From positions 1 through 35,395 of the forward strand of contig JAERRX010000153.1 of assembly GCA_016735225.1 (NCBI GenBank): DNA of 35,395 bases, written 5' to 3'. Shown here piece by piece: positions 1 to 35,395 of the stretch (position 1 is the stretch's first letter; the number at the start of each line of letters is the position of its first letter). The notes beneath the pieces were generated by a model. The model was not told where the DNA came from. It was given only the letters and a program-made list of their open reading frames with translations, and ran no database searches. The stretch is from Sulfurimonas sp. (GTDB lineage Bacteria; Campylobacterota; Campylobacteria; Campylobacterales; Sulfurimonadaceae). Made by a program: the position numbers and the translations under genes.

Positions 1-1869
1 GATGATATTATATCTCTTGAACAGGGCTTAAAAGAGTATATTATCATTGATGGGCAACAAAGAATTACTACGACAATGTTGTTTTTAAAAGCTCTCTATG
101 ATTTGAGTCAAGATAAGTGGGAAAAAGAGGAGATACTTGAGCATTTTTTGATCAATAAAATCAGAGGTAGTCATAAACTAAAACTAAAACCAATTAAAAA
201 TGATAATGAAATTTTTGAAAAATTATTAAACAACAAAGAGATAGATAAAGTTCAAAATTCAAGAATTGTCATAAATTATACATTTTTTAAAAATCATATA
301 GAAAATTCTGATATAAGTATAAGTAAATATTTTCAAGCATTTAGAAGAATTTGGATTGTTTATATTGAGCTAGATAGGCAAAAAGATGATCCTCAACTTA
401 TCTTTGAAAGTATAAATTCAACAGGTTTAAGTCTTAGTCAGGCTGATTTAATTCGTAACTTTATTCTTATGGATAAAGAGTACAAGGAACAAAACTATCT
501 TTTTGAAGAGTATTGGTCAAAAATAGAAAAACTTTTAACTAGTACAAAAATATCATCTTTTATAAGAGATTATTTAACTATGAAAGAGAGCAAGATATCA
601 AAAGAGAGTGAAGTGTATATGAATTTTAAAAAATATTCACTTACATTAAATATGGCTATTGAAAACTTGCTAAAAGATTTGCTCTACTATGCAGATATTT
701 ATTCTAAATTATTATATTTGCATCATGAAAACAAAGAGATAAACGAGATACTTAAAGAGTTTAAAGATCTAAAGGTAACCGTCGCATTTCCATATCTGCT
801 TAATCTATTTAGTGATTTAAACCAACATATTATAGATGAAACTGTTTTGATTGAGTGTTTAAAACTGATTAGAGATTATATATTTAGAAGATTGGTTTGT
901 GAATACAACACAAATGCTCTCAATAAAGTTTTTCAATCACTACACAAAGATTTAATCTCTATAGAAAATTATAAAGATAATTATTATGAGTATTTAGCAA
1001 GTGTTTTGATAGAAAAAAAAGGGACTGCACTATTCCCTAAAGATGAAGAGTTTAAACAATATTTTACAACAAAAGATATCTATAAGTTTAAAAATAAAAA
1101 TTATCTTTTATACTCTTTAGAAAGTTTTGAGAATAAAGAGCTAGTTCCATTTGCTGATTTGACGATAGAGCATATTATGCCACAAAAATTAACTACAAAA
1201 TGGGAGATAGAATTAGGCAATAAATCTAATGAGGTTTATGAGAGGTATCTGCACAATATTGGCAACTTGACACTAAGTGGCTATAACTCAAACTTATCCA
1301 ATAAAAGCTTTAATGACAAAAAAGAGATAATCAAAACAAGTGGTGTTAAGTTAAATAAATATTTTCAAAGTGTTGATTGTTGGACTAAAGAGGAGATAGA
1401 AAAAAGAGCCTTGTTTTTGTATGAGAAGATAGCTTTAGATATCTGGAAATTTCCTACTGTTAACAAATCTTTATTTGTTAAGTCTGAAATGCAAGAATTT
1501 TATACTTTAAGTGATAGTGTTGAGGTGGCTGGTAAAAAACTTAAAAAAATAGATATACAAATAAATAATGAATTAGTTGTTATTGAAGAAAAAAGCTGGA
1601 TTGATAATTTTATAAAATTTAATAATTGCCTTTATGATTATGATACAACATTGTTTTTAAGTTTTTTAGAAGATGATGATTTTCAAGGAGATAAGCATAG
1701 AATTATTGCAAGTAAGGCAGAAAACTGTAGAAAATCAAGGAAACTCAATGACAATATAGATATTTATATAGAGAGTAACTTAGGTGCAAATTCGCTATTG
1801 AAATATATGAAATTAATTTCAGAAAAATATGGGCTAGAAGATGATGATGTTGTGTTTTATGTTAGTTAA
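1..1869 (+). CDS. DUF262/DUF1524 (GmrSD-like) restriction protein, 5' end outside window
   Basis: The reading frame is open from base 1, and residues before the track's ATG at 76 already form the DUF262 core motif (IIDGQQRITTT). The gene therefore starts upstream and the ATG at 76 is internal. A second DUF262 motif (FESINSTGLSLSQADLIRN) follows at about residue 110 of the track protein. The DUF1524 HNH-like motif (TIEHIMPQ) and NIGNLTLSGYNSNLS lie near residues 365-405. This domain pair is that of GmrS/GmrD-type nucleases, which use NTP hydrolysis in DUF262 and an HNH nuclease in DUF1524, often against modified phage DNA. The last ~140 residues form an extra C-terminal region I cannot name. 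It lies next to a DUF1016 fragment, as expected in a defence or mobile segment. The family call is firm; the substrate is unknown. Confidence 0.88.
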   Translation, partial: DDIISLEQGLKEYIIIDGQQRITTTMLFLKALYDLSQDKWEKEEILEHFLINKIRGSHKLKLKPIKNDNEIFEKLLNNKEIDKVQNSRIVINYTFFKNHIENSDISISKYFQAFRRIWIVYIELDRQKDDPQLIFESINSTGLSLSQADLIRNFILMDKEYKEQNYLFEEYWSKIEKLLTSTKISSFIRDYLTMKESKISKESEVYMNFKKYSLTLNMAIENLLKDLLYYADIYSKLLYLHHENKEINEILKEFKDLKVTVAFPYLLNLFSDLNQHIIDETVLIECLKLIRDYIFRRLVCEYNTNALNKVFQSLHKDLISIENYKDNYYEYLASVLIEKKGTALFPKDEEFKQYFTTKDIYKFKNKNYLLYSLESFENKELVPFADLTIEHIMPQKLTTKWEIELGNKSNEVYERYLHNIGNLTLSGYNSNLSNKSFNDKKEIIKTSGVKLNKYFQSVDCWTKEEIEKRALFLYEKIALDIWKFPTVNKSLFVKSEMQEFYTLSDSVEVAGKKLKKIDIQINNELVVIEEKSWIDNFIKFNNCLYDYDTTLFLSFLEDDDFQGDKHRIIASKAENCRKSRKLNDNIDIYIESNLGANSLLKYMKLISEKYGLEDDDVVFYVS

Positions 1870-1893
1870 ATAGGTATGAGACTAAGAAGCTAG

Positions 1894-2079
1894 ACAGAAC
1901 TGACTATAGCAAACAGATTATCAAAAGATTTGGAGCCTGTATATGGAAGTAGTTATTCATGCAGACAACTATATTTATTATTGCAGTTTTATAAAGAATT
2001 TTCAAATACGAACACACTGTGTTCGTATTTGAACTGGAATCAATATAATTTATTAATACGGCTTGATAATGTGCAGTGA
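1894..2079 (+). pseudogene. DUF1016 (YhcG-like) nuclease N-terminal remnant
   Basis: Bases 1894-2079 translate to about 61 residues beginning TELTIANRLSKDLEPVYG and ending NWNQYNLLIRLDN, followed by VQ and TGA. This matches the N-terminal domain of DUF1016/YhcG proteins (pattern LSKELxxxYGxGFSxxNLxxMxQFYxxFPxxxTLCSxLxWSHYxxLIRLxN). A TAG stop lies directly upstream in frame, and the C-terminal PD-(D/E)XK part is absent. It is a short relic that the ORF track misses. DUF1016 genes are commonly found near restriction-modification loci, in keeping with the DUF262/DUF1524 gene just upstream. A perfect 33-bp palindrome lies inside the relic. Confidence 0.75.
2001..2033. repeat. Perfect 33-bp palindrome (16-bp arms, 1-nt centre)
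   Basis: The arm TTCAAATACGAACACA is followed by a single C and then by its exact reverse complement. No T-tract follows, and the near-zero loop makes an intrinsic terminator unlikely. It lies inside the DUF1016 relic (codons for FSNTNTLCSYLN), so part of the symmetry may come from coding sequence. Sixteen exact pairs is nevertheless striking. Confidence 0.9.
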
Positions 2080-2132
2080 TGCAAATCTACATTAAATATA
2101 ACCAATAAAGAGATATAGAAGAGGATAATAAA

Positions 2133-2684
2133 ATGGATGATGAACTTAAGTTAAATATAATAACTATTATCAAAAAAGAGCAGTTGAATGTTGTAGAGAT
2201 TTTGGGAGATAGCTACACTGCAAGAAGCAGATATTTGGACTATGAGAGTGAACTGTCTCAAGCTGATAAAGATACAAAAATAGTTATACGAAAGATAGAA
2301 AAGATGTCGCATCATTTCTCAAAAACTGTCGATACAAAAGAGGAGATGCTAAAACTCTTTACAGATTTTTTTCAAGAGATAAACCCACATATGGAAAAGA
2401 TAAAGCAAAAGTATAGGGATTTTAAGAGAGATAAACCTACTCAAAACTCTCTGTTTCCTAATCATATAAGTATCTTAATAATACAAAAGATTTTGCAAGA
2501 TTATATAAGCTTTCTTATTAAACTTGAGGGTGGAGTTTTAGGGATTTACGATAAGGAAGTGATATATATGGTAGATGTAGAGGAGCAGATAGAGATTATT
2601 GATTTTGTGCAAAACAACACTAACCAGTCGATATTTATGCCTCTATTGTTGTCGTTTGGTATTGGATATCTAGTGGGATCTTAA
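2133..2684 (+). CDS. Hypothetical protein, 183 aa
   Basis: I do not recognise this protein. The ATG follows a purine-rich site (AGAAGAGGATAATAAA). The sequence is charged and probably mostly helical in its first 130 residues (for example EKIKQKYRDFKRDK). It ends in a hydrophobic stretch (IFMPLLLSFGIGYLVG) that could be a C-terminal membrane anchor. There is no signal peptide and no catalytic motif that I can name. It follows the DUF1016 relic in the accessory segment and may belong to the same imported block. That it is a real gene is supported by the start site, length and codon pattern; its function is open. Confidence 0.6.
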   Translation: MDDELKLNIITIIKKEQLNVVEILGDSYTARSRYLDYESELSQADKDTKIVIRKIEKMSHHFSKTVDTKEEMLKLFTDFFQEINPHMEKIKQKYRDFKRDKPTQNSLFPNHISILIIQKILQDYISFLIKLEGGVLGIYDKEVIYMVDVEEQIEIIDFVQNNTNQSIFMPLLLSFGIGYLVGS

Positions 2685-2792
2685 ACGGATCTTTTCTAGC
2701 ATCTTATGTTTTCTATATGTTGCTATATTTATCAAACAAATCACACTTTTTTGACACTTTTTTTACAGATAATAACCTTAACAATTTAACAA

Positions 2793-3248
2793 ATGGATCA
2801 ACAAATGACAAATAACAAAACTATACTTTCTTCAGTACTCCTAGTTTCAGTTCTTACACTCTCATCAGTAACCTTAACACCTCTAACAGCAAGTACCGAA
2901 ATTAAAGTCAAATCAATAACAAGCTCAATAGCTACAAACCTACAAAATAGAGGAATTAACAAAGATGCCTCTTGGAAGATTGCACAAACATTTTTAACTA
3001 TAGATGAAGAACTTTTTTCTCTTATGCTTCAAAACTTAAGTAGTAGTTCGCTTAAGCTCAACAAAGACAAAACACTGCACTATCTATCTACTCAAGCTTT
3101 AATGAACAAAGAGGTCGATCTTGGTTCTTATACCTATCTTGTAGGTATGGCTCAGAGCATCAAAGGAACTTACCTAAGCAAAGATGACTTAAAAAGCCTT
3201 AGTATTATCGCTCAAAAAAACTCTTTTTATCTAAATAGCTGCCTTTAA
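2793..3248 (+). CDS. Small secreted protein of unknown function
   Basis: The product is 151 aa from the ATG at 2793, or 146 aa from the internal ATG at 2808, which gives a more typical signal peptide (MTNNKTILSSVLLVSVLTLSS..LTAS). A hydrophobic core followed by small residues supports export by Sec. The mature part is Ser/Leu/Lys-rich, helical in appearance and ends in Cys-Leu; I recognise no family. Its stop overlaps the ackA stop on the other strand by 4 bases (convergent ends). No good Shine-Dalgarno site precedes either ATG, so the start is uncertain. Confidence 0.6.
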   Translation: MDQQMTNNKTILSSVLLVSVLTLSSVTLTPLTASTEIKVKSITSSIATNLQNRGINKDASWKIAQTFLTIDEELFSLMLQNLSSSSLKLNKDKTLHYLSTQALMNKEVDLGSYTYLVGMAQSIKGTYLSKDDLKSLSIIAQKNSFYLNSCL

Positions 3249-4270
3249 AAGTTTACACACTCTCTAGCTATCTCTAACTCCTCATCTGTTTTTATCACTA
3301 AAACTGGGATGTTAGGAGCTAAGTCATTTGCCATTACACACTCTCGGATATAGGAAGAATTTTCACCGATGCCACCACTAAAGATGATAGCATCTACTCT
3401 TTGTAGTAGAGTTGTATATGCACCTATATACTTTCTTATTCTTCTTGTCATCATACTTAAGGCAAGTTTATCTTTCTCGCTGTTGGCTTCTACTATCTTT
3501 CTAACATCACTTTTAGAGCAGATGCCCTTTAGTCCTGACTTGGTGTTTAACATATCTTCAACCTCATCAAGACTAAAACCTAGAGTTCTTTGAAGATGTA
3601 TGATGATAGCAGGGTCGATATCGCCACTTCTACTGCCCATAACTAAACCTTCTAGTGGTGTAAAACCCATAGAAGTATCTATACTTTTTCCATTTTTTAT
3701 AGCACATATACTTGCACCATTACCTAGATGCAAGCTGATGATATTTAGCTCTGAGGTTTTTTTCTTTAGTATTTTAGCACTCTCTTTTAAAAGGTATGAG
3801 TGAGATGTTCCATGAAAACCGTATCTTCTTATCTTGTATTTATCATACATTTCATAAGGCAAGGCATACAAAAAAGCCTCTTTTGGCATAGTAGAGTGAA
3901 AAGCTGTGTCAAATACCGCAACTTGTTTTATATGTGGAGCTATTTTTTGACAAACCTCTATACCATCTAAATTTGCCATATTGTGCAGAGGAGCTAGGGG
4001 TATTAGCTCTCTTATCATCTGGGTCACTTCATACGTTATAACTACACTTTTACTAAACTTCTCTCCACCATGAACAACTCTATGCCCTATCATATCTAAA
4101 GAGTTAAACTCTATGTTTTTTTGTTCTAGTTTTAAGATGATTTCTTTTAGAGCTTCGTGATGGTTTTTTATCTCTTGTGCTATTATATCTACTATGACCT
4201 TTTCGCTACTCGTGTCAAATATTTTAAACTTTATAGAGGAGCTTCCTGAGTTTATTACAGCTATATTCAT
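3245..4270 (-). CDS. ackA: Acetate kinase, compact form
   Basis: Acetate kinase makes acetate and ATP from acetyl phosphate and ADP, the second step of the Pta-AckA pathway, or runs in reverse for acetate uptake. Family motifs are clear: MNIAVINSGSSSIKF (phosphate site), HRVVHGG, FDTAFHSTMP, RRYGFHGTSH, LHLGNGASICAI, MGFTPLEGLVMGSRSGDIDPAI and FSGGIGENSSYIRE. The track ORF starts 20 residues too early. The true ATG at 4270 overlaps the pta stop as ATGA, which implies translational coupling. At 341 aa it is about 55-60 residues shorter than usual. The shortfall lies in the N-terminal lobe after the first motif and in the segment between GIGENS and the terminal VLVIKTDEELEIAR. Catalytic motifs are kept, so it is probably active. 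Confidence 0.95.
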   Translation of the reverse strand: MNIAVINSGSSSIKFKIFDTSSEKVIVDIIAQEIKNHHEALKEIILKLEQKNIEFNSLDMIGHRVVHGGEKFSKSVVITYEVTQMIRELIPLAPLHNMANLDGIEVCQKIAPHIKQVAVFDTAFHSTMPKEAFLYALPYEMYDKYKIRRYGFHGTSHSYLLKESAKILKKKTSELNIISLHLGNGASICAIKNGKSIDTSMGFTPLEGLVMGSRSGDIDPAIIIHLQRTLGFSLDEVEDMLNTKSGLKGICSKSDVRKIVEANSEKDKLALSMMTRRIRKYIGAYTTLLQRVDAIIFSGGIGENSSYIRECVMANDLAPNIPVLVIKTDEELEIARECVNF

Positions 4271-6348
4271 TGTTTTTGTGCCTGTATCGCCGTGATGGCA
4301 ACTGTATTTACTATATCTTCCACACTGCATCCTCTACTTAGATCATTTATGGGCTTGTTTAGTCCTTGAAGTATGGGACCGATGGCAACAGCATCACTTG
4401 AACGCTCAACCGCTTTATATGTGTTGTTTCCTGTGTTTAAGTCAGGAAATATCAAAACATTTGCCTTTCCAGCTACTTTTGAGTTTGGAAGTTTTGAAGA
4501 GGCTACTTTTTTATTTACAGCAGCATCGTATTGTATAGGTCCCTCTATAGGAATATTTGGGTTTTTTTGTTTAAATATCTGAGTAGCCTTTCTCACTTTA
4601 TCTACATCTTTGCCATGTCCGCTATCTCCTGTTGAGTAAGACAACATCGCAACCTTTACATCAAGCCCAAAAGCCTCTGCCGTGTCTGAACATGAAAGAG
4701 CGATCTGTGCTAACTCATCGGCATCTGGGTCTTGGTTTACAGCACAATCTCCATAGACTAAAACCTTTGTTTTTAGGCACATAAAAAACAGACTTGATAC
4801 TATGCTAATGTTTGGCAAGGTTTTGATTATCTGTAGGGCTGGTCTTATGGTTTCTCCAGTTGAGTGAACCGCTCCACTTACCATCCCATCTGCATATCCA
4901 AGCTCAACCATCATAGTTGCAAAATAGTTCACATGTTGCATAGCATCTAGTGCTGCTTTTTTACTCAAACCCTTATCTTTTCTTCGCTCATAAAACTCAT
5001 CTGCGAAAACTTGCATCAACTCAGAGTCCAAATAGTTTATAACAGTAGCCTCGCTTAGGTCTAAACCTAACCTCAAATAGCTCTCTTTTAACTCCTCTTC
5101 ATCTCCTAAAAGGATAACCTCTCCAAGCCCTCTTCGCAAAATAATCTCCGCTGCTCTTAATACTCTCTCATCTTTACTCTCTGGTAAAACAATGCGTTTT
5201 TTATGTAGTCTTGCTAACTCAAAAAGTTTATACTCAAACATCATCGGTGTCATAGTATCACTTGAAGCACAAACTATACCCTTTTCTATAGCTTTTATAT
5301 CTACATTTTGATGAAAAAGACCGAGAATTAAGGCTATCTTTCTCTCACTTGTTACCCTTAGTTTGGCATCTATTTTTGATATATTTTTTGCACTTTTGTA
5401 TGTGTCGGTAGAAACAGACAATATAGGAATGTTAAAATCATCAAGCCCATCTATAAGATTTTGGATATTCTTACCCATCTCTATATCGTGAGTCAAAACA
5501 ATAGCACTAATATTTGGGTAGTTTTTGGAATAAAGAGCAACTATAAGACCGAGTATGATGTCAGAGCGGTCTGATGGAACTACGACTAGATCGTCTTCTT
5601 CTAGCTGTGACAAAAAGTTATCTACACTTAGTGCGGCTACTTTTACTTTTTTTATGATTCTTGTATGATCTTTTTCTCCAAAAACAATACTCTTAGCATC
5701 TAGGCTCTCTACAACATCTTGAACTGTCAATCTTCCTAGCTCTTCCATCTCTTTAAAAAGATATACTTTTTTAGAATGCTTTTTTAGCTTTTTTTCTAGC
5801 TCCATATAGCTTTGCTCATCGATTCTATTTACAAAGGTTGCAAAGCTAGAACAAGCATCCTTGCTGATATTTTCACTCTCCATAAGCACATCTTCATATA
5901 CTTCTCTAGGTGTTCTATCTTTAGCATTTACTATATTTATAAGAGGTGAGCCAAAGTTTTGAGCTATCTTTATGTTTAGGTCATAGTTTATTGTTTTACT
6001 TAAAAATGAACGCCTAATACCTTCACATAAAACAAAATCATAGTTTTTTTCTAACTTTTTAAACTTTGTTATTAGTTCATTTATAAGCTCGTTATACCTG
6101 TTAGATGCTAACATCATCTCAACATATTCTATATCTAAACCATAACTATCTTCATGGTTCATATCGAGATCATATCTTTTTAAAATAAAGTCGATATCTC
6201 CATCTAGCTTTGACTTAGAATAGACAATAGGTCTAAAAAAAGCGACTTTATGGAGATTTCTTTTCAAAATCTCCATCATTCCCATAGATACAAAAAGTGT
6301 TCCTGCCCCTTTTTCTTGAGCAGATATATAAAGTGATTTAATATTCAT
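4267..6348 (-). CDS. pta: Phosphate acetyltransferase, long three-domain form
   Basis: Pta converts acetyl-CoA and phosphate to acetyl phosphate and CoA in the cytoplasm. The 693-aa protein has the long architecture: an N-terminal BioD/CobQ-like P-loop domain (MNIKSLYISAQEKGAGT), a central DRTGG-type domain (about 210-330), and the catalytic PTA domain (about 370-690). The last contains KRIVLPESKDERVLRAAEI, DGMVSGAVHSTGETIRPALQIIKT and FPDLNTGNNTYKAVERSSDAVAIGPILQGLNKP. It is first in a minus-strand operon with ackA, with a 4-base overlap. The gene starts close to the divergent SEC-C gene, so their promoters share the 40-bp gap. Nothing is odd in its motifs. Confidence 0.96.
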   Translation of the reverse strand: MNIKSLYISAQEKGAGTLFVSMGMMEILKRNLHKVAFFRPIVYSKSKLDGDIDFILKRYDLDMNHEDSYGLDIEYVEMMLASNRYNELINELITKFKKLEKNYDFVLCEGIRRSFLSKTINYDLNIKIAQNFGSPLINIVNAKDRTPREVYEDVLMESENISKDACSSFATFVNRIDEQSYMELEKKLKKHSKKVYLFKEMEELGRLTVQDVVESLDAKSIVFGEKDHTRIIKKVKVAALSVDNFLSQLEEDDLVVVPSDRSDIILGLIVALYSKNYPNISAIVLTHDIEMGKNIQNLIDGLDDFNIPILSVSTDTYKSAKNISKIDAKLRVTSERKIALILGLFHQNVDIKAIEKGIVCASSDTMTPMMFEYKLFELARLHKKRIVLPESKDERVLRAAEIILRRGLGEVILLGDEEELKESYLRLGLDLSEATVINYLDSELMQVFADEFYERRKDKGLSKKAALDAMQHVNYFATMMVELGYADGMVSGAVHSTGETIRPALQIIKTLPNISIVSSLFFMCLKTKVLVYGDCAVNQDPDADELAQIALSCSDTAEAFGLDVKVAMLSYSTGDSGHGKDVDKVRKATQIFKQKNPNIPIEGPIQYDAAVNKKVASSKLPNSKVAGKANVLIFPDLNTGNNTYKAVERSSDAVAIGPILQGLNKPINDLSRGCSVEDIVNTVAITAIQAQKQ

Positions 6349-6361
6349 AACTTTATTTTAG

Positions 6362-6367
6362 TATAAT
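6362..6367 (+). promoter_or_regulatory. -10 box (TATAAT) for the SEC-C protein gene
   Basis: An exact TATAAT lies 20 bases before the ATG at 6388, in the short gap between divergent pta and this gene. The -35 region would fall inside the pta start, and no consensus -35 is seen. That is usual in this lineage. Confidence 0.5.
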
Positions 6368-6387
6368 TTTTTAAAAAAAGAGATTTA

Positions 6388-6747
6388 ATGTGTAAAATTA
6401 CTTTATCACCGAAAGAACTTATGAAGAGTAGATATGAGGCTTTTCTCAGAGAAGACTGGGACTACATAGAAAAAACATCACTTTATCAAAAGGCAAAAGA
6501 TCTAAAAGATATGGCATCTATAGAGTGGGTAAACTTAGAAATATTAGACTTTTATGATGATATAGTTGAGTTTAAGGCTTACTACAAAGAAGATGCTAGT
6601 ATGAAAGTTTTACATGAAAAAAGTAGTTTTGTAAAGATAGATAAAGAGTGGAAGTATAAAGATGGAGAGATATTTAACTCCAAAATTCACAGAAACCAAA
6701 GCTGTCCTTGCGGAAGTACAAAAAAATTTAAAAAGTGCTGTTATTGA
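6388..6747 (+). CDS. SEC-C motif protein (YchJ-like)
   Basis: This 119-aa protein ends in a textbook SEC-C zinc-binding motif, CPCGSTKKFKKCC, as in the tails of SecA and YchJ/UPF0225 proteins. The body (LMKSRYEAFLREDWDYIEKTS ... HEKSSFVKIDKEWKYKDGEI) resembles the NTF2-like core of YchJ. The usual N-terminal SEC-C copy of full YchJ is missing, because the protein begins almost directly with the SRYEAF segment. The role is unknown; SEC-C motifs bind zinc and often contact ribosomes or SecB. It is transcribed away from pta, with its own -10 box. Confidence 0.8.
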   Translation: MCKITLSPKELMKSRYEAFLREDWDYIEKTSLYQKAKDLKDMASIEWVNLEILDFYDDIVEFKAYYKEDASMKVLHEKSSFVKIDKEWKYKDGEIFNSKIHRNQSCPCGSTKKFKKCCY

Positions 6748-6801
6748 TATTTAATAGACTTTAGTATATGCTTATACAAAAATTATACAAGGATTGTTCA
6801 G

Positions 6802-7785
6802 ATGAGTAATAAAGCATTTGTTGTTAATAAGCTTGAAGATAAGTTTACTTCAGGAGTTATGGAGTTAGATATTCCCACTATTGAAGATAAAGAGGTACTT
6901 ATAAAAGTCAGCTATTCAAGTGTAAACTTTAAAGATGCACTTAGCTCCATAGGTAACCCTGGAGTTACAAGAAAATTTCCTCATGTTACAGGTATAGATG
7001 CTGTTGGAACTATAGAACAAAGTAACTCTAAGCACTTTAGTAAAGGCGATGAAGTTTTAGTAACTGGGTATGATATGGGAATGAATAGCGATGGAGGACA
7101 TCAAGAGTATCTCAAAGTTCCAGAGGCTTGGGTGCTTAAAAAACCAACTTCTATATCAGATAAAGATATTATGATATATGGAACAGCTGGTTTAACTGCT
7201 GGACTTAGTGTCAATGAGCTACTAGCAAATGGCATAGATGCAAACTCTGGAGAGATCTTAGTAACTGGTGCTACTGGTGGTGTTGGTTCTATTGCTATCT
7301 CTATATTGAGCAAACTTGGGTTTAAAGTAGTTGCTATTAGTGGCAAAGAAGATAAGATCGACTTTCTTCAAGAGCTTGGTGCATCTGAGGTTATCTTAAG
7401 AAAAGATTTTGATATTGAGAACAAAAAACCGATGATGAAGACAAGGTTTGCAGGTTTAGTAGATACAGTAGGTGGCAATATCTTAGCCGAAGCACTAAAA
7501 ACTCTAAACTACGATGGAGTTGCAACTTGTTGTGGCTTAAGCTCATCTTTTAGCCTAAACACAAATGTTTTCCCCTTCATACTAAGAGGCATAAGACTTA
7601 TCGGTATAGACTCTGTCGAGTGTAAGATAGAAAAAAAACTAGCAGTATGGGAAAAGTTTGAAGATGAGTTTAAGATAGACACACTACAAAACATTACAAA
7701 CGAGATCTCCCTATACGACCTACCTCAAGCTTTTGAAGCCCTACTAGATGCTAAGGCTACTGGAAGATATGTGGTAAAAATATAA
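6802..7785 (+). CDS. YhdH/AcuI-type NADPH-dependent MDR reductase
   Basis: This 327-aa medium-chain dehydrogenase/reductase belongs to the YhdH/YhfP quinone oxidoreductase group, whose characterised members (AcuI) reduce acryloyl-CoA with NADPH. Visible signs are the catalytic-domain segment YSSVNFKDALSSIGNPGVTRKFPHVTGIDAVGTI, the nucleotide-binding turn VTGATGGVGSIAISIL, and the C-terminal ALLDAKATGRYVVKI. No zinc-ligand set is present, as expected for this subgroup. It stands alone, converging on a GNAT gene with a hairpin between them. The exact substrate cannot be read from sequence. Confidence 0.88.
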   Translation: MSNKAFVVNKLEDKFTSGVMELDIPTIEDKEVLIKVSYSSVNFKDALSSIGNPGVTRKFPHVTGIDAVGTIEQSNSKHFSKGDEVLVTGYDMGMNSDGGHQEYLKVPEAWVLKKPTSISDKDIMIYGTAGLTAGLSVNELLANGIDANSGEILVTGATGGVGSIAISILSKLGFKVVAISGKEDKIDFLQELGASEVILRKDFDIENKKPMMKTRFAGLVDTVGGNILAEALKTLNYDGVATCCGLSSSFSLNTNVFPFILRGIRLIGIDSVECKIEKKLAVWEKFEDEFKIDTLQNITNEISLYDLPQAFEALLDAKATGRYVVKI

Positions 7786-7810
7786 AAGAAGTTCTCCCTA
7801 CACTTCTTTT
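7784..7810. terminator. Bidirectional hairpin between convergent genes
   Basis: AAAAGAAGT and ACTTCTTTT form a 9-bp stem with a 9-base loop between the convergent reductase and GNAT genes. On the plus strand the stem's 3' arm ends in TTTT. On the minus strand TTTT closes the arm and an AT-rich run follows. It overlaps both stop codons, which fits a shared terminator, though the stem is A/T-rich. Confidence 0.45.
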
Positions 7811-8214
7811 AAAAAAACAATGCTTTTTTTCTTAAAAGCATTGTTTTCATAAAAAATATGTGCATCTTCTTTTTGAAGGTCTGAAGATAGCACTATATTT
7901 TCACACATAGATGTTTTTGCAAAATCGTCTAAATATTTTAACATCTCTTTTGCATAGCCTTTGTTTCTATGCTTTTCATCAGTAACTAGATCATAAACAA
8001 ATAGATGCCGTTTGTGATAAAGGTTTGTTATGATAGAAACACCTGCATAACTCATAAGCTCGCCTCGCTCTAAAACGCCAAACATCTTATAGTTGATATG
8101 TCGCATCTCATATATAAGGTCTTCAAACTCTTTATATGAAAGCTCAACTCTCAACTGTTTTACAAGATCGTAAACTGGATATAACTCTTTTAAACTCATC
8201 TCTCTTATTTGCAT
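7798..8214 (-). CDS. GNAT family N-acetyltransferase
   Basis: A 138-aa single-domain acetyltransferase. The acetyl-CoA-binding motif A is present as YDLVTDEKHRNKGYAKEML (R/Q-x-x-G-x-G/A form), followed by ENIVLSSDLQKEDAHIFYENNAFKKKSIVF, the usual GNAT C-terminal strand-helix with an FYE..F element. The substrate cannot be told. The start at 8214 has no clear Shine-Dalgarno site; the ATG six codons later (MSLKEL) is an alternative. It is divergent from the ABC-F gene. Confidence 0.82.
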   Translation of the reverse strand: MQIREMSLKELYPVYDLVKQLRVELSYKEFEDLIYEMRHINYKMFGVLERGELMSYAGVSIITNLYHKRHLFVYDLVTDEKHRNKGYAKEMLKYLDDFAKTSMCENIVLSSDLQKEDAHIFYENNAFKKKSIVFLKEV

Positions 8215-8279
8215 ATTGATATTTTACATAAAACTAAATTACAATATAATAAATAATGCTTTTTTAAACAACTCTTAGC

Positions 8280-8285
8280 TATAAT
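8280..8285 (+). promoter_or_regulatory. -10 box (TATAAT) for the ABC-F operon
   Basis: TATAAT lies 28 bases before the ABC-F ATG, and an AAGAGAAAC Shine-Dalgarno site follows. A second AATATAATAAATAAT stretch upstream may hold an alternative promoter. Confidence 0.45.
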
Positions 8286-8312
8286 CGCAAAAATTTCACA
8301 AGAGAAACAATC

Positions 8313-9917
8313 ATGGTATCAGTAAATAATTTAATAATGCGTTATGGAAATAGAGTCCTTTTTCAAGATATAAATCTTAAACTTGACCGTCATAAAAGAT
8401 ATGGTCTTATCGGTGCAAATGGCGCAGGTAAAACAACTTTTTTAAACATTTTGAGCGGTAAGCTTGATGAATTTGAAGGCGATGTAAATATAGAAAATGG
8501 TCTTAAAGTAGGTGTTTTAGGGCAAAATCAGTTTGCGTTTGAAGAGTACACCATCTTAGATACTGTTCTTTATGGAAACAAAAGACTATATGATGCTATA
8601 AAAGAAAAAGAGGAGCTATATGCAAATGGTGACTTTGAAGATGATGCCATAAACAATCGTCTAGCAGACTTAGAGGTTATCTGTGTTGAAGAGGACCCAA
8701 CTTATGAGTATGATGTAAATATCACTAAAGTTCTTGAAAATGTAGGAATTTCAGCAGATCAAAACCAAGATCTTATGAGTACACTAGATAGTGCCGATAA
8801 GTTTAAAGTTTTACTTGCTCAAGTTCTCTATCCAAAACCTGATGTATTGTTTCTTGATGAGCCTACAAATAACCTCGATATTGAGACTATTAGCTGGTTG
8901 GAAAATGAACTAAAAAGACATGAGGGAACTATGGTAGTTATCTCTCACGATAGGCACTTTTTAAACTCAGTAGTTACAAATATACTAGATGTTGATTATC
9001 AAAAGATTCGTGAGTTTACGGGAACTTATGATGACTGGTATATCGCTGCAAATGTTATCGCAAAGCAGATGGAACTTAACAATGCTAAAAAAGAGAAAGA
9101 AAAAGATGAGCTTGAAGCTTTTGTTCGTAGGTTTAGTGCAAATGCATCTAAGGCAAAACAAGCAACTTCAAGACAAAGAAAACTAGATAAACTTGTTATA
9201 GAAGATATAAAACCCTCTTCAAGAAGAGACCCAAGTGTAGTTTTTAAGGCAAAAAGAACTATGGGAGATGAGGCTTTAAACCTTGTAAATATTGGGCACT
9301 CTTTTGGAGACAATGAAGTTTTAAAAGATATAAGCCTTAAGTTTGACCCAAATGAAAAAGTCGCACTTATAGGTCCAAATGGTGTAGGTAAAACAACTCT
9401 ACTTAAGATACTTATGGAAGAGATGAAGCCTAGTTCTGGCGAAATCAACTGGGGTGCTACTATAGAAAACTCCTACTTTCCTCAAGACACAGCAGATACT
9501 ATAAATGGAGATGGAACTCTTTATGACTGGCTTAGAGCATTTGACCCTAAGCGAGATATTGCCGAGATCAGAAACTGTTTAGGTCGTATGCTTTTTAACG
9601 GTGAACAGCAAGAAAAGTCAGTTATTAGCATCTCTGGTGGAGAAAAACACAGAATGATGCTCTCAAAGATGATGCTTGAGGGTGGAAACTTTTTAGTTCT
9701 TGATGAGCCTTCAAATCACCTTGACCTTGAGGCTATCGTGGCTCTAGGTGAAGCACTTTTTAACTTTAAGGGCAATGTTATTTGTGTTTCTCATGACCGT
9801 GAGCTACTAGATGCTTTTGCTTCTCGTATTATTGAGATACATGCCGATGGAAGTTTAACCGACTTCAAGGGAAGTTATGAAGAATATGCAGCTGCTAAAA
9901 CAAATGGAGAAATTTAA
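8313..9917 (+). CDS. ABC-F family ATPase (YbiT/YkpA-like)
   Basis: A soluble protein (534 aa) of two fused ABC ATPase domains with no membrane domain: Walker A GANGAGKT and GPNGVGKT, Walker B VLFLDEPTNNLD and FLVLDEPSNHLD, and a charged linker (about 240-310, KKEKEKDELEAFVRRFSANASKAKQATSRQRKLDKL) typical of ABC-F proteins. ABC-F proteins bind the ribosomal E site and help stalled ribosomes, or protect them from antibiotics. The second signature is canonical (ISGGEKHRM). The first reads TLDSADKFKVLLAQ, with no Ser-Gly-Gly, as also seen in YbiT relatives. The gene heads an operon: its TAA directly abuts the ATG of the next gene. Confidence 0.92.
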   Translation: MVSVNNLIMRYGNRVLFQDINLKLDRHKRYGLIGANGAGKTTFLNILSGKLDEFEGDVNIENGLKVGVLGQNQFAFEEYTILDTVLYGNKRLYDAIKEKEELYANGDFEDDAINNRLADLEVICVEEDPTYEYDVNITKVLENVGISADQNQDLMSTLDSADKFKVLLAQVLYPKPDVLFLDEPTNNLDIETISWLENELKRHEGTMVVISHDRHFLNSVVTNILDVDYQKIREFTGTYDDWYIAANVIAKQMELNNAKKEKEKDELEAFVRRFSANASKAKQATSRQRKLDKLVIEDIKPSSRRDPSVVFKAKRTMGDEALNLVNIGHSFGDNEVLKDISLKFDPNEKVALIGPNGVGKTTLLKILMEEMKPSSGEINWGATIENSYFPQDTADTINGDGTLYDWLRAFDPKRDIAEIRNCLGRMLFNGEQQEKSVISISGGEKHRMMLSKMMLEGGNFLVLDEPSNHLDLEAIVALGEALFNFKGNVICVSHDRELLDAFASRIIEIHADGSLTDFKGSYEEYAAAKTNGEI

Positions 9918-10745
9918 ATGAATAAGTATGAAGATTATATAGGTCTAGGAATTGCTGGAAACTTTGCACTTCACTTAGCTCAAGCTGGTGAAGAAAAAGA
10001 GTATGTAGATATTATCACCGCCGATGAAGCTGCACCTAAGGGGATGTTTCCTTTTTATCTTCCTAAAGCTGGTAGCTCTAAAGAGATGTTAAATGTTTAT
10101 CCTGTTTCTAGTGACACACTAAAACTACCCACTCAAGATGTAAATGTGCAGATAGAACCAGAAGTTGCACTAATCTGTGAGCTTAAGTATGTGTATTGTG
10201 TACTTTCTACTATCACACCTACACACTTTGGGGCTTACAATGACTGCTCTATCAGAGTAGATGGAGCATCTAAGACTAGCGAGAAAAAAAACTGGGGAGA
10301 GGCTTCTAAGGGTCTAAGTGACAAACTCATAGAGATAGATAAGTTTTCAAAAGGTGGCATAATGGACAGCTACTCCATCTGTAGCTTTTTAAAAAGAGAT
10401 GGGGAGCTAAATGCTTATGGGGAAAATACTGAACTTACAGGGTATAGTTATTTTCATGAAAAGCTATCATCATGGATACTAAACCAGATGAAATCTCAAC
10501 AAGACTTTGGACCACTTGAAGATATATCCAAATATCTAAGAGAGTGTAACTACCCCTCAAAAGCTATCATAAGTATTGGTGCAACAAGATATACTGAGTA
10601 TGGCGAAAAAACATTTTTAAAAAAAGATGATGAGATCATAGTAGCACTATATAATAGAGATGATTTTTCACTGTCTCAACTTACACAAAACATAAAAAAT
10701 GGCTCTTTTGATAAGATAAGCATACTATCTCAAACAGTTATATAA
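9918..10745 (+). CDS. DUF5718-like conserved protein
   Basis: A 275-aa protein beginning YEDYIGLGIAGNFALHLAQAGE, with a central VNVQIEPEVALICELKY and YNDCSIRVDGASKTSEKKNWGEASKGLS. I associate this pattern with DUF5718, a family common in Campylobacterota; this is from memory, not a search. The middle segment is reminiscent of fumarylacetoacetate-hydrolase-like folds (EPEVAL, NDCS), but I see no full metal-binding set. There is no signal peptide or membrane segment. It sits immediately after the ABC-F gene (GGAG site inside that gene's end) and one base before the SUI1 gene, so it is surely co-transcribed with both. Confidence 0.65.
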   Translation: MNKYEDYIGLGIAGNFALHLAQAGEEKEYVDIITADEAAPKGMFPFYLPKAGSSKEMLNVYPVSSDTLKLPTQDVNVQIEPEVALICELKYVYCVLSTITPTHFGAYNDCSIRVDGASKTSEKKNWGEASKGLSDKLIEIDKFSKGGIMDSYSICSFLKRDGELNAYGENTELTGYSYFHEKLSSWILNQMKSQQDFGPLEDISKYLRECNYPSKAIISIGATRYTEYGEKTFLKKDDEIIVALYNRDDFSLSQLTQNIKNGSFDKISILSQTVI

Positions 10746-10746
10746 G

Positions 10747-11091
10747 ATGAGCAGAGGCAAGAAACTAGACCTTTTTATAGGTGCAAACATAGACAATGGC
10801 TGGGCAGAAGTTCAAGCACCTAAAAAGGAGTCTATTTCTAAAGAGATCCTAGAGCCTTCAAAACATTTTTTATACTTTTCTAAAGAAAAAAGAAGAGGTA
10901 AGACCGTAACTATTGTTGGAGAGTTTTTACTATCAAAAGATGACAAAACAGCTACTCTTAAAACCTTGAAAAAAAAGCTAGGTTGCGGGGGAGCTGTTAA
11001 AAACAATTTCTTAGAGTTTCAAGGCGAACTAAAAGAGAAGCTAAGACCTCTTCTAGTAAAACTAGGTTTCAGGTTTAAGCTCGGACACTGA
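10747..11091 (+). CDS. yciH: SUI1/YciH family translation factor-like protein
   Basis: The 114-aa protein carries the eIF1/SUI1 fold signature in its second half: KEKRRGKTVTIVGEFLLSKDDKTATLKTLKKKLGCGGAVKNNFLEFQGELKEKLRPLLVKLGF. The family hallmark is LKKKLGCGGxVK followed by a QG..(R/K)EKL helix. Bacterial YciH can affect start-codon selection at initiation. It follows the DUF5718-like gene by one base, in an operon with a ribosome-acting ABC-F ATPase, so a translation-linked operon is plausible. Its last ~95 bases lie in copy 1 of a 119-bp repeat. Copy 2 carries a relic of the same 3' end with an in-frame TAA. Confidence 0.85.
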   Translation: MSRGKKLDLFIGANIDNGWAEVQAPKKESISKEILEPSKHFLYFSKEKRRGKTVTIVGEFLLSKDDKTATLKTLKKKLGCGGAVKNNFLEFQGELKEKLRPLLVKLGFRFKLGH

Positions 11092-11116
11092 TGGTGTAGT
11101 TGATTCGCTTGCATTT
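10998..11116. repeat. 119-bp direct repeat, copy 1
   Basis: This copy matches 12472-12590 without gaps (constant offset 1474), with 8 mismatches by my count (about 93% identity). It holds the functional 3' end of yciH. On the other strand it holds a relic of the GGDEF gene's last codons (NASESTTPSVSELKPET then stop). Confidence 0.93.
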
Positions 11117-11186
11117 AGATTCGTATAAATAAACTAAGTTATCTAAACCTAAGCATATCTAATTAATAGGGGTTGAGATACCTATT

Positions 11187-12392
11187 TTAATACAAAAACC
11201 CAAACAACCAAAGAGGCAACCTGTTTTTAAAACCAACTTCTATAGCATCTGATGCTACAAATGAATGATCAATATCTTTTATCTGATCAAAGCCTTTGTT
11301 TTTACCACCTATCTCAAATCTATATTTCTCATCTACTAAAAAGTCGCCTCTATCAACATAGTAGATTGAGCTATCTACACTCACTTGAGAGGCAAAAAAA
11401 CTCTCTCTCACTGTGCCGATCTTAGGCTCTAAACAAAGTGAAGAAAAAAGTGTTGTATTGCTTAGATAAAGCTTATCTGGCTTTTGCATAGACTTAAACC
11501 TTTTGCCCTCATATACCACATGTCGCAATAGTTCAGCTTTGTGTAGCAACTCAATATATTTGTACAGGGTCACTTTTGATGTACCGACTCGTTTTGCCAA
11601 TGCTTCAACACTTAGCTCTAGTGGACTTGAAACGCAAATACTCGTTAATAACTTTCGCAAAGTATTGATCTTATCTCCTGTGATATTGTAGATGGAGCCT
11701 AAGTCTGTATATAGTATTGTGTTGATTGTATCTAGTACCATCTGAGTATAAGCATCTTTGTTTTGAAAATAAAATGGATAAGCACCTATCTTTAGATACT
11801 TTTCAAAATGCTTAAGAACTTTTTGCTCATTTAGCTCTTTCATTATATGGTTTGCAATATCTATATGATCTTGCAAAATATTTTCTATCTTATAGCTTTG
11901 GAGTTTTTTATCTAAACTAAGCTCCAAATACTCTTTAAATGATAATATCGGTAGATGATACATGGCATATCGCCTTGTAAAGCTTGGGTTTGTCAGTTTT
12001 ATAGCACTTGAACCTGAAAATAAAACTTTTATATCTAAAAAATCATAGATGCTTTTTAACTCTTGCTCAAAACCTCTAGCCTCATGAACCTCATCAATAA
12101 ATATACACTTACCACCATATTTTACAAACTCACTCACAAAATCAAAAAGTGATATATCAGCCATCTGAGGATGATCACACGATATATAAAGTATTTCATC
12201 ACTTTGTAACTCCAGTGAGGTAGCTATCTGTAAAAGAAGTGTTGTTTTTCCTACACCTCTTGAGCCATATATTCCCCTAAATTTTGAATCACTTTTTTTA
12301 AGTTTATCATATAAAAAACGATGATATTTTACATCAATAGTTTCTAGTTTTTTATTTGAAAGTTCAAAAAGTGAGTTTAGTAATTTTTTCAT
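11187..12392 (-). CDS. AAA_14/DUF4143-type ATPase
   Basis: A 401-aa P-loop ATPase: Walker A GIYGSRGVGKTTLLLQ (about residues 40-55), Walker B KCIFIDEVHEARGFEQELKSIYDF, sensor-like VLFSGSSAIKL, then RRYAMYHLPILSFKEYLEL. The C-terminal half has a winged-helix-like stretch (LSVEALAKRVGTSKVTLYKYIELLHKAELL) and a DUF4143-like nuclease-fold region (RESFFASQV...YYVDRGDFLVDEKYRFEIGGKN). Such solitary ATPases are abundant, patchily distributed and of unclear role. The gene lies alone between two 119-bp direct repeats and so was inserted between yciH and the GGDEF gene. A palindromic AT-rich region lies directly upstream. The family call is strong; the function is not known. Confidence 0.88.
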   Translation of the reverse strand: MKKLLNSLFELSNKKLETIDVKYHRFLYDKLKKSDSKFRGIYGSRGVGKTTLLLQIATSLELQSDEILYISCDHPQMADISLFDFVSEFVKYGGKCIFIDEVHEARGFEQELKSIYDFLDIKVLFSGSSAIKLTNPSFTRRYAMYHLPILSFKEYLELSLDKKLQSYKIENILQDHIDIANHIMKELNEQKVLKHFEKYLKIGAYPFYFQNKDAYTQMVLDTINTILYTDLGSIYNITGDKINTLRKLLTSICVSSPLELSVEALAKRVGTSKVTLYKYIELLHKAELLRHVVYEGKRFKSMQKPDKLYLSNTTLFSSLCLEPKIGTVRESFFASQVSVDSSIYYVDRGDFLVDEKYRFEIGGKNKGFDQIKDIDHSFVASDAIEVGFKNRLPLWLFGFLY

Positions 12393-12415
12393 TATCTATC
12401 CAATAGTAAAGTCAA

Positions 12416-12465
12416 TTAAACTATTATAGTATAATATAGTTTAAATGTTATCAACTATTATAGTA
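12416..12465 (-). promoter_or_regulatory. Promoter/operator region of the AAA_14 ATPase
   Basis: Upstream of the ATPase ATG (12392), TTAAACTAT...ATAGTTTAA forms an inverted repeat (12416-12444). The 11-mer CTATTATAGTA occurs twice (12421-12431 and 12455-12465). On the minus strand each copy contains TATAAT, and a TTGATA lies between them. Overlap of repeats with a promoter suggests a repressor site, possibly for autoregulation. The regulator is not identified. Confidence 0.45.
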
Positions 12466-12471
12466 ATAATA

Positions 12472-12590
12472 TAAAAACAACTCCTTAGAGTTTCAAGGCG
12501 AACTAAACGAGAAGCCAAGACCTCTTCTAGTATAACTAGGTTTTAGGTTTAAGCTCGGACACTGATGGTGTAGTCGATTCACTTGCATTT
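12472..12590. repeat. 119-bp direct repeat, copy 2
   Basis: This is the partner of 10998-11116. It holds the functional 3' end of the minus-strand GGDEF gene. The duplicated yciH tail on the plus strand is dead: the reading LEFQGELNEKPRPLLV is followed by TAA. Confidence 0.93.
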
Positions 12591-13798
12591 GTTGTTATTG
12601 TATATCTATCCCTGCCACCACTTTTGGCACTATATAGCATCTCATCTGCACGACTCAACAAAACCTTTTCATCAAGTGCTTCATCTGCTATGCAACAGAC
12701 TACACCAATAGAGATACTCAAGAATTCATTGACTTTGCTTGCTTCATGTTTTATCTTTATATCTCTAATAGAGTCACATATAGTTTTTGCTAACTTAGCA
12801 CTGTTTGACTTATCGGTATCTACTAAAATAACACCAAACTCTTCTCCGCCTAGCCTAAACACATAGTCACTTGGTCTATGCAAAGAGCTTTTTAAAACTT
12901 TTGCAACACTTTTGAGAGCTAAGTCACCTTTTATATGACCATAAGTATCATTGTACTGTTTAAAAAAGTCGATATCTAACATCATAAAAGTTATAAAAGA
13001 TTTTGCTCTTTTTGCTCTTTTTAATTCTCTATCATAGATAAAGTTAAAATACCTTCTATTGTGCAAAGTAGTTAAAACATCTGTGTATGATGCATTTTCA
13101 AGTTTTTTATTTGCTCGTTGGAGTTTTTTTGTTGTGATTTCTAAGTTTGCATGGTCATTTTGAATACTTTTAAATACATAAAAAGAGATTACTGACACAC
13201 CTAGTATGGTAAACAGAAGTATTACTCCAACACTAAATATCATCGACTCATATACTTTTAAAAACTTTTTTCGTTCATATTTGGCTACTTTAACCTCATA
13301 ACTGATTAGTTTTTTTATTGTTTTATGAATATGCTCCATCTCTTGTTCAAAGCTTTTTATAGAAATATTTTTTAAATCATCGCCATTCACTATAGCTTGG
13401 AGTATTTTTTTAAAGTAATTATTTGTATCTTCTATTTGAGATGCTGCATATTCTATATATTGCGACTCCTCATCTCTCTTGAAATGCGACTCATAATTTC
13501 TCCATTGATAATTAACTTTCATAAGTGCATCTTGAATTTCTGATGAAACTTGAGAGCGGTTTATAGCATCATTTTTTGCTTTATAGATCGTGTTTGTAAT
13601 GCTACCATGATATATCTGTAGTATTTCGTTGAGTTCTATAACTGGGATAAGTGTACCAAAGTAAAGTGAGTCTAAACTTTTCTTCATCGAGTTGATATTT
13701 AATGCTCCTACAGTACCAACTAAAAAAAGACCTATTGTCACTAGTAAAAACAAGAACCATAGTTTACTCCTTAACTTTAGTGCTTCAATAAACCCCAT
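12536..13798 (-). CDS. Membrane-anchored diguanylate cyclase (GGDEF)
   Basis: The enzyme makes cyclic di-GMP from two GTP. The 420-aa protein has TM1 at about residues 12-34 (KLWFLFLLVTIGLFLVGTVGAL). A periplasmic four-helix-bundle-like sensor (about 35-180, similar to MCP-type 4HB domains) follows, then TM2 at about 183-206 and a short coiled coil (LEITTKKLQRANKKLENAS). The GGDEF domain (about 240-400) has the active-site motif FRLGGEEFGVIL, so GGEEF. RPSD is placed five residues before it, matching the inhibitory I-site RxxD; an intact cyclase with product feedback is expected. A good Shine-Dalgarno site (AAGGGAAG) supports the start. Its last codons lie in copy 2 of the 119-bp repeat. Confidence 0.93.
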   Translation of the reverse strand: MGFIEALKLRSKLWFLFLLVTIGLFLVGTVGALNINSMKKSLDSLYFGTLIPVIELNEILQIYHGSITNTIYKAKNDAINRSQVSSEIQDALMKVNYQWRNYESHFKRDEESQYIEYAASQIEDTNNYFKKILQAIVNGDDLKNISIKSFEQEMEHIHKTIKKLISYEVKVAKYERKKFLKVYESMIFSVGVILLFTILGVSVISFYVFKSIQNDHANLEITTKKLQRANKKLENASYTDVLTTLHNRRYFNFIYDRELKRAKRAKSFITFMMLDIDFFKQYNDTYGHIKGDLALKSVAKVLKSSLHRPSDYVFRLGGEEFGVILVDTDKSNSAKLAKTICDSIRDIKIKHEASKVNEFLSISIGVVCCIADEALDEKVLLSRADEMLYSAKSGGRDRYTITTNASESTTPSVSELKPKT

Positions 13799-13928
13799 AT
13801 ACTTCCCTTATATTCATATAGTTATAATTTATAGCAATTTTTATACCATTATGCTTAATAAATTTAAATCCAATAAAGTAAAGCAAAAACTTCACAGTTG
13901 CTATAGCTCTAGTTTTTTAAATCTTTCA

Positions 13929-14858
13929 TTATTTTATTTTACTCATCTTGTCCATATAAGACTCCAAATCCTCTTTAACAATCTCTTTTAGCCATTGAGG
14001 CTCTATCACAAAAATATGAGGTATCCAATATTTAATAATGGGTAGTATCTCCATTTCATGAGTTACTTTTACACCAAACTCCATACTGCCATCGGCTCTT
14101 AAGGATTCTACTTTTTGAGTAGGTAGTGGTCTTCGTTTAAAAAACTTAGCACAGGACTTATCTGCAAATAGCCTTACTTCAAAAGGTTCTACGCCTCTTT
14201 GAAACCAAACAGATATGGACTCATCGAGAAGAGTATCAAGTTCACCATCTGTTTCAAATATAGTATCTGTTATAGTAGGGTTAGAAATATTTTTAAGATA
14301 GTATTTTTTTAAAATATCATCTCTAAGTCCAATCAAATACCAAAAACCCTCAAAATTAACTATCTTAAGTGCTTGTATCGTTGCAGTGTAAATATCGTGT
14401 CTTTCATCATCATAGGAGCATCTTACTTCTTTCTTCTCTTTTATAGCAGTTTCAAGAACTTGTATATCCTCAAACCTATCGCTTATATCTTCAATATTGA
14501 GTTTTGTATAGATGGGGTTAAAATCTTCATTTTTGATTTTAGACAATAATTTATGTGCTTTTGTAGAAAATTTACCACCAATACTTTGAGTTATCTTTTC
14601 AATAATATCAAGAACTATTTCATCTTCTAGTGATTTTGTTTTTTCAACTCTAAAACCATCTTGCATCTTCCATTTTTTGTTTTCTTGATAGATAGGAAAG
14701 GAGACAAGTCGTTCATTAAAGTCTCTTTGTATAGTTCTGTCGCTTGTGTTAAACTCTTTAGCTAACTCTTTTACCGAAAGTGCTTCGCCATCATTTAATT
14801 TTGATAGTATTACCGTTAGTCTTGTTAAGATTTTATCGTAGTCGTGTTTATATGCCAT
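13929..14858 (-). CDS. WYL-domain transcriptional regulator
   Basis: A 309-aa regulator: an N-terminal winged HTH of the DeoR/HTH_11 type (LNDGEALSVKELAKEFNTSDRTIQRDFNERL), a middle linker, and a WYL domain (ALKIVNFEGFWYLIGLRDDILKKYYLKNISNPTI) followed by the WCX-like C-terminal region (FEVRLFADKSCAKFFKRRPLPTQKVE). WYL domains sense nucleotide-type ligands, and such regulators often control phage-defence islands. AAGGTGAT precedes the ATG. It borders the accessory block on its left; its target is unknown, but the block to its right is a candidate. Confidence 0.9.
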   Translation of the reverse strand: MAYKHDYDKILTRLTVILSKLNDGEALSVKELAKEFNTSDRTIQRDFNERLVSFPIYQENKKWKMQDGFRVEKTKSLEDEIVLDIIEKITQSIGGKFSTKAHKLLSKIKNEDFNPIYTKLNIEDISDRFEDIQVLETAIKEKKEVRCSYDDERHDIYTATIQALKIVNFEGFWYLIGLRDDILKKYYLKNISNPTITDTIFETDGELDTLLDESISVWFQRGVEPFEVRLFADKSCAKFFKRRPLPTQKVESLRADGSMEFGVKVTHEMEILPIIKYWIPHIFVIEPQWLKEIVKEDLESYMDKMSKIK

Positions 14859-15122
14859 TGTCCATCACCTTATACATTTATCTTTGTCCTCACAACCCTA
14901 GCATCACTTTGATTCCAAATTCAAACTATTAACAAACAATATAGCCTATATTATCTTAATTTATGCATTATCAAAATTTTCTTCTAATAAAAAACATGTT
15001 AGCACTCACTTATGAACCTTTATTATTTTCATATAAGTCGAACAGATAAATACAAAAATCAAGATATTTAAAATCACTAAATATCTATATAGAAATAGAC
15101 GAAAAAAGTTTGGTTTTTTGAT

Positions 15123-15475
15123 ATGTTTGGCACTACTACTCTTGCTATTCTTGCTGTACTGTTATGGTATCATAATTTAATTGGCATACTATCCCCTGAT
15201 TTTTTGGCAATATCCTTATAAAAAAAGAAGGTGGAGCTTATACTTTTTCCATTGTAGATATTAACAGAATGGATTTCGTTAGAATTGATGGATATGAGGG
15301 TTTAGAAAATTTTAACAAACTTTGGGCAGACGAGAGCGACTTAGCGATCATGGCAAAGACTTACACTTCTCTTGAGAGTCTTGATGAGACTAAAGCGATC
15401 AAGATAGCCATAGAGTGCGATCGCAAGAACAAAAGAGTAAAGAACTTCAAAAAAAGGCTCAAAGCTAAAAAGTAA
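15123..15475 (+). pseudogene. LPS kinase (InaA/WaaP-like) C-terminal remnant, frameshifted
   Basis: The track ORF (15269-15475) is only the tail of a longer frame that runs from 15200: FFGNILIKKEGGAYTFSIVDINRMDF...ENFNKLWADES...AKTY. This resembles the catalytic-loop-to-end part of InaA-type lipopolysaccharide kinases (HxDLSPGNIL...FSLVDxNRMxF...NFxRL). Upstream the same protein continues in another frame from 15123 (MFGTTTLAILAVLLWYHNLIGILSPDF). Adding one T to the T-run at 15200-15205 joins the two as ...SPDFFGNIL. The kinase N-lobe is absent and the catalytic His-x-Asp is not intact. The family link is from motif memory, moderate certainty. Confidence 0.55.
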
Positions 15476-15823
15476 TCACTAAATTGCACTTGCCACTACT
15501 GACTCCTAAAATTTAAATTTGCCATTTTATTAAAATAGACATATTTAAAATCGAATTTTAACTGTCGATATTAGATAACTATTAGTTAATTGATATTTTA
15601 GCACCAACCAGATTAATATATCATAAAAACCTGATTGCTAAAATGTTGTTTCAACACCTTCTTATATGGGCAGGTGTAGGCTATGGAGTTTGCGAGTGGA
15701 ATGCTCTTTGTTGGTGGGCTTGATGGTTTTGTTTATTGTAATGAATAAGTAGTTTATCTCTTATATATAGAAGCTTATTGTTATATCTTGACAACTTTAT
15801 ATCTACTTATTTAAAAGTTGTTA
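15476..15823. other. Gene-free AT-rich stretch
   Basis: I find no supportable gene here. It contains a spaced inverted repeat (ATTTTAGCA at 15595-15603 and TGCTAAAAT at 15636-15644). A less AT-rich patch at about 15660-15730 has short open frames but no recognisable product. It could be decayed coding sequence or the 3' untranslated region of the FtsZ-like gene. Confidence 0.5.
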
Positions 15824-16342
15824 TTATTTATATTCAATATTGTTAGCTACCGTATCTTTTTCATATCCAGTAAACAAAATTGTAGCTTTCACATAGTTCG
15901 CACTAACTGATTTATCCGTTGTTGTTCCCCAAATAATGTCAGATTCATCATGAGCATTTTCATCTATTATCTCCATAGCTTCGGCAATTTCCATAATAGG
16001 CAAATCAGGGTGAACTACAAAATGTATCAACATGCCTGATATTTTATCCATCAAACTATAATCCAAAGATGAATTTTCTATTGATAGCTTTATGGCTTGG
16101 GTTGCTGAATTTTTACCCTCATATTCACCAATGCCACTAAATGCTTTACTGCCATGACTCATAATGACTTTTAAATCATCAAAATCAAGGTTTATATCAT
16201 TATCTCCACTCGATAAAACTACTCCAAGCATTCCTTTTATTGATTCTTTTATTTCATTGCTAAACTCTGTATTATCTATATATGTATATAGCTCTTTTTT
16301 GTCTATATTAGCATTTGATTCTGTTACTTCAAATATTTCCAT
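15824..16342 (-). CDS. Free-standing FtsZ C-terminal domain protein (no GTPase domain)
   Basis: The 172-aa protein aligns with the second half of bacterial FtsZ. Residues 26-60 match the H7 core helix and T7 loop (IKESIKGMLGVVLSSGDNDINLDFDDLKVIMSH), with the loop's Asn51, Asp53 and Asp56 (N-x-D-x-x-D) kept. Residues 60-160 match the C-terminal subdomain (FSGIGEYEGKNSATQAI, GMLIHFVVHPDLPIMEI, DIIWGTTTD, YVKATILFTGYEKD), close to epsilonproteobacterial FtsZ. The Rossmann-like GTP-binding domain with GGGTGTG is absent, and so is the terminal FtsA/ZipA-binding peptide. A strong Shine-Dalgarno site (CAGGAGAG) sits in the end of the upstream sigma-like ORF, whose TAA overlaps this ATG (TAATG). It could cap or poison FtsZ filaments (inference). 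It might otherwise be only a retained fragment, but the clean start site argues for expression. Confidence 0.85.
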   Translation of the reverse strand: MEIFEVTESNANIDKKELYTYIDNTEFSNEIKESIKGMLGVVLSSGDNDINLDFDDLKVIMSHGSKAFSGIGEYEGKNSATQAIKLSIENSSLDYSLMDKISGMLIHFVVHPDLPIMEIAEAMEIIDENAHDESDIIWGTTTDKSVSANYVKATILFTGYEKDTVANNIEYK

Positions 16343-16494
16343 TATAACTCTCCTGATACATAATCTTTTAATTTTCTACCTATTTTTGGAGACTTCAGTT
16401 TTTTTAATACCTGAGTCTCTATCTGTCTTACTCATTCCCTTGTAATACCTAATATTTTTGCTATCTCTTCTAGTGTGTAATCACCACTTTTTAT
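16342..16494 (-). pseudogene. Sigma-70 region 4-like mini-gene with internal TGA
   Basis: Minus-strand frame: KSGDYTLEEIAKILGITRE, then TGA (16432-16434), then VRQIETQVLKKLKSPKIGRKLKDYVSGEL and TAA. This is the region 4.2 helix-turn-helix of sigma-70 factors (YTLEEIAKILGITRERVRQIExxxLxKLK), with TGA exactly where a conserved Arg stands. One change (CGA or AGA to TGA) explains it. The likely start position also reads ATA (16492-16494) instead of ATG, after a GGAGGG motif. The frame remains open afterwards, and its TAA overlaps the FtsZ-like ATG. It is either a recently killed regulator or, less likely, a readthrough gene. Confidence 0.75.
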
Positions 16495-16551
16495 TGATCT
16501 CTTTTATCCCTCCGTTTTAAATATATATATAATATAAGCTTAATCTCGCCA

Positions 16552-17202
16552 TTAATCATAAGTATTAGACATGTTAGCTAAATAGTGTGTCATTAAACTT
16601 TTATTGTCATCACTATTTTTTGAAGTAGTTTTACTTTGCTCAGGAAGAGTATTTTTAAACTTAAGATAGCCCTCTAGTAATCCAAGGATATTTTTCTTAC
16701 CAACTGGATTTTGAGAATGCACCTTATATTTAAAATCAGATGGTAGCTTGTAGGTGTTGTTTAGATCGCTATCAACTATCCATTTTGCTAAGTCATAACC
16801 ACTTTTTAATAGATTAGTATCCTCATCTTCTCCTAAATCATGGTCAAAAGATATGAAGTTTGGAATACCATGTTTTTTAATTATTGAAACAGCTTCTTCA
16901 TAGTTTCTAACTATAAAATCAAACTCTTCTGTTGGAGTTCTAAGGTCATCTAAATACATTTTCATAAGCTTTGCCTCCTTTCTCATAAATAAAAGTCTTT
17001 TTTTATTTTCAAGACCACTCTTTGATAAATAATCATTTAGTTTTTGTTCCAATCTTTTATCTATCTCCTGTCGTCTCTCCCATTCAATCCTACTTTTATC
17101 ATAAAACTCTTCTGTTTTTCTTATATGCTTTTTTATGTAATATAAAACTATAAAAGTTATTACAGCATCAATTATGAGATGTGTTATTAACTCAGAACTC
17201 AT
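16552..17202 (-). CDS. Membrane-anchored cyclic-phosphate-processing receiver (cREC) protein
   Basis: From the ATG at 17202 (MSSELITHL) the protein is 216 aa. The track start at 17229 adds nine residues overlapping the gene upstream. An N-terminal transmembrane helix (LIIDAVITFIVLYYI) is followed by a basic/acidic coiled-coil linker. Then comes a cREC domain: MYLDDLRTPTEEFDFIVRNYEEAVSII, ISFDHDLGEDEDTNLLKSGYDLAKWIVD and YKVHSQNPVGKKNILGLLEGYL. The conserved LDD.R, SFDHDLG and HSxNPVG motifs mark the family, proposed by Burroughs and Aravind to process cyclic phosphates in RNA-repair or conflict systems. The tail is Ser/Asn-rich and looks disordered. A remnant AAA ATPase lies directly upstream on the same strand, suggesting a former two-gene unit. 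Membrane anchoring of this domain is unusual as far as I know. Confidence 0.78.
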   Translation of the reverse strand: MSSELITHLIIDAVITFIVLYYIKKHIRKTEEFYDKSRIEWERRQEIDKRLEQKLNDYLSKSGLENKKRLLFMRKEAKLMKMYLDDLRTPTEEFDFIVRNYEEAVSIIKKHGIPNFISFDHDLGEDEDTNLLKSGYDLAKWIVDSDLNNTYKLPSDFKYKVHSQNPVGKKNILGLLEGYLKFKNTLPEQSKTTSKNSDDNKSLMTHYLANMSNTYD

Positions 17203-17206
17203 GATG

Positions 17207-17741
17207 CTAAAACCCCATAACATTCTCATTGGATTTATTCTTAACAGCTACCCCATCTTCAAGTCTTTTTATAAAGTCCTTAATATTATCAATAGATCTA
17301 AACCTATTTTGTCTCCCCACTGCTGCAAAATCCCCTGGAGTTAGCTCTTTTAAATTTTGAATCTCTTGTTTGAACTCTTTAGCAACCTTAGGCAATTTTA
17401 AACTCTTAGAAAACTCTTTAAACATCTTCCAAGCTTGTTCTGGTTTTAAATACTCAAACTCTAACTTCAAATCGAACCGTCTTAAACTAGCACGATCTAG
17501 ATTATCCATTAAGTTAGTAGTTGCTATAAAAACTCCATCACTGACTAGCATCTAAAAAAGCTAATATTGTATCTTTAGCCACATAATCATCTTTATCAAT
17601 AAACTCTCTATGACCACCAAGATTTATGATTATACGGAGTATCCGAAGTGATGCTTTATCAATAAGTCTCTTTTGAATTAATTGTGATTTATCAAAATCT
17701 ATCGCTGTATTAACAGTTTTTCTTCTTTTTCTTTGTCTCAT
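17207..17741 (-). pseudogene. AAA+ ATPase remnant, core deleted
   Basis: Two minus-strand ORFs are parts of one gene. The 5' piece (17741 to 17538, 67 aa) has a strong GAGGAG Shine-Dalgarno site and reads KASLRILRIIINLGGHREFIDKDD...AFLDASQ, then stop. The 3' piece (17551 to 17207) overlaps it in another frame and reads DGVFIATTNLMDNLDRASLRRFDLKLEFEYLKPEQAWKMF. That is the sensor-1 (ATTN) and arginine-finger region of a classical AAA ATPase with its C-terminal helices. Walker A and Walker B are missing, so an internal deletion has removed the nucleotide-binding core and shifted the frame. It cannot hydrolyse ATP. It lies immediately upstream of the cREC gene. Confidence 0.75.
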
Positions 17742-17983
17742 GTAAAACTCCTCTAATGTTATAGAAGAAGTATAAGATTATATATAGACAGCTTTATATC
17801 TGGATATATCTAAGCCTAAGACCTACACTTTAAATATATATTAATTTATGATTTTAATTGTCGCCAATCAAGAAGGAAGACACAGGTTGATGGTGAATAA
17901 GGATTTTGGAAAAGTTATCTTGGTAAATTGGGGTGCTATAAGGTGGGATTAGAAATTTTTGTAAACTAAACTTATAAATATGA

Positions 17984-17989
17984 TATAAT
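17984..17989 (+). promoter_or_regulatory. -10 box (TATAAT) upstream of the SPOR-like gene
   Basis: An extended TGATATAAT lies about 40 bases before the ATC start proposed at 18029, with a weak TTGTAA 19 bases upstream. It supports transcription starting just before 18000, well upstream of the track's TTG start at 18284. Confidence 0.5.
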
Positions 17990-18028
17990 ATCCATTAAGA
18001 AAAAAACAAGACCATTTAAGGATTCAAC

Positions 18029-18730
18029 ATCAAATATTTCATCTTAAGCATACTGTTCTCAAGCCTACTGTTTTCAGCACAAAAACAAATCATTCTTGGA
18101 AGTTTTTTAATCCCAAGCAATGCCGTCAACGATCTAAAAAGGCTTGAAAAATATATAGCTAGTGACAAAAAGTTAAAAGAACTTATAGAGATAAACTCAC
18201 TAAAAGCGGAGTCTAGCACAATTGGAAAGTATCGTGTAGTCGCTATTTTACCTTTTGATAACTACAAGCAACTACTCAGAACATTGATCTCTCTTGAAAA
18301 ATACTATGATGATGCTTATGTTTTAGACTACCCCTCAAAATCTCAAACACTTAAAAAAGAATTTCCACTTACTGAAGTTAAAAGTAAAGAGGAGGTTCTT
18401 GAAAAAGAGCTTACAGAAGAAGAAATTTTAGAAAAAGAGATTGCAGAGGAAGAAGTTCTCGAAAAAGAGATTGCCGAAGAAGAGGCTCTTAAAGAAGAGA
18501 TTGCAGAGAAAGATATTCTTAGAGAAGATATTTCCAAAGAGGAAGTTCTCAAAGAAGAGGAAGTTCTCAAAGAAGAGGTAGCCGAAGAAGAGGTTCTTAA
18601 AGAAGAGATTATCGAAAAAAAAGAAAAAGTTAAAAACAATTACTTATTAGAAATTTCATTAGGAATAATATTTTTATCACTTATAGCTTATGCAGCTTAT
18701 AGAATAAGAAAAAAGTATATAAGTCTTTGA
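18029..18730 (+). CDS. SPOR-like, Glu-rich envelope protein with apparent ATC start
   Basis: The track ORF begins at an internal TTG (18284), but the same frame is open upstream and encodes a signal peptide: (M)KYFILSILFSSLLFSAQ. A SPOR-like region follows: IILGSFLIPSNAVNDLKRLEKYI...GKYRVVAILPFDNYKQLLRTLISLEKYYDDAYVL. Next come about 75 residues of E/K-rich repeats (EEVLEKEIAEEE, likely coiled coil) and a C-terminal membrane helix (LEISLGIIFLSLIAYAAYRI). AAGGA lies six bases before codon ATC (18029-18031), exactly where ATG is expected. No ATG, GTG or TTG occurs in frame between the upstream stop and 18284. The product would be 233 aa. SPOR domains bind denuded peptidoglycan, so an envelope role is likely. 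The non-canonical start is either real, a recent mutation, or an error. Confidence 0.7.
   Translation: MKYFILSILFSSLLFSAQKQIILGSFLIPSNAVNDLKRLEKYIASDKKLKELIEINSLKAESSTIGKYRVVAILPFDNYKQLLRTLISLEKYYDDAYVLDYPSKSQTLKKEFPLTEVKSKEEVLEKELTEEEILEKEIAEEEVLEKEIAEEEALKEEIAEKDILREDISKEEVLKEEEVLKEEVAEEEVLKEEIIEKKEKVKNNYLLEISLGIIFLSLIAYAAYRIRKKYISL
18391..18615 (+). repeat. Degenerate tandem coding repeat (Glu/Lys-rich)
   Basis: Imperfect 12-24 bp units around GAAGAAGTTCTCGAAAAAGAG encode EEVLEKE/EEVLKEE blocks repeated about ten times. The unit is prone to copy-number change by slippage. The antisense 98-aa ORF in the track is a shadow of it. Confidence 0.75.
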
Positions 18731-18748
18731 TAAATGAGACAATTAATA

Positions 18749-19471
18749 TCAATCTGTAATTAATGAAAATGTCATAGGTAGAGTTATTTTTAACTCTTCT
18801 TTTGGCTTTGGAAACTCTCCCGATAGATCTTCTATAGTTTTTACAGCAGCTCTACTAAGTATTTTGCTTTGTGATGATATAACTTTTATAGAGTGAACAC
18901 TAGCATCTATAGAAAGAGTAAACTCTATATTGACCTCTCCTGTTATGCCCCTTTCTCTAGCTCTTCTAGGGTAGTACAAATTTTCTTGCAAAACTCTTTG
19001 TATCTCCTGTACATATCTATCTTTAACTCTTTTTTGCTTAGTCACACTCTCTTTTATTGGGATATCTTTTGCTCCTACTGCTTCCATAGCTTGAACAACT
19101 TTTAGCTCTTTTTTTTCAACAATATCGGGTTTTTTTACAGTCACTAACTTTTGTTCTGTATTTTTTTTGATTGTTATTTTTGGTTTTGGAACTTGCTTTC
19201 TCTTTTTCTTTGCTCTTGGTACCTTCTTTGCTCTTAGTACTTTCTTTATTTTTGGTACCTTCTTTATTTTTGGCTTTTGTTTTGGTTTTTGTTTTGAAAC
19301 TTCTTTGATAGCTTGCTCTTTATTTACAACATTGCATAGTTTGATGCAAACCTTATTGCTAGAGTCTATTTTATTAACTATTGGAATATTCTTATATATA
19401 AAAAATAGTGATGTGAGCAAAATAATATGCAGAATAATAGATAAGAAAAATGAGCTTTTATACCTAATCAT
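18749..19471 (-). CDS. tonB: TonB energy transducer
   Basis: TonB passes proton-motive-force energy from ExbB/ExbD to outer-membrane receptors. The 240-aa protein has one N-terminal membrane helix (FFLSIILHIILLTSLFFIY, with the His typical of TonB). A periplasmic Lys/Pro linker with short repeats (KPKQKPKIKKVPKIKKVLRAKKVPRAKKK) follows, then the C-terminal domain: YYPRRARERGITGEVNIEFTLSIDASVHSIKVISSQSKILSRAAVKTIEDL. No exbB/exbD or receptor gene is in the window. It converges with the SPOR-like gene. The linker is encoded by near-identical tandem units, another slippage-prone stretch. Confidence 0.92.
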   Translation of the reverse strand: MIRYKSSFFLSIILHIILLTSLFFIYKNIPIVNKIDSSNKVCIKLCNVVNKEQAIKEVSKQKPKQKPKIKKVPKIKKVLRAKKVPRAKKKRKQVPKPKITIKKNTEQKLVTVKKPDIVEKKELKVVQAMEAVGAKDIPIKESVTKQKRVKDRYVQEIQRVLQENLYYPRRARERGITGEVNIEFTLSIDASVHSIKVISSQSKILSRAAVKTIEDLSGEFPKPKEELKITLPMTFSLITD

Positions 19472-19531
19472 AAGATAGATAATAACAAACTATATGTTAC
19501 ATAAGTGTTAAGGGAGTTAAAAGTATTTAAT

Positions 19532-19554
19532 ATTACCCCTTCTTGAGGGGTAAT
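19532..19554 (-). terminator. Hairpin downstream of glnK
   Basis: ATTACCCCT and AGGGGTAAT form a 9-bp stem with a TCTTG loop, about 25 bases after the glnK stop. The following minus-strand sequence is AT-rich, although without a long pure T-run. It probably terminates amtB-glnK. Confidence 0.6.
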
Positions 19555-19576
19555 GTAGATTGGAACTATGCAGTTT

Positions 19577-19936
<360 letters not shown>

Positions 19937-19973
19937 TTAGTATTTTAGCCACATATTGTGGCTAAAATAAACT

Positions 19974-21230
19974 TTATATATTAAGTGTTTTTTCACCATG
20001 TACAGTTTCGTCAAGTCCACGTGATTCTGTTTCTTCATCAACTCGTCCACCACCAGTAAGTGCTGAAGATACATAAAATACGATAGCTGTAGCTATAGCA
20101 GAATATACTATTGTCAAGCCTATTGCTGAAAATTGAGAAACTAGTTGAGAACCCATATCGTAATTTTCTGCCATTGCATAGTCAGATATAAAGATAGCAG
20201 TAGCAACTGAACCCCAAATACCAACAAGACCATGAATCCAAAATGCATCTAAAGAATCATCAACTTTAAATATACTTTTAAGTTTAGAGACACCATAAAA
20301 ACCAAGTGCACCACCGACAAGACCTATGATGATAGCACCCTCAACTCCAGCAGACCCAGCAGCAGGAGTTATAGCGACTAGCCCAGCAACAGCACCAGAA
20401 GCACCACCAACTAGAGTAGCTTTTTTATAAACTATCCATTCTACAATTATCCAACCGATAACACCAAGTGATGCAGCAACATTTGTTACAAGAAATGCAG
20501 AACCAGCAACACCATCAGCAGCAACTTCAGAACCAGCATTGAACCCAAACCAACCAAACCATAGTAAAGCAGCTCCAAGAACAACTAAAATAGGAGAAAA
20601 AGGTTTAAGAGCAACTTTGCCATAATCTTTTCGTTTTCCAAGTATCATAGCCACTACAAAACCAGCAACACCAGCATTTAAGTGAACAACAGTACCACCA
20701 GCAAAGTCCATTTCACCAAAGTTTAAAGTAGTAGAGTTACCACTCCATGCCCAGTGAGTAATAGGTGCATAAACAGCAACAACCCATAAAGCAGCAAATA
20801 TGATAAAAGTTGAAAACTTAACTCTTTCTATCATAGAACCACTTGCGATTGCTACTGCAATTGCTGCAAATGTTCCTTGAAATGCTACAAAAAGTAACTC
20901 TGGAATAGTTCCAGTTAAACTTTTATCAGTGATTCCAGATAACATTACTTTACCTGTTCCTATAAGGTCTCCATCACCAAAAGCGATAGAATAACCGACT
21001 ATAACCCATACTAAAGTTCCAACAGCATAAGCAGCTACACTCATACCCATTGTGTTTAATACATTTTTACCTCTTGTAAGACCGCCATAAAAGAGTCCTA
21101 TACCAGCAGGAGTCATCAACATTACAAAAGCCGTAGCCACCAACATCCAAGCAGTGTCACCACTATTTAGAGAGTCTTCAGCAAATGCAAAAGTAGGCAA
21201 TGCTAATAGAGCGAGTAAATATTTCTTCAT
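19974..21230 (-). CDS. amtB: Ammonium transporter
   Basis: An inner-membrane ammonium channel of the Amt/Rh family, about 418 aa with eleven predicted helices after a cleavable signal peptide (KKYLLALLALPTFAFA). Family signatures include GIGLFYGGLTRGKN, the pore-entrance and His regions (THWAWSG..., VVHLNAGVAGFV) and DDSLDAFWIHGLVGIWGS. The track start is one codon earlier. The second ATG (21230) is preferred because AAGGA lies six bases before it, against three for the first. A -10/-35 pair lies upstream. Transcribed with glnK, it should be nitrogen-regulated and blocked by GlnK. Confidence 0.95.
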   Translation of the reverse strand: MKKYLLALLALPTFAFAEDSLNSGDTAWMLVATAFVMLMTPAGIGLFYGGLTRGKNVLNTMGMSVAAYAVGTLVWVIVGYSIAFGDGDLIGTGKVMLSGITDKSLTGTIPELLFVAFQGTFAAIAVAIASGSMIERVKFSTFIIFAALWVVAVYAPITHWAWSGNSTTLNFGEMDFAGGTVVHLNAGVAGFVVAMILGKRKDYGKVALKPFSPILVVLGAALLWFGWFGFNAGSEVAADGVAGSAFLVTNVAASLGVIGWIIVEWIVYKKATLVGGASGAVAGLVAITPAAGSAGVEGAIIIGLVGGALGFYGVSKLKSIFKVDDSLDAFWIHGLVGIWGSVATAIFISDYAMAENYDMGSQLVSQFSAIGLTIVYSAIATAIVFYVSSALTGGGRVDEETESRGLDETVHGEKTLNI

Positions 21231-21259
21231 CATTTATCCTTAATAATTGAACTAATAAT

Positions 21260-21290
21260 ATTATACAGTTTATCTATAAGGAGCTATCAA
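21260..21290 (-). promoter_or_regulatory. amtB: Promoter of amtB-glnK
   Basis: On the minus strand, TTGATA (21290-21285) and TATAAT (21265-21260) are 19 bases apart. The -10 is a perfect match and the spacing slightly long. No sigma-54 -24/-12 element is visible. Confidence 0.45.
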
Positions 21291-21352
21291 GAAACTGATT
21301 AATTTTTAAGCAGTTTTAGATTTAGTTATACTTTCAAAAAAAAAGAGAGACT

Positions 21353-22219
21353 ATGAACAAAGAGAGACAGGGTGAACTACTGATGCTAGGCATCACATTG
21401 CTTGAGAGTTGGTTTCCAATATTTAGTATATCTGCTATGAAATATATTGGTGCCTTGCATACATACTTATACTCCCTTATCATAGCTTTTGTCTTTTTTA
21501 TATTGCTTATGTTTAGAGGAAACAAGTTTGCTGAGCTTAAAAATAGAGATGCATACAAAGACCTACTTTTAACTACATTCTATATAACCACTCTATTTAC
21601 TTTTGTATTTATCGGTATGCAATATACAAGTGCTGGAAATGTTGCAGTCATCATTATGCTACAACTTTTGTTTTCCTATATTTACTTCAATTTATTTGGC
21701 AAAGAGAAAATAGATGCATTGCATCTAGTTGGTATTTTTTTTATGGGAGCTGGGGCTTTGGTGATTCTTTTTCCTGATGAGTTTAGCTTCAACAAGGGTG
21801 ACTTACTTATACTTTTGGCATCGATGATTGCCCCTTTGGCAAATTTTTATCAAAAAAAAGCTCGAAAATTTTGTTCTTCTGAAACTATTTTAGGCTTTAG
21901 AACTTTAGTTGGGCTTCCCTTTATATTTATACTTGCTATAAGTTTTGAACCTAGTGTTGATTATGAAAACTTTATTTTAGCACTTCCATATCTGCTTTTT
22001 ATAGGAGTTGTTATCTATGTTGTTTCTAAGATAATGTGGATAGAAGCCCTTCATAGAATATCTATAACAAAAGTATCGGCTATGATGGGTCTAGTACCTA
22101 TGATGACACTATTTTTTGCCTACCTATATTTAGATGAAGTACCCCAGATGCGACAACTACTTGGAGTCCTTCCTATTGTAATAGGTGGATACTTACTTAC
22201 TAAACCTAGTTCAACTTAA
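21353..22219 (+). CDS. EamA/DMT-superfamily transporter
   Basis: A 288-aa inner-membrane protein of about ten hydrophobic helices in two repeats. This is the EamA (drug/metabolite transporter) layout, for example LLLTTFYITTLFTFVFIGMQYTSAGNVAVIIML and, in the second half, ISITKVSAMMGLVPMMTLFFAYLYLDEVP. The VPMMTLFFAYLYLDE...LLGVLPIVIGGYLL end is typical. AGAGAG precedes the ATG. The substrate cannot be predicted. Confidence 0.88.
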   Translation: MNKERQGELLMLGITLLESWFPIFSISAMKYIGALHTYLYSLIIAFVFFILLMFRGNKFAELKNRDAYKDLLLTTFYITTLFTFVFIGMQYTSAGNVAVIIMLQLLFSYIYFNLFGKEKIDALHLVGIFFMGAGALVILFPDEFSFNKGDLLILLASMIAPLANFYQKKARKFCSSETILGFRTLVGLPFIFILAISFEPSVDYENFILALPYLLFIGVVIYVVSKIMWIEALHRISITKVSAMMGLVPMMTLFFAYLYLDEVPQMRQLLGVLPIVIGGYLLTKPSST

Positions 22220-22276
22220 GGTAATACTCAAGGATATTAAGATACTATATATAAAAATATTTTACTAGGTGTATTA

Positions 22277-24745
22277 ATGAGTGATTTGCTAAATAATGAT
22301 GAAATTCAAACCATAAACATTGAGGAAACTCTTCAAAACAGTTATCTTGACTATTCGATGAGTGTGATTGTAGGTCGTGCGTTACCAGATGTTCGTGATG
22401 GACTAAAACCAGTTCACAGAAGAATTTTATATGCTATGGACAAGCTAAGTCTATCTCATGGCTCAAAGTTCAAAAAGTCAGCTCGTATAGTTGGTGATGT
22501 GATTGGTCAGTACCACCCACATGGAGACAACTCAGTTTATGATGCTCTAGTTCGTATGGCTCAAGACTTCTCGATGAGGATGCCTTTAGTGGATGGTCAA
22601 GGAAACTTCGGTTCTGTTGATGGAGATAGTGCAGCAGCTATGAGATATACAGAAGCTCGTATGACCAAATATGCAGGAGAGATGCTTAAAGACTTAGATA
22701 AAAACACTGTAAATATGACAGATAACTATGATGGTACTACCAAAGAGCCAGAGGTTATGCCTGCTCGTGTACCAAACCTTCTTATAAACGGCTCATCAGG
22801 TATCGCTGTTGGTATGGCTACAAATATCCCACCTCACAACCCAAGAGAGATACTTGAGGGGCTTAAAGCACTTTTGGCAAACCCCGATATATCTCTTGTC
22901 GAGATTATGGAACACATTAAAGCACCCGACTTTCCAACAGGTGGTATCATCTTTGGTAAAAAAGGCATAATGGATGCTTATGAAAGTGGTCGTGGTCGCA
23001 TAAAAGTTCGTGCAAAAACTCACATAGAACAAAAGGGTAAAAAAGAAGTTATAGTTATTGATGAGCTTCCATATCAAGTAAATAAGTCTCGCCTAATTGA
23101 AAATATAGCAAACCTAGTAAAACTCAAGATGATAGATGGAATTTCTTTAGTTCGTGATGAGTCAGACAGAGATGGAATGAGAGTCACAATAGAGTTAAAA
23201 AAAGATACTATGAGTGAGATCATTCTCAACAACCTTTTCAAACAAACAAGCATGCAAACTACTTTTGGTATCATTATGCTTTCTATACTAAACCAAGAAC
23301 CTAGAATATTTGGAATCATAGAGATTTTAAAACATTTTATAAATCACCGTAAAACTATCATTATTCGTCGTACAATTTTTGACTTAGAAAAAGCAAAAGC
23401 AAGAGCTCACATATTAGAAGGTCTTAAAAAAGCTATAGATATTATTGATAAGGTCATAAAAACTATTCGTGCTTCATCTGATGAAGAAGATGCTAAAAAC
23501 AACTTAGTTTCTGAGTATGACTTTTCTGAAGTCCAAGCAACAAGTATTGTTGCGATGAGACTAGGGCGACTTACTGGTCTTCAAATAAAAAAGATAGAAG
23601 AAGAACTCGCAGAACTAGTAACATTTATAGAGTACCTAGAGTCAATTTTAAAAAGTGAAGATATTCTTCATGGTATTATAGATGAAGAGTTTGATGAAGT
23701 TTTAGCTACTTATGGCTCAAACGAAAGAAGAACTGATATAGAAGATGATTATGATGATATAGATATAGAAGACCTCATACCAAATGAACCGATGGTAGTT
23801 ACTATTACTCACAGAGGTTACATCAAGCGTGTTCCACTAACATTATATGAAAAACAAAAACGAGGTGGAAAAGGAAAAACTGCTGTTACTACTTATGAAG
23901 ATGATTTTATAGAAAACTTCTTTACTTGTAACACCCATGATACCTTGCTTTTTGTTACAGACCGTGGTCAGCTTCACTGGTTAAAAGTTTATCGTATTCC
24001 TGAGGGAAGCAGGATAGCAAAAGGTAAAGCAGTGGTAAATCTCATAAACCTTGTTGCAGATGAAAAGATATGTTCTGTTATACCGACAACAGACTTTAGC
24101 GAAGATAAAGGTCTTGTATTTTTCACTCAAAAAGGAATAGTAAAAAGAACAAAACTAAGTGAATTTTCAAATATCAGAAGCAATGGAGTGAGAGCTATAG
24201 TTCTTGATGATGATGATACTTTGATAACGGCAAAAATAGCAAGTCAAGATGTTAAGTATCTCTTTATAGTTACAAAACTAGCACAATGTATCAAGTTTGA
24301 GATAGAAAAAACAAGAGAACAGGGTCGTAGCACTCGTGGTGTTAGAGGCATCAAGTTTAAACATGATGATGATGTAGTTATAGATGCTAACATCATAGAA
24401 AACGATAAACAAGAGATTTTGATCATTGCTGAAAAAGGTATCGGAAAAAGAACAGATGCTGGCGAGTATCGACTTACCAATCGTGGTGGTTCTGGTGTTA
24501 TAGCTATGAAGATGACTACAAGGACTGGTAAAAATATCGTAGGTTGTCTTATGGTAGATGAAAAGATGGATATGATGGCTCTTACAAAAGCTGGCAAGAT
24601 GATAAGAGTAGATATGCAAACTATATCTAAGTCAAGCAGAAATACTTCTGGTGTATATATAGTAAAAGGTGATGAAGTTGCAAGTGTTTCCCGTTGCCCT
24701 AAACAGCCAAAAGAGGATGAAGAAAATGAAAGTGAACAAGAATAA
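22277..24745 (+). CDS. gyrA: DNA gyrase subunit A
   Basis: The breakage-reunion subunit of DNA gyrase (822 aa). The catalytic Tyr lies in [13 protein letters not shown], and the N-terminal segment [33 protein letters not shown] is standard. The GyrA box KQKRGGKGK sits in the C-terminal beta-pinwheel and distinguishes gyrase from topoisomerase IV. The acidic tail is [10 protein letters not shown]. In the quinolone-resistance region the sequence is [13 protein letters not shown], so the position equivalent to E. coli Ser83 is Asn. Monocistronic in appearance; a core gene. Confidence 0.98.
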
Positions 24746-24824
24746 ACTAAGTTGGAATAGTATTTGCTTTAGTAAAATATAAAATACAATATGCACTATT
24801 TGTGTATTTAAAAAGGGATAGACC

Positions 24825-25328
24825 ATGAAATATTTTCTACTTTTAGTAGTTATGCTAAGCACTACCTCGCTAATGGCAGAAACTGTCATAAGCTCTAAAA
24901 AGGCAAACCCTCTTGAGGAAAAAGTTTCTTCAATAGAAACAGATATTTCTTCAATAGAAACAGATATTTCCAAGTTGCAAACAGTTGTAAGTAGCAACAA
25001 AAAGATACTTAGTAAAGCTTCAGATGTTCGCATCAGTGTGGTTGGGCAAGGAGTTGCTCCAATGAATACCTTTTCACCTGCTCAAGCCTATGCGCTATCA
25101 AAAAGAGCAGCAACTGCAGATGCATATAGACTTATAGCTGAAAAAGTTAAGGGTGTGTATATTGAAGGTCAAGACTTAGTTAAAAATATGATGGTTAAGA
25201 GATCTACAGTTCGTACTTCTGTTCAAGCGATGGTTAGAAATGCTAATGTTGTTGAAACTACTTTTAAAGATGGTTTATGCGAAGTAGAGATGGAAATAGT
25301 TCTATCACATGCACAGTTTGCACAGTAG
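24825..25328 (+). CDS. LPP20-family secreted protein
   Basis: A 167-aa exported protein: signal peptide MKYFLLLVVMLSTTSLMA without a lipobox Cys, a coiled-coil linker containing an exact 21-bp tandem duplication (SSIETDI twice), then an LPP20 domain (VRISVVGQGVAPMNTFSPAQAYALSKRAATADAYRLIAEKVKGVYIEGQD...VEMEIVLSH). LPP20 is a Helicobacter/Campylobacter envelope and flagellar-associated family. Here it heads a run ending in an FlgR-like regulator, which agrees with a flagellar link, though that is inference. Its 3' end overlaps the next ORF by 52 bases. Confidence 0.85.
   Translation: MKYFLLLVVMLSTTSLMAETVISSKKANPLEEKVSSIETDISSIETDISKLQTVVSSNKKILSKASDVRISVVGQGVAPMNTFSPAQAYALSKRAATADAYRLIAEKVKGVYIEGQDLVKNMMVKRSTVRTSVQAMVRNANVVETTFKDGLCEVEMEIVLSHAQFAQ
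24925..24966 (+). repeat. Exact 21-bp tandem duplication
   Basis: TTTCTTCAATAGAAACAGATA occurs twice back to back inside the LPP20-family gene, adding one heptad to its coiled-coil linker. The exact identity suggests a recent slippage event. Confidence 0.9.
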
Positions 25329-25696
25329 TCTTACTTATACTACTTAACTCTTTAGCCCTTAATGCTAAAGAGTTTCTTATATCTTATAGGTATATAGTAA
25401 GAGATGCTATACTTTATAATGAAAAACTATCTATATCTGCATCTATGAAAAAATGTCAAGGGAAACCCTACAATCCTCTAATTTTGCCTAGTTATGGCGA
25501 TGATAATATTCAACTTACAATAGAAAAAAATTTTGAAACTTTCTTAGACTATATATATAAACTAGGACTAGATGTAAGACATAGTAGTCTCACTAAAAAT
25601 GCTCAAAATAGTTCTACTACCATACTTACTCTTAAAACAACTTGCTTCAAAGTCGATATTAATGAAAATTTTGCTAAAATTGCACCTTTAAAATAA
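25277..25696 (+). CDS. Small exported protein, unknown function
   Basis: A 139-aa ORF between the LPP20 gene and the response regulator. The N-terminus reads MRSRDGNSSITCTVCTVVLLILLNSLALNA-KEF, a basic start plus hydrophobic core plus ALNA, so a signal peptide is likely. The mature part keeps two Cys (KKCQGKPYNP and TTCFKVDINE) that could form a disulphide in the periplasm. The only in-frame start before the hydrophobic core is the ATG at 25277, which lies 52 bases inside the LPP20 gene. I do not recognise a family. Thirteen bases separate it from the regulator gene. Confidence 0.6.
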   Translation: MRSRDGNSSITCTVCTVVLLILLNSLALNAKEFLISYRYIVRDAILYNEKLSISASMKKCQGKPYNPLILPSYGDDNIQLTIEKNFETFLDYIYKLGLDVRHSSLTKNAQNSSTTILTLKTTCFKVDINENFAKIAPLK

Positions 25697-25709
25697 GGAA
25701 AGCAAAGTC

Positions 25710-26852
25710 GTGAAAATTGCAATAGTTGAAGACGATATAAATATGAGAAAATCTCTTGAAATCGCTATGAGTGACTATAAAGAGTTTGATGTCCTAACAT
25801 TTAAAAACCCCATAGATGCCTTAAAAAAACTTGATGATAGTTTTGATCTGATAATCACAGATATAAATATGCCTAAAATGGACGGAATAGAGTTTATAAA
25901 AGAGCTAGATGGTAGATATGAAGTCATCATAATGACAGGAAATGCAACACTCACAAGAGCCATCGAGTCAATACAACTAGGTGTAAAAGACTTTTTGCTT
26001 AAACCTTTTGATGTTGATGACTTAGTATCAGCCATAAAAAGAGAAGCTAAGATACAAAAAGTGCAAAAGTCTGTTACTAAAGCATCTAAAAAAACAGATG
26101 GGTTTTTAGGAACATCTGAGGCACTAACTAAAGTTATAAAGATCGCAGATAAGGCTTGCAAAACAGATGCTAGCATACTTCTTTTAGGTCAAAGTGGAGT
26201 AGGAAAAGAGGTTTTTGCTTCATATATACATAAAAATTCACCAAGAGCAAAAAAACCTTTTATCGCTATAAATATGGCAGCAATTCCTGAAAACCTCATA
26301 GAAAGTGAGCTGTTTGGCTTTGAAAAAGGTGCTTTTACAGATGCAAGTGAAGCAAAGGCTGGACAGTTTGAACTAGCAAATGGTGGAACACTTTTTTTAG
26401 ATGAGATAGCAGAGATGCCTTATGGTGTTCAAGCAAAACTTCTTAGAGCCTTGCAAGAAAAAGAGATACGAAGACTAGGTTCTTCTAAGAGCATAAAGAT
26501 AGATATCAGAGTCGTTTCTGCTACAAATGCAGATATTTTAGAAAAGATTGACAAGGGAGAGTTTAGAGAAGACTTGTATTATCGGCTAAATACAATTCCC
26601 ATAAATATTCCACCACTAAAACAAAGAAAAGATGAGATTTTACAGATCGCAGATGCTATGAGTGAGATCAACTCTAAAAAGTATGGCTTTGAGTCAAAAA
26701 CTTTTAGTAAAGAAGCAAAAGAACTACTCTTATCATACGACTGGCCAGGAAATATACGAGAGCTTATTTCAGTAGTTGAAAGAGCGGTGATATTGAGCGA
26801 AGCACAAGAAATTTCAGCAGATGAACTTTTTTTGCAAAATAAAATAAAATAA
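25710..26852 (+). CDS. flgR: Sigma-54-dependent response regulator without DNA-binding domain (FlgR-like)
   Basis: A 380-aa NtrC-type activator. The receiver domain (1-115) has acidic residues EDD, phospho-acceptor Asp in IITDINMPKMDG, and Lys in LLKPFD. The sigma-54 AAA domain (about 130-370) has Walker A LLGQSGVGKE, the sigma-54-contacting loop ELFGFEKGAFTDA, and Walker B GGTLFLDEIAEM. It ends just after the AAA+ C-terminal helices, with no Fis-type HTH. That is the hallmark of FlgR of Helicobacter and Campylobacter, which activates sigma-54 flagellar genes from solution. The start is GTG with AAGGAAAG eight bases upstream. The FlgS kinase gene is not in the window. Confidence 0.85.
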   Translation: MKIAIVEDDINMRKSLEIAMSDYKEFDVLTFKNPIDALKKLDDSFDLIITDINMPKMDGIEFIKELDGRYEVIIMTGNATLTRAIESIQLGVKDFLLKPFDVDDLVSAIKREAKIQKVQKSVTKASKKTDGFLGTSEALTKVIKIADKACKTDASILLLGQSGVGKEVFASYIHKNSPRAKKPFIAINMAAIPENLIESELFGFEKGAFTDASEAKAGQFELANGGTLFLDEIAEMPYGVQAKLLRALQEKEIRRLGSSKSIKIDIRVVSATNADILEKIDKGEFREDLYYRLNTIPINIPPLKQRKDEILQIADAMSEINSKKYGFESKTFSKEAKELLLSYDWPGNIRELISVVERAVILSEAQEISADELFLQNKIK

Positions 26853-26876
26853 AATAACATAAAACAAGGAAAAAAT

Positions 26877-27911
26877 ATGTCAAAAAAATATAATTTAGCA
26901 ATAGTTGGTGCCAATGGTGCAGTAGGTGAAGAGATACTAAGAGTTTTACAAGAAATCGATTTTCCATTAAACAACTTAATCCCTCTTGCAAGTAAAAGAA
27001 GTGCTGGAAATACAGTTTTATTTCATGGAAAAGATATAGTTATAAAAGAATTAACAAACGAAGTTTTTGAACAAGAAAACATCGAGATAGCTCTTTTTAG
27101 TGCTGGTGGAAGTGTTACAGAGGCGTTTGCTCCTGCTGCTATAAGAGCTGGGACAGTTGTTATAGACAATACTTCACATTTTAGAATGGACAAAAATGTC
27201 CCCCTAGTAGTTCCAGAGGTCAATCCTGAGGATATCTCTTTGTGGAGAAAAACAGGAATCATCTCTAACCCTAACTGCTCAACTATCCAAATGGTTCAAG
27301 CACTAAAGCCTTTAGATGAAGCTTATGACCTCATAAGAGTAGATGTCAGTACTTATCAAGCAACTTCTGGTGGTGGAAAAACAGCGATGGAAGAGCTAGT
27401 AACTCAGATGCAAGACTTCTTTTCTTTTAAACTAGAAGATGCAGAGCATAAAGCCTTTCCTCATCAAATAGCTCTAAATGTCATACCTCAAATCGATGTT
27501 TTTATGGAAAATGGCTACACAAAAGAAGAGATGAAAATGGTAAATGAAACAAGTAAAATAATGCACAAAGATATAGAAGTAAGTGCAACTTGTGTTCGTG
27601 TTCCAACACTTCGTGGTCATGCAGAATCTTTAACACTAACTTTTGGCTCTGATGTAGATGCTAACGAAGCAAGAGAGGTTTTAGCAAAAGCTCCAAACAT
27701 TGTTATACTAGATAAACCAGAAGAAAGTTTATATCCTATGCCTGCAACTTGTATAGATATGAACGAGACTTTTGTTGGTCGTGTTAGAAATGATCCATAC
27801 AGAAAAAATATGCTTCATCTGTTTATAGTTGCAGACAACCTTAGAGTAGGAGCAGCAACAAATGCTGTTAGAATTGCTCAAAAATGGGTAGAGATGGAAG
27901 GCGAAAAATAA
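26877..27911 (+). CDS. asd: Aspartate-semialdehyde dehydrogenase
   Basis: Makes aspartate semialdehyde from aspartyl phosphate with NADPH, for lysine/diaminopimelate, threonine and methionine synthesis. The 344-aa protein has the N-terminal nucleotide-binding turn IVGANGAVGEEILRVL, catalytic Cys in ISNPNCSTIQMV, the glycine run TSGGGKTAMEEL, and the C-terminal substrate-binding RVPTLRGHAESL with catalytic His. It follows the FlgR-like gene by 24 bases with an AAGGAAAAA site, and a shared transcript is possible. Confidence 0.96.
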   Translation: MSKKYNLAIVGANGAVGEEILRVLQEIDFPLNNLIPLASKRSAGNTVLFHGKDIVIKELTNEVFEQENIEIALFSAGGSVTEAFAPAAIRAGTVVIDNTSHFRMDKNVPLVVPEVNPEDISLWRKTGIISNPNCSTIQMVQALKPLDEAYDLIRVDVSTYQATSGGGKTAMEELVTQMQDFFSFKLEDAEHKAFPHQIALNVIPQIDVFMENGYTKEEMKMVNETSKIMHKDIEVSATCVRVPTLRGHAESLTLTFGSDVDANEAREVLAKAPNIVILDKPEESLYPMPATCIDMNETFVGRVRNDPYRKNMLHLFIVADNLRVGAATNAVRIAQKWVEMEGEK

Positions 27912-27998
27912 CAATGTTTTATAGAAGTTATTTTATATGTTAAAAGTGAGTAAATAGTGATAGATGCAAGAACCAATTTTAATTTAGGGAGGCACTAA

Positions 27999-29036
27999 AT
28001 GCCTAGTCGTAAAATATTCGTAGATGCTTGTTTGGGCAAAGAAACTCCATATACTCCAGTTTGGATGATGAGACAAGCGGGTCGTTACTTACCAGAGTAT
28101 ATGGCGATAAGAGCGGAGGCTGGAGACTTTTTAAACCTTTGTCACAACCCTAAAAAAGCTTGTGAAGTTACACTTCAACCTATCGATATTGTGGGTGTAG
28201 ATGCTGCTATACTATTTAGTGATATTCTCGTAGTTCCTGATGAGATGGGAATGGACTTGAGCTTTGTAAAGGGTGAGGGTCCTAAGTTTAGCGACCCCAT
28301 CAAAACTGAGGCTGATTTAGACAGGCTTATAGGTGGTGATGAGGCAGCCAGTAAACTTAGCTATGTTTTTGAGACTATAAAACTTATAAAAAAAGAGTTA
28401 AGTGAAGATATTGCACTCATAGGTTTTACAGGCTCACCTTGGACTCTAGCAACATATATGATAGAGGGAGAGGGTACAAAAACTTATAATATTTGTAAGA
28501 AAATGATCTACACTAACCCTACTCTACTACATAATATCCTTGCAAAAGTCACAGAAGTTGTAAAGCTATATATGGAAAAACAGATACAATCAGGCATCGA
28601 TGTAGTACAGATATTTGACTCTTGGGCAGCGGCGATAGAGCCTTCAATGTATGATGAGTTTTCTTGGAAATATATGCTAGAAATTGCTGAGTATTTAAAA
28701 GAAAAATATCCTCATATACCTATAATTATCTTTCCAAAAGGCATACCTTCATTTTTAGATAAAGTTTATGGTAATTTTGATGTATTTGGTGTTGATTGGT
28801 CAACTCCTATGGAGTTGGCAAAGGAAAAACTTGGAGACAAGTATGTCCTTCAGGGAAATATGGAACCATGTAGGCTCTACTCAAAAGAGATGACAACAAA
28901 AAGTGTACAAGATATACAAGAGATCATGGGAACTTCAAGGCATATATTTAACTTAGGACATGGAATACTTCCAGATGTACCAGTAGAAAATGCCATACAC
29001 TTTGTCAAAGAGTGTCAAAGAGTTAGTAAAAAGTAG
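27999..29036 (+). CDS. hemE: Uroporphyrinogen decarboxylase
   Basis: Decarboxylates uroporphyrinogen III to coproporphyrinogen III in haem synthesis. The 345-aa protein has the signature start [16 protein letters not shown], the catalytic Asp region [35 protein letters not shown], and the C-terminal [22 protein letters not shown] lies seven bases before the ATG. The radical SAM gene follows five bases after the stop, so the two are co-transcribed. The enzyme needs no cofactor. Confidence 0.97.
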
Positions 29037-29041
29037 CATAG

Positions 29042-29974
29042 ATGCAGACAATTTTTGGTCCTATAAACTCAAGAAGGTTCGGCACCTCTTTGGGTATAGA
29101 CCTCTCCCCTGCCCTTAAACAGTGCAACTTTGACTGTCTATACTGTGAACTAGCACCAACCTCAACAGTAGATGCACAGACCCATAGTGTCTTGCCTAAA
29201 CAGATCATAAGTGATCTAAAACAACACTTAGACTCTAAGATAGATGTGATAACTATAACAGCCAATGGAGAACCAACACTCTATCCTCACCTACTTGAGC
29301 TAATAGATAGCATAGATGCTATAAAGAAAAACACTCAAACACTCATACTCACAAACAGTGCAACACTTGTAGATGCAAAAGTCTTTAAAACACTTTTAAA
29401 ACTAGACCAAGTTAAACTATCACTAGATGCGATAAGCGATGATGTTTTTAAAAAAATAGACAGACCTCATAAAAACATAGATATAAAAGATATTATAAAA
29501 AAAGTACAAGAGTTTAGCCAAGTTTTTAAGGGCAAGCTTTTTATTGAGATACTATTTGTTCACGGCTTAAACGACACAAAAGAGGAGATACAAAAGCTAA
29601 ACGATACCTTAGTAAATATCAAAGCTTCTAGGGTTGATATAGGAACCATAGACAGACCTCCAGCTTATCCTGTAGTTGGCTTAAGCTATAAAGAGCTACA
29701 TGAGATCTCACTGCTCTTTGATAGCTCAATCCCTATACATATAGCATCAAGAGTTCATGCAGAACCTAACAATAGCACATATAGCGATAAAGATATTTTA
29801 AATACCCTAGACAAAAGACCACTCACGATGCAAGACATAAACTTACTCTTTGATGAGGGAAGTAAAAAACGGCTAAACTCACTCATAAAAAACTCTAAAA
29901 TAGTAAAAAAAGTAGTTGGAAATTTAGAATTTTTCATACCAGACACAAATCTTAAAAGAAAACTTCAAAAGTAG
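29042..29974 (+). CDS. Radical SAM protein (COG0731-like)
   Basis: A 310-aa radical SAM enzyme with the [4Fe-4S] motif CNFDCLYCE (CX3CX2C) at about residues 28-35. It is preceded by FGPINSRRFGTSLGIDLSP, which is typical of the COG0731 group annotated as wyosine-type or Fe-S oxidoreductases. Further SAM-binding elements are ITANGEPTLYPHLLELI (GEP motif) and LILTNSATL. The C-terminal ~60 residues (RPLTMQDINLLFDEGSKKRLNSLIKNSKIVKKVVGNLEFFIP) resemble a small winged helix. The substrate is unknown; bacteria lack wyosine, so that label should not be taken literally. Confidence 0.85.
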   Translation: MQTIFGPINSRRFGTSLGIDLSPALKQCNFDCLYCELAPTSTVDAQTHSVLPKQIISDLKQHLDSKIDVITITANGEPTLYPHLLELIDSIDAIKKNTQTLILTNSATLVDAKVFKTLLKLDQVKLSLDAISDDVFKKIDRPHKNIDIKDIIKKVQEFSQVFKGKLFIEILFVHGLNDTKEEIQKLNDTLVNIKASRVDIGTIDRPPAYPVVGLSYKELHEISLLFDSSIPIHIASRVHAEPNNSTYSDKDILNTLDKRPLTMQDINLLFDEGSKKRLNSLIKNSKIVKKVVGNLEFFIPDTNLKRKLQK

Positions 29975-29984
29975 CTTAAAAACC

Positions 29985-30013
29985 TTGACTTTTACTCATC
30001 TCTTAAGTATAAT
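29985..30013 (+). promoter_or_regulatory. Promoter of tRNA-Asn
   Basis: TTGACT and TATAAT are separated by exactly 17 bases, ending 16 bases before the mature tRNA. This is close to the sigma-70 consensus and the strongest promoter I see in the window. Confidence 0.75.
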
Positions 30014-30029
30014 TTCGGCTCATTAATAA

Positions 30030-30104
<75 letters not shown>

Positions 30105-30123
30105 TACTTAAGCCCCCCCAAAT

Positions 30124-30164
30124 AAACTTTAAAACACTTTCGGTTTTACTACACTAAAGTTTTT
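30124..30164 (+). terminator. Possible nested hairpin after tRNA-Asn
   Basis: AAACTTTA and TAAAGTTT enclose a second small stem (AAAAC/GTTTT), and the outer arm runs into a short T-tract. It could terminate the tRNA transcript. The stem is AT-rich and contains an internal loop, so the call is tentative. Confidence 0.35.
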
Positions 30165-30263
30165 GTCTCATTATTTTGGTAAAATCAAAGATTTGATAAA
30201 TGTTATATTTTAACAAGAACAATTATTGTAAAATATTCATTAAATATCTATATTGGAAGATAA

Positions 30264-33110
30264 ATGATAAAAAAATCATACATACCTGGTCAAAGAGTAA
30301 TTATTCGTGATGCACAATGGACAATACGAAAAGTTGAGATTTTAGCTGATGATGGATATGAATTAACTTGTGATGGTTTCTCTAGCTTCATTAAAGGTAA
30401 AGAGGCTATTTTTCTCACTACTTATGAGAGTAATATCCAAATTATAGACCCCAAAGAAACAAAACTCATCATAGATAAATCTAGTAACTTTACAAGGTCT
30501 CTACTTTACATGGAGTCACTACTAAAAGATGTAGTACCAACTGACAACAAAATTCATAGAGCTTCCAAAGCAGCAATAGATACTGTTCCCTACCAGTTTG
30601 AACCAGCACTACAAGCACTAAATCAACCACGACAAAGAATACTTATGGCAGATGCTGTTGGTCTTGGTAAAACTATTGAGGCAGGTATCCTTGCAACTGA
30701 ACTTATTAAAAGAGGTAAAGGTAAGCGTATTCTTGTTCTAGCTGTTAAAAGTATGCTAACTCAGTTTCAAAAAGAGTTTTGGAACCGTTTTTCTATTCCT
30801 CTTACTAGGTTAGATTCTCAAGGTATTGCTAGAGTAAGAAATAAAATCCCTGCAAATATGAATCCATTTTTTTACTACGATAGATCTATCATCTCTATAG
30901 ATACCTTAAAGCAAGAAGCACTTTACCGTTCATACATAGAAGAGTCTTACTGGGATATTATCATCATTGATGAAGCTCACAATGTTGCAGATAGAAATAG
31001 TGGCTCTCAAAAATCCAAACTAGCAAAACTAATAGCTTCAAGATGCGATACTCTGATGATGCTCTCCGCAACTCCACACGATGGTAAAGCTCAAAGTTTT
31101 GCATCTCTTTTAAATATGCTTGACCCTACCGCTATTGCAAACCCTAAAGATTATGACAGAGCTGATTTTGAAGATAAAAAGCTAGTGATAAGAAGATTTA
31201 AAAAAGATATTGCAGATCAAGTGAGTGATGAGTTTAAAACAAGAGAAGTTTTCACCATAGACTCTAAGGCAAGCACACAAGAAGAAGCAGTATTTGAATA
31301 TATCTCAAACATAAGTTTTCAGTCAATAGATAACAAAAAAAGAGAAGCAAGTGAACTCTTTAAAACCACACTCACCAAATCACTCCTCTCCTCCCCTATA
31401 GCTTGCATAGAGTCTATAAAAAACAGAATTAAAAAAGTAGAAGAAGTAGAAGAAGATTACTCTAATGACATAGATACTCTTAGTCTTTTACTTGATAAGC
31501 TAGAAGATATAGATGAGTCTAGCTTTTCAAAATACAACAAGCTACTTGAACTGATCCAAAAGCAGATGAAGTGGAAAAAACTCCCAAACGATAGAATAGT
31601 TATCTTCACAGAGCGTATCAAAACACTAGAGTTTTTAAAAGAGCATCTTCAAAAAGACCTAAAACTAAAAGATGATGCCATAGTAACTATGACAGGTTCT
31701 ACAATGAGCGATATAGATATAAACAAAGTAGTAGAAGATTTCGGTCAAGAAAACTCCAAAGTAAGGCTTCTCATAGCTACAGATGTAGCAAGTGAGGGGA
31801 TCAACTTGCACTATCTATCTCACAGACTTATCCACTTTGATATTCCATGGTCACTTATGACTTTCCAACAGAGAAATGGTCGTGTAGATAGATATGGTCA
31901 AGAACAAAACCCTGAGATCTATTATATGCAAACACTCTCTCAAGATACAGAGTTCAAAGGCGACAATAGAATCTTAGAAATCCTTATACAAAAAGAGAAA
32001 CAAGCCTATCAAAATATTGGCGATCCATGTGCTTTTTTTAATCTATACAATGAAAAAGAGGAAGAAAATATAGTAGCCCAAGCTATGAATAGCGGTAAAG
32101 ATGCCGATGAGTTTTCTCAAGAACTGGATGAAAATGCCAAAGAGGTTGAATTTGACTGGTTATCAAGTCTCAATGAAACACAAGATGATGAAAAGCCCTC
32201 TGTGTATGATAGCATCGTAAAATCAAGTTCATTTTATGAAGATGACCTAAAGTATGCCTCAAATGCTCTTCGTTTTTTACAAGAATCAAACAAGATAGGT
32301 TCAGGATTTAAAGCCAATGATATTAGATTTGAAGATGATCGCATTGAGATACATGCAAGTGACTTAGAAGATTTAAAGTATAGGTTTAAGATGCTACCTC
32401 GTGAGGTTATTCCTAAAGACTGGCACTTTAAGCTTACAAATGATTTGAAGATTATAAACCAAGAGATTAAAAACTCCAGAAAAGATGAATCGGCATGGTC
32501 AAATATTCACTACCTTTGGGAACAGCATCCACTCCTAGAATGGATAAAAGACAAGCTTTTGAGTAACTTTGACAGACTTCAAGCACCAGTACTAAAGCTA
32601 AATACATTAGCCAATGATCAACTCATATATATCATAAGCGGACTCATTCCAAATAAAAAAGCACAACCAGTGATTAACCAATGGATAGGTGTAGAGTTTA
32701 AAAACAACCAGTTTAAATCAATCCTTACTTTAGAAGAAGTGTTTGAGCAAACACAGATAGCTTCTAAACAGTTTCCAAACAGTGCAACAGATTATGACCT
32801 GTCAGCTGTGCAAAATAATCTAAGTGTAGCTATAAAAGAGTCTATTAAACATATTCAAAAACAAAGAGATAAGTTTGAGACAAACCTTATTACAAAGTTT
32901 CTTGAGTATGAAGAGGAGTTAAACAGACTAAAAGAGAGGCACTTAGGGCAGTTAAAACTTGAGTTTAACCAAGAGTCAAAGAGACTTGAAAAACAAAGAG
33001 AAGTAGAGAAGATATTTAAAGATTACCACCAATGGATAAAGGATTCTATGGAGATAGAGAGTGAACCGTTTATACAGGTAATAGCAGTTTTAAAAGGGAG
33101 TGAGTCATGA
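30264..33110 (+). CDS. drmD: SNF2-family helicase, DISARM DrmD-like
   Basis: A 948-aa superfamily 2 ATPase. The N-terminus (PGQRVIIRDAQWTIRKVEILADDGYELTC) is a small beta domain as in DrmD/RapA-like proteins. Walker A MADAVGLGKTIEAGI is at about 127, the DEAH box IIIIDEAHNVADR at about 235, and motif III LSATPHDGKAQSFASLLNMLDP follows. In the second RecA domain are LLIATDVASEGINLHYLSHRLIHFD and QQRNGRVDRYGQ (about 535). The C-terminal third is charged and partly coiled coil. GGAAG precedes the ATG. Its stop overlaps the start of an Eco57I-like adenine methylase (ATGA), the pair expected at the head of class 1 DISARM. Alternatives are a lone RapA-like helicase or another SNF2-methylase defence system. 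drmABC lie beyond the window. Confidence 0.78.
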   Translation: MIKKSYIPGQRVIIRDAQWTIRKVEILADDGYELTCDGFSSFIKGKEAIFLTTYESNIQIIDPKETKLIIDKSSNFTRSLLYMESLLKDVVPTDNKIHRASKAAIDTVPYQFEPALQALNQPRQRILMADAVGLGKTIEAGILATELIKRGKGKRILVLAVKSMLTQFQKEFWNRFSIPLTRLDSQGIARVRNKIPANMNPFFYYDRSIISIDTLKQEALYRSYIEESYWDIIIIDEAHNVADRNSGSQKSKLAKLIASRCDTLMMLSATPHDGKAQSFASLLNMLDPTAIANPKDYDRADFEDKKLVIRRFKKDIADQVSDEFKTREVFTIDSKASTQEEAVFEYISNISFQSIDNKKREASELFKTTLTKSLLSSPIACIESIKNRIKKVEEVEEDYSNDIDTLSLLLDKLEDIDESSFSKYNKLLELIQKQMKWKKLPNDRIVIFTERIKTLEFLKEHLQKDLKLKDDAIVTMTGSTMSDIDINKVVEDFGQENSKVRLLIATDVASEGINLHYLSHRLIHFDIPWSLMTFQQRNGRVDRYGQEQNPEIYYMQTLSQDTEFKGDNRILEILIQKEKQAYQNIGDPCAFFNLYNEKEEENIVAQAMNSGKDADEFSQELDENAKEVEFDWLSSLNETQDDEKPSVYDSIVKSSSFYEDDLKYASNALRFLQESNKIGSGFKANDIRFEDDRIEIHASDLEDLKYRFKMLPREVIPKDWHFKLTNDLKIINQEIKNSRKDESAWSNIHYLWEQHPLLEWIKDKLLSNFDRLQAPVLKLNTLANDQLIYIISGLIPNKKAQPVINQWIGVEFKNNQFKSILTLEEVFEQTQIASKQFPNSATDYDLSAVQNNLSVAIKESIKHIQKQRDKFETNLITKFLEYEEELNRLKERHLGQLKLEFNQESKRLEKQREVEKIFKDYHQWIKDSMEIESEPFIQVIAVLKGSES

Positions 33111-35395
33111 ACCTAGTAGGCATTGTTAATGAAAATGAATTTTACACAAACCACTACCTAAGCGAGATATTTGAAGGCGATATAAAAGACCAGATCAGCT
33201 CATGGCAAGAAAAAGAAAATGAAAGTGATAGATATAAAACTCCTTTTAAAAGGTTACGAGGTGTAGGAGCAAACTATTTAGAGCTATTGAAAAGTCTATC
33301 TAAAAAAAACAATAGCACTCAAGATAAGCTCCAATCATCAAGAGCCTTTTACAAAATAGTTTTAGACATATTGGGTTATAAGTTCTCATACACTACAAAA
33401 GAGTGTGATGAATTTTCTATCCCCCTTATTGCTCAAGTAGATAAAAATGATGGTAGTCCCTATCTTTGGATAGTAGAGAGCTACTGTGATGAGAGTTGTG
33501 ATCTACTTGCAAACTCTATAGTTAAAGAGCAGTTAAATGGGCTAGATGGAGTAAATAGTGAGTTAAACTATGATGATATTATCACCTCTCATATCTTTAC
33601 ACTGCAAGAACCACCAAGATGGGTAATGCTAGTAAGTCCTTTTCAAATAGTGCTGATGGAAAGAGCCAAATGGGCTCAAAAAAGATTTTTGCGATTTGAT
33701 ATTCAAGATATTATCTCTCGAAAAGCAGACTCTATACTAAAAGCATTTACAACACTTCTGCATGCAGACTCTCTTGCCCCCAAAGATGGCTTGTCTCTTC
33801 TTGATACTTTAGATGAAAACTCTCATAAACATGCTTTTGGTGTGACAGAAGATTTGAAGTATTCACTACTCTTAGCAGTAGAACTTCTTGGTAATGAAGC
33901 GATATACTATCATCTACAAAATGATCCTAACTTTTTACAAACACCAAACATAGAGAGTGACTTAACTAGAGAAGCACTTCGTTACATGTATAGAATGCTG
34001 TTTCTCTTCTATATCGAATCCCGTCCAGAACTAGGCTTTATACCTAGCAAATCACAAGCATTTCTAAAAGGTTACTCACTAGAGACTCTTAGAGACCTAG
34101 AACTCATGCCACTCCTCACAGATAACGATAAAAATGGCTACTTCTTTGATGATAGTGTTAGACTTCTTTTTGACATGATATATGAGGGAAGAGTAAGTCC
34201 TAAAGCAAACTTAACAGGAAAAGATATATTTTCCATCTCTCCACTTCGCTCACACCTATTTGACCCAGCTAAAACACCGCTCTTAAACGATGCAAAGCTT
34301 AGAAACCATATTTGGCAAGAGATCATCCAAAGTTTATCACTCAGTCGTCCTAAAAAGGGAAAAGGCAGAGGTAGAATCTCCTATGCAAACCTTGGTATCA
34401 ATCAACTGGGAGCTGTATATGAAGCACTTCTAAGCTACAAAGGCTTCATAGCTAAAGAGACACTCTATGAAGTAAAAAAATCAGGAACTAACCCAACAGC
34501 ACTTGACAATGCTTACTTTGTGACAGAATCGCAACTAAAAGAGTATAAAGAAGAAGAGAGAGTTTTTGATGATAAGGTTTTAAGAAACTACAAAACAGGA
34601 ACTTTCATCTATCGTCTAGCAGGAAGAGACAGAGAAAAATCAGCCTCATACTACACTCCAGAGGTGCTAACCAAATCACTTGTAAAGTATGCACTAAAAG
34701 AGCTTTTAGAGATAGATAAAGATGGTCATATAGGCAAGAGAGCAGATGAGATACTAAACATTACAGTATGCGAACCAGCGATGGGGTCAGCAGCCTTTTT
34801 AAATGAAGCTATAAACCAACTAAGTGAAGCTTATCTACATCAAAAACAACTAGAACAAAAAGAGAAAATCACACACGACAAATATATAGAAGAACTGCAA
34901 AAAGTAAAGATGCACATAGCAGACAACAATGTTTTTGGAGTTGATCTTAACCCAACAGCCGTAGAACTTGCAGAGATCTCCCTTTGGCTAAATGCTTTGA
35001 GTGGTGCTTTTGTACCGTGGTTTGGTTTTCAGCTTGAACACGGTAACTCACTCATAGGGGCTAGAAGAGAGGTGTATGAAACTCATCAACTTCGTGCAAG
35101 CAAAAAAGCACTTCTTTGGTATGAAGATGCCCCAAAAAGATTGACTCCAAAGTCGCTTTGGTTAGCTAAAAAAAGAGAACCTGCAAATCTTTCTACGGGC
35201 AAATTTGATATGTTTGAAAAACCAAAACAACAAACATTGGATCTTAAAGAGATCAAGAGTGCAGGAAGAGAAAAAGATACACAAATCTACCACTTTTTAC
35301 TAGGCGACAAAGCGATGGCTTCCTACACGGACAAGGTGGTAAAAGCACTCAAAAAAGATGAGATAGAGTCTATAAACAAGTGGCGAAAAGAGTTC
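33107..35395 (+). CDS. drmMI: Eco57I-type DNA adenine methylase, DISARM DrmMI-like, 3' end outside window
   Basis: The track omits this gene because it has no stop in the window: ATG at 33107 opens 763 codons to the last base. It begins MNLVGIVNENEFYTNHYLSEIFEGDIKDQ. It has a long N-terminal helical region, then REKSASYYTPEVLTKSLVKYALKELL (about 510), the AdoMet motif I region TVCEPAMGSAAFLNEAINQL (about 555), and NNVFGVDLNPTAVELAEISLWLNALS (about 610). The NPPY catalytic motif should lie beyond the window end. Motif I reads EPAMGSAAF rather than the usual DPACGSGxF. In DISARM the methylase marks host DNA so that self is not restricted. It is translationally coupled to the helicase by a 4-base overlap. 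Confidence 0.82.
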   Translation, partial: MNLVGIVNENEFYTNHYLSEIFEGDIKDQISSWQEKENESDRYKTPFKRLRGVGANYLELLKSLSKKNNSTQDKLQSSRAFYKIVLDILGYKFSYTTKECDEFSIPLIAQVDKNDGSPYLWIVESYCDESCDLLANSIVKEQLNGLDGVNSELNYDDIITSHIFTLQEPPRWVMLVSPFQIVLMERAKWAQKRFLRFDIQDIISRKADSILKAFTTLLHADSLAPKDGLSLLDTLDENSHKHAFGVTEDLKYSLLLAVELLGNEAIYYHLQNDPNFLQTPNIESDLTREALRYMYRMLFLFYIESRPELGFIPSKSQAFLKGYSLETLRDLELMPLLTDNDKNGYFFDDSVRLLFDMIYEGRVSPKANLTGKDIFSISPLRSHLFDPAKTPLLNDAKLRNHIWQEIIQSLSLSRPKKGKGRGRISYANLGINQLGAVYEALLSYKGFIAKETLYEVKKSGTNPTALDNAYFVTESQLKEYKEEERVFDDKVLRNYKTGTFIYRLAGRDREKSASYYTPEVLTKSLVKYALKELLEIDKDGHIGKRADEILNITVCEPAMGSAAFLNEAINQLSEAYLHQKQLEQKEKITHDKYIEELQKVKMHIADNNVFGVDLNPTAVELAEISLWLNALSGAFVPWFGFQLEHGNSLIGARREVYETHQLRASKKALLWYEDAPKRLTPKSLWLAKKREPANLSTGKFDMFEKPKQQTLDLKEIKSAGREKDTQIYHFLLGDKAMASYTDKVVKALKKDEIESINKWRKEF

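Follow-up and report, generated by a model that had tools for sequence, protein, structure and literature searches.

What does a free-standing C-terminal domain of FtsZ do in a bacterium that also encodes a complete FtsZ, and why does it lie in an island of regulators and defense-type genes? The question is raised by a 35,395-nt stretch of Sulfurimonas sp. DNA (contig JAERRX010000153.1, forward strand; here called the window). Such a protein reverses the usual FtsZ relative, in which the GTPase domain is kept, and represents a natural test of the abilities of the T7 face alone. The occurrence of the same truncation in the defense-type islands of relatives suggests that the protein either imitates a phage target, as a decoy or trap, or acts to brake cell division.

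An FtsZ C-terminal domain without a GTPase domain

The gene (FtsZ_C) and the adjoining features of the window, delimited with simple ORF calls, are as follows:

13929..14858, minus strand: intact HTH-WYL-WCX regulator of the island subfamily (MAYKHDYDKILTRL...), 309 aa (domain search, subfamily comparison)
15824..16342, minus strand: FtsZ_C gene (H7/T7 loop/C-terminal domain), 172 aa (ORF call, Pfam, TIGR00065, PDB, AlphaFold2/Foldseek)
16345..16500, minus strand: remnant of a 53-codon RpoD C-terminal helix-turn-helix (sigma70 region 4) with an in-frame TGA and no start
16348..16354, minus strand: Shine-Dalgarno AGGAGAG, 5 nt upstream of the FtsZ_C ATG (sequence)
16552..17229, minus strand: 225-aa protein with a hydrophobic/coiled N terminus and a cREC_REC domain (PF20274, E=3.7e-24)
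17210..17729, minus strand: remnants of a ~700-aa IetA-like AAA ATPase, i.e., two end pieces with the middle ~530 codons deleted

The FtsZ_C protein matched the Pfam FtsZ_C model (PF12327) at residues 67-160 (E=6e-15; 55.7 bits, above the cut-off of 27). Positions 192-332 of the 353-position TIGR00065 ftsZ profile aligned to residues 28-168 with a score (76.7 bits) far below the cut-off (295.2 bits); as the alignment begins only at position 192, the match is confined to the C-terminal half of FtsZ. FtsZ chains in the PDB aligned to residues 26-163, and a Foldseek search of the PDB with an AlphaFold2 model, although its confidence was modest (pLDDT 59, pTM 0.61, five sequences), returned FtsZ C-domains (E=8e-12). 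The protein contains part of helix H7 and an intact T7 loop, in which N51, D53, and D56 of the motif N51-L-D53-F-D-D56 are the equivalents of N207, D209, and D212. Pfam and TIGR00065 searches found neither the tubulin GTPase domain (PF00091) nor a tubulin signature in the protein, which ends in ANNIEYK; host FtsZ ends in LDIPSYMRKQQD, and the disordered tail and terminal FtsA-binding peptide are missing. Thus, compared with FtsZ (TIGR00065, PF00091 plus PF12327), the window protein shares the C-terminal domain fold, a T7 loop with both Asp residues, and likely FtsZ-type start residues but lacks the GTPase domain, the tubulin signature, the C-terminal tail, and the FtsA-binding peptide.

These results confirm that the ORF is an FtsZ C-terminal domain without the GTPase domain. 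A first-pass annotation, made from the sequence alone, had described it in this way (172 aa covering only helix H7, the T7 loop, and the C-terminal subdomain), and its reports of a retained N-x-D-x-x-D motif and a strong Shine-Dalgarno site were equally accurate; its ORF end (16344) was placed 2 nt too far. The accessory FtsZ-superfamily proteins FtsZl1 and FtsZl2 likewise occur beside a normal FtsZ, FtsZl1 in conserved neighborhoods. In both families, the nucleotide-binding domain is retained, and no FtsZ C-domain is recognizable in FtsZl1 (Makarova and Koonin, PMC2875224). The window protein is the reverse, with the C-domain kept and no FtsZ-like nucleotide-binding domain found in it.

Probable origin by internal deletion

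The host genome carries an intact full-length ftsZ on another contig (G000:C91), whose 372-aa product is 47% identical to the window protein, and the window FtsZ_C family forms a supported clade apart from host FtsZ (96/91). The main ftsZ, which the first-pass annotation had considered as a recent donor located elsewhere, does therefore lie elsewhere, but its role as a recent donor and a recent truncation of host ftsZ are rejected by the low identity and the separate clade.

Residues 1-9 of the window protein (MEIFEVTES) resemble the start of Sulfurimonas FtsZ (MEPFVIEEA; MEIFNIEET in the host's own), a likeness equaled by shuffled positions in 0.2% of trials (permutation p=0.002), and the starts of relatives (MEIFTVAEAN and METFTVAEAN) are likewise similar to the FtsZ N terminus. 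The FtsZ-like first residues point to an internal deletion rather than a 5' truncation; judging from these sequence comparisons, the gene probably arose from FtsZ through internal loss of the GTPase domain (residues ~10-190). Similar islands contain intermediates of 301-314 aa with ~30-37 residues missing around positions 50-86 (G502 and G005) and of 253-277 aa with a ruined GTPase domain (G083, G021, and G130), as well as C-only forms. All of the partly deleted, GTPase-damaged intermediates keep the T7 loop and the C-domain. The tree analysis neither established a single origin of all short FtsZ relatives nor rejected one (AU p=0.42; very long branches).

Distribution and selection

Intact close copies with the same boundaries were found in 7 of the 135 genus genomes, i.e., the window genome and six other Sulfurimonas genomes, in which the copies are free-standing (64-73% identity). 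The dN/dS values among these copies (0.19-0.44) indicate purifying rather than relaxed selection, and together with the homologs they make a chance or untranslated ORF unlikely. The proposal that the fragment is kept as a stand-alone gene was thus upheld by both the genome survey and the selection analysis. Other copies are frameshifted (G102), disrupted (G052), or partial (G058); the genomes are largely metagenome assemblies, and assembly errors may account for some of the breaks. Short FtsZ relatives of greater divergence are widespread in the genus (many other genomes), and a related operon is present in G177, which belongs to another family of the order.

The broken copies, along with the broken AAA gene and sigma mini-gene beside FtsZ_C in the window, would fit a relic, i.e., a decaying fragment of an island FtsZ paralog with no present function. 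This explanation is quite improbable given the intact reading frame with its Shine-Dalgarno site, the seven intact copies with conserved boundaries and constrained dN/dS, and the supported clade separate from host FtsZ.

A phage origin of FtsZ_C was not supported: no truncated copy was found in viral contigs (IMG/VR), and the matches in phage and plasmid collections were weak: those listed were all <36% identical, were often annotated as ftsZ, and mostly look like ordinary FtsZ, as judged without a one-by-one length check. A match in a Helicobacter MAG (L066) is full-length FtsZ and was discarded. The window's own genome contains a second FtsZ_C-like fragment (L042 9019-9270, G000:C12) of 83 aa without the T7 loop.

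A WYL-marked island with defense-type genes

All parts of the window island are on the minus strand; the cREC, FtsZ_C, and WYL genes are open, and the AAA gene and sigma mini-gene are broken. The island is decaying, with FtsZ_C itself intact. The IetA-like AAA ATPase is intact in G011, G102, G128, and G052, and the islands of the first three are co-directional, with AAA near the start, FtsZ_C soon after, and WYL near or at the end.

The WYL subfamily (MAYKHDYDKILTRL...) clusters with FtsZ_C loci (13 of 20 loci). Where one contig carries both genes, WYL lies 0.4-5.8 kb from the nearest FtsZ_C (1.0 kb in the window), with one further fragment at 11 kb. These distances are safer evidence than the co-occurrence across 100 genus genomes (both genes in 13, WYL only in 8, FtsZ_C only in 7, and neither in 72; Fisher p=1.2e-6), because the WYL set was delimited after the scores had been seen. 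Neighbors of FtsZ_C in these islands include genes for an IetA-like double AAA ATPase, GmrSD, DUF2779, Fic, Sir2, macro-like, and leucine-rich-repeat proteins, as well as the PADLOC candidate PDC-S26 (PD-(D/E)XK). FtsZ_C is therefore a member of WYL-marked defense islands, as indicated in relatives by GmrSD, PDC-S26, the IetA-like AAA, Fic, and Sir2. The WYL proximity and the defense-type neighbors also support the accessory-island context with regulators and defense-like genes described by the first-pass annotation. By context, these loci resemble WYL/BrxR-marked phage defense islands, in which an HTH-WYL regulator lies beside restriction and other defense genes (PMC9122601); excised host domains, a feature of the Sulfurimonas islands, were not found described for them.

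Several other ORFs accompany these genes. A conserved protein of ~138 aa, assigned to no known family, is encoded immediately downstream of FtsZ_C in AAA operons from two families:

L070 9920-10336: ~138-aa conserved protein after FtsZ_C
L069 10047-10463: the same
L071 2758-3156: the same

Short leucine-rich-repeat ORFs of one family occur in the same islands (L032 8667-8993, L035 9002-9310, and L041 7626-7997), and those of L032 and L035 overlap with the 5' end of a highly diverged FtsZ_C gene. In the window, positions 18284-18730 (plus strand) hold a 148-aa TTG-start ORF, which consists mostly of E/K-rich repeats (EEEVLEKEIAE), has a membrane segment at its C terminus, and may be spurious.

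One possibility suggested by the gene order is that the AAA machine, or another operon partner, has recruited the FtsZ fold as a structural or adaptor component that has no dealings left with host FtsZ or its inhibitors. The AAA-FtsZ_C order is kept in several Sulfurimonas genomes and in G177, and the two genes overlap by 1 nt in G128 and 26 nt in G177. However, G084, G062, and G093 have no adjoining AAA gene, FtsZ_C instead following fbp or other genes, the partner in G084 and G062 is GIY-YIG-like, and in the window the AAA gene is destroyed while FtsZ_C is intact. An accessory subunit of this type is thus improbable.

Conservation of the T7 loop and a possible division brake

Among 26 short relatives, the D212 equivalent is Asp in 25 and Glu in the remaining one; D209 is retained in 19 and N207 in 14. 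Among the columns invariant in genus FtsZ, that of Asp212 is the best kept across the 26 short forms. Within the close family, no segment resembles host FtsZ more than the T7 loop (82% identity, versus 26% for H7 and 19% for the H9-S8 loop). These conservation figures may be inflated, because homology searches favor members that keep conserved motifs. The plus-end elements together were more conserved than the rest only as a trend (p=0.09), and sequence proof that the T7 face is conserved above other faces thus failed. These data indicate that the selected feature is the T7 (plus-end) face without GTP binding, the GTPase domain having been lost.

The first-pass annotation had proposed that the free domain brakes division. 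In a modified form of this idea, the C-domain would use its T7 loop to dock on the FtsZ nucleotide face and either block this face or trigger GTP hydrolysis in the terminal subunit via Asp209/Asp212, so that filaments would be shortened or sequestered once the island is turned on. The best single argument for such a brake is the retention of Asp212 in forms that mostly lack a GTPase domain. The frequent retention of Asp209 and the FtsZ-like T7 loop are also in its favor, and WYL-controlled islands suit growth-arrest effectors (PMC9122601). On the other hand, the exposed nucleotide face is the minus end, where binding has been argued to nucleate or stabilize filaments unless it is sequestering (PMC11938149), and N207 is missing from almost half of the members. 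Moreover, no conserved antitoxin partner was found among the neighbors of FtsZ_C, which vary (the sigma mini-gene adjoins it in 4 genomes only), and the RpoD, FtsK, and IF2 fragments of similar islands are left unexplained. We consider the brake possible but doubtful; if true, it would be an FtsZ regulator made from FtsZ itself.

An RpoD mini-gene and possible mimicry of host targets

The RpoD mini-gene (53-57 codons; Sigma70_r4 E=8e-14; 66-68% identity to host RpoD) is intact in G102, G011, and G052, where it lies directly upstream of or overlaps the FtsZ_C start, and the window holds a broken copy. Standalone close copies of RpoD region 4 numbered four in the 135 genomes, all adjoining FtsZ_C, not counting a 49-aa frame with a background score in G062. 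The three intact mini-genes are under strong purifying selection (dN/dS 0.08-0.16), and two more diverged copies reside in a similar island of another genus (G502). FtsZ_C evolves faster (omega 0.19-0.44) than its operon partners, the AAA gene and the sigma mini-gene (0.05-0.16).

From the surface that FtsZ_C displays and from its context, we infer that it may be a mimic of a host target, serving as a decoy or bait for phage FtsZ inhibitors. The free domain would fold like the FtsZ C-domain, neither bind GTP nor form filaments, and display the surface used by inhibitors; in an infected cell, its ligands would be phage-encoded FtsZ inhibitors (Gp0.4, Kil, or Icd type). As a decoy, it would soak up these inhibitors so that the real FtsZ keeps working, and as a bait, it would present the bound inhibitor to a neighboring effector. 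The RpoD mini-protein would have the same role for inhibitors of sigma region 4.

The T7/plus-end face of FtsZ has been described as an inhibitor hotspot and a common target of SulA, MciZ, and MinC (PMC11938149), and Gp0.4 of phage T7 has been modeled on the FtsZ C-region and synergy (T7) loop (PMC13423816). For these inhibitors and for the window protein, the surface concerned is the same, with the difference that the inhibitors bind this face and the window protein is the face. The Gp0.4-FtsZ complex activates the immune protein CapRelEbc (PMC13423816), a likeness in that an FtsZ C-region with a phage inhibitor acts as an immune trigger; however, CapRelEbc uses the host's own FtsZ, whereas the FtsZ C-domain here is separate and island encoded, and no CapRel was seen in the window. 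Because inhibitors usually target the T7/C-domain face, which FtsZ_C displays, a decoy or bait is at least as good an explanation as a brake, and the inhibitor literature together with the adjoining RpoD mini-gene makes the mimic our first choice, a plausible reading that we hold tentatively and favor over the brake.

The conserved boundaries, purifying selection, defense-type island, retained T7 loop, and other free host domains are all consistent with mimicry. The faster evolution of FtsZ_C might fit the part of an arms-race participant but could also reflect relaxed constraint, and the RpoD mini-protein might be no more than a DNA-binding regulator. The retention of the catalytic Asp212 fits a contact with GTP on another FtsZ and is not strictly that of a decoy. 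Also counting against the mimic are the broken FtsZ_C genes of G102 and G052 and a window island without an intact AAA gene, and we know of no FtsZ-targeting protein of Sulfurimonas phages. A literature search returned no direct precedent for free FtsZ C-domains, FtsZ in defense islands, or bacterial host-domain decoys. If the decoy or bait reading is true, it would show, next to the immune triggering by Gp0.4-FtsZ, that bacteria keep copies of host domains targeted by phages.

Other host-domain fragments in related islands

Related islands also hold FtsK gamma domains (by themselves or joined to an FtsZ GTPase piece), proteins with IF2_N at their N terminus, and FtsZ GTPase-only halves. The latter, the reverse truncation of the window gene, were found in 5 of the 135 genomes, several with a membrane-anchor-like N-terminal segment:

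L069 8441-9214 (G102): FtsZ GTPase-only protein
L116 1489-2265 (G129): the same
L117 1489-2241 (G096): the same
L118 1390-2058 (G114): the same
L119 1114-2061 (G083): the same

The G102 protein (257 aa, with a transmembrane segment and GGGVGSGA kept) is encoded between AAA and FtsZ_C, an arrangement that, with the existence of such halves in five genomes, might suggest a split FtsZ, in which the C-half and a separate membrane-anchored GTPase half rebuild a special filament. This is very improbable: the C-half of G102 is frameshifted, the GTPase-only genes of G129 and G096 each adjoin an AAA gene of their own (a separate gene for a ~500-aa ATPase), with FtsZ_C absent from the <=1.5 kb covered on each side, and a search of the window genome gave no GTPase-only half.

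The strongest point for the mimic is that FtsZ_C is accompanied by other host domains. By extension, the WYL/AAA islands of Sulfurimonas and its relatives could be arsenals of excised host domains (the FtsZ C-domain, the FtsZ GTPase half, RpoD region 4, FtsK gamma, and the IF2 N-domain) that lure phage take-over proteins as decoys or baits, a speculative and rather unlikely generalization. Phage take-over proteins would then aim at those same domains, and such arsenals would be a bacterial counterpart of the integrated decoys of plant immunity.

Two further loci hold related genes. L078 (G114; 3715-5616) encodes a full-length FtsZ paralog (459 aa) with a RecG-wedge-like tail, which has as neighbors a 171-aa FtsK-gamma/FtsZ-GTPase fusion and an IF2_N protein. 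In L055 (G073; 6971-7160), an FtsK gamma domain is encoded alone (63 aa) beside a Sir2 gene and the AAA ATPase.
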